Assembly: GCA_947172415.1 (NCBI GenBank)
Contig: OX359196.1
Coordinates: 2,730,501 to 2,794,500, forward strand
DNA length: 64,000 bases
From: Chondrosia reniformis
Taxonomy: Eukaryota > Porifera > Demospongiae > Chondrillida > Chondrillidae
Direction of reading: 5' to 3'
Part shown: positions 1 to 64,000 of the stretch, piece after piece
How the letters are laid out: each line of letters begins with the position of its first letter
Numbering within the stretch: position 1 is the stretch's first letter
The notes under the pieces: model-generated
Database searches by the model: none
Told to the model about the DNA's origin: nothing
What the model saw: the letters and a program-made list of their open reading frames with translations, nothing else
Translations under genes and position numbers: made by a program

Positions 1-101
1 CTCATCTAATCTACAAGTAATCCTCTTACTTGAAAGCCTGTAAAAGTGTATTTGTAGCCGCAGAACCCTTCCTATACAGTGGTTTCACTATACCTTACAA
101 T
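1..101. other. Flank of the first transposon, unassigned
   Basis: No gene or repeat is recognised in these bases. They form the left flank of the transposon that starts at 104. The matching right flank resumes at 4144. Confidence 0.5.
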
Positions 102-131
102 TATAGTGCAAATCATCATAAAGTTCCCAAA
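102..131 (+). repeat. Left terminal inverted repeat with TA
   Basis: It begins TATAGTGCAAATCA and ends AAGTTCCCAAA. It is the reverse complement of 4114-4143 apart from one T/C difference at the fifteenth base. The first TA is probably the target duplication. Confidence 0.88.
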
Positions 132-375
132 TATTTCGATAAAAAAACTCACGCAATGTTGCCGTAACGCTGGCTTTGTTATATACCAAAATATAGAGAA
201 TTTCGAATTTTTAATATTGAATTCAGAAACTGAGATACGATCAAATAGACGGACAAAATATTTTTGACCAATCAAATTAGTTCATTTGGTCACATTTGCA
301 TACTTAATGAGACCACAAGCTAGGTAACACGCACATTCATCGCGAGTTTCTATGGTCACTAACATGGACGCCTCC

Positions 376-382
376 TATAAAA
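376..382 (+). promoter_or_regulatory. TATA-like box of the transposase gene
   Basis: TATAAAA lies 129 bases before the chosen ATG at 505, which leaves room for a short 5' leader. A short upstream ATG at 441 opens a six-codon frame. The position is plausible, but only the motif supports it. Confidence 0.4.
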
Positions 383-504
383 ATCGATTACACCCACAAA
401 CATTGGCTTTTTCTTTATACGCAAGCCTGCAAAGCACACCATGCTTTGTTTGAGAGTATAACGATATTTTTAAAGTTTTTTAAAGCTATTTTAAAGCTTA
501 AAGA

Positions 505-3033
505 ATGTCTAATACCCCCGAGGAACAAAGAAATGTCGGCGATCGTCAGATCGAAGCTTCGATCTCGACGAATTCACCCGATATTCTTTCAAATCAAGGA
601 GGCAAAGAGTCTAATTCTTCGCCAGATGTTTTAGTTGGTCTTTCATCTCAAAAACCCTGGCGTGGAAAACGATTTCGTTCAGATAGAGCCTTTAAAATGT
701 CTTCAAAACGTTGGCAGTCACAATTGGGAACTAGTACGTCTCAATCAAGGGCAAGCGGAAATAGTGAAGAAAATACTTCTAGATCTGCACAGGAGAATAG
801 CACAGTGACAACTACTTCAGAGGGAGTTGAAGATAGCTTACTGCTACCACATGATCCATTAACTACTTCAGATTTGGAATCAGAGTTTGACGTTAGTACA
901 AATATTTAAAATAATTAATTTCACCAATAAATAAATTATACACATACATGCATGAATGCATAGAAATGATCCATATAAGCATTTGGCATTCTTGTTCTTG
1001 TTCTTCTTGACTTCTTGTTCATTCTTGTTCGTGGATCTGCCTCTATGAATAGCTTTATTATACTTTAAATGTATACAAGCACAATCCTCTAAAGGACTTT
1101 AATGCCATGCATACAATTTAAAACATAGCTAAACACATAAAGACTGCTTTAGAAAGATTATATTTAGCATATATAAACATGATTATGATACATATGCTAT
1201 AATTTATAGGACAGTGACGAAGAACAAGGAACTGACAGTACTACTGAAGACAATGCTACTGAAGATAATTTCTCTGTGGATGATTGGACAGTTTCTATTG
1301 AGGACTGGATCAAAAAGATGCCTACTTTGGAACGAAAGATGCTTGGAATTTTCTTGTATCGTCATGAACATCAAACACACCAGACAGACCGGACCACAGC
1401 AGCAGAAACAACAGGTCAAGCCCTAGGATACTCCAGGAAAACAATTTCTAAATGGGTTGGTGATTTCAGCAAAAACAAAGGTGAATTTTCAAGGAGTACA
1501 CGAGGGAAGTATAGACGTAACACACTACTTGATCAGGAGGATATTACAAGAAAGTCAGTCAAATGGCTCAGGGAAAAGGTGCACGACAGGAAATTCAATC
1601 TTACAGCAAAAAAATTCCAAATCTGGTTTAATGATTATTTAACGACACTACAGCTACCCAGTTCTTTTCAAAATACAATTTCAGAAATGACGGCATTAAG
1701 ATACATGAAGAGGTTAGGATTCACACATAGGCAATACAAGCAGGGCTACGCTGATGGGCATGACCGTGATGATGTATTACAATATAGGATGCTATATTTA
1801 AATAAAATTAGGGTTTTGGAAGCTTCCCACTTGCCTCCGCCCACATATCAAGATGCTATACCTTCCTGGAATAATGGCGATACTTCCAAGTCCAAGCATG
1901 TAGTCTTCATATATCACGACGAGTCCACATTTAATGCAAATGATGCCCATTCCAGAGTATGGGTGGATCCCAGTGGCAGTGGAGCAGTTCGTCCTAAAGG
2001 AAAAGGGCAAGGAATTATGGTGAGCGATTTTATTGAGGAATTTTCAGGCTATCTCCGATTAACAGATGAAGAACATTCAGCAGCTAGACGACTATATGCC
2101 TTCTATCCTAAAGAGGCTAGGGAAATAATTGAACATCAATGGGATGGCTACTGGGACAATGACAAGTTCATGGCCAACATTAAGAAAGCAGTTAGGGTAG
2201 CAGAATTCAAATATCCGAGGGACAAGTACAATCTGGTGTGGATTTTTGATCACAGCAGTGGTCACCAAGCCTATGAAAAGAATGCATTAGTAGCTGCCAG
2301 GATGAACGTAAAACCAGGAGGGAGTCAGCAAAAAATGCGTGATGTTAGACTGCCCAATGGAGCCCCTCAAAAAATGACACTACAGGATGGAACTCCCAAA
2401 GGCTTAGATCTAGTTCTGAGAGAAAGAGGAGTGGATACGCTGGGAATGACAAAAAAAGATATGGTAAAGAGAATGGAGCAGTTTGAAGATTTTAGAAATG
2501 AAATCAGTAGCGTAGAAGCATACCTAAAGGCAAAAAATCACAGATGTTTATTCTGTCCTAAGGTGAGTATTGCATGCATAACTCCATTCAATGTCTATGT
2601 ACATGCTCAATATATCAAATATGTTAACTTCCTCACCTCTTTTGCTTGCAGTTCCATCCTGAATTAAACCCCATTGAGAGGTGTTGGGCAAAAGCAAAGC
2701 AGTATGCAAGAGCTAACTGTAATTACACATTAGCAGGATTGAGGGTTACTGTCCCAAATGCCCTGGATGCGGTTAATACAGACTTAATCAGGCAGTTCTT
2801 CAGGAAGGTGCGTGACTATCATAGAGCATACCTAGAAGGGATGAAATCTGGCTCAGAAGCAGATTCAAAGGTAATAACATCACAAATTACAGCATAAAAT
2901 ATGCGTGCTCATTAATTCATGTATATAGTGTCATAATGTACCCATTGATTAATTTAATATATATTAATTCAAATCTACATTTATATAGGTCAAGGTCTAC
3001 AAATCACATCGAAGACCTCCCCTTCCAAGCTAA
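505..3033 (+). CDS. Four-exon DDE transposase, intact (667 aa after splicing)
   Basis: Predicted exons are 505-891, 1210-2562, 2652-2870 and 2989-3033. All three introns (318, 89 and 118 bp) are GT-AG and phase 0, and joining them gives one open frame. Residues 1-150 are Ser/Thr-rich then acidic, likely disordered. A helix-turn-helix candidate (TTGQALGYSRKTISKWVGDF) sits near residues 196-215. The catalytic core follows: D366 in FIYHDESTF, D476 in WIFDHSSGH, and E589 in ELNPIERCW, split from the rest by intron 2. The final ELNPIE motif is typical of IS630/Tc1-type transposases, but about 112 residues separate the second D from the E, far more than the 34-39 of Tc1/mariner. The tail (KVYKSHRRPP) matches my memory of sponge and cnidarian relatives. 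The gene lies inside a transposon with matching ends, so its role is cutting and joining that element. The fold is confident; the exact superfamily is not. Confidence 0.85.
892..1209 (+). other. Intron 1 of the transposase gene
   Basis: The donor is GTTAGT and the acceptor is TTATAG. Reading through the donor gives only five more codons before a stop at 907. An AATAAA at 926-931 lies in the intron. A TTCTTG-rich microsatellite occupies roughly 988-1030. Confidence 0.75.
926..931 (+). promoter_or_regulatory. Possible intronic polyadenylation signal
   Basis: AATAAA lies 17 bases after the read-through stop of exon 1. If used, it would give a 134-residue protein holding only the N-terminal region, without the helix-turn-helix or catalytic core. 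Only the motif and its position support this. Confidence 0.3.
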
Positions 3034-3124
3034 TGCAGCTCATCCTCACTCCAACACCAACTACATGGCAACAAATGTACCACCTCCGAACTTGGTACTT
3101 GTGTATGTGACTGTCTGGGAAGTG

Positions 3125-3240
3125 CGGCCTGGTAGCCTTAAGTGGCGAGGGCTTAATGCGCCCAGGCAGTCGGGCTATGTACCTGGGCGGACGGCCTGGT
3201 AGCCTTAAGTGGCGATGGTTTATACGTGTCCAGGTATAGC
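3125..3240 (+). repeat. Short tandem duplication, period 67
   Basis: The block CGGCCTGGTAGCCTTAAGTG occurs at 3125 and again at 3192 and is followed by diverged sequence in each copy. It is GC-richer than the rest of the transposon and lies between the stop codon and the AATAAA, so it is probably 3' untranslated. Confidence 0.6.
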
Positions 3241-3296
3241 CCTATGCCCCTTAGGTAATTTAGCATTGTTGTATACAAAGCTTTGGGCACTATAAA

Positions 3297-3302
3297 AATA
3301 AA
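3297..3302 (+). promoter_or_regulatory. Possible polyadenylation signal of the transposase
   Basis: AATAAA lies about 260 bases after the predicted stop codon at 3031-3033. It is the first good match downstream; others occur near 3610 in AT-rich DNA. Confidence 0.4.
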
Positions 3303-4113
3303 AATGTTGCCATATTCATGCTCACTTATGCTTTGTAAGTGTATTTTACTTTTACCTTTTCCCTCCAAAAACTAAATCACCTTTTCTTATCTTCAATAAT
3401 AATATTGAATCATGTTTTAGGCATGCTGCTGGCTCAGCCAGCTTAGGAAAATGTATAACAGATATAATAGGCAATAGGTGTTTTTTCCTAAAATGCACTA
3501 GTGATTATACTTACATTTCAGGACTATTAGCTTACTTTAAGCCACACACAGTTTAAAACTATAGATTTTACAACTTTACCGATGTCTACATAAAGGTTTA
3601 CAACTATAGAATAAAAAAATAAGTAAAAATCTAAAAGCCGTTTTCTTAGTTAAGAAAACACATATCGCGATGAACATCCTTAAATTTTTAGATATTTTAA
3701 AACTATTAATGAAAATGTATTTAGTTTACCGAAACCACTATGTTAACAAGAGAAATTTCTCCGAGATTAAAGGGTGCGATATTACGGAAAAACACAATAT
3801 CTCACCTTTAAACTGTTGAATTGCATTTTTCATCCTTAAAAGTTTAGATAATATAGCTACCCATCTCTCCAGAACGTTGGGTTGAAATTCATCAACTCAG
3901 AAGCTTGAAATTTCCAAAAACGGCAAAACACTTCAATTTCTCTTCTTCTTCTAAAAATTGATTGCGCAACCGTTAATCGCCATGGCAACAGGAAGTCGCA
4001 TTCAAATTGAGATATTTTAAGCTTACTCTACAAATTAAGGTACAAAAACTAGCCGAAAGTAACCCCTAAAGTGCCATTCATCGCTGTCATCGCTTAGTAA
4101 TTGATTTTTACCT

Positions 4114-4143
4114 TTTGGGAACTTTATGGTGATTTGCACTATA
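4114..4143 (-). repeat. Right terminal inverted repeat with TA
   Basis: This is the reverse complement of 102-131 with one mismatch. Similarity stops just inside the repeat on both sides, which sets its length at about 28-30 bp. Confidence 0.88.
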
Positions 4144-4269
4144 CATTCACTTTCCTCTCATACGCAGGTTGTTAGTTTTACTTTTATTTCCATATACATT
4201 GTACAATGTTTTTGTACTAATTAGTCTTTGCAGTTAGCAGAAGAAGGAAAACATGAAGAGAACATTGTT

Positions 4270-4410
4270 GTGGCAATTGTAGTTCAGTAACAGAGCACTG
4301 GTGGTCATAACCAGTTGCCCTGATTCTTACATGTTTTTCCCTCTTCATGATGTTTGAGAATGATTATAACTACTTGTGGTTTGATTATCATTTCACTTAT
4401 ATTCATGTAT
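4270..4410 (+). mobile_element. Decayed tRNA-derived SINE, copy a
   Basis: It shares the head GTGGCA..TTGTAG.TCAGT and CTGGTGGTCATAACCAG with the SINEs at 62621 and 62959. It also shares the downstream stretch TTTTTCCCTCTTCATGATGT and the motif TTGTGGTTTGATTATCA. Relative to those copies it lacks about 25 bases that hold the B box (GGTTCGATTCC), so it should be unable to drive RNA polymerase III. It immediately precedes a possible exon at 4419. Confidence 0.7.
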
Positions 4411-4418
4411 GCCTTTAG

Positions 4419-4816
4419 AATGGGATTGGCAATCTCTTTGGTGTCTGAGGTGCCAGAGAAGGTTTGGTATCATAGCAACTGTCCCAACAGAGGAAAAGGT
4501 TGCTACAACACAACACTGCTGGAGCAGGGTGGATGTGCCATTTGGTACAATGAAAAACAGGTAATCCAGTTCTTCTGCTGCATACCTTTAGTAGAGTATG
4601 GAGCATTTGGAGGGTACTCCCTTACAATAGGTGTCTGGAGGGTATTCCCCTATCATTAGTGCTCACTCCTCAGCTCCTCTCCACCTCCTCTGTAGTACTT
4701 GGCCGACATTGAGGAGCACTTGGGGGAGACAATCACTCAGACTGGAAGGGATATAAAGGTACCAGTTAATGAATTTGATGGGAATGTGATCTATGGACAA
4801 AAGAGGAGCGCCAAAG
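4419..4816 (+). CDS. Two possible exons of an unidentified host gene
   Basis: Candidate exon A (4419-4560) follows an acceptor-like CCTTTAG and ends CAG before GTAATC, a donor-like sequence. Candidate exon B (4696-4816) follows CTCTGTAG and ends AAAG before GTATAT. A ends in phase 0, and B continues open for 40 codons. The peptide is cysteine- and aromatic-rich in A ([18 protein letters not shown]) and acidic in B ([20 protein letters not shown]), unlike any repeat frame in the window. I do not recognise the family, and no flanking exons are visible before the satellite starts at 4896. A possible small piece of an earlier exon lies at 4234-4260, cut by the SINE. This may be the end of a gene broken by satellite expansion, or chance. 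Confidence 0.35.
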
Positions 4817-4895
4817 GTATATAAATCAGTTTTGTATTGATAATTTGTTCGATTACAACCGAATGATTTACAATTCACCATTAAATCATTACTAT

Positions 4896-5851
4896 CCAAG
4901 GACTGTCTTCGGTATTGCTTCACAGCCCATATTTTCGAAACCGGTGGCTATTTTTAACTTGGCTATAGGTCGAAGAACTTCGGGAACCCTTTAATCGAGT
5001 CCGGCGGCAATTCTTAACCAAGGATTTGTCTTCCGTACGGCTTAATAGCCCATATTTCGAAATCGGCGGCCATTTTTAACTCGTTGATAGGTCGTAGAGC
5101 TTTGGGGACCCTTTACTCGAGACAGGCGGCCATTTTTATCCAAGAAACGTCTCCAGTACGGCTGCATAGCCCATATTTTCCAAATCGGCTGCCATTTTTA
5201 ACTCGGCGATAGATTGTAGAGCTGCGGGGACCCTTTAACCGAATCCAGCGGCCATTTTTCTCCTAGGAATCGACTTCGGAACGGCTTCCTAGCCCATATT
5301 TTCCAAATCGGCGGCCATTTTTAACTTGGCCATAGGTTGTAGAGCTTCGAGGACCCTTTAATCGAGTCCGGCGGCCATTTTTCTCCAAGGAACGTCTCAG
5401 GAACGGCTTCATAGCCCATATTTTCGAAAACGTCGGCCATTTTTAACTCGGCAATAGTTCGTAGATCTTCAGGGACCCTTTAGTCGAGTACAGCGGCTAT
5501 TTTTATTGAAGAAACGGTCTTCGGTACGGCTTCACAGCCCATATTTTTGAAATCGGCGGCCATTTTTAACTAGGAGTAAGGTCATAGAGCTTCGGAGACC
5601 CTTTAATCGCGTCCGGCGGCCATTTTTATCCAAGGAACCGTCTTCGGTACGGCTTCCTAGCCCATATTTTCGAAATTGGCGGCCATTTTTAACTTGGCGA
5701 TCGGTCGTTGAGCTTCGGGAACCCTTTAATCGAGTCCGGCGGCCATTTTTAACCAAGAAACGTCTCCGGTACGGCTTCATAGCCCATATTTTCGAAATCT
5801 GCGGCCATTTTTAACTCGGTGATAGGTCGTAGAGCGTCGGGGACCCTTTAA
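4896..5851 (+). repeat. 123-bp satellite array, first segment
   Basis: Tandem units of about 123 bp carry the landmarks CGGCGGCCATTTTTAACTCG, GGTCGTAGAGCTTCGGGGAC, CCTTTAATCGAGTCCGGCGG and CTTCATAGCCCATATTTTCG. Each unit has two related halves of about 60 and 63 bp, both starting CGGCGGCCATTTTTA, so the monomer is an ancient dimer. The first units at 4896-5060 are the most diverged. The segment ends at the TTAA used by the MITE. Confidence 0.93.
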
Positions 5852-6332
5852 CCCTTTCCGCGCCAACTTATTGCGTGGGCGGCCCTATACCTTATGACTG
5901 ACTTTTTCGAAGGCCACGTGATGTACGTAAGTGCTACGTGTAAGGTAAGGTTGTTTTTACGACTGAGGAAGTGGATTCTCGTCAAGTTTAGCCTTTCGAA
6001 TCAAGTGAAGAGAACGGACCAGGCACTAACCCTAACCCTAACCCTATGCGGTCGCATTCATTGGTCAGTTCTCTTCACTCACACGTACGTATACGGTTAA
6101 TTAGTAGGCTTTTTTCGCCACGGAGGGAAGGTTCCTGCCACCTGTGTGCACTAATCGTAAAGTGCAACTGTCTGACGACCACTTAACACCTGTTAGAGTT
6201 TACTTTGGCCACGTATATGCTAATAATTCGCCGGGAAAGCCTGCCACCTATCTATGACGATGTATATCGTCAACGGTTATCGGCTGCATATAATTATCAT
6301 GACGATGTATATCGTCAACGGTCATTAAAGGG
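5852..6332. mobile_element. piggyBac-like MITE (481 bp) with a telomere-like tract
   Basis: The element interrupts a 123-bp unit exactly at TTAA (5848-5851), and TTAA is repeated at 6333-6336. Its ends are CCCTTT and AAAGGG, matching the TTAA-CCCTTT ends usual for piggyBac-type elements. It has no transposase. At 6029-6049 it holds about three and a half CCCTAA repeats, flanked by inverted arms GTGAAGAGAACGGACC and GGTCAGTTCTCTTCAC. Near its right end a 24-base direct repeat contains the hairpin GACGATGTATATCGTC, at about 6255 and 6300. Confidence 0.8.
6028..6049 (+). repeat. Interstitial telomere-like repeat inside the MITE
   Basis: CCCTAA is repeated about three and a half times; this is the complement of the metazoan TTAGGG repeat. 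The tract lies in the loop of a 16-bp inverted repeat inside a mobile element, so it is not a chromosome end. Confidence 0.8.
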
Positions 6333-6336
6333 TTAA

Positions 6337-9300
6337 TCGAGTCCGGCGTACATTTTATTCCAAGAAACCATCTTCGGTACAGCTTTATAGCCTGTATTTT
6401 CGAAATTGGCGGCCATTTTTAACTCGGTGATAGCTCGTAGAGCTTCGTGGACTCTTTAATCGAGTCCGGCGGCCATTTTTATCCAAGAAACGATCTTCGA
6501 TACGGCTTTATAGCCCATATCTTTGAAATCGGCTGCCACTTTTAACTAGGCGATAGGTCGTAGAGCTTTGGGACCCTTTAATCGAGTCCGGCGGCCATTT
6601 TTATCCAAGAAACGGTCTTCGGTAAGGCTTCCTAGCCAATATTTTCCAAATCGGCGGACATTTTTAACTTGCCCATAGGTTGTAGAGCTTCGTGGACCCT
6701 TTAATCGAGTCCCGCGGCCATTTTTACCCAAGAAACGGTCTACAGTGCGGCTTCATAGCCCATATTTTCGAAATCGTCGGCCATTTTTAATTCGGAGATA
6801 GGTTGTAGAGCTTCGGGGACCCTTTAGTCGAGTCCGGCGGCCATTTTATTCAAGAAATGGTCTTCGGTACAGCTTTATAGCCCATATTTTCGAAATTGGC
6901 GGCCATTTTTAACTAGGCGATGGGTCGTAGAGCTTCGGGGACCCTTTAATCGAGACCAGCGGCCATCTTTATCCAAGAAACGGTCTTCAGTGCGGCTTCA
7001 TAGCCCATATTTTCGAAATTGTCGGCCAATTCTAATTCGGAGATAGGTCGTAGAGCTTCGGGGACCCTTTAGTCGAGTCCAGCGGCTATTTTAATCCAAG
7101 AAACGGTCTTCAGTATGGCTTCGTAGCCCATATTTTCGAAATCGTTGGCCATTTTTAACTCGGAGATAGGTTGTAGACCTTCGGGGACCCTTTAATCGAC
7201 TCCTGCGGCCATGTTTATCCAAGAAACGGTCTTCGATACAGCTTCATAGCCCATATTTTGGAAATCGGTGGCCATTTTTAACTCGGCGATAGGTCGTAGA
7301 GCGTAGAGGACCTTTAATCGAGTCCGGCGGCTATTTTTATCCAAGAAATGGGCTTGGGTACGGCTTCATAGCCCATTTTTTCGAAATCGGCGGCCATTTT
7401 TAACTCTGCGATTGGTCGTAGAGCGTAAGGGACCCTTTAATCGAGTCCGGCGGCCATTTATATCCAAGAAACCATCTTCGATACGGCTTTATAGCCCATA
7501 TTTTCGAATTCGGCGGCCATTTTTAACTCGGCGATAGGTCGTAGAGCTTCAGGGACCCTTTAGTCGAGTACAGCGGCTATTTTTATCCAAGAAACGGTCT
7601 TCGGTACGGCTTCCTAGCCCATTTTTTCGAAATTGGCGGCCATTTTTAACTCGGCGATAGGTTGTGGAGCGTCAGGCACCCTTTAATCAAGTCCGGCGGC
7701 CATTTTTATCCAAGAAACGTCTCCGGTACGGCTTCATAGCCCATATTTTCCAAATCGGCCGCCATTTTTAACTCGGCGATAGGTTGTAGAGCTTCGGGGA
7801 CCCTTTAATCGAATCTGGCAGCCATTTTTTCCTAGGAACTGACTTCGGAACGGCTTCCTAGCCCATATTTTCCAAATCGGCGGCAATTTTTAACTTGGCG
7901 ATAGGTTGTAGAGCTTCCGGGACCCTTTAATCAACTCCTGCGGCCATGTTTATCCGAGAAACGGTCTTCGATACAGCTTCATAGCCCATATTTTGGAAAT
8001 CGGTGGCCATTTTTAACTCGGCGATAGGTCGTAGAGCGTAGAGGACCTTTAATCGAGTCCGGCGGCTATTTTTATCCAAGAAACGGTCTTCGATACAGCT
8101 TCATAGCCCATATTTTGGAAATCGGTGGCCATTTTTAACTCGGCGATAGGTCGTAGAGCGTAGAGGACCTTTAATCGAGTCCGGCGGCTATTTTAATCCA
8201 AGAAACGGTCTTCAGTATGGCTTCGTAGCCCATATTTTCGAAATCGTCGGCCATTTTTAACTCGGAGATAGGTTGTAGACCTTCGGGGACCCTTTAATCG
8301 ACTCCTGCGGCCATGTTTATCCAAGAAACGGTCTTCGATACAGCTTCATAGCCCATATTTTGGAAATCGGTGGCCATTTTTAACTCAGCGATAGGTCGTA
8401 GAGCGTAGAGGACCTTTAATCGAGTCCGGCGGCTATTTTTATCCAAGAAATGGGCTTGGGTACGGCTTCATAGCCCATTTTTTCGAAATCGGCGGCCATT
8501 TTTAACTCTGCGATTGGTCGTAGAGCGTAAGGGACCCTTTAATCGAGTCCGGCGGCCATTTATATCCAAGAAACCATCTTCGATACGGCTTTATAGCCCA
8601 TATTTTCGAATTCGGCGGCCATTTTTAACTCGGCGATAGGTCGTAGAGCTTCAGGGACCCTTTAGTCGAGTACAGCGGCTATTTTTATCCAAGAAACGGT
8701 TTTCGGTACGGCTTCCTAGCCCATTTTTTCGAAATTGGCGGCCATTTTTAACTCGGCGATAGGTTGTGGAGCGTCAGGCACCCTTTAATCAAGTTCGGCG
8801 GCCATTTTTATCCAAGAAACGTCTCCGGTACGGCTTCATAGCCCATATTTTCCAAATCGGCCGCCATTTTTAACTCGGCGATAGGTTGTAGAGCTTCGGG
8901 GACCCTTTAATCGAATCTGGCAGCCATTTTTCCTAGGAACTGACTTCGGAACGGCTTCCTAGCCCATATTTTCCAAATCGGCGGCAATTTTTAACTTGGC
9001 GATAGGTTGTAGAGCTTCGGGGACCCTTTAATCGAGTCCGGCCGACATTTTTCTCCAAGGAACCCTCTTCGGAACGGTTTCCTAGCACATATTTTCCAAA
9101 TCGGCGGACATTTTTAACTCGGAGATAGGTCGTAGTGCTTCGGGGACCCTTTAATTGAGTCCTGGGGCCATTTTAATCCAAGAAACGGTCTTCAGTATGG
9201 CTTCGTAGCCCATATTTTCGAAATTGTCGGCCATTTTTAATTCGGAGATAGGTCGTTGAGCTTCCGGGACCCTTTAGTCGAGTCTAGCGGCTATTTTAAT

Positions 9301-12300
9301 CCAAGAAACGGTCTTCAGTATGGCTTCGTAGCCCATATTTTCGAAATCGCCGGCCATTTTTAACTCGGAGAGAGGTCGTAGAGCTTCGGGGACCCTTTAA
9401 TCGAGTCCTGGGGCCATTTTTATCCAAGAAACGGTCTTGGGTACAGCTTCATAGCCCATATTTTGGAAATCGGTGGCCATTTTTAATTTGCGATAGATCG
9501 TAGAGCTTCGGGGACCCTTTAATCGAGTCCGGCAGCCATTTTTATGCAAGAAACAGGCTTCGGTACGGCTTCATAGCCCATATTTTCGAAATCGGCGGCC
9601 ATTTTTAACTCGCGATAGGTCGTAGAGCGTCGAGGACCCTTTAATCGAGTCCGGCGGCCATTTTTATCCAAGAAATGGTCTTGGGTACGGCTTCATAGCC
9701 CATTTTTTCGAAATCGGCGGCCATTTTTAACTTGGCCATAGGTTGTAGAGCTTCGAGGACCCTTTAATCGAGTCCGGCGGCCATTTTTCTCCAACGAACC
9801 GTCTTCGGAACGGCTTCCTAGCACATATTTTCGAAATCGCAGCCCATTTTTCACTTGGCGATAGGTTATAGAGCTTTGGGAACCCTTTCATCAAGTCCGG
9901 CGGCCATTTTTCTCCAAGGAACATCTCCGGAACGGATTAATAGCCAATATTTTCCAAATCGGCGGCCATTTTACTTTGGCGATAGGTTGTACAACTTCGG
10001 GGACCCTTTAATCGAGTGCGGCGAACATTTTTCTCCAAGGAACTGTCTTCGGAACGGCTTCTTAGCCCATATTTTCTAAAACGGCGGCCATTTTTAACTT
10101 GGCGATGGGTTGTAGAGTTTCGGGGACCCTTTAATCGAGTCCAGCGGCCATTTTTCTCAAAGGAACCGTTTTCGGAACGGCTTCCTAGCACATATTTTCG
10201 AAATCGGCGCCCATTTTTAACTTCGCGAAAGGTTGTAGAGCTTCGGGAACCCTTTCATCGAGTCCGGCGGCCATTTTTCTCCAAGGAACGTCTCCGGAAC
10301 GGCTTCATAGCCGATATTTTCCGTAGCTGCGGCCATTTTAAACTCGGTTATAAGTCGTAGAGCTTCAGGTACCCCTTCATCGAGTCCGGTGGCCATTTTT
10401 CTCCAAGGAACGTCTCCGGAACGGCTTGATAGCTCATATTTTCGAAAATGTCGGCTATTTTTAATTCGGTGATAGGTCGTAAAGCTTCGGGGACCTTTTA
10501 GTCGAGTACTGCGGCTATTTTTATCCAAGAAATGGTTTTCGGTATGGCTTCATAGCCCATATTTTCGAAATCGGCGGCCATTTTTAACTCGGAGATAGGT
10601 CATAGAGCTTAGGAAACCCTTTAATCGAGTCCGTCAAACATTTTTATCCATGGAACGTCTTCGGAACGGCTTCTTAGCCCATAATTTCTAAATCGGCGGC
10701 CATTTTTAACTTGACGATGGGTTTTAGAGCTTCGGGGACCCTTTAATCGAGTCCGGCGGCCATTTTTCTCAAAGGAACCGTTTTCGGAACGGCTTCCTAG
10801 CACATATTTTCGAAATCGGCGCCCATTTTTAACTTGGCGAAAGGTTTTAGAGCTTCGGGAACCCTTTCATCGAGTCCGGCGGCCATTTTTCTCCAAGGAA
10901 CGTCTCCGAACGGCTTCATAGCTGATATTTTCCATATTGGCGGCCATTTTAAACTCGGTTATAAGTCGTAGAGCTTCAGGAACCCTTTCATCGAGTCCGG
11001 CAGCCCTTTTTCTCCAAGGAACGTCTCCAGAACGGCTTGATAGCCCATATTTTCGAAAATGTCGGCCATATTTAATTCGGCGATAGGTCGTAAAGCTTCG
11101 GGGACCCTTTAGTCGAGTACTGCGGCTATTTTTATCCAAGAAATGGTTTTCGGTATGGCTTCATAGCCCATATTTTCGAAATCGGCGGCCTTTTCTACTC
11201 GGAGATAGGTCGTAGAGCTTCGGAAACCCTTTAATCGTGTCCGGCGAACATTTTTATCCATCGAACGTCTTCGGAACGGCTTCTTAGCCCATATTTTCTA
11301 ATTCGCGGCCATTTTTAACTTGGCGATGGGTTTTAGAGCTTCGGGGACCCTTTAATCGAGTCCGGCGGCCATTTTTATCCAAAAAATGGTCTTGGGTATG
11401 GCTTCATAGCCCATTTTTTCGAAATCGGCGGCCATTTTTAACTTGGCCATAGGTTGTAAGCTTCTAGGACCCTTTAATCGAGTCCGGAGGCCATTTTTCT
11501 CCAAGGAACCGTCTTCGGAACGGCTTCCTAGCACATATTTTCGAAATTGCAGCCCATTTTTAATTTGGCGATAGGTTGTAGAGCTTTGGGAACCCTTTCA
11601 TCGAGTCCGGCGGCCATTTTTCTCCAAGGAACATCTCCGGAACGGATTCATAGGCAATATTTTCCATATCGGAGGCCATTTTTACCTTGGCGATAGGTTG
11701 TAGAACTTCGGGGACCCTTTAATCGAGTGCGGCGAACATTTTTCTCCAAGGAACTGTCTTCGGAACGGCTTCTTAGCCCATATTTTCTAAATCGGCGGCC
11801 ATTTTTAACTTGGCGATGGGTTGTAGAGCTTCCGGGACCCTTTAATCGAGTCCGGCGGCCATTTTTCTCAAAGGAACCGTTTTTGGAACGGCTTCCTAGC
11901 CCATATTTTCGAAATCGGCGGCCATTTTTAACTCGGAGATAGGTCGTAGAGCTTCGGAAACCCTTTAATCGAGTCCGGCGAACACTTTTATCCATGGAAC
12001 GTCTTCGGAACGGCTTCTTAACCCATATTTTCTAAATCGGCGGCCATTTTTAACTTGACGATGGGTTTTAGAGCTTCGGGGACCCTTTAATCGAGTCCGG
12101 CGGCCATTTTTATCCATGGAACGTCTTCTGTATGGCTTCATAGCCCATATTTTCGAAATCGGCGGCCATTTTTAACTCGGAGATAGGTCGTAGAGCTTCA
12201 GAAAGCCTTTAATCGAGTGCTGCGGCTATTTTTATCCAAGAAACGGTTTTCGGTATGGCTTCATAGCCCATATTTTCGAAATCGGCGGCCATTTTTAACT

Positions 12301-15300
12301 CGGCGATAGGTCGTGGAGCTTCGGGGACCCTTTAGTCGAGTACTGCGGCTATTTTTATCCAAGAAACGGTTTTCGGTGTGGCTTCATAGCCCATATTTTC
12401 GAAATCGGCGGCCATTTTTAACTCGGAGATAGGTCGTAGAGCTTCGGGGACCCTTTAGTCGAGTACTGCGGCTATTTTTATCCAAGAAACGGTTTTCGGT
12501 GTGGCTTCATAGCCCATATTTTCGAAATCGGCGGCCATTTTTAACTCGGAGATAGGTCGTAGAGCTTCGGAAACCCTTTAATCGAGTCTTGCGGCCATTA
12601 TTATCCATGGAACGGTCTTCGGTATGGCTTCATAGCCCATATTTTCGAAATCGGCGGCCATTTTTAACTCGGCGATAGGTCGTAGAGCTTCGGGAACCCT
12701 TTAATCGAGTCCAGCGGCATTTTTTATCCAAGGAACGTCTCCGGTACGGCTTCATAGCCCATATTTTCCAAATCGGCGGCCATTTTTAACCTTCCGATAG
12801 TTCGTAGAGTTTTGGGAACCCTTTAATCGAGACCGGCGGCCATTTTTATCCAAGAAACGTCTCCGGTTCGGCTTCATAGCCCATATTTTCCAAATCGGCC
12901 GCCATTTTCAACTCGGCGATAGGTTGTAGAGCTTCAGGGACTCTTTAATCGAATCCGGTGGCCATTTTTCTCCTATGAACCCACTTCGGAACGGCTTCCT
13001 AGCCCATATTTTTCAAATCGGCGGCCATTTTTAACCTTCCGATAGGTCGTAGAGTTTTGGGAACCCTTTAATCGAGACCGGCGGCCATTTTTATCCAAGA
13101 AACATCTCAGGTACGGCTTCATAGCTCGTATTTTCCAAATCGGCCGCCATTTTCAATTCGGCGATAGGTTGTAGAGCTTCAGGGACTCTTTAATCGAATC
13201 TGGTGGCCATTTTTCTCCTATGAACCGACTTCGGAACGGCTACCTAGCCCATATTTTCCAAATCAGCGGCCATTTTTACCTTGGCGATAGGTTGTAGAGC
13301 TTCCGGGACCCTTTAATCGAGCCCTGCGAACATTTTTCTCCAAGGAACTGTCTTCGGAACGGCTCCCTAGCCCATATTTTCTAAATCGGCGGCCATTTTT
13401 AACTTGGCGTTGGGTTTTAAAGCTTTGGGGACCCTTTAATCAAGTCCGGCGGCCATTTTTCTCCCAGGAACCATCTTAGGAATGGCTTCCTAGCACATAT
13501 TTTCGAAATCGGCCCCCATTTTTAACATGGCGATAGGTTGTAAAGCTTCAGGAACCCTTTCATCGAGTCCGGTGACCATTTTTATCCAAGAAACGTCTCC
13601 GGTTCGGCTTCATAGCCCATATTTTCCAAATCGGCCGCCATTTTCAACTCGGCGATAGGTTGTAGAGCTTCAGGGACTCTTTAATCGAATCCGGTGGCCA
13701 TTTTTCTCCTATGAACCGACTTCGGAACGGCTTCCTAGCCCATATTTTTCAAATCGGCGGCCATTTTTAACCTTCCGATAGGTGGTTTTAGAGCTTCGGG
13801 GACCCTTTAATCAAGTCCGGCGGCCATTTTTCTCCCAGGAACCATCTTAGGAATGGCGTCCTAGCACATATTTTCGAAATCGGCGCCCATTTTTAACATG
13901 GCGATAGGTTGTAAAGCTTCAGGAACCCTTTCATCGAGTCCGGCGGCCATTTTTTCTCCAAGGAACGTCTCCGGAACGGCTTCATAGCCCATATTTTCGA
14001 AATTGGCGGCCATTTTTGACTTTCGGATAGGTCGTAGAGCTTTGGGAACCCTTTAATCGAGTCCGGTGACCATTTTTATCCAACAAACGTCTCCGGTACG
14101 GTTTCATAGCCCATATTTTCGAAATCGGCGGCCATTTTTGACTTTCCGATAGGTTGTAGAGCTTTGGGAACCCTTTAATCGAGACAGGCGGCCATTTTTA
14201 TCCAAGAAACGACTCCGGTACGGCTTCATAGCCCATATTTTCCAAATCGGCCACTATTTTTAACTCGGCGATAGGTTGTAGAGCTTCGGGGACCCTTTAA
14301 TCGAATCCGGCGGCCATTTTTCTCCTAGGAACGGTCTTCGGTAAGGCTTCATAGCCCATATTTTCGAAATCGGCGGTATTTGTAACTTGGCGATAGTTCG
14401 TAGGGCTTCGGGAACACTTTCATCGAGTCCGGAGGCCATTTTTATCCAAAGAATGTCTCCGGTACGACTTCGTAGCCCATATTTTCGAAATTGGCGGCCA
14501 TTTTTCACTCGGCGATAGGTTGTAGAGCTTCGGGAACCCTTTCATAGAGTCCTGCGGCCATTTTTATCCAAGGAACGACTCCGGCACGGCTTCATAACCC
14601 ATATTTTCGAAATCGACGGCCATTTTTAACCAAGGAATTGTCTTCGGTACGACTTCATAGCCCATATTTCGAAATCGGTGGCCAATTTTAACTTGTTGAT
14701 ATGTCGTAGAGCTTTGGGGACCCTTTAATCTAGTCCGGCGGCCATTTTTATCCAAGGGGCCGTCTTCAGTACGCCTTCTTAGCATATATTTTCGAAATGT
14801 GCGGCCAATTTTAACTCGTTGATATGTCGTAGAGCTTTGGGGACCCTTTAATCGAGTCGGGCGGCCATTTTTTACCCAGGAATCGTCTTCGGGACGGCTT
14901 CCTAGCCCATATTTTCGTATTCGGTGGCCATTTTTAACTCGGCGATAGGTAGTAGAGCTTCGGGGACCCTTTAATATAGTCTGGCGGCCATTTTTATCCA
15001 AGTAACTGTCTTCGGTACGGCTTCATAGCCAATATTTTCGAAATTGGCGGCCATTTTTAATTCGGCAATAACTCTGTTATAGGTCATACAGCTTCTGGGA
15101 CCCTTTAATTGAGTTCGGCGGCCATTTTTATCCTAGAAACTGACTTCTGTACAGCTTTATACCCCAATTTTTCGAAATCAGCAGCCATTTTTAATTCATA
15201 GATAGGTCATACAGCTTCGAGGACCCTTAAATTGGGTTAGGAGGCCATTTTTACCCTAGGAACGGTCTTGGGTACGGCTTCACAGCCCATATTTTCAAAA

Positions 15301-15925
15301 TCAGAAGTAATTTTTAACTCGGAGATAGGTTGTAGAGCTTCTGTGACCCTTAATTTGGGTTAGGCGCCATTTTTACCCTATAAACGGTCTTCTGAATGGC
15401 TTCATAGCCCAGATTTTTGAAATCGGCGGCCATTTGTAACTCGGAGATAGGTTGTTGAGCTTCGGTGACCCTTAAATCGGGTTCGGCGGCCATTTTACCC
15501 TAGGAACGGTCTTCGGTACGGCTTATAGCTCATATTTTTGAACTTGTAGAGCTTCAGGGCACACTTTAATCGAGTTTGGCGGCCATTTTTATCCTGGAAA
15601 CTCTCCGCAGTGCGGCTTCGTAGCCCATATTTTCGAAATCGGCATCCATTATTAACTCATAGATCTAAATCGGTTTTGGCAGCCATTTTTACCCAGGGGA
15701 GTGCCTATGTTACGGCTACATAGACCAAACTTTTCAAAGCAGCGGCCATATTTATTTACAGATAGGTCGTAGAGCTTCAGGAACCCTTCAATCGGGTTCG
15801 GTGGCCATTTTTAACATTGCTAAGGTCTTCTGTACGGCTTCATAGCCCAAAGTTTGGAAATTGACGGCCATTTTTACTCAGAAATAGGTTGTAAAGCTTC
15901 GGGGACCTTCAGGTTCGGCTACATA
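6337..15925 (+). repeat. 123-bp satellite array, main segment
   Basis: The array continues from the first segment, about 78 units. Because 123 is three times 41, open frames survive across units on the minus strand and read as a 41-residue repeat (KNGRRTRLKGPRSSTTYRQ...). Stops and frameshifts scattered between units argue against a real protein. Several higher-order blocks are visible: about 7085-7915 recurs at 8187-9020 (period about 1102, nine units); a five-unit block (period about 612) recurs around 10500 and 11110; near-identical neighbours lie at about 12333 and 12456. Units become strongly diverged after 15060. Confidence 0.93.
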
Positions 15926-18900
15926 CAATTAGAACACACAACTATTACATACAACTATATAGTATATAGAACTAGTACATACAACTAGTACATATATATA
16001 CCTAGTACATACACATATAACTAGTATATATTTAAATAGTACATACAACTGGTACATAATTAGTACATTAAACTAGTACATAAAACTAGTACATACAAAT
16101 AATACACACAAATAGTATATGCAATTAGTACATACAACTATTACATTCAACTAGTACATATAACTAGTAACTACAACTAGTTAATTTAATTAGTACTAGT
16201 ACATACAACGAATACCTACTTAGTACGTAGTTTTACTAACACTAGGACCTGCAACTAGTACATAAAACCAGTATATACAACTAGTACATCAAGCAAGTAC
16301 CTATAACTAGTACCCAACTACTACATATAACTAGTATATACACATATATCTGGTGCCTATAAATAGTACATACACCTAGTACATACAATAAGTACCTACA
16401 AATAGTACATACAACTAGTACATACAAATAGTATACAATTAGTACATACAACTAGTACACAGAAAGAGTACATAAAACTATACATATAACTAGTACTTAA
16501 CTAGTACACACAATTAGTATATACATACAACTAGTTTAAAGAATTATAACATACAACTACTACATACAACTAATACCTATAATTAGTAAATTTAACTTGT
16601 ACTAGTACATACAACTAGTACACACAACTAATACATACAACTAGTATATAACTAGTACATACAACTAGTACATAAAATTAGTTCATACAAGTTCAACACA
16701 CAACTAATACATACAACTAGTACATACAACTAATACCTACAACTAGTAAATATAACTTGTACTAGTACATACAACTAGTTCATACAACTATTACATTCAA
16801 CTAGTACATAAAACTAGTACCTACAACTAGTAAATATAACAAGTGCTAGTACGTACAACTAGTACATACAACTAATGGCTACAGTTAGTAAATATTACCA
16901 GTTACCAGTATTACCAGTTAATACTACTAGTAAATACGACTAGTACATACAACTAGTACATAACTAGTACATCAAAAAACTAATATATATAATTAGTACA
17001 TGAAAAGTACATACATCTCCTACATAAAACTAGTGCATACAACTAGTACATATAACTAGTACATACACCTAGTATATAACTAGTCCATACAATTAGAACA
17101 AACAACTACTACATGCCACTAGTATATGCAACTAATACCTACAACTAGTAAACATAACTTGTACTAGTACATACAACTAGTATTTACAACTAGTAAATAT
17201 TACCAGTAATAGTGCATACAACTAGTTGATACAACTACTACAAACAACTAGTAGATAACTAGTACATATTGGTAGTACATACAACTAGTACATACAACTA
17301 TATAGTACATAACTAGTTCATACAACTTGTACATACAACCAATACATACAAATAGTAAATACATACTATAACACTCAACAAGTACATGCAACTAGTACCT
17401 AGAACTAGTAAATATAACTAGTGCTAGTACATACAACTAGCACTTATCTAGTACCTAGTATAACTAGTACTAGAATTTAAAAGTAGCACATATACTAGTA
17501 TAAACAACTAGTACATACAACTTGTACATAACTAGTACATTCATCTAATATAATTAATTAATGTAACTAGGACTTGTATATACAACTAATACCTACTAAG
17601 TATCTAGTATTACTAGTACTAGAACCTACAACTAGTACATATAACAGGAACATACACCTAGTACATACTACGAGTACATACAAATAGTACATAAACCTAG
17701 TTCATACAAGTAGTACATTCAGCTAGTAGTAAATACAACTAGGACATAAAACTAGTACATACAACTAGTACGTACATCTAGTATATAACTAGTCCATACA
17801 AGTAGTACATACAACTAGTTCATACAATTAGAACACGCAACTACTACATGCAACTAGTACATGCAACTAATACCATCAAATAGTAAACATAACTTGTACT
17901 AATACATACAACTAGTACATGCAACCAGTATTAACAACTAGTAAATATTACGAGTAATAGTACATACAACCAGGAAATACAACTAGTACATATAACTAGT
18001 CCAAGCAACTACTACGTATAACTAGTCCATACACATAATGCTTTTACATATAAATAGTACATACCATAGTACATACCATAGTACATACAACTAGTTCATA
18101 TTAGTTGTACATACAACTACTACATACAACTAGAAACTAGTGCATCGAACTAGAACATATAACTAGTACATACCACAAGTTCATACAACTAGCACATACA
18201 ACTAGAACTCCAAATGTGACGTATAATTATTTCCTACAACTAGTACATACAACTAGTACTACAACTAGTACATAAAACCAGTACAAACAACTACTAAATA
18301 CAACTAGTAAATATAACTAATATATATAACTTGTACTAGTACATACAACTAGTAAATGTAACTATTAAATATAAATTGTACTAGCAGATACAACTAGTAC
18401 ATATACCTAGTACCTACTTAGTACCTAGTTTTACTAGTACTAGAACTTACAACTAGTACCTATAACTAGTCCCGAACTACTACATATAACTAGTACATAC
18501 ACATATAACTGGTACCTATAAATATTACATACACCTAGTACATACAATTAGTAAATACAAATAGTACATACAACTAGTACTTACAAGTAGTACATAAAAC
18601 TAGTGCATACAACTAGTATACAGAATTAGTACTTAAAGCTAGTTCATATAACTAGTACATAACTAGTACATACAACTAGTACATACAACTGATACCTACA
18701 ACTAGTAAATATAACTTGTACTAGTACATACAACTAATTCATATAACTATTACATTCAACTAGTACATACAACTAGTACATACTACTAGTTCATAGAACG
18801 AGTACATAATACTGGAACATACAACTTGTATATGCAACTAGTTAATAACTAGTACATGCAACTACTACATACAACTTCTACATACAACTAGTACCTAAAA

Positions 18901-21025
18901 TTAGTAAATATAACTGGAGCTAGTACATATAACTAGTGCATACAACTAGTACAAACAATTAGTAAATACAACTAGTACATGCAACTAGTACATTTAACTA
19001 GTACATGACAAATAGTACACACAACTAGTTCTTACAATTAGCACATACAACTAGTACATTCAACTTGTACATACAGCTAGGACAAACAGCTAAGACATAT
19101 AACTAGTACATACACCTACTACATATAACTAGTAAATACACATAAACCTTGTAATTATAAATAGTATGTACAACTAGTACATACAGCTAGTGCATACAAC
19201 TAGTACATATAACTAGTACACAAACATATAACTAGTATATACACATATTACTGGTTCTTATAAATAGTACATACACATTATGTATACAAAGAGTACATAC
19301 AACTGGTACATACAACTAGTACATACAACTAGAAACTAGTACATACAACTAGTTCATAGAACGAGTACATAATGCTAGAAATTACAACTTGTATATACAA
19401 CTAGTACATAGCTACTACAACGAGTAAATATCACTAGTACTAGTACATAAAACTAGTGCATACACCTTGTACATGCCAATAGTACATACAACTAGTACAA
19501 CCAAATAGTACACACAACTAGTAACAACTAGGACATATAGCTAGTACATACACCTACTACATATAACTAGTACATACACATATACCTAGAAGTTATAAAT
19601 AGTACATACAACTAGTACACACAGCTAATGAATACAACTAGTACATATAGCTAGTACACAAAGATCAAGTTGGTTCTTATAAATAGTACATACACATAGT
19701 ACATACAACTAGTACATACAACTAGAAACTAGTACATACAACTATTTCATAGAATGAGTACTTAATACTAGAACGTACAACTTGTATATAAAACTAGTAG
19801 ATAGCTACTACATACAACTAGTACAATCGACTAGGACATATAACTATTACATACACCTAATACATATAACTAGTACATACACATATACCTAGTAATTATA
19901 ATAGTATATACAACTAGTGCATACACCTAGTGTATACAACTAGTACATATAACTAGTTCACAAACATATAACTAGTATATACAAATAATAAATACAACTA
20001 TTACATACAACTAGTACAAACAACTAGTACCTACAACTAGTTAATAAAACTAGTACTTACAACTAGTACATACAACTAATTTCTAGTACATACAACTAAT
20101 TTCTAGTACATACAACTAGTACCTTGCTAATACCTAGTATAACTAGTACAAGAACCTGCAACAAGTACAAACAACTAGTACCTTCAACTAGAACATTCAA
20201 CTAGTAAATAGTTACTACATACAACATTAGTACTACATGTAGTACATGCAACTAGTACAAACAACTAGGACATACAACTAGTAAATATAACTGAGTAAAT
20301 ATAACTTGGACTAGTATATACAACTAGTACATACAACTAGTGCCTACAGATAGTTAATATTACCAGTACTAGTACATACCACTAGTTCATGTAACTTGTA
20401 CTTACAACTAGTACCTATGACGAGAACATAGATATATAACTAGTACATAAATATAGTACATACAACTAGTATATTAAACTGGAACTCCAACTAGTACATA
20501 GAATTATTACATACAATTAGTACATACATCTAGTACATACAACTAGTACAATCAACTAGGACATACAACTAGTGTATACAACTATTACATTCAACTAGTA
20601 CATACAACTAGTACATGTAATTAGTACATACACATATAACTATTATATATAAATAGTACGTACATTAAACTAGAACTCCAACTAGTACATAGAATTATTA
20701 CATACAATTATATAGTACATACATCTAGTACCTACAACTAGTACAAACAACTAGGACATACAACTAGAATATACTAATAGTACATACAACTGGTACATAC
20801 TTAGTTATTAAACTGGTACATAAAACTAGTACATACCAATAGTTCACAAATAGTATATGCAATTAGTACATACAACCATTACATTCAACTAGTACATATA
20901 ACTAGTACCTACAACTGATTAATTTAATTAGTACTAGTACATACAACGAGTACCTGCTTAGTACGTAGTTTTACTAATACTAGAACCAGCAACTAGTACA
21001 TAAAACCCTTATATACAACTAGTAC
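15926..21025 (+). repeat. 13-bp ACTAGT satellite, segment 1
   Basis: The consensus unit is AACTAGTACATAC (13 bp), diverged by point changes and small indels. Each unit carries the palindrome ACTAGT and often GTAC. CTAG supplies a TAG stop on both strands and 13 is not a multiple of 3, so all frames are closed about every 39 bases. Blocks of this segment recur downstream; for example, about 17088-17530 recurs at 22205-22640. It begins directly against the decayed end of the 123-bp array. Confidence 0.92.
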
Positions 21026-21154
21026 TGTCATTGTGAGTGCTCAGTCTCACTTAGACTGTAGCCTCCATCCTCACTTAAAATGAAACCACAAGTGTTTCAC
21101 TTGTGGTGGATTTATAAGTGAGGGCAGTCATCCAATTTACCATCATTGAAGTGT

Positions 21155-21199
21155 ACCACACTGATGAGCCCAAATGAGGGCGAAACAGCTGTCTGTGGT
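21155..21199 (+). ncRNA. Type I hammerhead ribozyme, unit 1
   Basis: Stem I is ACCACA (21155-21160) paired with TGTGGT (21194-21199). The core CTGATGA is at 21161-21167. Stem II is GCCC/GGGC around AAATGA, and GAAA is at 21182-21185. Stem III is minimal, made from CAGCTG, followed by the cleavage triplet GTC ending at 21193. Every core nucleotide expected of a hammerhead is present. The tiny stem III is known from Penelope-type and retrozyme hammerheads, which are thought to cleave best as dimers. Confidence 0.88.
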
Positions 21200-21513
21200 T
21201 CTTTGATGAATTTTTTTCCATCTTTGGATGACTGGGAGGCGATCACTGGTTGCCAACTTAATAGGACTTCGGTCCCCCAGCCACGATCAGACTTTGGTCA
21301 CTTGGCTGGTATGGCGTAATACGTTCCAGTGATTATTTCTGATCATTTTAGCCTTTGCACAGGCTTAGTGCAATTAACTCCCTTTGTCATTGTGAGTGCT
21401 CAGTCTCACTTAGACTGTAGCCTCCATCCTCACTTAAAATGAAACCACAAGTGTTTCACTTGTGGTGGATTTATAAGTGAGGGCAGTCATCCAATTTACC
21501 ATCATTGAAGTGT

Positions 21514-21558
21514 ACCACACTGATGAGCCCAAATGAGGGCGAAACAGCTGTCTGTGGT
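21514..21558 (+). ncRNA. Type I hammerhead ribozyme, unit 2
   Basis: The sequence is identical to the unit 1 ribozyme, 359 bases downstream: stem I ACCACA/TGTGGT, core CTGATGA at 21520-21526, GAAA at 21541-21544 and GTC ending at 21552. Two ribozymes in one transcript would release one exact 359-nt monomer. Confidence 0.88.
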
Positions 21559-21703
21559 TCTTTGATGAATTTTTTTCCATCTTTGGATGACTGGGAGGCG
21601 ATCACTGGTTGCCAACTTAATAGGACTTCGGTCCCCCAGCCAAGATCAGACTTTGGTCACTTGGCTGGTATGGCGTAATACGTTCCAGTGATTATTTCTG
21701 ATT

Positions 21704-22783
21704 ACTACATACAGCTAATACTTATAATTAGTAAATTTAACTTGAACTAGTACATACAACTAGCGCATAAAACTAGTACCTACGACTAGTAAATATTACC
21801 AGTACTAGTACATACAACTAGTTATTAGAACTAGTATATGCAACTAGTACATAACTAATACATACAGTAAAATACATAAAACTAGTATATAACTAGTACA
21901 TACAACTAGTACATAAAACTAATACCTACAACTAGTAAATATAACAAGTGCTAGTACGTACAACTAGTACTTACAACTAGTGGCTACAGTTAGTAAGTAT
22001 AACCAGTACTAGTACATACCACTAGTTAAAACTACTAGTACATACAACTTGTTCTTAACTGGTACATACACCTGGTACATACTACGAGTACATACAAATA
22101 GTACATACAACTAGTACAGCCAAGTAGTACATTCAACTAGTACATACAACTAGTACATACACCTAGTATATAACTAGTCCATACAAGTAGTACATACAAC
22201 TAGTTCATACAATTAGAACACACAACTACTACATGCCACTAGTATATGCAACTAATACCTACAACTAGTAAACATAACTTGTACTAGTACGTACAACTAG
22301 TATTTACAACTAGTAAATATTACCAGTAATAGTGCATACAACTAGTTGATACAACTACTACAAACAACTAGTAGATAACTAGTACATATTGGTAGTACAT
22401 ACAACTAGTACATACAACTATATAGTACATAACTAGTTCATACAACTTGTACATACAACCAATACATACAAATAGTAAATACATACTATAACACTCAACA
22501 AGTACATGCAACTAGTACCTAGAACTAGTAAATATCACTAGTGCTAGTACATACAACTAGCACTTACCTAGTACCTAGTATAACTAGTACTAGAATTTAA
22601 AAGTAGCACATATACTAGTATAAACAACTAGTACATACAACTAGTACATTTAATTAGTACAAGTAACTACTAGATATAACTAGTAAATACACATAGAGCT
22701 AGTACATACCACTAGTTCATATTAGTTTTACATACAACTACTACATACAACTAGAAACTAGTGCATGGAACTAGAACATATAA
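21704..22783 (+). repeat. 13-bp satellite, segment 2
   Basis: This is satellite between the hammerhead element and the chimeric insertion. About 22205-22640 duplicates 17088-17530. Positions 22477-22595 are the apparent template for the inverted copy at 22784-22902. Confidence 0.9.
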
Positions 22784-22953
22784 TTCTAGTACTAGTTATA
22801 CTAGGTACTAGGTAAGTGCTAGTTGTATGTACTAGCACTAGATATATTTACTAGTTCTAGGTACTAGTTGCATGTACTTGTTGAGTGTTATAGTATGTAT
22901 TTCTGATCATTTTAGCCTTTGCACAGGCTTAGTGCAATTAACTCCCTTTGTCA
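22784..22953 (+). mobile_element. Chimeric retro-insertion: inverted satellite plus retrozyme 3' end
   Basis: The insertion is bounded by the 12-bp direct repeat TAGAACATATAA at 22772-22783 and 22954-22965. The first ~119 bases are the reverse complement of 22477-22595 with a few differences. The last ~55 bases (about 22899-22953) equal the retrozyme segment that ends CCCTTTGTCA, in the same orientation as at 21026. The two parts share ATTT at the junction. The paralogous site near 18145-18165 lacks the insertion. Reverse transcription primed at the target followed by a template switch would explain it (inference). Confidence 0.75.
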
Positions 22954-22965
22954 TAGAACATATAA

Positions 22966-24271
22966 CTAGTGCATACCACTAGTTCATACAACTAGCACAT
23001 ACAACTAGTACCTATGACAATAACATACACATATAACTAGTACATATAAATAGTCCAGACAACTAGTACATTAAACTAGAACTCCAACTGTGACATATAA
23101 TTATTTCATACAACTAGTACATACAACTAGTACTACAAAGAGTATATACAACTAGTACATAAAACCAGTACAAACAACTACTAAATACTACTAGTAAATA
23201 TAACCATTAAATATAACTTGTACTAGTACATACAACTAGTAAACGTAACTATTAAATATAAATTGTACTAGCAGATACAACTAGTACATACACCTAGTAC
23301 CTACTTAGTACCTAGTTTTACTAGTACTTGAACTTACAACTAGTACCTATAACTAGTACCGAACTACTACATATAACTAGTACATACACATATAACTGGT
23401 AAATATAAATATTACATATACCTAGTACATACAATTAGTACATACAAATAGTACATACAAATAGCACATACAACTAGTACATACAAGTAGTTCATAAAAC
23501 TAGTGCATACAAATAGTACACAGAACTAGTACTTAAAACTAGTTCATATAACTAGAACATACAATTAGTACATACAACTAGTTCAAACAATTAGAACATA
23601 CAACTACTACATTCAACTAATACCTATAATTAGTAAATTTAACTTGTACTAGTACATACAACTAGTAAATATGACCAGTACTAGTACATACAACTAGTTA
23701 TTAGAACTAGTACATGCAACTAGTACATCACTAATACACACAGTTAATACATACAAATAGTACACACAACTAGTACATACAACTAGCATATACATAGTAC
23801 ATACAACTAGTACATAAAACTAGTTCATGCAATTAGAACATACAAGAACTACATACAACTAATACATAAAACTGATACCTACAACTAGTAAATATAACTT
23901 GTACTAGTAGATACAACTAATTCATACAACTATTACATTCAACTAGTACATACAACTAGAACCTACCTAGTACCTTACATAACTAGCACAAGAATCAACA
24001 ACTAGTGTATACAACTAGTACATACTACTAGTTCATAGAACGAGTACATAATACTAGAACACACAACTTGTATATGCAACTAGTACATAACTTGTACATG
24101 CAACTACTACATACAACTTCTACATACAACTTCTACATACAACTAGACCTACAATTAGTAAATATAACTAGAGCTAGTACATATAACTAGTACATACAAC
24201 TAGTACATGACAAATAGTACACACAACTAGTACATACAATTAGCACATACAACTAGTACATTCAACTAGTA
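22966..24271 (+). repeat. 13-bp satellite, segment 3
   Basis: Satellite up to the Tigger insertion. Roughly 23170-23560 recurs at 18300-18640 and 28140-28470, so this block exists in three copies. Confidence 0.9.
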
Positions 24272-26245
24272 CAGTGAATCCTCAGTTATCCAAACCCCAT
24301 TGGTCAAATGGCACAAAAATTTTATTCAGATAAGTGAAAAGTTCGGATAAGTGAAATACAATCAAATATGTAGAACCGTAGAACGATTTCTTTGGACGAT
24401 CAAGCACGCCAACAAAACATGTATAGATCAGTTTAATGATTGTATAACATTCTATAACATTGTACAAATACATATGCATGTGCTCATACATACATTTCCT
24501 TTTGTAGCATCTCTAGTAAGGTCCTCTCTTTTAGGGACTCTCCTCGTTTACGGACTGCGAGGGCATGTAGTTCTCTCAACATGCATGTGTTGTATGGATT
24601 TACTTCAGGCTGGTATTCAAGCCATGTGAGGCGCTTCTCAATCATATGAGCTGCCAGTTGGAGACAAGACAGACATTCGATTCTCCTTCCTCTGGTTCAG
24701 GCTCATCTTCCTGGTCAGGCACTTGCTCTGAGAGAACATGGTCACTGATTTTATCATCTGTAATCGGCTGAAAGCCAGGATCATTGGAATCACTGTTAAG
24801 CCAGGAACTTATCTCATTTTCATCCATACTGTATCCCAACTCCTGAAATTCATGTATAAATTCTTGCACATCTTCCTCTCCTTCAGTCTGATCTTCACCC
24901 TCCTTTGGTTCTTGAATAGGCATGATCTTTCTCCACGACTTGCGTAGTGTGGATTCTTTGATTTCACCCCATGACTCTGCGATGAGCACTGTGACAATTT
25001 TCATATTCAATGACTTCGGGAAATCAATGAGAGATACGCCATTCTCATCTTCTATCAATAGCCTTCGTAACAATTTCTTCTTGTAGTGGCACTTGAGTGC
25101 CATATGTACCCCTTGATCCATTGGTTGAAACAAGGAAGTGAAATTTGGTGGCAAGTAAAGGGCTGTGATCTTTCCATCATCACTAATGAGGTCTTCTTCA
25201 CTGGGGTGGGCAGGGCAATTATCCAGCACCAGAACAGCTTTTGGCTCAAAGCCAAGAGAAGAGAGCTCTTTGCGTACTGTAGGGATGAATGAGTTGTGAA
25301 ACCAGGCATGAAAAATCTAGGAGCTCATCCATGCACTTTTCTGGCCACAGTACTCCACAGGAAGGAAGTCCATCCTCAAACCCCTAAAACACCTTGGGTG
25401 TTTTGCTTTTCCGTTAACCTGGAGAGGTAACTTGATGGTGCCTGTAGCATTTGCACAGGCATTGATTGTGACTCTCTCTTTGCTCAGCTTTCTTCCATCA
25501 GCAGAGTGCTCAAAGGAAGCAGCTAGTGTCTTGTCTGACAACAAGCGAAAGTTAAGTCCAGTCTAGTCACAATTGAAAATTTGATTGAGAGTAAGCTTGT
25601 GCTCTTCAACGAATTCCCTGAAAGATGTGACGAAAGCTGCACTTGCTTCTGTATCAGCAGATAATTTCTCACCTTCAAGGGACAAGTTGCATATTCCGTG
25701 CCTCTTGTAGAACCTCCATTGCCAACCTGTACTTCCAGAGAAACTTGACTCTTCACCGCACATCTTCTTGTGCAGCTGGACAGCTTTTTCACACAATATC
25801 GGGCCTGAGATAGGTATACCCTCCATCCGCTTTTGTTTGAACCATAAGTAGACGGCCTTATCATGCTGTTCGTCATCTCAGACCTTCGTTACTTTTGCCT
25901 TTTTACTAATACCCATGTTGTGCATCTCCTGGTTGAAGCAAAGGATCTTATCCCGCTTCTTCTTAATATCCAAGACTGTGTCCTTTCCAATGCCATAGCG
26001 TTCGGCAATAACGTTAGCAGAGCTGCTCTCTAGCTGCTTTATGATGGCCACTTTGTCTTCAATACTTAAAAATGTTCTCTTTCGCTTAGGCTTTGCAGCG
26101 TTAGTAGACTCCGTCATCCTCGATCGAGCAAAAAACTTTAGCACGACTGAAACGTGTCACATTCGCATACGTTGGTATAATAATTGCATAATCCACGTGT
26201 CATGTGCAAGGTAATTTAGTGATCCAGATAATCGAGGATTCAAAG
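24272..26245 (-). mobile_element. Tigger/pogo DNA transposon, 1974 bp
   Basis: The element sits between TA at 24270-24271 and TA at 26246-26247. Its imperfect terminal repeats share TGAATCCTC..TTATC: CAGTGAATCCTCAGTTATCC on the left and CTTTGAATCCTCGATTATCT on the right read inward. Removing it and one TA joins the flanks into a sequence that exists uninterrupted in the paralogous block at about 19068, which fixes the insertion point. The left end also holds GGATAAGTGAA-type subterminal repeats, usual in Tigger elements. Confidence 0.88.
24642..26117 (-). pseudogene. Tigger/pogo transposase with three nonsense codons
   Basis: The frame spans 491 codons from the ATG at 26117 and is unbroken except for three in-frame stops, at codons 80 (TGA), 185 (TAG) and 267 (TAG). 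An N-terminal basic segment and a Psq/CENP-B-type helix-turn-helix (SIEDKVAIIKQLESSSANVI then GIGKDTVLDIKKKRDKI) come first. A second DNA-binding domain follows, with GWQWRFYKRHGI. The DDE_1 core has D184 in IFNCD, D299 in LDNCPAHP and D334 in LFQPMDQGV, with 34 residues between the last two. The C terminus is acidic (EEDVQEF, EDEPEPEEGES). The stop at codon 185 replaces the residue right after the first catalytic Asp, normally Glu in DETGL. Without frameshifts or deletions the copy looks recently dead. The gene acted on its own element; CENP-B is a domesticated relative. Confidence 0.9.
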
Positions 26246-27185
26246 TACATACAGCTAGGACAAACAGCTAAGACATAGAACTAGTACATACACCTACTAT
26301 ATATAACTAGTAAATACACATATACCTTGTAATTGTAAATAGTATATACAACTAGTACATAAAACTAGAAACTAGTACATAAAACTAGAAACTAGTACAT
26401 ACAACTAGTTCATAGAACGAGTACATAATACTAGAAATTACAACTTGTATATACAACTAGTACATAGCTACTACATACAACTTGTTTATATGTAAAACTA
26501 GTACGTACAACTCGAACATAACTACTGCAATTAGTAAATATAACTAGTACTAGTGCATAAAACTTGTACATGCAACTAGTACATACAACTAGTACAACCA
26601 AATAGTTCACACAACTAGTACATACAACTAGTACATACAACTAGTACAAACAACTAGGACAAATAGCTCGTACATACACCTACTACATATAACTAGTACA
26701 TACACATATACCTAGAAATTATAAATAGTACATACAACTAGTACACACAGCTAGTGAATACAACAAGTATATATAGCTAGTACACAAACATAAAGTTGGT
26801 TCTTATAAATAGTCCATACACATAGTACATACAACTAGTTCATAGGACGAGAACTTAATACTAGAACGTACAACTTGTATATAAAACTAGTACATAGCTA
26901 CTGCATACAACTAGTACAAACGACTAGGACATATAACTAGTACATATACCTTCTACATATAACTAGTACATACACATATACCTGGTAATTATAATAGTAT
27001 ATACAACTAGTACATACACCTAGTGTATACAAATAGTACATATAACTATTTCTCAAACATATAACTAGTACTACAAATAGTACATACAACTAGTACATAA
27101 AACCAGTACAAACAACTATTAAATACAACTAGTAAATACAACTATTAAATATATATAACTTGTACTAGTACATACAACTAGTAAA
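26246..27185 (+). repeat. 13-bp satellite, segment 4
   Basis: Satellite between the Tigger element and the deleted LINE. Its start continues the block interrupted by Tigger and matches about 19070-19180. Confidence 0.9.
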
Positions 27186-27955
27186 TCAATCAATCAATCA
27201 ATTACCCTTATGCCTGGTGTGGCACGTAGGGCCATACAGAACAGAAAGCAGACACAGTCAGACAGTTACAAAAGATCAATTCAGTTAGTCATGCATATCT
27301 TCCTCCACAAATTGCTGTCTTGTGCAACTTCTTGCACTGATCTTCTCTGTCTTATTCCCCGTGGAAGGCGTAGCACTCTGTCTCTTACTATAGCTCCAAC
27401 CTCTTTAACCCAAAATGAGCGTTGGCGGCCTCTCTTTTTTGAGCTCCCTGGTGGACTTGGTTGGTTGAGGTTGACATCAATAGTGGCCATCCGGAGGGGG
27501 TCACTGTTCTCCAGTCTCAGTATGTGGCCGTAGAGCACTAGTTGACGTTGTGGATCACCAACACATAATCCGTGCCTCTTCATCTGCCAAGTCACCATCC
27601 TCAATTTAGCTAGTCCCTCCACGTTCCAATAACCAATCTTCATCTCTCCATCAACGCATTTATGTTCTGTACGGTTGGCTGACTTAGGGCTAACAAACGT
27701 CGTCTCCGCCCATTGGCCCTGTGAGGTAGAGAGTCGCCAGTCTCCCACCATCCTGCTTGATCGGAGTCGACGCTTCAACTGCTTGCCTTCTTGCCGTCTT
27801 TCCTTGAAGGATTCTGGGTGTCTGGCTGTGGTAGCAGGTGAGCACCGTCCCCGCCTCGACTTTGGTGTCCGCACAGGCTGAAACTCAGCCGGCGTGACTC
27901 CCACTACACCACTTGAAAGCGTTGAGGTGGTCGCCATTTTGTTGACACGTAGCCC
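27186..27955 (-). mobile_element. Internally deleted non-LTR retrotransposon
   Basis: This is a 0.77-kb minus-strand copy that keeps both ends of a LINE but lacks the middle. The 3' end, at low coordinates, finishes in a tail of ATTG repeats (about 27186-27205 on the plus strand as AATC repeats), a tail type found in RTE/CR1-like LINEs. The 5' end abuts satellite near 27955. Target duplications cannot be called because the flanks are themselves repetitive. Confidence 0.8.
27281..27937 (-). CDS. Fused LINE ORF: endonuclease start joined to RT C terminus (218 aa)
   Basis: One open frame starts at the ATG at 27937 (MATTSTLSSG). Residues 1-95 are basic and low in complexity, like a LINE N-terminal region. 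Residues 99-126 (MKIGYWNVEGL then VTWQMKRHGLCV) match the beginning of an apurinic-like endonuclease, whose first motif is K-I-x-x-W-N-V. From about residue 127 the sequence becomes the C-terminal tail that follows LINE reverse transcriptases (LVLYGHILRLENSDPLRM, then KKRGRQRSFWVKEV and WRKI). The whole catalytic endonuclease and reverse transcriptase are missing, yet the frame stays open across the junction. It cannot encode an active enzyme. It may be a non-autonomous derivative or a single deletion copy. Confidence 0.75.
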   Translation of the reverse strand: MATTSTLSSGVVGVTPAEFQPVRTPKSRRGRCSPATTARHPESFKERRQEGKQLKRRLRSSRMVGDWRLSTSQGQWAETTFVSPKSANRTEHKCVDGEMKIGYWNVEGLAKLRMVTWQMKRHGLCVGDPQRQLVLYGHILRLENSDPLRMATIDVNLNQPSPPGSSKKRGRQRSFWVKEVGAIVRDRVLRLPRGIRQRRSVQEVAQDSNLWRKICMTN

Positions 27956-30900
27956 TAGTATATACAAATAGTACACATAACTATTTCACAAACATATAAC
28001 TAGTACTACAAATAGTACATACAACTAGTACATAAAACCAGTACAAACAACTAGTAAATTCAACTAGTAAATTCAACTATTAAATATACAACAACAAATA
28101 TATATATATATACAAATATACAAATATACAACTATTAAATATATATAACTTGTACTAGTACATACAACTAGTAAATGTAACTATTAAATATAAATTGTAC
28201 TAGCAGATACAACTAGTAGATACAACTAGTACCTACTTAGTACCTAGTTTTACTAGTATTTGAACTTACAACTAGTACCTATAACTAGTACCGAACTACT
28301 ACATATAACTAGTACATACACATAAAACTGGTAAATACAAATATTACATACACCTAGTATATACAATTAGTACATACAAATAGTACATACAACTAGTACA
28401 TACAAGTAGTACATAAAACTAGTGCATACAAATACTACACACAACAAGTACTTAAAACTAGTTCATATAACTAGTACATACAATTAGTACATACAACTAG
28501 TTCAAACAATTAGAACATACAACTACTACATACAACCAATATCTATAATTAGTAAATTTAACTTGTACTAGTACATAAAACTAGTAAATATGACCAGTAC
28601 TAGTACATACAACTATTTATTAGAACTAGTACATGCAACTAGTACATAACTAATACACACATTTAATACATGCAAATAGTACACACAACTAGTACATACA
28701 ACTAGTATATAACTAGTACATACAACTAGTACTTAAAACTAGTTCATTCAATTAGAACATACAAGTACTACATACAACTAGTACATACAACTGATACCTA
28801 CAACTAGTAAATATAACTTGTACTAGTACATACAACTAATTCATACAACTATTACATTCAACTAGTACATACAACTAGAACCTACCTAGTACCTTACATA
28901 ACTAGCACAAGAATCAACAACTAGTATATACAACTAGTACATACAACTCCTACATACTACTCGTTCATAGAACGAGTACATAATACTAGAACATACAACT
29001 TGTATATGCCACTAGTACATAACTAGTACATGCAACTAGTACATACAACTAGTACAACCATATAGTACACACAACTATTACATACAACTAGTACATACAA
29101 CTAGTACAAACAACTAGGACAAATAGCTAGTACATACACCTACTACATATAACTAGTACATACACATATACCTAGAAATTATAAATAGTACATACAACTA
29201 GTACACACAGCTAGTGAATACAACTAGTGCATATAGCTAGTACACAAACATAAAGTTGGTTCTTATAAATAGTATATACACATAGTACTTACAACTAGTA
29301 CATACAACTAGTACATACAACTAGAAACTAGTACATACAACTAGTTCATAGGACGAGAACTTAATACTAGAACGTACAACTTGTATATAAAACTAGCACA
29401 TGACTACTGCATACAACTAGTACAAACGACTAGGACATATAACTAGTACATATAACTAGTACATACACATATACCTTGTAATTAAAATAGTATATACAAC
29501 TAGTACATACACCTAGGGTATACAACTAGTACATTATATATAACTAGTACATACCACTAGTTCATACAACTAGCACATACAACTAGAACCTATGACTATA
29601 ACATACACATTTACCTAGTACCTATATATAGTCCATACAACTAGTACATTAAACTGGAACTCCCACTATGACGAGTAATTATTTCACACAATTAGTACAT
29701 ACATCTAGTACATACAACTAGTCCATACAATTAGTGCTACAACCAGTTCAAACAACTGGTAAATATAACTTTTAAATATAACTAATATATATAACTTGTA
29801 CTAAAACATACAACTACTACACACAACTAGTTACTAGTACGTAAAACTAGTACATACAACTAGAACATATAACTAGTACATGCGGCTTGTACATATAACT
29901 AGTACATGCAACTAGTCCATATAACTACTTACAAATAGTCCATACAGCTAGTACTTCCAACTAGTAAATACAGATTATTACTAAATCATACACCTGGTAC
30001 ATACAACTTGTATATGCATCTAGTTCCTATAACTAGTGCATGCAATTAATTACTAGTTCATAAAGCTACTACATACAATTATTACATACACCTAGTACAT
30101 ACATCTAGTACATACAACTAGTGCCTACAAGTAGTACATTCAACTAGTACATACATCTACTTACTAGTACATACAACTAGTACATGCCACGAGTACATAA
30201 AACTATTAAGTACAACTAGTAAATATGAAAAGTACACACAACTAGTACATTCAAGTACTTAATATAACAACATGCAACTAGTTCAAACAACTAGAACATA
30301 CAACTAGTATATACTGATAGTTACTAGAACACAAAACTAGTACATACAACATCTACATACAACTAGGGAATAAAACTAGTACATACAACTAGTACATACA
30401 ATAAGTACATACAACTAGTACATACACCTATTATATACAACTAGTATATATAACTTGTACCTAAAACACTTACACACAACTAGTTCATACAACTAGTAAA
30501 AACAGATTGTTAATAGTACATACAATTAGTACATACAACTAGTACATAAAGCTGGTAGATACAACTAGTACATATAACTAGTACATACAACTACTAACTA
30601 GAACATATATACAACTAATGCATGTAACTAGTACATACCACTAATCCATACAACTAGTACATTCAACTAGCTGCTAGTACATACAACTACTACATAAAAC
30701 TAATGCATATAACTAGTAGATACAACTACTTGCTAGTTCAAAGAATTAGGGCATACAACTAGTACATTCAAGTAGCTACTGGTACATATAACTAGTTCAT
30801 AAAACTAGTACATATAACTAGTACATTCAACTATTGCAAACAACTAGTATTTACAACTAGTATATTCAACAAGTACATACAACTGGAACCTACAATTAGT

Positions 30901-31779
30901 ACATACAACCCGTTTATACAACTTTATAGTTCTTACAACTAGTTTTACTACTAGGACATAGAACTAGTACATATAACCAGTACATATAACTTGTTCGTAC
31001 AAGTACTACATACAACTAGTTACTTCTACATACAACTAGTACATACAACTAGAAAATACGACTAGTACATAAAACTAGTACATACAGCTAGTACATACAA
31101 CTAGTACATATAACTAGTACATACAACTAGTACATATAACTAGTACCTAGAATGTGCAACTAGTACATTCAACTAGGACATACAACTAGTAGCTAGGACA
31201 TACAGCTAGTACATATAACTAGTACACACACCTATTTCACACAAGGAGTATATAAAAGTTATACATAGAACTAGTACATACAATTAGTACATACAACTAG
31301 TTACTAGTACGTCCAACTAGGACATACAACTAGTACAAACAACTAGTACTTATAACTAGTACAAACAGCTAGTACATACGAGTACTAATAACTAGTGCAT
31401 AAAACAATTTCACACAACTAGTACATAGAACTAGTAAATATAAGTACATACAATTAGTATTTACAACTAGTACATAAACACAGATTGTTACTAGTACATA
31501 CACCTTGTACATACAACTAGTTCATAAAACTATAACATACAAATAGTACATACAACTAGTACATATAAGTACATTCAACTAGTATATATAACTAGTACAT
31601 ACAATTAGTAAACACAGATTGTTACTAGTACATACAACTAGTACATATAATTAGAACAAAAATCTACTACATATACCTATTAGTTACAACAATTACACAG
31701 GACCAGGACTTACAACTAGTACATATAACTACATACAACTAGTTCTAACAACTAATACATAAACTAGTAAAAACAAGTA
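27956..31779 (+). repeat. 13-bp satellite, segment 5
   Basis: A continuous diverged satellite of 3.8 kb. A TA-rich microsatellite lies at about 28083-28145. Blocks near 28140-29100 duplicate 23200-24270, and 29100-29500 resembles 26640-26990. No coding frame survives. Confidence 0.9.
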
Positions 31780-31982
31780 TTTCGAGTTTAAAAATTCGTG
31801 GGGCTGCCGCCCCCAGAATTAACTCAAACTAATTGGCCGCATCATTGGGATTTAATATATATATTCGTAATACTAATGATTGAGGACGCTTAAGTGTCCT
31901 GAACTTTATAAATAATGATGGAAAAGCTTCGTTAACTAAAGCTTCCTGAACGCCACCATTTGCAATATCGATGTATTGCCAT
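31780..31982 (+). other. Unidentified hairpin-rich island
   Basis: This non-satellite stretch has four inverted repeats in 190 bases: AATTC..GGGGCTGCCGCCCC..GAATT (31793-31820), GGACGCTTAAGTGTCC (31884-31899), AAGCTT..GTTAAC..AAGCTT (31924-31944) and GCAATA..TATTGC (31962-31979). The second and third are each preceded by AATGAT and followed by CCTGAAC. There is no open frame. Possibilities include a MITE fragment, structured RNA DNA or a nuclear copy of organelle spacer; I cannot choose between them. Confidence 0.6.
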
Positions 31983-34594
31983 CAACTAGTACATTCAGAT
32001 AGTACAAAAAACTAGTACATACAACTATTTACTAGTAGACACAACAATTACACACAACTAGTACACAACTAGTCCATATACTTACAAACAAATATTCCAT
32101 ACAGCTAGTATTTACAACTAGTAAATACAGAAAGTTACTAATTCATACACCTAGTACACACAAGTAGTACATACAACTGGCACATATAACTAGTGCATGC
32201 AACTAATTACTAGTACATACAAACACCACAAACAATCAGTTCTTACAACTAGTACATACAACTAGTACCTCCAACTAGTTCATATAACTAGTGCATACAA
32301 CTACTTAGTAGAACACATATACAACAAGTACATACAACTAGTACATATAACTACTACATACAGCTAGTACATAAAACTAATACATGTTACTAAGAGATAC
32401 AAAAATTTCACACAACTAGTACAACTATTCCATATACCAACAAACAAATATTCCATACAGCTAGAACTTAAAACTAGTAAATACAGATTGTTACTAATTC
32501 ATACACCTAGTACATACAACTGGTATATACAACTAGTACATACAATTAGTTCTTACAACTATTACATATTACTAGTATATACATCTAGTTCATAAAACTT
32601 TATACCACTAGTACATACAATTAGTACATACAATTAGTAAATACAAGTAGTACATTCAACTAGTTACTACTACAACAACTAGTAACAACAACAATTGCAC
32701 ACAATTAGTAAATACAATTAATACATATAACTAGTGCATACAAGAAGTATATACAACTAGTATCTAGTACATAAAACTAGTATATAAAGCTAGTACATAA
32801 AACTAGTACATACAGCTAGAAGTTACATCTAGTTACTAGTAAATACAACTAGTTCTATTTACTACTACATAAAACTATTAAACAACAATAGTACATATAA
32901 CTAGTACATGCAACAACTTACTAGTACATACAACGAGTACATGCAATTAGTACATACATATAGTACACACAGCTAGTACTTACATCTAGTTACTAGTACA
33001 TACAACTAGTATATACAACTAGTACATATAAATAGTACATACAACAATTACACATAACTAGTACCTATATAAAATTAGTCCATATAACTATAAACAAACA
33101 ACTTGTATATACAACCAGTACATTCACCTAGTTCATACAACTGGGACATATAACAAGTACGTGCAACAACTCACTAGTAGATACAACTAGTACATAAAAT
33201 TAGTACATACAAATAGTTTATATAACAAGTGCATACAACAATTACACAAACCTACTACATACAACTAGAACATATCTCAACTTACAACTAGTACATACAA
33301 CTAGTATATACATACGACTATTACACAAAAATAGTACACACAACTAGTACATGCAACTACTTACTAGTAAATACAATTAAAACTTACAACTAGTAACTAC
33401 AACTACTAAATATAACTAGTACATACAACAATTACACACAAGTAGTACATACAACTAGTACATACAACTAGTGCATACAATTAGTACATATAACTGGTGC
33501 CGGCAACTACGTATTAGTAAAAACAACTAGTAGAGACAATTAGTACATACCACTAATACATACAGTTAGTACATACATCTAGTTACTAGTACATACAACT
33601 AGTACATGCAACTAGTACATACAACTTGTACATATACCTAGTACATGTAACTACTTACTAGTACATACAACTAATATATACAATGAGCACATATAACTAG
33701 TACATACATCTAGTTACTAGTACATACAACTAGTACATGCAACTAGTACATACAACTTGTACATATACCTAGTACATGTAACTACTTACTAGTACATACA
33801 ACTAATATATACAATGAGCACATATAACTAGTACATACATCTAGTTACTAGTACATACAACTAGTACACACAGCTAGTACATACATCTAGTTACTGGTAC
33901 ATACAACTAGTACATACAACTAGTACATACAACTGGTACATATAACTAGTACATGCAACTACTTACTAGTACATAACAACTAGTACATGCAACTAGTACA
34001 TACAACTAGTACATATAACTAGTACATGCAACTACTTACTAGTACATACAACTAATATATACAATGAGCACATATAACTAGTACATACAGCTAGTACATA
34101 CATCTAGTTACTAGTACATACAACTAGTACATACAACTAGTACATGCAACTACTTACTAGTACATAACAACTAGTACATAACATTATTGCATAAAACTAA
34201 TACATATAACTAGTACATGACACAATTACATACAATTTGTACATGCAATTAGTAAACACAGATTGTTACTAGTACATAGAACTAGTACACATAACTAGTA
34301 CATGCAACTACAAACTAGAACGCCTATACAACTAGCACATACGACTAGTACATTTAACTAGTAACTCCAACTAGTAAATATAACTAGTACATATACAAAT
34401 TTTTCACAACTAGTACATACAACTAGTACATATAACTAGTACATGCAACTACTTACTAATACATACAACTAATATATACAATGAGCACATATAACTAGTA
34501 TATACAGCTAGTACATACATCTAGTTACTAGTACAAACAACTAGTACATACAACTAGTACATACAACTGGTACATATAACTAGTACATGCAACT
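31983..34594 (+). repeat. 13-bp satellite, segment 6
   Basis: Satellite with short higher-order repeats. A block of about 125 bp starting TAGTTACTAGTACATACAAC is repeated at about 33588, 33713 and 33840, and related blocks continue to 34560. No genes. Confidence 0.9.
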
Positions 34595-35702
34595 ACCACC
34601 CGCAGCATCCATTCCTGATGGCCCTGCAGCCCCATTTGATCTTAGGGCAATATGATGTATTAGAAGGCCATTAATCTGTTCATATAGGATAGGATGGGGA
34701 GTCTCTTGGTGGAATATTCTTCATTAATAACTACAGACATCTTGAGGGATTGGGCTTCCGGATGCTTTTCCATCAATACCTCCCGAACAGTCCTACTTTC
34801 ACCAGCACCACCTGGGACACAACTGTCTAGGCTCAGTCTCCCTCCTCTGCTGTGATCTCTCAGAAGTCGAATGGCCACGCGAATATTGCTCATGAACATG
34901 AGGTTGGCAAAGGAACCTGTGCTTCGGACTTTTCTCTGCAGAGGGAGTTGGTTCTGGATAGTGCACCCTTCATGAAGGGCATCAATATCTCCATGTTTCC
35001 ACAATGTCACTCTGCACTCTAGGCATATAGAATGCTCCTTTGTTTTGGCAGATCTATGTGGCTTCTGAAGTAGTAAGGCGGTCATTGTCATCACACACTT
35101 AAGGGCAATTTGTTCCAGCGGAGAATTCAGGGCATAGGCATGGTATAGGTGACCCATTTCTGAAACGAAAGCTTTACCCACCTCACCCGAGGGAACCTTT
35201 AAAAGGTTTCCACGACAATGGACAGTTTCTTCGTAGGCATGATTTATCACTTCTGTTAATGCGGCTCCATCTACCTCACCCCATTTGAAGTTTGGCTCCT
35301 GGACTGCTGTAAATGATGGCAGGATGTTCGACGAGTCCTGGATATCCTCAACATATTCAAGGTTCTTGCCATCCAGGGTTGCTCCTGGGGTATCCTGGGT
35401 ATCTGGTACGGCCAATATACTGCCAGGAACAGAGTCGGTTAGGTTGTGTTCTTGAACAGCCGTACTGTCTGATCCATCACCATTTGCACCTTGATGGTCG
35501 TCAATGTTGCAGCAACGTCCTCTTCTTATTGGGAGACAATCAGAGCAGCGATTCCTTGATCGAGGAAAGGAACAATTTAGACATCTGCCGCTACCATTGT
35601 ACCGGCAGCAGATTGGTATTCTTCTCGAAATCTCAGTGCGATTCTCAATCAATCACTCAATCAAAACACGAGGTGTCACCATATTTTTTCACATATTATG
35701 CA
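34595..35702 (-). mobile_element. 5' part of a LINE, truncated and frameshifted
   Basis: A non-satellite insertion on the minus strand. It carries the N-terminal part of a LINE protein (next entry). It then continues in another frame with ALRSNGAAGPSGMDAAG, a motif found just before the reverse transcriptase in a LINE family common in cnidarians and sponges. It stops there against satellite, so the reverse transcriptase itself is absent. Confidence 0.75.
34660..35649 (-). pseudogene. LINE N-terminal protein with Cys-rich knuckle, truncated
   Basis: The open frame is about 330 codons. It has no ATG at its upstream end and is closed upstream by TGA, so the true start is lost or lies within. 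A cysteine cluster (ICCRYNGSGRCLNC, CSDCLPIRRGRCCN) comes first and probably binds zinc and nucleic acid. A linker follows, rich in Asp, Gly and Ser. The rest is a mostly helical region ending TVREVLMEKHPEAQSL, a signature I recall immediately upstream of the reverse transcriptase in this LINE family. The frame ends at 34660, and a frameshift moves the next conserved motif (GAAGPSGMDAAG) into another frame. The product would be a nucleic-acid-binding fragment without catalytic domains. Confidence 0.7.
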
Positions 35703-35815
35703 TACAACTAGTATATACAACTAGTAAATACAGATTCTCACTAGTACATACACCTAGTACATACAACTAGTACATACAACCAGTATATATAACTAGTTTA
35801 TGCAACTACTTTCTA
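35703..35815 (+). repeat. 13-bp satellite, segment 7
   Basis: A short spacer between the LINE fragment and TIR element copy A. It ends in TA, the probable target of copy A. Confidence 0.85.
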
Positions 35816-36992
35816 CGCTAGTGGAACATGTCCACACTTCCGGGAATTTCAGTAAAAGTCGCTAACTAACACTCTTTTTTAGTTTATTCTATTTGACGGT
35901 AGCAACATCGTATCGTTAAACAAATTATATAGAATTGAAGCGCTATTCTTTCTTAATATTTTGGCTACAAGAGCGTCACAATTACAGGCTTAAAGGAGAA
36001 GTTAAGCGGCCGTAAGTGAGAGGTGCGAAATCACCAAAAATGTTTTATTAGACAGTGGAAAATACGAATACAGAATAAATGATGACACCAATCTATGAAG
36101 GACAATGATATCTAACAATTGTATGTATACTCCTTTTAAATTCCCTTTAGTTCATGAATTATAATCGAAAACATATTTTCGTAGCTTTTTCGGGTATCTA
36201 TAGTACTTCATATCTCGGTTAAACAAGGGAATATTCCAGGAGTATACATACAACTTTTAGGCTGTTACTTACTGAAGAGATTGATGTCAAAAAATAGTTA
36301 GTTTTACAATCCTCCACTGTCTAATAATCCGTTTATTTTCCATTTGTCTCTTCTCCTTCGAATAATGGTATTGTCACGTGATTATCAGCCACAATTAGTA
36401 GTATAGCTTAGCCATCATACAATGACGTTTTATGACGTTGCATATGCACCCAAATATTTGGTTACAAGTAAGGCTTCTCGGTAGCGAGACAGTTTCCTTG
36501 ATCAAAGTTTTTGTTGTCGTAGGAGGTAAGTGGAAACAGTAAGCATATTGCATGTCTACTAATATCTATGTAAATATCAATGGCGAAAATGTATGAGCAA
36601 TTAACGAAGCATAATCAAAAGAAAAAGAATAGAACGTTTTGGTCATGTAGGCCTTAATTCCTCAGCTAATAATAATTGCTGAGGAATTAAGGCCTACATA
36701 ACCGAAACGTTCTATTCTTCTTTTTTAATATTAACATAGTATAATCAAAAGGAAAATAAAACGTTTCGGTCACGCAGGCCTTTATGGGCCTTCCTCCGTC
36801 GTTGGCCTTCCTACGCTATACTATAATTTAACATCTATAACGACTAGTGATGAATGGTGACGTTTCAGTGCTGGGTGCTCCGCTTCACGCGCAGGTCACA
36901 TGCTAAAGACACTTCCGCCTGGAATGTGACACTTCTGTAGGCGATAAGACGATTTACAAAAATCGGAAATTCGTAGACATGTTCCACATGCG
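35816..36992 (+). mobile_element. Non-autonomous TIR element, copy A (1177 bp)
   Basis: The left end CGCTAGTGGAACATGTCC and the right end (read inward) CGCATGTGGAACATGTCT form imperfect terminal repeats, with TA on both outer sides. No transposase frame is present. Internally it holds a hairpin with ~45-base arms at 36621-36724, and the motif GAACGTTTCGGTCACG..GGCC recurs around it. The same family occurs at 43746, 50638 and, inverted, at 55548. Confidence 0.82.
36621..36724 (+). repeat. Long near-perfect hairpin inside copy A
   Basis: Arms at about 36621-36666 and 36678-36724 match as reverse complements with only about three mismatches around the loop TAATAATAATT. The arms contain AATAGAACGTTT and AGGCCTTAATTCCTCAGC. 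Copy C has a shortened version at about 51478-51551. Confidence 0.85.
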
Positions 36993-37766
36993 TAGTACAT
37001 ACACCTAGTACATGCAACCAGAGCATACAACTAGTACATACATCTGGTACAACAACTAGGGAATAGAATTAGTACATATAACCAGTATGTATAACTAGTC
37101 CTTATAACTACTACACATAACTAGTACATACAACTATAACATATAACTAGTACATACACATATAACTAGTACATATATATAGTACATAAAACTAGAACAT
37201 ATTACTAGTACAAACAACTGATATATACATAAAACTAGTATATATACATAAAATTGTTACATGAAAAACTAGTACATACAATTAGTACATACAATTAGAA
37301 CATGCAACCACTACTTACAATTGAGTACATACAACTACAACCTCCACCTAGTGAATATAGGAAGATCTAGTCCATACAACTAGAACATAAAACTAGTATT
37401 GTGTACTTACAACTAGTACATACAACTATGTAATACATTCAAATAGTACATTCGATTAGTACATACAACTAGTACAAACAATTTTTATATACAATTAGTA
37501 CATAAAATTAGTAAATACCACAAATACATACGATTAGTATAAACAACTAGTACATACAACTAGCGAACACTATTAGTACATAAAACTAGTACTACAACTA
37601 GGGCATAAAACTAGTACATATAACCCGCACTTATAACTAGTCCATATAACTGGTAAATAATTAGTACATACAACTAGTTCATACGACTAGTAAATAGATC
37701 TAGTACATATAACCAGTACATATAACTAGTCCATTTAACTAGTACATAGAACTAGTACATATACTT
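36993..37766 (+). repeat. 13-bp satellite, segment 8
   Basis: Satellite between TIR element copy A and the 3' LINE fragment. About 37290-37450 resembles 46990-47160. No genes. Confidence 0.88.
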
Positions 37767-39011
37767 TAGAAATAAAGCCTTAATGGAGAACCTTGTTACT
37801 TCTTGCCTTAGTTCACTAAGGCAAGGAGTATCTGGCTTGGACAACCCTCAGCCAGTTATGTTTTCCTTTCTTTGGGTTTTTAGCCAGAAGCCTCGGCTTT
37901 GCCTCCTTCCGGCAGCAGCAGACAGGTGCACGTCGGGCCAAAGTTGACCGTCATAATAGGAGGGAGTACCTCCATACACAAATCCACCACTACTTTCCAG
38001 AGGTCGACAGGCAAGGACTGGGACAGGACTACTTATCGTCCAGGCCCCAATCCCTCAACAGATAGATGTTGCCTCAATATCCTTACAGCCGAACAGAGAA
38101 CAGTTCTCTGCATCGCTCTCATCACTTCTACTACACCTCTTGACAGCTTTGGAATTCCCCTTAGGTCTTCCAGGAGCGTGTCCAATGTCCCCAAAGCACC
38201 AATTATCATTGGGACTACCTTAATTCGGTAGCCCCTAAATTGTTTCCTCATATCAGCCACCAGCTTCTGGTACTTTTGGAACTTCTCTTGCCATCTTCCA
38301 TTAATATTGCTGTCAGTAGGAACTGACATCTCAATACTGCAGATGGACTTACATAGCCAATCCTAAACCACTAAGTCTGGCCTTCTTTCTGTCATTTCTT
38401 CATCTGTAGGGATACTAGGATCCCACAAGAGTTTGACAGACCTATTCTCATAGACTGGTTTTGCTTCTAGTTTGTACCAGGGCTCTTCCTGCTTGAATCC
38501 ATATTCTTTCAACCGTCTCAACAACATTATCAGTATTGCCCGGTCATGTCTCTATTTGTAGAGAGAAAATCCCTTGGGCTCACACATCTTTAGTATATGT
38601 TTGACAATTTCCATAGCCTTGCCACATTCTCTGCACATTTGGAGGCTAGAATTCCTCAGAATCCTATTTTGGTTCCACCTAGTATGCAGCACATCATCTT
38701 GGGCTCCGAGAATCAGACCCTCAGTTTGAGGTCTGAGTCTCCCCGCAGAAAGCCACACATAAGACTCCCTATTTGTGACTTGTCTGTGGTATGAGCCTTA
38801 GTGAGACTTTTCGGCTAGGATACTTTTAAACCTTTCAGTCTGGGCCTCCCGGAGCTCACATGCCACTCTCCTCCATTCTCGTACACAATTTGGGATGGAT
38901 CTGTCTTCAGCCACATTTCCGGTTCTAGTTCTATTCCGTGGCTTCTCAGTATCAATCTGGCTTTTTTAAGACAGTCCTCCTCTGCTTTGAGCACTCCAGG
39001 CACTTTTGGTG
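37767..39011 (-). pseudogene. 3' end of a LINE (post-RT domain and 3' UTR), decayed
   Basis: On the minus strand, pieces of one protein tail appear in order. Near 39003-38815 is GVLKAEEDCLKKARLILRSH. Then, after a frameshift, 38758 onward reads WLSAGRLRPQTEGLILGAQD and CRECGKAMEIVKHILKMC, a zinc-knuckle-like C-x2-C-x7-H-x4-C motif. After a TAG at 38552-38554 the same frame gives KPVYENRSVKLLWDPSIPTD and ERRPDLVV, then another TAG, then KYQKLVADMRKQ and VVPMIIGALGTLDTLLEDL. This order is the tail downstream of the reverse transcriptase in LINEs of cnidarians and sponges. One frameshift and at least two stops make it dead. It may belong to the same family as the fragment at 34595, but the two pieces are in the wrong order to be one insertion. 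Confidence 0.8.
37802..37825 (-). terminator. Perfect hairpin in the LINE 3' end
   Basis: The palindrome CTTGCCTTAG..CTAAGGCAAG (10-bp arms, 4-base loop) lies about 35 bases from the 3' boundary of the LINE fragment. 3' stem-loops are the recognition site of the reverse transcriptase in several LINE clades. The role here is inference; it is not a transcription terminator as far as can be shown. Confidence 0.45.
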
Positions 39012-41766
39012 TTGGTACATATAACTAGTAAATACAACTAGTCAATACAACCAGTACATACAACTAGAACCTACAAGTAGCACATATGCAACCAGTGCAT
39101 GTATATGGACTGGTTGCCTATGTACATATACATATAACTAGTACAAGTAGTACAAACAACTACTAACTACAACTAGTACAAATAAGTAGTCCATAAAACA
39201 ATTACACACAACTAGTATATACAAGTAGTACATAACCCTAGTCCATAAAACTAGTAACTACAACTGGTAAATAGAACTAGTAAAAACAACTAGTTCGTAC
39301 AACTAGTACATACAACTAGCCCTACAACTAGGACATAAAACTAGTACATACAACTAGGACATACAGATAGTTACTAATAAAAGCAACTAGTACATACAAT
39401 TGTTATAACTAATAACTACAACTAGTACAAATAACTAGAACACACAACTATTACACACAATTAGTACATACAATTAGTACATATAATTAGTACCTAAAAG
39501 TTAGTATATACAACTAGTACAAATAAATATACATAGAACAATTGCACACAACTAGTGCATACAAGTAGTACATACAAGTAGTACATACAACTAGTATATA
39601 CAACTAGTAACTACAACTGGTAAATACAACTAGTACATACAACTAGGACATACTAGTATTAAATGCAGAGTGTTACTAGTACATACAACTAGTTTGTACA
39701 ACTAGTACATACAACTACTACATATAACTAGTACATTCAACTAGTTACTAGTACATACAACTAGTACATGCAACTAGAAGATATAACTAGTACATAGGAC
39801 TAATATATAGAACTAGTATATACAACTAGTATATCTAACTAGTACATACAACTAGTACATACAGCTAGTCCCTACAACTAGTAACTACAATTAGTAAATA
39901 TAACTAGAATATATATTTAGTACATATAACTACATAAAACTAGTTCATACAACTAGTATATACAAGTAGTAAATACAGTTTGTTACTAGTACATTCAACT
40001 AGTACATAAAGCTATTATATACAAATAGTACATATAACTACTGCATATAACTAGTTACTACTACATCCAACTAGTACATACAACTAGAATATACAAATAG
40101 TGCATTCAATTAGTACGTACAACTATTACTATAACTAGTACATACAACTAGTCCATATAACATGTACATACAACTAGTACTTACAAGTAGTATATACAAC
40201 TAGTTACTAGTAAATTCAACTTTTACATACAAGTATAATAAACAATTAGTACATACAACTAGTACATACAGCTAGTACATACAATGAGTACATATAACTA
40301 GTACATACAACTAGTTACTACTACACACAAATAGAACATACAACTACTCCATACAACTAGTACTAACAACTAGTACAATAAGTATTACATACAACTAGTT
40401 CATATAGCCAGTACATATAACTTGTATATACAACTAGTACATACAACTAATACATACAACTAGGGCATACAAATAGTACACACAGATGGCTAATAGTACA
40501 TACAAATAGTACATACAACTAGTACATGCAACTAATACATCTAACTAGTACATACAACTATTACATTCAAGTATTAAATACTTATTATTACTAATACATA
40601 CAACTACTTCATACACCCAGTAAATACCACTAGTACATATAACTAGTCCATTCAACTAGTTACTAGTACATACAACTATTACAACTAGTACATAGAAATA
40701 GTGCATAGAAATGGTATATACAACTAGTGTATACAACTAGTAAATACCACTAGTACATATAACTAGTCCATTCAACTAGTTAGTAGTACATGCAACTACT
40801 ATCTACAACTAGGACATGCAACTAACTAGTACATACAACTAGTACATAAAACTAGTATATCTAACTAGTACATACAACTAGTTACTATTATAAACAACTA
40901 GTAGATACAACTAGTATATCTAACTAGTACATACAACTAGTACATACAACAACTAGCTCTTACAACTAGTACATATAACTAGTACATACAATTAATACAT
41001 ACAACTAGTTACTAGTACATACAACTAGTACATACAACTAGTACATACAACTAGTAACTACAACTAGTAAATATAAGTAGTACATAGAACTGGTACATAT
41101 AACTAGTATATATAACTTGCTCTTACAACTTGTATATACAATTAGTACATACAAGTATTAAATACAGATTGTTACTAGTAGTACATACAGCTAGTATATC
41201 TAACTATTATATACAACTAGTTACTAGTTCATACAACTAGTACATACGACTAGTTCCTACAACTAGTACACACAACGAGTACGTACAACTAACAACATAC
41301 AACTGGTTACTAGTATATACACACAACTACTAAATGCAACTAGTGCATACAACTAGTTCTATAAGTAGTATTTAGAACTAGTACATATAACCAGTACAAA
41401 TACCTTGCAAAGACAACTGGTACATACAAATAGTACATACAATTAGTAAATACAGATTGTTACTAGTAGTACATACAACTAGAGAATACAGCTAGTACAT
41501 AGAACTAGTACACATACAACTAGGACATTACATTAGTACATAAAACTAGTACATATACTTAGTACATACAACAATTACACACAACTACTACATACAACTA
41601 GTATATTCAACTAGTAAATTCAGATTGTTACTAATACATACAATTAATACATACAACTAGTACATACAGCTAGTACATACAATTAGTGCATATAACTAGC
41701 ACATACAACTACTAACTAGAACATATATACAACTAGTACATACAACTAGTACATAAACCTAGTACA
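39012..41766 (+). repeat. 13-bp satellite, segment 9
   Basis: Satellite whose part from about 39310 onward recurs at 47355 onward, and whose block at about 39505-39960 recurs a third time at 63521-64000. A hairpin with arms ATATGCAACCAGT/ACTGGTTGC..TATGT lies at about 39086-39120. Confidence 0.9.
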
Positions 41767-41900
41767 CAGATCTAGAATGGAATCTTCTAAATGTGCCGAA
41801 CTTATCTTTGTAAATGTTTATCTTGCGACTTTGGGAGTGTCTAGAAACAAAGTTTAGTGGACTCTTCTTTCTGCCAATAAATCTTTACAAAGATACATAG
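41767..41900 (+). other. Short unidentified island with inverted repeat
   Basis: A non-satellite stretch of about 130 bp. Perfect inverted arms ATCTTTGTAAA (41804-41814) and TTTACAAAGAT (41884-41894) enclose about 70 bases. AGATCTAG occurs at both outer edges. It may be a very small MITE or a solo remnant. No coding frame. Confidence 0.55.
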
Positions 41901-43745
41901 ATCTAGTACATATAACTACTACATATATCTATACATTAGTATATAAATCTAGTACAAACAACTTGTACATACGACCAGTAACTACAACTAGTATATGTAA
42001 CTAGTACATACAGAAATTCACACCACTAGTATATACAAGTAGTACATACAATCAGTAACTATACTTAGTAAATGTAACTAGTACATAGCAGTGGTACACA
42101 TACCTACATAAAACTAGATCAAACAAATACTACTTACGATTAGTACATACAACTAGTACATGGAGCTAGTACATAAAATTAGTATAAACAACTAGTACAT
42201 TAAACTATGCCATGTAATTACCTACTAGTACATACATCTAGTACATATAATTAGTATATACAACTAGTACATATGACTAGTACATACAACAATTATATAT
42301 TCACAATTAGCACATACAACTAGTACATATAACTACAAACAACTAGTTAATACAACTAGTACATGCAAGTACTTACTAGTACGTACAACTAGTACATAAA
42401 TTTAGTACATTCAACTAGTACATATAAGTAGTACATACAATTAATACATATAACTAGTACATGTCCACCACTAAATACAGATTGATACTAGAATATACAA
42501 TTAGTACGCACAATAAAACAAAGAGTTAGTAAATACAGATTGTTACTGGTACTTTCATCTAGTACATACAATTAGTACATACACCTAGTACATACAACTA
42601 GTATATACAACTAGTACATATAACTAGTACATGCAATTACTTACTAGTACATACAACTAGTACATAGAAGTAATACTTATAACTAGTCCATACAACAATT
42701 ACACACAACTAGTACATACAACTAGTAAGTATAACTGCTTACAACTAGTATATACAACTAATAAATACAGATAGTTACTAGTACATACATTTAGTTTATA
42801 CAATTACTTCATACAACTAGTACGTATAACTAACACATGCAACTAGAAAATACAGATTGTTACTAGTACATACAATTAGTGCATACAACTAGTAACTACA
42901 ACTAGTAAATATAATTAGTACACACACAAATTTTGCACAACTAGTACAAACAAGTAGTACATAAAACTACATAAAACTAGTTCAAACAACCAGTACATAT
43001 AACTAGTAAACACAACTAGTACATACAGCTAGTACATATAACTAGTACATATAACTAGTACATACAACTACTAAATAAAACTTATAAAGAACTAGTACTT
43101 TCAACTAGTACATAAAACAAGTACACAGAACTAGTACATAGAACTAGTTCATTTATCTAGTTACTAGCACTTACAACTAGTACATACAACTAGTACATAC
43201 AACTAATACATACAACTAGTACATACAACTAGTATATATAACTTGTACATACACAAATTTCGCACAACTAGTGCATACATGTAGTACATATAACTACATA
43301 CAGCTAGTTCAAACAACTAGTACATACAACTAGTAACTAGTACATACACAAATTTCGCACAACTAGTACAAACAAGTAGTACATAAAACTACATAAAACT
43401 AGTTCAAACAACTAGTACATACAACTAGTAAATACAACTAGTACATACAGCTAGTACATATAACTAGTACATATAACTAGTACATACAACTACTAACTAG
43501 AACTTATAAAGAACTAGTACTTTCAACTAGTACATAAAACAAGTACACAGAACTAGTACGTAGAACTAGTGCAATTATCTAGTTACTAGCACGTACAACT
43601 AGTACATACAACTACTACATACAACTAGTACATACAACTAGTAACTACAACTAGTATATATAACTAGTACATAAACAATTACACACAACTAGTGCACACA
43701 TGTAGTACATATAACTACATACAGCTAGTTCAAACAATATAAAAA
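41901..43745 (+). repeat. 13-bp satellite, segment 10
   Basis: Satellite with an internal duplication (about 42935-43250 resembles 43345-43650). It is paralogous to about 49430-50637, the left flank of TIR element copy C. Confidence 0.9.
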
Positions 43746-44609
43746 CGCTAGTGGAACATGTCCATACTTCCGGAAAGTTTCGATAAAAGTCGCTAACTAA
43801 CACTCTTTTTTAATTTATTCTATTTTACTTTAGAAATATCGTATCACTAAACAAGTTATATAGAATTGAAGCGCTATTCTTTCTTAATATCTTGGCTACA
43901 AGAGCGTCACGATTGCAGTCTTAAAGGAGAACGTAAGCGGCCGTAAGTGATAGGTGCCAAATCCCCAAAATGTTTTATTAGATAGTGGAAAATAAGAATA
44001 TAGAATAAATGGTGACACCAATCTATGAAGGATAATGATATCTAACGATGGTATGTATATTCCTTTTAAATTCCTTTAGTTTTTGAATTATAATTGAAAA
44101 CATATTTTTGTACCTTGATCAGGCGCCTCTAGTACTTAATATCTCAGTTAAACAAGGGAATATTCCAGGAGTATACATACAACTTTTAGGCTGTTACTTA
44201 CTGAAGAGATTGATGTCAAAAAATGGTTAGATATACAATTCTCCACTGTCTAATAATCGGTTCGTTTTCCATTTGTCTCTTCTCCTTCGAGTAATGGTAT
44301 TGTCACGTGATTGTCAGCCAAAATTAGTAGTATAGTTGAGCCATCATAAAATGACGTCTTAAGACGTCTAACAGGCACCCAAATATTTGGTACAAACATT
44401 AGACTTCCGAAGTTGATATGTCAAGTAAAGCTTCTCGGTAGCGATACAGTTTCTTTGATCGGAGTTTTTTGTTGTTGTAAGAGGTAAGTGGAAACCGTAA
44501 GCATAATGCATGTCTACTAATATCTATATCTGCCTGGAATGTGACACCTCTGAAAGCGCTAATAAGACGATTTACAAAATGGGAAATTTGTGGACATGTT
44601 ACACATGCG
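43746..44609 (+). mobile_element. TIR element, copy B (864 bp, internally deleted)
   Basis: Same family and orientation as copy A. About 300 bases, including the long hairpin, are missing where the sequence jumps from CTACTAATATCTATA to TCTGCCTGGAATGTG. Both flanks are paralogous to the flanks of copy C, with a ~70-base deletion on the left, so B and C descend from one insertion copied with its satellite. Confidence 0.82.
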
Positions 44610-45002
44610 TAGTATATACAATTACATACTAGTACATACAACTAGTTCATACAACTTCTTACTAGTACATACAACTAGTACATAAAATTATTTCATACAA
44701 CTAGTACATATAACTAGTACATACAACAATTACACACAACTAGTACATAAAACTAGTACATATAACTACATACAACTAGTACATACTAGTACATACAATT
44801 AGTAAATACATATTGTTACTATTACTTACACCTCTTCCATACAACTAGTACATACATCTAGTACAAATAACTAGTACATACAACTATAACATACAACTAT
44901 AACATACAACTAGTGCATAGAACTAGTATATACAGCTAGTACATAAAATTAGTATATATAACTACTACATACAACTACTTACTAGTACATACAACTAGTA
45001 CT
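44610..45002 (+). repeat. 13-bp satellite, segment 11
   Basis: Satellite between copy B and a LINE fragment. Its first ~110 bases parallel the bases after copy C at 51904. Confidence 0.88.
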
Positions 45003-45285
45003 TGGCGAAACCTAACACTAAACTTTTGTATGGCTTCCTAGTTTCCACTCCTTAATTCAACCTATCTCCCAGCCTACAAGAATCTCTGAATCTTCCAATT
45101 CTTTCATTGACCACTTCCTTACCACGCTCGATGTCCCAATCTCCAAATCAATGGTACTTGACTGTGTTATCTCCAATCATCTTCCTATCCTTCTAGATCT
45201 TGCCCTTCCTGTAACTAAACCTGCTCGATGTTCAATCATTTAAGCATTTCTCTGAAGCTGATTTTGTTGATGATCTCTGGTCTAG
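45003..45285 (+). pseudogene. LINE endonuclease fragment
   Basis: In the frame starting at 45058 the sequence reads QPTRISESSNSFIDHFLTTL then VISNHLPILLDLALPV, ending at a stop at 45241. This matches the C-terminal part of the apurinic-like endonuclease of CR1/Jockey-type LINEs, where the conserved end is S-D-H-x-P-I. Here the Asp of that motif is Asn, which would remove a catalytic residue. Neither the reverse transcriptase nor the N terminus is present. The fragment is isolated in satellite on both sides and differs from the other three LINE pieces. Confidence 0.7.
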
Positions 45286-48200
45286 TATATGGAACTAGTT
45301 TATACAACTAGAACATACAACTAGTAAATACAACTAGTACATACAACTAATAACTACTACTAGTAAGTATAATAAGTACATGCAACCATTTCACACGTCT
45401 AATACATAAAAGTAGTACATATATCTGCATACAACTAGTACATACAAATAGTACAACAGATTAGTACATACAGATAGTTACTAGTACATACAACTAGTAT
45501 ATCTAACTAGTACATACAACTAGATACTAGCCCATACTACTAGTTACTAGCACATACAACTAGTCCCATACAACTAGTACATACAACTAGTCACTTCAAC
45601 TACTAAATATAACTGGTAATTATATTTAGTACATATAACTACATACATCTAGTACATACAGTTGGTATATACAAGTAGTAAATACAGATTGTTACTAGTA
45701 CATTCAAATAGTACATTAAACTACTATATACAAATAGTAAATATAACTATGGCATACAACTAGTTAATAGCACATACAACTAGTACACACAACTAGTATA
45801 TACAAATACTACATTCAATTAATACAAACAACTATTACTATAACTAGTACAACGAACTAATACATACAACTATTTCATACAACTGGTTACTACTACAGTC
45901 ATCCGCTATGCACATCTAGTACATACAATGACTTACTAGTACATACAAGTAGTACATACAACTAGTACATACAACTAGTACATACGACTAGTTCATGCGA
46001 CTAGTCCATACAACTGGTACATAGAACTAATACATAGAACTTGTACATATAACCCGTACATATAACCAGTAAATACAACTAGTACATACAAGTAGTACAT
46101 ACAACTAGTACATATAACTAGCTCATACAACTAGTTACTAGTACATACAACTAGTACATACAACTAGTATATACAACTAGTACATAGATCTATCACCTAG
46201 AACTAGTATATACAACTAGTACATAGATCTATTACCTAGAACTAGTATATACAACTAGTACATACAACTAGTAAATACAGATTGTTTCTAGTACATACAA
46301 CTAGTAAATACAACTAGTAAATACCACTAGTACATACAACTAGTACATACAACTAGTACATACAAGTAGTACATATAACTAGTACAAATACTAGTTATTA
46401 GTACATACAACTAGGACTTCAACTGGTACATACAACTAGTAAATATAAATAGTACATACAACAATTACACACAACTAGAACATACAAGTAGAACGTATAC
46501 CTATATACCACTAGTACATACTTCTAGTGCCTACAATTAGTACATACAGATAGTTACTAATACATAGAACTAGTACATAGGACTAGTAGGTACAACTAGT
46601 ACATAATAACTAGTTCATACAACTATATATTACATATAACTATAAACAACTAGCCTGCTATTACATACAACTAAGACATACATATAGTTTTTGTACATAC
46701 AACTAGTACTAACACTAAGGCATAGAGCTAGTACATATACCCAGTACATATACCAGTACATATAATTAGTACATATAACTAATACATCCAACTGGTGTAT
46801 GCAACCAGTACTTATACATATAACTAGTACTTATATATAGTACATAAAACTAGAACATACTACTAGTACATAGAACTAGTTTATACATGCAACTAATATA
46901 TATAACAAGTACATAAAACTATTACATATGATCAGAACATACAACTAGCACAAAAGTAGTACCTAAAATTACTACAAATAATTTCAACATGCAACCACTA
47001 CTTACAATTGAGTAAATACAACTAGAACCTCCAACTAGTGAATACAACAAATGCTAGTGCATACAACTAGAACAAGCAACTATTAGTGTGTACTTACAAC
47101 TAGTACATACAACTGCATTGTACATTTAAATAGTACATTCAATGAGTACAAACAACTAGTACATACAACTAGTACATACGACTAGTACATACAACTAGTA
47201 AATACAACTAGAACTACAACTAGTCCATAGACCTAGTACATATAACGAGTACATATAACTAGTACATACAATTATTATATTTAACCAATACATATACATA
47301 TAATTAGTTCATATAAATAGTACATAAACTAGAACAACTACCAGTACACACAACTAGTACATACAACTAGTCCTACAACTAGGACATAAAACTAGTACAT
47401 ACAACTAGGACATACAGATAGTTACTAATAAAAGCAACTAGTACATATAATTGTTACAACTAGTAACTACAACTAGTACAAATAACTAGAACACACAACT
47501 ATTACACACAATTAGTACATACAATTAGTACATATAATTAGTACCTAAAAGTTAGTATATACAACTAGTACAAATAAGTATACATAGAACAATTGCACAC
47601 AACTAGTACATACAAGTAGTACATACAAGTAGTCCATACAACTAGTATATACAACTAGTAACTACAACTGGTAAATACAACTAGTACATACAACTAGGAC
47701 ATACAAGTATTAAATGCAGAGTGTTACTAGTACATACAACTAGTTTGTACAACTAGTAACTACAACTGGTAAATACAACTAGTACATACAACTAGAATAT
47801 ACAAATAGTGCATTCAATTAGTACGTACAACTATTACTATAACTAGTACATTCAACTAGTACATAAAACATGTACATACAACTAGTACTTACAAGTAGTA
47901 TATACAACTAGTTACTAGTAAATTCAACTTTTACATACAAGTATAATAAACAATTAGTACATACAACTAGTACATACAGCTAGTACATACAATGAGTACA
48001 TATAACTAGTACATACAACTAGTTACTACTACACACAAATAGAACATACAACTACTCCATACAACTAGTACTAACAACTAGTACAATAAGTATTACGTAC
48101 AACTAGTTCATATAGCCAGTACATATAACTTGTATATACAACTAGTACATACAACTAATACATACAACTAGGGCATACAAATAGTACACACAGATGGCTA

Positions 48201-50637
48201 ATAGTACATACAAATAGTACATACAACTAGTACATGCAACTAATACATCTAACTAGTACATACAACTATTACATTCAAGTATTAAATACTTATTATTACT
48301 AATACATACAACTACTTCATACACCCAGTAAATACCACTAGTACATATAACTAGTCCATTCAACTAGTTACTAGTACATACAACTATTACAACTAGTACA
48401 TAGAAATAGTGCATAGAAATGGTATATACAACTAGTGTATACAACTAGTAAATACCACTAGTATATATAACTAGTCCATTCAACTAGTTAGTAGTACATG
48501 CAACTACTATCTACAACTAGGACATGCAACTAACTAGTACATACAACTAGTACATAAAACTAGTATATCTAACTAGTACATACAACTAGTTACTATTATA
48601 AACAACTAGTAGATACAACTAGTATATCTAACTAGTACATACAACTAGGTACTCGTACATACAACTAGTACATACAACACCTAGCTCTTACAACTAGTAC
48701 ATATAACTAGTACATACAATTAAAACATACAACTAGTTCATACAACTAGTAACTACAACTAGTAAATATAAGTAGTACATAGAACTGGTACATATAACTA
48801 GTATATATAACTTGCTCTTACAACTTGTATATACAATTAGTACATACAAGTATTAAATACAGATTGTTACTAGTAGTACATACAGCTAGTATATCTAACT
48901 ATTATATACAACTAGTTACTAGTTCATACAACTAGTACATACGACTAGTTCCCACAACTAGTACACACAACGAGTACATACAACTAACAACATACAACTG
49001 GTTACTAGTATATACATACAACTACTAAATGCAACTAGTGAATACAACTAGTTCTATAAGTAGTAGTACTAGAACTAGTACATATAACGAGTACAAATAC
49101 CTTGCAAAGACAACTTGTACATACAAATAGTACATAAAATTAGTAAATACAGATTGTTACTAGTAGTACATACAACTAGAGAATACAGCTAGTACATAGA
49201 ACTAGTACACATACAACTAGGACATAAAATTAGTACATAAAACTAGTACATATACTTAGTACATGCAACAATTACACACAACTACTACACACAACTAGTA
49301 TATTCAACTAGTAAATTCAGATTGTTACTAATACATACAATTAATACATAAAACTAGTACATACAGCTAGTACATACAATTAGTGCATATAACTAGCACA
49401 TACAACTACTAACTAGAACATATATAAAACTAGTACATACAATTAGTACATATAACTAGTACATGCAATTACTTACTAGTACATACAACTAGTACATAGA
49501 ACTAATACTTAAAACTAGTCCATACTACAATTACACACAACTAGTACATACAACTAGTAAATATAACTGCTTACAACTAGTATATACAACTAATAAATAC
49601 AGATAGTTACTAGTACATACATTTAGTTTATACAATTACTTCATACAACTAGTACGTATAACTAACACATGCAACCAGAAAATACAGATTGTTACTAGTA
49701 CATACAATTAGTGCATACAACTAGTAACTACAACTAGTAAATATAATTAGTACACACACAAATTTCGCACAACTAGTACAAACAAGTAGTACATAAAACT
49801 ACATAAAACTAGTTCAAACAACCAGTACATATAACTAGTAAACACAACTAGTACATACAGCTAGTACATATAACTAGTACATATAACTGGTACATACAAC
49901 TACTAAATAAAACTTATAAAGAACTAGTACTTTCAACTAGTACATAAAACAAGTACACAGAACTAGTACATAGAACTAGTTCATTTATCTAGTTACTAGC
50001 ACTTACAACTAGTACATACAACTAGTACATACAACTAATACATACAACTAGTAACTACAACTAGTATATATAACTTGTACATACACAAATTTCGCACAAC
50101 TAGTGCACACATGTAGTACATATAACTACATACAGCTAGTTCAAACAACTAGTACATACAACTGTTAACTAGTACATACACAAATTTCGCACAACTAGTA
50201 CAAACAAGTAGTACATAAAACTACATAAAACTAGTTCAAACAACTAGTACATACAACTAGTAAATACAACTAGTACATACAGCTAGTACATATAACTAGT
50301 ACATATAACTAGTACATACAACTACTAACTAGAACTTATAAAGAACTAGTACTTTCAACTAGTACATAAAACAAGTACACAGAACTAGTACGTAGAACTA
50401 GTGCAATTATCTAGTTACTAGCACGTACAACTAGTACAAACGACTACTACATACAACTAGTACATACAACTAGTAACTACAACTAGTATATATAACTAGT
50501 ACATAAACAATTACACACAACTAGTGCACACATGTAGTACATATAACTACATACAGCTAGTTCAAACAACTAGTACATAGAACTAGTAAATACAATTAGT
50601 ACATACACCTAATACATAAAATTAGTAAATATAACTA
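45286..50637 (+). repeat. 13-bp satellite, segment 12
   Basis: Satellite of 5.3 kb. From about 47355 to its end it is paralogous to 39310-43745, with several indels. No genes. Confidence 0.9.
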
Positions 50638-51903
50638 CGCTAGTGGGACATGTACATACTTCCGTAAATTTCTATAAAAGTCGCTAACTAACACTCTTTT
50701 TTAATTTATTCTATTTTACTTTAGAAACATCGTATCACTAAACAAGTTATATAGAATTGAAGCGCTATTCTTTCTTAATATCTTCGCTACAAGAGTGTCA
50801 CGTTTGCAGTCTTAAAGGAGAACGTAAGCGGCCGTAAGTGATAGGTGCCAAATCCCCAAAAATGTTTTATTAGATAGTGGAAAATACGAATATAGAATAA
50901 ATGGTGACACCAATCTATGAAGGATAATGATATCTAACGATGGTATGTATATTCCTTTTAAATTCCCTTTAGTTTTTGAATTATAATTGAAAACATATTT
51001 TCGTACCTTTATTAGGCGCCTCTAGTACTTAATATCTCAGTTAAACAAGGGAATATTCCAGGAGTATACATACAACTTTTAGGCTGTTACTTACTGAAGA
51101 GATTGATGTCAAAAAATGGTTAGATATACAATTCTCCACTGTCTAATAATCGGTTCGTTTTCCATTTGTCTCTTCTCCTTCGAGTAATGGTATTGTCACG
51201 GGATTGTCAGCCAAAATAAGTAGTATAGTTGAGCCATCATAAAATGACGTCTTATGATGTTTAACAGGCACCCAAATATTTGGTACAAACATTAGACTTC
51301 CGAAGTTGATATGTCAAGTAAGGCTTCTCGGTAGCGATACAGTTTCTTTGATCGGAGTTTTTTGTTGTTGTAAGAGGTAAGTGGAAACCGTAAGCATAAT
51401 GCATGTCTACTAATATCTACGTAATTATAAATGGTGAAAATGTATGAGCAATTAATGAAGTATAATCAAAAGAAAATAGAACGTTTCAGTCACGTAAGCC
51501 TTAATTCCTCAGCTATTATAATACGGCTTATGTGACAGAAATGTTCTATTCTTTTTTGATTATTAACGTAGTATAATCAAAAGAAAAACGTTCTATTCTT
51601 CCTTTGATTATTAACGTAGTATAATCAAAAGAAAAATTGAACGTTTCGGTCACGTAGGCCTTTTTTGGGCTTCCTCCGTCGTTGGCCTTCCTCCACTATA
51701 CTATATAATTTGCTCATAAGTTTTCACAATTGATAATTTAACATGGTAACGACTAGTGATGGCTCGTGACGTTTCAGTGGCTGGTGCTTCGGTTCACGCT
51801 CAGGTCACATGCTAGAGACACTTACGCCTGGAATATGACACCTCTGAAAGCGCTAATAAGACGATTTACAAAATGGGAAATTTGCGGACATGTTACACAT
51901 GCG
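50638..51903 (+). mobile_element. TIR element, copy C (1266 bp)
   Basis: Ends CGCTAGTGGGACATGT and (inward) CGCATGTGTAACATGT, with TA on both outer sides (50636-50637 and 51904-51905). It is the longest copy. It keeps the internal GAACGTTTCGGTCACG region, but its hairpin is partly lost. It has no transposase frame. Confidence 0.83.
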
Positions 51904-54900
51904 TAGTACATACAATTACTTACTAGTACATACAACTAGTTCATACAACTACTTACTAGTACATACAACTAGTACATATAATTATTACCTACAAATAGTA
52001 CATATAACTAGTACATACAAATAGTACATACAACATTTACACGCTACTAGTACATACAACTAGTACATATAACTACATACAACTAGTACATACAATTAGT
52101 AAATACAGATTGTTACTAGTAGATACACCTAGAACATAGAACTAGTGCAAACAAATAGTACATACAACTTATACATGCAACTTCTAAATACAGATTGATA
52201 CTAGAACATGTAACTAATACAAAGAGCTGGTAAATACATATGGTTACTAGTACCTACAACTAGTGCATTCAACTGGTACATACAACAAGTACATATAAAT
52301 AGTACATATAACTGCTACATACAACTATTACATACAACTAGTAACTACAACTAGTATATATAACTAGTACATACAAAAATTACACGCAACTAGTACAAAC
52401 CAGTAGTGCATATAACTACATACAACTAGTTCAAACAACTACTGCTTACGACTAGTACATACAACTACTACATACAGCTAGTACATAAAATTAGTACATA
52501 CAACTAATACATACCACTAGTACATACAACTACTTACTAGTACATACAACTACTTACTAGTACACACAACTACTACATACAACTAATACATATAATTAGT
52601 ACATGTAACTAGTACATATAACTAGTACATACAACAATTACCTACAATTAGTACAAACAACTAGTATATATAACTACACACAACTAATATATACAATTTC
52701 CAAATACAAATTGTTACTAGTGCATACACCTAGTACCTACAACTTGACAAACAACTAGTACATATAACTAGTACATGCAACTACTAAATACAGTTTCACA
52801 CTAGAACATACAACTAGTACAAAGAGCTTATAAATACATATTGTTACTAGTAGTTACACCTAGTACATACAAATAGTACATACAATTGCTTACTAGTACA
52901 TACAACTTGTGCATACAATTAGTACATACCACTTTTACATATAACTAGTACGTGCAACAAGTAAATACAGTTTTTTACTAGTGCATACAATTAGGACCTA
53001 CAACTAGAACATTCAGCTGGTACATACAACTAGTACATATAACTGGTACATAAAACTACTAACTAGAACATATATACAACTTGTAAATACAACTAGTACA
53101 TACAACAAGTCCAAACAACTATTTCATACATCTAATACATACACCTATTACATAAACCCAGTACATTAAACTAGTACATATATCTAGTTACTAGGTCATA
53201 CAACTAGTATATACAACTAGTACATACAATAGTAACTACAACTATTAAATATAACTAGTACATTCAAACTTTTTACACAACTTGTACATACAAGCAGTAC
53301 GTATAACTACATACAACTAGTTCGAACAATTAGTTCACAAAACTAGTAAATACAGATTGTTACTAGAACATACAGCTAGTAAATACAACTAGTACATGCA
53401 TCTTTATACTTACTAGTACATACAACTAGTATATATAACTACATACAACAAGTACATACAATTAGTACATTCAACTACTAAATACAGATTGTTATTAGTA
53501 TATAAACCTAAAACACATCACTAGTACATACAACTAGTAACTGTAACTAGTAAATATAACTATATAGTACATACAAAAATTACAGACAACTAGTATATAC
53601 AAGTAGTACATGTAACTACACACAACTAATTGAAACAACTAGTACATAAAACTAGTACATACAAATAGTACATAGAGCTAGTGCATAAAACTAGTAAATA
53701 CAACTAGTACATACAAATAGGACATATAACTAGTACATATAACAATTACACACAACTAGTCCATTCTGCTAGTACATATAACTACATACAACTAGTTCAC
53801 AGTACTAGTACATACAACTAGTTAATACTGATTGTTACAAGAACATACACCTAGTAAATACAAAAAGTACATGCAACTATATACTTACTAGTACACACAA
53901 CTAATACATACACTTAGTACATACAACGAGTAGTAGTTACCACAATTACAGACAACTAGTACATACAACTAGTACATAGAACTACATACAACTTGTATAT
54001 ACAATGAGTACATTAAACTAGTACATATAACTAGTACATATAATAACATACAACTAGGACATACAACTAGTACATAGAACTATTACTTATAACTAGTACA
54101 TACAACTACTTCCTAGTACATACAACTAGTACCTACAATTAAAAATACATCTAGATACTAGTACATACAACTAGTACAAACAACTAGTATATAAAACTAG
54201 TAACTACAACTAGAAAATATAACTAGTACATACAAACATTACACACAACTAGTACATACAGTTAATACTACAACTAAGTCATAGAACTAGTACATATAAC
54301 CAGTACATATAACTAGTACATACAAATAGTACATACAAATAGTACATACAAGAAGTACATACAACCAGTTACTATTACATAGAACTAGTACATAAAAATA
54401 GTAACTACAACTAGTAAGTATAATTAGTAGATACAAAAATTATATACAAGTAATATTTACAACTAGTTCATACAACTAGCAATTACAACTAGTTACTAGT
54501 ACCTACAACTAGTACATACAACTAGTACATACAACTAGTACACACAACAATTACATATTGCTAGTACATTCACCTAGTACATACAACTAGTACATACAAC
54601 TAGTACACACAACTAGTACATATTGCTAGTACATTCACCTAGTACATACAACTAGTACATATAACTAGTACATGCAACTATTTACTAGTATTTTAAACTA
54701 GAAAATACAATTAGTACAAACAGCTAGTACGTATAACAAGTACATACAACAATTACTTAGAACTAGAACATACAACTAGAACATACAACTAGTACATACA
54801 ATTAGTACATATATCTAGTTACCATTACCTACAACTAGTACATAAAACTACTAACTACAACTAGTAAATTTAACTAATATAAAAAATTACAGACAACTAG

Positions 54901-55547
54901 TACATACAAGTAGTATCTATAACTACAAACAACTAGTACATACAGCTACTACATACAAATAGTAAATATTACTAGTACATACATCTAGTATATAAAACTA
55001 GTACATAAAAGTAATACATAGAACTAGTACATTCAACTAGTACATACAATTAGTTACAAGTACGTATAACTAGTACATACAACTAGTTCATACAACTAGT
55101 ACATGGAATTAGTACATACAGCTAGTACATACAACTAGTACATATAAGTAGTAGATACATTAATTATATACATACAACTAGTACCTACAACTAGAACATA
55201 CAACTTCTGACTAGTACATACCACTAGTATATATAATTAGTACATACAACTAGTACATATACCCAGTACCTACATCAATTACACACAACTAGTACATACA
55301 ACTAGTACATAAAACTGCATGAAACTAGTACTTACAATTAGTAAATACAGATTGTTACTAGTACATACACCTAGTACATACAGCAAGTACATACAATTAG
55401 TACATATACCTAGTATATGCAACTATTAAATACAGATTGTTACTAGTACATACAATTAGTACACACAACAAGTGCACACAGCTAGTACATACAACTAGAA
55501 CATATATCGAGCACATACAACTACTAACTAGATCATAGATACATCTA
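51904..55547 (+). repeat. 13-bp satellite, segment 13
   Basis: Satellite between copies C and D. A 62-base local duplication lies at about 54540-54660. No genes. Confidence 0.9.
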
Positions 55548-56636
55548 GCGCATGTGTAACATGTCTACAAATTTCCGATTTTTGTAAATTGCCATATTAG
55601 CGCTTTCAGAGGTGTCACATCCCAGGCGGATGTGTCTCTAGCATGTGACCTACGCGTGAAGCGGAGCACCAGCCACTGAAACGTCACGAGTCATCACTAG
55701 TCATTACCATTTAAATTATCAATTGTGAAAACTTATGAGCAATTTATATAGTATAGTGGAGGAAGGCCAGCTCCAAAGGAAGGCCAATAAAGGCCTACGT
55801 GACCGAAACGTTCTATTTTCTCTTGATTATACTTCTCATACATTTTCGCCATTGATAATTACATATATATTAGTAGACATGCAATATGCTTACGGTTTCC
55901 ACTTACCTCTTACAACAACAAAAACCTCCGATCAAAGAAACTGTATCGCTACCGAGAAGCCTTACTTGATATATCAACTTCGGAAGTCTAATGTTTGTAC
56001 CTAATATTTGGGTGCATATGCAATGTCATAAGACGACATTGTATGATGGCTAAGCTATACTACTAATTTTGGCTGACAATCACATGACAATACCATTACT
56101 CGAAGGAGAAGAGACAAATGGAAAACGAACCGATTATTAGACAGTGGAGAATTGTATATCTAACCATTTTTTGACATCAATCTCTTCAGTAAGTAACAGC
56201 CTAAAAGTTGTATGTATACTCCTGGAATATTCCCTTGATTAACTGAGATATTAAGTACTAGAGGCGCCTGATAAAGGTACGAAAATACGTTTTCAATTAT
56301 AATTCAAAAACTAAAGGGAATTTAAAAGCAGTATACATACCATCGTTAGATATCATTATCCTTCATAGATTGGTGTCACCATTTATTATATATTCGTATT
56401 TTCCACTGTCTAATAAAACATTTTCGGGGATTTGGCACCTATCACTTACGGCTGCTTATGTTCTCCTTTAAGCCTGCAATCGTGACGCTCTTGTAGCCAA
56501 AATATTAAGAAAGAATTCAATTCTATATAATTTGTTAAGTGATATGATGTTTCTAAAGTAAAATAGAATAATTTTAAAAAGAGTGTTAGTGACTTTTATC
56601 AAAAATTTCCGGAAGTGTGGACATGTTCCACTAGCG
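55548..56636 (-). mobile_element. TIR element, copy D (1089 bp, inverted)
   Basis: The reverse complement of the family: it starts GCGCATGTGTAACATGTC and ends GGACATGTTCCACTAGCG. It lacks the long hairpin. Its flanks do not match those of A, B or C, so it looks like a separate insertion. Confidence 0.8.
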
Positions 56637-59600
56637 AGTACATTCAGCTAGTACATACAACAAGTATATATAACTAGTACATATAACTGGTACATAAAAC
56701 TAGTAACTACAACGAAAACATACATGTACTATTTGTATGTACTAGTATCTACTAGTACATACAAATAGTACAATCAACTAGTATATAAAACTAGTAACTA
56801 CAACTAGTAAATATAACTAGTAGATTCAAAATTAAAACAACTAGTAAATACAACTAGTACATATAACTATAACATGGAATTATTAAACCCAGATTGTTAC
56901 TAGTACATACAACTAGAACATACAACTAGTACGTACAACTAGTAACTACAACTAGTAACTACAACTAGTAAATATAACTAGTACATACACAAATTTCACA
57001 CAACTACTACATATAAGTAGTACATATAACTCCATACAACTAGATCAAACAACTAGTACATACAATTAGAACATACAACTAGTACAAACAGCTAGTACAT
57101 ACAACTAGTACATATAACTAGTACATACGACTACTAAATACAGATTGATACTAGAACATAAAACTAGTACATAGAGTTAGAAAATACATATTGTTTCGGG
57201 TACTTAAACCAAGTACATACAACTAGTACATAAAACTAGTACATATATTTAGTTACTAGTACATACAACTAGTACATACAGCTAGAACATACAACTAGTA
57301 CATATAACTAGTATATACAACTAGTACATACAACTATTACATACAACTAGTACATAGAACTAGTACATAGAAGTAGTACATATATTTAGTTACTAGTGCA
57401 TACAACCAGTACATAGAACTAGTACATACAACTAGTAACTACACTACTTACTAGTACATACAACTAGTACATACAACTAGTACATATAACTAGAACATGC
57501 AACTACTAAATACAGATTGATACTAGAACATACAATTAGTACAAAGAGCTAGTAAATACATATTATTACTAGTACACACACCTAGTTCATACAACCGGTA
57601 CATACAACTATTACATATAACTAGGACATGCAACTACTTACTTGTACATACAACTGGTACAAACAATTGGTACATCCAACTTTTACATATAACTAGTTCA
57701 CCCAACAATTAGACACAACTAGTACATCCAACTCGTGTATATAATAACATACAACTTTTACACACAACTAATAAATACAGTTTGTTACATACATTTACTA
57801 CATACAATTACTACATACAACTAGCACATGTAACTAGTACATGCTATTAGTGAATACAACAAGTACATGCAGCTAGTACTTACAACTAGTACATAGAACT
57901 AGTACATAGAAGTAGTACATATATTTAGTTACTAGTGCATACAACCAGTACATAGAACTAGTACATACAACTAGTAACTACACTACTTACTAGTACATAC
58001 AACTAGTACATACAACTAGTACATATAACTAGAACATGCAACTACTAAATACAGATTGATACTAGAACATACAATTAGTACAAAGAGCTAGTAAATACAT
58101 ATTATTACTAGTACACACACCTAGTTCATACAACCGGTACATACAACTATTACATATAACTAGGACATGCAACTACTTACTTGTACATACAACTGGTACA
58201 AACAATTGGTACATCCAACTTTTACATATAACTAGTTCACCCAACAATTAGACACAACTAGTACATCCAACTCGTGTATATAATAACATACAACTTTTAC
58301 ACACAACTAATAAATACAGTTTGTTACATACATTTACTACATACAATTACTACATACAACTAGCACATGTAACTAGTACATGCTATTAGTGAATACAACT
58401 AGTACATGCAGCTAGTACTTACAACTAGTACATATAACTAGTACATACAACTACTAACTAGAACCTATAAACAACTAGTATATAAAAAAACTAGTACATT
58501 CACCAAGGACTTATAACTATTACATATACCTAGTACATACAACAAGTACATACAACTAGTACATAGAACTAGTACATAGAACTAGTACTTTTATCTAGTT
58601 CCTAGTACATACAACTACTTCATACAACTAGTAACTACAAATAGTAAATACAACTAGTACATACAGCTAGTACATAAAACTATCACATAGAACTAGTACA
58701 AACAACTAATACATACAACCATTTACCAGTACATACAACTAGTATATAGAACTAGTACATATAACTACATACAACTAGTACATACATCTAGTACATATAA
58801 CTACATACAACTAGTTCATGGGACTAGTACACACAACTAGTTAATACTGATAGTTACTAGAACATACACCTAGAAAATACAACAAGTACAAAAACTAGTA
58901 CAAATAACTAGTAAATGCAACTACTAATTACAGATTGATATTAGAACATACAACTAGTACAAAGAGGTAGTAAATACCGAATGTTACTAGTACTTATATC
59001 TAGTACATACAGCTAGAACATACAACCAGTACATATAACTAGTACATGCAACTATTTAATAGTACATACAACTAGTACATATAACGTTTACATATAACTA
59101 GTTCATACAACAATTAGACAAAATTAGTACATACAACTAGTATATATAACTACATACAGCTAGCACATACAACTAGTACAAACAACTAGTAAACACAGAT
59201 TGTTACTAGACTATACACCTAATACATACAACTAATACATGCAACTACTTCGTAAATACAGATTGTTACTAGTATATACATTTAGTACATGCAACTAATA
59301 CACACAGCTAGTACATACAACTAGTACATATAACTAGTACATACAACTACTAACTAGAACATACATACATCTAGTACATTCAACCAGTACATACAACAAG
59401 TACAAATAACTAGTACATAACACTAGTACATAGAACTAGTACAAAGAACTAGTACATATATCTAGTTACTAGTAAATACCACTACTACATACAGCTAGTA
59501 CGCACAACTAGTACATATAACTAGTACATACAACTACTAACTAGAATATATATACATCTAGTACATTCAACTAGAACAAACAAGTACATATAACTAGTAC

Positions 59601-62600
59601 ATACAACTAGTACATACAATTATTACATACAACTAGTATATAGAACTATAGTACAAAGAAGTAGTACATATATCTAGTTACTAGTGCATTCAACCAGTAC
59701 ATACAACTAGTACATACAACTAGTAACTACAATTAGTAAATATAACTAGTACATACAAAAATTACACACAACTATTACAAACCAGTCGTACATATAACCA
59801 CATACAACTAGTTCAAACAACTACTGCTTACGACTAGTACATACAACTAGTACATACAACTACTCACTAGTACATACAACTAGTACATACAACTACTCAC
59901 TAGTACATACAACTAGTACATACAACTACTTACTAGAATATACAACTATTACATATAATTAGTACACACAACCTAGTACTAGTTATATGTATTATATAAC
60001 TAGTACATACAACAATTACACACAACTAATACATATAACTAGTACACACAACAATTACACACAACTAGTACATATTACTACATGCAATTAGTTCATAAGA
60101 CTAGTACATACAACTAGTTAATACTGATTGTTACTAGAACATACACCTAGTAAATTCAACAAGTACAAAAAACTAATACAAATAACTAGTACATGCAACT
60201 ACTTACTAGTACATTCAACTAGTACATACAATTATTACATACAACTAGTATATAGAACTATAGTACATAGAAGTAGTACATATATCTAGTTACTAGTGCA
60301 AACAACCAGTACATACAACTAGTACATACAACTAGTAACTACAACTAGTAAATAACTAGTACATACAAACAGTACACACAACTATTACAAACCAGTCGTA
60401 CATATAACCAAATACAACTAGTTCAAACAATTACTGCTTACGACTAGTACATATAACTAGTACATACAACTAGTACATACAACTACTCACTAGTACATAC
60501 AACTAGTACATACAACTAGTACACACAGCCAATACATATAACTAGTACATACAACAATTACACACACTAATACATATAACTAGTACATATTACTACATAC
60601 AATTAGTTCATAGGACTAGTACATACAACTAGTTAATACTGATTGTTACTAGAACATACACCTAGTAAATTCAACAAGTACAAAAAACTAATACAAATAA
60701 CTAGTACGTGCAACTACTTACTAGTACATTCAACTAGTACATACAATTATTACATACAACTAGTATAGATAACTAGTTCATACAACAATTACACACTACT
60801 AGTACATACAACTAGTACAAGCAATTACATTCGACTAGTACATACAATTAGTAAATACAGATTGTTACTATTACATACATCTTGTACATACAACTAGTTC
60901 AAACAACTAGAACAAATAACTAGTACATGCAACTGCTGAATACAGATTGATACTAGAATATACAACTAGTACAAGGAGGTAGTAAATAAATATTGTTACG
61001 AGTACTTACACCTAGAACATACAGCTAGTACATACAACTAGTACATATAACTAGTACATGCAACTAATTAATAGTACATACAACTAGTACATACAATTAG
61101 TAAATACAACTAGGACATATAACTAGTGCATACACAAATTTCACACAACTAATACAAACATGTAGTAAATATAACTACAGACAACCAGTTCTAATAACTA
61201 GTACATAAAACTACTACATGCAACTAGTACATAAATCTTGTTATGAGAATATACAACTAGTAGATACAACTATTACATACATTTAGTAACTACAATTAGT
61301 AAATATAACTAGTATATACATACAAACATTATACACAACTTTTACATACGAGTAGTCCATATAACTGCATACAACTAGTTCAAACAACTACTACTTACAA
61401 CTAGTATATAAAACTAGTACATAAAATTAGTACATAGAACTAGTACATAAAACTAGCACATGCAACAACTTACTAGGACATACTATTAGTAAATACAATT
61501 AGTACTTACACACTAGTAAATATACCTTGTTCATACAACAATGACACACAACTGGTACATACAACTCGTACATATAACTACATACACTAGTCCATACAAT
61601 TAGTAAATACAGATTGTTACTAGTACATTCACCTAGTGCATACAACTCGTACATATAACTACATGCAACTAGTCTATACAATTAGTAAATACACATTGTT
61701 ACAAGTACATACACCTAGTACATACAACTAGTACATAGAACTAGTACTTTCAACTAGTACCTGCAACTACTTAAGAGTATTTACAACTAGTGCATACAAT
61801 TAGGACATACAATTGCACATATAACTAGTACATAGAAGAATTACGCACAACTAGTACTTACAACTAGTACATTCAACTAGTCCATACAACAAGTACATAC
61901 AACTAGTACATACAAGTAGTACATACAACTAGTAACCACAACCAGTAAATAAAATAGTTCATACAACAATTACACACAATTAGTATACACAATTAGTACA
62001 TACAACCAGTATATACAACAAGTATCTAGTACATAAAACTAGTACATTCAACTGGTACATACATCTTTTTACGAGTGCATACAACTAGTAGATACAACTA
62101 GTAAATACAATTAGTAACTACAACTAGTAAATATAACTAGTACATACAAACATTACACAAAACTTGTACATATGAGTAGTACATATAACTACATAAACTA
62201 GTTCAAACAGCTACTACTTACGACTAGTAGATACAGCTAGTACATACAGGTAGTACATAAAATTAGTACATAGAACTAGTACATATAGTGAGTACATATA
62301 ACAATTACACACAACTGGTTCATACAACTAGTACATATAACTGCACACAACTAATACATACAACTACTCAATACAGATTGTTACTAGTACATGCAACTAG
62401 TGCATACAACTAGTACACATAACTAGTACATGCAACTACTAAATACACATTGTTACTAGTACTTAAACCTAGTACATACAACTAGTACATGCAACTAGTA
62501 GATATAACTAGTACATGCAATTACTGACTAGCACATAGAACCTGTAAATACAATTAGTACAAAGAACTAGTACTTATAACTAGTACATGCAGCAATTACA

Positions 62601-62620
62601 CACAACTAGTACATACTGCT
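56637..62620 (+). repeat. 13-bp satellite, segment 14
   Basis: Six kilobases of satellite with a near-identical direct duplication: about 57355-57893 recurs at 57894-58440 (period 539). A second repeated block is 59640-59960 against 60235-60520. No genes. Confidence 0.9.
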
Positions 62621-62958
62621 GTGGCAGTTGTAGCTCAGTGGGAGAGCAATTGGTGGTCATAACCAGCTGCCCTGGGTTCGATTCCCAGCTATTGCTTCTT
62701 TCGTGTTTTTCCTTCTTTATGATGTTTGATTGATTATTACATGTGGTTTGATTATCACATCGATTTTTCATAGATTTACCCAGCTCTCCTGTGGTTGATG
62801 GTGGCCAGCGACCCATGGGTTAGATGGTCCCTCACACTGGAAATGGGCTGGGCTTTGATTATCAGCTTCTACGGATGAAGAGAATCACCACTGATTAAGA
62901 ATGTACACCAATTATTACTTGTAGTTAGCTTAAGAGGGAGAGCATGGGGGGCATTGCT
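62621..62958 (+). mobile_element. tRNA-derived SINE, copy b (long form)
   Basis: The head resembles a tRNA: A box TAGCTCAGTGG (62631-62641), anticodon stem TTGGT/ACCAG around GGTCATA, and a perfect T arm CTGGG-TTCGATT-CCCAG with B box at 62675-62685. The acceptor stem pairs poorly, and the base before the apparent anticodon is G rather than the invariant T. This is therefore a SINE head and not a functional tRNA gene. The body continues for about 260 bases with GTGTTTTTCC, TTATGATGTTTGATT and GTGGTTTGATTATCACAT. Confidence 0.8.
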
Positions 62959-63110
62959 GTGGCAGTTGTAGCTCAGTGGCAGAGCAACTGGTGGTCATAA
63001 CCAGCTGTCCTTGGTTCGATTCCCAGCAATTGTTTCTTTTGTGTTTTTCCCTCCTTATGATGTTTGATTTATAATTACTTGTGGTTTGATTATCACATCA
63101 ATTATTCATA
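62959..63110 (+). mobile_element. tRNA-derived SINE, copy c (short form)
   Basis: It starts directly after copy b with the same head (A box 62969-62979, B box GGTTCGATTCC at 63013-63023). It shares the body up to GATTATCACATCAATTATTC, then satellite resumes. Both promoter boxes match the RNA polymerase III consensus. The head-to-tail order gives a SINE dimer. Confidence 0.8.
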
Positions 63111-64000
63111 CAACTAGTACATATAACTACATACAACTAGAACATTAGTTAAATGTACTACATTTAACTAATACATACAACTGGTATATACATACAACTA
63201 GTACATACAACTAGTACTTTAAATTAATAGATACAACTAGATCATACAACTATTAATAGTACATATATATATAACTAGTACATGTGACTAGTACATTCAA
63301 CTAGTACACACAACTAGGTCATAAAACTAGTATGTAAATAGTAAAAAGAACCAGTGCATACATCTTGAACATACAACTGGATCATATCTACCTTATAAAA
63401 CTAGTACATACAACTAGTACATACAATTAGAACATACAAACAGCACATATGGCTAGTACTTACAAGTAGTACATATACCTAGTACATACACATATAACAA
63501 GTACATAAATATAGTATATACAACTAGTACAAATAAGTATACATAGAACAATTGCACACAACTAGTACATGCAAGTAGTACATACAAGTAGTCCATACAA
63601 CTAGTATATACAACTAGTAACTACAACTGGTAAATACAACTAGTACATACAACTAGGACATACAAGTATTAAATGCAGAGTGTTACTAGTACATACAACT
63701 AGTTTGTACAACTAGTACATACAACTACTACATATAACTAGTACATTCAACTAGTTACTAGTACATACAACTAGTACATTCAACTAGTTACTAGTACATA
63801 CAACTAGTACATGCAACTAGAAGATATAACTAGTACATAGGACTAATATATAGAACTAGTATATACAACTAGTATATCTAACTAGTATATACAACTAGTA
63901 CATACAACTAGTCCCTACAACTAGTAACTACAATTAGTAAATATAACTAGAATATATATTTAGTACATATAACTACATAAAACTAGTTCATACAACTAGT
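63111..64000 (+). repeat. 13-bp satellite, segment 15, reaching the window edge
   Basis: Satellite that continues beyond the window. From 63521 it parallels about 39505 onward and 47560 onward, giving a third copy of that block. Its later part (after about 63715) is closer to the 39.7-kb copy than to the 47.7-kb copy. Confidence 0.9.

What the first reader, a model, noticed from the sequence alone, without database searches (positions are those of the whole stretch)
21026..21703. A retrozyme-like element: two 359-bp units, each with a complete type I hammerhead
Seen: near-identical tandem units with no ORF, a full hammerhead core in each (CTGATGA, GAAA, GTC cleavage triplet, paired stems I and II, minimal stem III), and at least five further perfect helices including a GGAC-TTCG-GTCC hairpin. 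Known: animal retrozymes and Penelope-like repeats carry this ribozyme type in tandem and make small circular RNAs. Inference: transcripts would self-cleave to a 359-nt monomer that could circularise. The two copies are almost identical, so activity is probably recent.
Basis: partly seen in the sequence, partly recalled or inferred. Interest (0 to 1): 0.87.

Follow-up and report, generated by a model that had tools for sequence, protein, structure and literature searches.

The report
Sponge retrozyme inserted by Penelope-type machinery
A short stretch of sponge DNA encodes what looks like a self-cutting RNA that spreads by copying, and the way its copies sit in the genome carries the fingerprint of one enzyme family (Penelope retrotransposons) so far only suspected of moving such elements.

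Summary
Two 359-bp units (the second partial, 318 bp, one mismatch) at 21026-21702 each carry a type I hammerhead just above Rfam's cut-off. The window is chromosome 8 of the kidney sponge Chondrosia reniformis; the element is a multi-copy, non-coding retrozyme family. A second family (354 bp) co-exists.

Many insertions have two head-to-head arms, one ending at A, one at B (22 of 23 clusters with two classifiable ends; second family 24 of 26); 18 of the 22 share flank words of 9-15 nt. One Penelope family of the same genome shows the same pattern (15 of 15 head-to-head pairs, 31-bp tail). Purified Penelope protein is reported to start reverse transcription at two adjacent internal sites, whose interval is the genomic "tail", and to extend both strands (PMC11167929). 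Best reading: a metazoan retrozyme mobilised by a Penelope-type enzyme, which published work calls a strong candidate. Transcription, cleavage and circular RNA are inferred. The window's own array is one-armed without a recognisable duplication; a mini-insertion with a 12-bp duplication lies at 22772-22965.

The parts
21026..21384 (+). retrozyme unit 1 (q1-q359)
   Evidence: TRF; blastn; own-genome search
21385..21702 (+). retrozyme unit 2, partial (q1-q318), ends 2 nt short of the usual A site
21155..21199 (+). type I hammerhead ribozyme, copy 1 (predicted cleavage 21193|21194)
   Evidence: RF00163, 34.6 bits
21514..21558 (+). type I hammerhead ribozyme, copy 2 (predicted cleavage 21552|21553)
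   Evidence: RF00163, 34.6 bits
21346..21389 (+). 'tail' between the two end sites A (q320) and B (q5 of the next unit)
   Evidence: outward array ends of the fetched clusters
21355..21373 (+). hairpin TTGCAC-AGGCTTA-GTGCAA in the tail; a pseudoknot with AGCC at 21350-21353 is possible
   Evidence: hairpin; the pseudoknot is read by eye and untested
22772..22783 (+). left target-site duplication (tagaacatataa) of a second, minimal insertion
   Evidence: sequence, read by eye
22782..22902 (.). arm made of an inverted copy (98%) of nearby satellite 22477-22597
   Evidence: the repeat finder
22898..22954 (+). retrozyme piece q309-359 plus q1-6, ends at the B site
22954..22965 (+). right target-site duplication (tagaacatataa)
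   Evidence: sequence, read by eye

Best explanation
A non-autonomous metazoan retrozyme. Inferred cycle: the array is transcribed; the two hammerheads cut out a 359-nt RNA, probably closed into a circle by a host ligase; a Penelope-like protein (RT + GIY-YIG endonuclease) made by other elements of the same genome binds the tail region, cuts both strands of the target roughly 9-13 bp apart, and uses each DNA 3' end to start reverse transcription at one of two fixed sites flanking the tail, one end at A, the other at B. Each cDNA runs round the template for a variable length; the two cDNAs are joined in the middle, often with a short overlap, giving head-to-head arms of in-register tandem units between target-site duplications. 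Shown here: the A and B ends, A/B pairing, head-to-head arms, duplications, in-register units, varied inner joints, and a co-resident Penelope family with the same pattern. Inferred: transcription, cleavage, circularity, the enzyme and its steps.
For: Two-ended clusters A/B: family 1, 22 of 23 (20 of 21 after collapsing L057 and L058 into L056); family 2, 24 of 26. Flank words of 9 nt or more shared in 21 of 40 clusters (18 of the 22 A/B clusters; one of the other three, L064, is element sequence) against 2.9% in permuted pairs. Tandem joints: 34 of 49 exactly in register, 13 within 2 bp, 2 not. Inner joints: 23 of 24 are not exact fold-backs, 14 of 24 overlap by 1-14 bp. Both arms typed to the same subfamily in 20 of 20 loci. 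Penelope family of L065: of 46 pieces counted, 19 end at q346-350 and 18 at q378; 15 of 15 head-to-head pairs combine a short and a long end. GIY-YIG matches (150 listed): of 21 neighbour pairs within 6.5 kb, 12 head-to-head, 1 tail-to-tail, 8 same-strand. A 300-aa stop-free RT piece (L077) lies 0.6 kb upstream of, and in phase with, a GIY-YIG hit whose open frame is 831 aa. In vitro precedent: PMC11167929 (outline and parts 1-2 of 4 read).
Against: The window's own array is one-armed and has no recognisable duplication (longest shared flank word 5). Of 39 other family-1 clusters 12 are one-armed, 4 have one end away from A and B, and 1 is A/A; family 2 has 1 A/A, 1 B/B, 3 with one end elsewhere and 11 one-armed of 40. 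'A' spans BLAST ends q306-325: gamma copies align short of their own A site, and L061 really ends a few nt short. Several flanks lie in the 13-bp satellite or in AT repeats (L056, L057), where long shared words are commoner than the pooled control. The retrozyme tail is not shared with the Penelope family examined, and the partner family is not identified. RVT_1 on L077 is below Pfam's cut-off (23.6 vs 29.6 bits); GIY-YIG of L065 is just below it (22.4 vs 22.6). A linear multimeric transcript would also give in-register units. Same-subfamily arms could reflect waves of activity, and the typing consensus was built from the same loci. PMC11167929 reports no strand difference in start site and that ribozyme cleavage is not needed for insertion in vitro. 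The minimum-energy folds do not show a standard helix III.
Confidence: 0.82

Rival explanations
1. Penelope-type mobilisation, but the inverted arm comes from self-priming on an antisense template (proposed for Adineta Penelope, PMC3846280, discussion read) rather than from priming by both DNA ends.
For: The head-to-head arrangement is the one that paper explains so; one of 24 inner joints (L035) is an exact fold-back and L044 and L052 are within 4 nt of one.
Against: In 21 of 24 inner joints the two arm ends are more than 4 nt apart in the unit; self-priming gives no obvious reason for a second fixed outer end or for one A and one B.
Confidence: 0.1
2. Mobilised by a LINE, with inverted arms from twin priming.
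For: Duplications of about 10-15 bp and 5' truncation also fit LINEs (recalled); RVT_1 matches are plentiful in the genome (150 listed, not typed as LINE or other).
Against: Twin priming starts the second strand at scattered internal points (recalled); here it mostly starts at one of two sites about 44 nt apart, as in the co-resident Penelope family.
Confidence: 0.05
3. Ordinary satellite DNA spread by unequal exchange, or a fold-back DNA transposon; the hammerhead is incidental.
For: The array sits in a large 13-bp satellite and has tandem units.
Against: No arm in the 40 fetched clusters reaches five full units; matches lie on all 14 chromosomes; flank duplications; unequal arms with varied inner joints; hammerhead core intact in 59 of 64 copies.
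Confidence: 0.03

Closest known systems
Metazoan non-LTR retrozymes (Cervera and de la Pena 2020, PMC7229834)
   Same: Type I hammerhead, 170-400 bp tandem units, no LTR reported, co-resident Penelope elements, target duplications longer than 4 bp when present
   Different: Host is a sponge; 'sponge', 'Porifera' and 'Amphimedon' do not occur in that paper's main text. Head-to-head two-armed insertions with two fixed ends are not described in the sections and passages I read
Endonuclease-containing Penelope elements (Adineta vaga, PMC3846280; Anolis PAc, PMC11167929)
   Same: Inverted head-to-head copies, duplications of 8-10 bp, optional 31-bp tail on one of the inverted pLTRs (Adineta); two internal RT start sites whose interval is the tail (Anolis)
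   Different: The retrozyme has no ORF, a hammerhead that passes Rfam's type I model, and a tail of 44-45 nt of different sequence
Plant LTR retrozymes (PMC4918200 seen as search listing only; features from passages of PMC7229834 and PMC7761336)
   Same: Hammerhead-bearing, non-autonomous, circular RNA
   Different: Type III hammerheads, LTRs with PBS and PPT, 4-bp duplications

Membership tests
Metazoan non-LTR retrozyme | type I hammerhead in each unit | tested here: met
   RF00163 over cut-off in both units; core intact in 59 of 64 copies
Metazoan non-LTR retrozyme | tandem units of about 150-450 bp, dispersed copies | tested here: met
   359 bp
Metazoan non-LTR retrozyme | no protein-coding capacity | tested here: met
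   no frame of 90 aa or more over the array
Metazoan non-LTR retrozyme | no LTR, primer binding site or polypurine tract | not tested
   no dedicated search was made
Metazoan non-LTR retrozyme | target-site duplications over 4 bp when present | tested here: met
   9-15 nt shared words in 18 of 22 A/B clusters; not found for the window's own array
Metazoan non-LTR retrozyme | expressed as self-cleaved, circular RNA | not testable with these tools
   no RNA data or bench work
Penelope element (autonomous) | ORF with RT and GIY-YIG endonuclease | tested here: not met
   no frame of 90 aa or more
Penelope-type insertion | head-to-head inverted arms | tested here: met
   not at the window's main array
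Penelope-type insertion | tail at one of two ends (two start sites) | tested here: met
   22 of 23 and 24 of 26 two-ended clusters; 15 of 15 Penelope pairs
Penelope-type insertion | retrozyme RNA used as template by a Penelope protein | not testable with these tools
   needs purified protein

The most novel reading that the evidence does not exclude
Each insertion is made by two Penelope protomers working at once on a single circular retrozyme RNA: one DNA strand starts at A, the other at B because A is taken, and both copy round the same circle. This would explain the one-A-one-B rule, the in-register multimers and the matching subfamily of both arms, and would make the retrozyme a minimal passenger: a Penelope start cassette plus a hammerhead.
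Probability: 0.4. Interest if true: 0.8.

Novelty: new member of a known kind. Interest (0 to 1): 0.62.

Why it matters
What mobilises animal retrozymes has been open; Penelope elements were named a strong candidate because of shared hammerheads, tandem copies and co-existence (PMC7229834, discussion). Here the insertions themselves carry the two-start-site signature that biochemistry assigned to a Penelope protein, in two retrozyme families and in one Penelope family of the same genome. The one-A-one-B rule is a quantitative constraint on the insertion mechanism that can be tested in any animal genome and in vitro.

Tried and rejected
Shared tail between retrozyme and Penelope: the 16-nt tail word with up to one mismatch occurs 464 times (reversed control 0; only the first 100 places are listed); exact words not preceded by the retrozyme's T occur 9 times (not the same denominator). 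L073, one of these, is a small local repeat on C1. No common tail found with the one Penelope family examined.

Tail pseudoknot: tail copies are too alike to test by covariation. Alone, the alpha tail does not fold better than shuffles (z -0.23), the gamma and family-2 tails do (z -2.56, -3.06), the Penelope tail does not (z 0.25). I keep only a hairpin in the retrozyme tails.

Same-template test by diagnostic variants: 11 loci, 6 of 141 sites disagree (4.3%) against 12.3% permuted, 26 of 5000 permutations as low; with stricter sites 4 of 121 and 239 of 5000; L044 carries most of the signal. Weak. Subfamily concordance is 20 of 20, but subfamilies may differ in age, some arms have few diagnostic sites, and the consensus used came from the same loci.

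Exact hammerhead pattern in IMG/VR and GTDB contigs: no match. L076 did not contain an RT frame. RF00163 in the own genome gave 65 matches, 51 over the cut-off, but only 73 of 11,921 candidates were scored and the window's own two are not listed, so it is no census. MiRNA-family hits in L044 are below gathering scores and fall on the palindromic joint of two arms.

Full report
WHERE. The window is G000:C8:2730501-2794500. Lengths of 14 of the 15 contigs of G000 were shown; 13 agree to the printed digits with the chromosome table of Chondrosia reniformis odChoReni1.1 and C4 differs in the last digit (8.954 against 8.96 Mb); totals are 117.38 and 117.37 Mb (passages of PMC12181767). So this is chromosome 8 of the kidney sponge. 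The array lies in a large 13-bp satellite.

OBSERVATION. Confirmed: 359-bp period, 21026-21702, one mismatch in 318; both units carry a type I hammerhead just above Rfam's gathering score; strong RNA folding; no frame of 90 aa or more.

COPIES. A search of the own genome with one unit lists 123 matching pieces on all 14 chromosomes; 40 of 1206 candidates were scored, so this is a lower bound. I fetched 40 clusters with flanks (L031-L070, L031 being the window). They fall into alpha (the window's), beta (about 95%) and gamma (about 89%) subfamilies by identity to the window's unit. Of 64 complete hammerhead copies (four loci that repeat others' flanks, L051, L057, L058 and L060, left out) 59 keep the core and 41 are identical to the window's. 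A 354-bp family with a 37.1-bit hammerhead co-exists (L071).

TWO FIXED ENDS. In unit coordinates (q1 = 21026) outward ends fall mostly at A (...CTGATCA|, q320, some at 321-325; in gamma ...CTTATCA|) or at B (...CTCCCTTTGTCA|, about q5; in gamma ...TTTTTTCA|), 44-45 nt further. BLAST ends of gamma copies stop short of their A site (q306-316), so one search counts q296-330 as A; L061 really ends a few nt short. Many clusters are two arms pointing away from each other. Of 39 clusters besides the window: 22 have one A and one B, 1 has A and A, none B and B, 4 have one end elsewhere, 12 are one-armed. Collapsing L057 and L058 into L056 leaves 20 of 21. Family 2 (40 of 1105 candidates scored): 40 clusters, 24 A/B, 1 A/A, 1 B/B, 3 with one end elsewhere, 11 one-armed (A taken as q296-316, B as q338 or more; duplicated loci not collapsed). 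With even odds and independent clusters, 22 of 23 has probability 3e-6 and 19 of 20 has 2e-5.

TARGET DUPLICATIONS. The longest word shared by left and right flank is 9 nt or more in 21 of 40 clusters, against 2.9% when flanks are permuted between clusters. Eighteen of these are among the 22 A/B clusters; of the other three, L064 is element sequence. Shared words can include a few element bases, so the duplication itself is about 9-13 bp. Some flanks lie in the 13-bp satellite or in AT repeats, which the pooled control does not fully cover. L071 of the second family has tagttatatgta on both sides, and a tiny two-armed copy, L074, has ttaatactca, both read by eye.

ARMS. Tandem joints are in register: 34 of 49 exactly, 13 within 2 bp, 2 not. 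Inner joints between arms are at varied places; 23 of 24 are not exact fold-backs, 14 overlap by 1-14 bp, 1 is blunt, 9 have extra bases between. This fits two separate cDNAs joined end to end. Both arms type to the same subfamily in 20 of 20 loci.

PENELOPE ELEMENTS HERE. GIY-YIG matches are plentiful (150 listed from 382 candidates); of 21 neighbour pairs within 6.5 kb 12 are head-to-head, 1 tail-to-tail, 8 on one strand. L065 holds the 3' part of one element: a GIY-YIG frame (22.4 bits against a cut-off of 22.6), followed by a region in which I read by eye a minimal hammerhead (CTGATGA, GAAAC, stem I UACCA/UGGUA); Rfam does not list it at E 0.5 or better. With its 3' region as query (40 of 87 candidates scored), leaving out the query itself and three short pieces, 46 pieces remain: 19 end at q346-350, 18 at q378, 2 at q353 or q359, 7 at q381-397. 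All 15 head-to-head pairs combine a short and a long end; two of them, C13:2726 and C13:2728, may be one duplicated locus. The difference of the two main ends is 31 bp. Whether these copies are autonomous was not tested. L077, from another Penelope locus, has a 300-aa stop-free RT piece (RVT_1 E 4.6e-5, below Pfam's cut-off) in phase with a GIY-YIG hit whose open frame is 831 aa.

LITERATURE. PMC3846280 (passages and discussion): typical Penelope has an inverted pLTR head-to-head, duplications of 8-10 bp in the examples seen, and a 31-bp tail optionally present on one of the inverted pLTRs; inversion is explained there by self-priming. PMC11167929 (outline and parts 1-2 of 4): purified Anolis Penelope protein cuts and extends both strands and starts at two adjacent internal sites whose interval is the tail; no strand difference in start site; ribozyme mutants still insert. 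PMC7229834 (abstract, sections 13 and 17, passages) and PMC7761336 (passages) define animal retrozymes and name Penelope elements as candidate drivers; PMC11722881 (passages) says LINEs or Penelope elements; PMC8969392 (passages) says they may rely on Penelope elements and mentions inverted pLTRs and short 3' extensions of Penelope copies. Searches for retrozyme with Penelope and inverted, Penelope-like with hammerhead, inverted, tandem and non-autonomous, retrozyme with Penelope, circRNA and target-primed, and hammerhead with sponge or Amphimedon gave no listing that names head-to-head retrozyme insertions or sponge retrozymes. Only open-licence papers are searched, and most of those listed were not opened.

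THE WINDOW ITSELF. The main array is a one-armed copy ending near A (q318); no duplication was found. At 22772-22965 lies a second insertion: tagaacatataa, a 121-nt inverted copy of satellite 22477-22597, 57 nt of retrozyme ending at B, then tagaacatataa. Here one DNA end seems to have been extended on retrozyme RNA and the other on a nearby satellite strand or transcript, which suggests that the two ends are primed independently (inference).

MECHANISM AND LIMITS. I conclude that this is a retrozyme moved by Penelope-type machinery (0.82). A circular template is likely but a linear multimer is not excluded. The partner Penelope family is not identified. Transcription, cleavage and circles are untested.

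Noticed in passing
window 62623-62698, 62961-63036 and about 4262-4400: tRNA-like repeats (Rfam tRNA 46.1 and 44.4 bits for the first two; ARAGORN calls them SeC) with a similar downstream stretch; the third copy is degenerate and seen by eye. Looks like a tRNA-derived SINE.
   Followed up: no
window 24642-26156, minus strand: Broken pogo/Tigger-type transposase in adjacent frames: CENP-B_N, HTH_Tnp_Tc5 and DDE_1 domains, lying between stretches of the 13-bp satellite.
   Followed up: partly
window 1210-2667: 485-aa open frame without Pfam match that reads like a transposase (LNPIERCW motif just downstream, by eye).
   Followed up: partly
window 4893-15542 and 15920-62616: Two large satellites: 123/245-bp units, then a 13-bp unit (TACATACAACTAG) in several stretches over most of the remaining window; flanks of many fetched retrozyme copies look like the same 13-bp satellite (by eye).
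   Followed up: no
G000 GIY-YIG hits with profile range 3-35, e.g. C1:4319121: A group of hits with open frames up to about 1000 aa; 1.3 kb of DNA upstream of one (L076) shows no RT frame, so the RT may lie downstream; possibly a Penelope type with N-terminal endonuclease (recalled type, untested).
   Followed up: partly
L073 (C1:2027500-2028100): A local repeat on C1 with GAAACAGCTGTC close to the retrozyme tail word, like a hammerhead 3' half next to a B end.
   Followed up: partly
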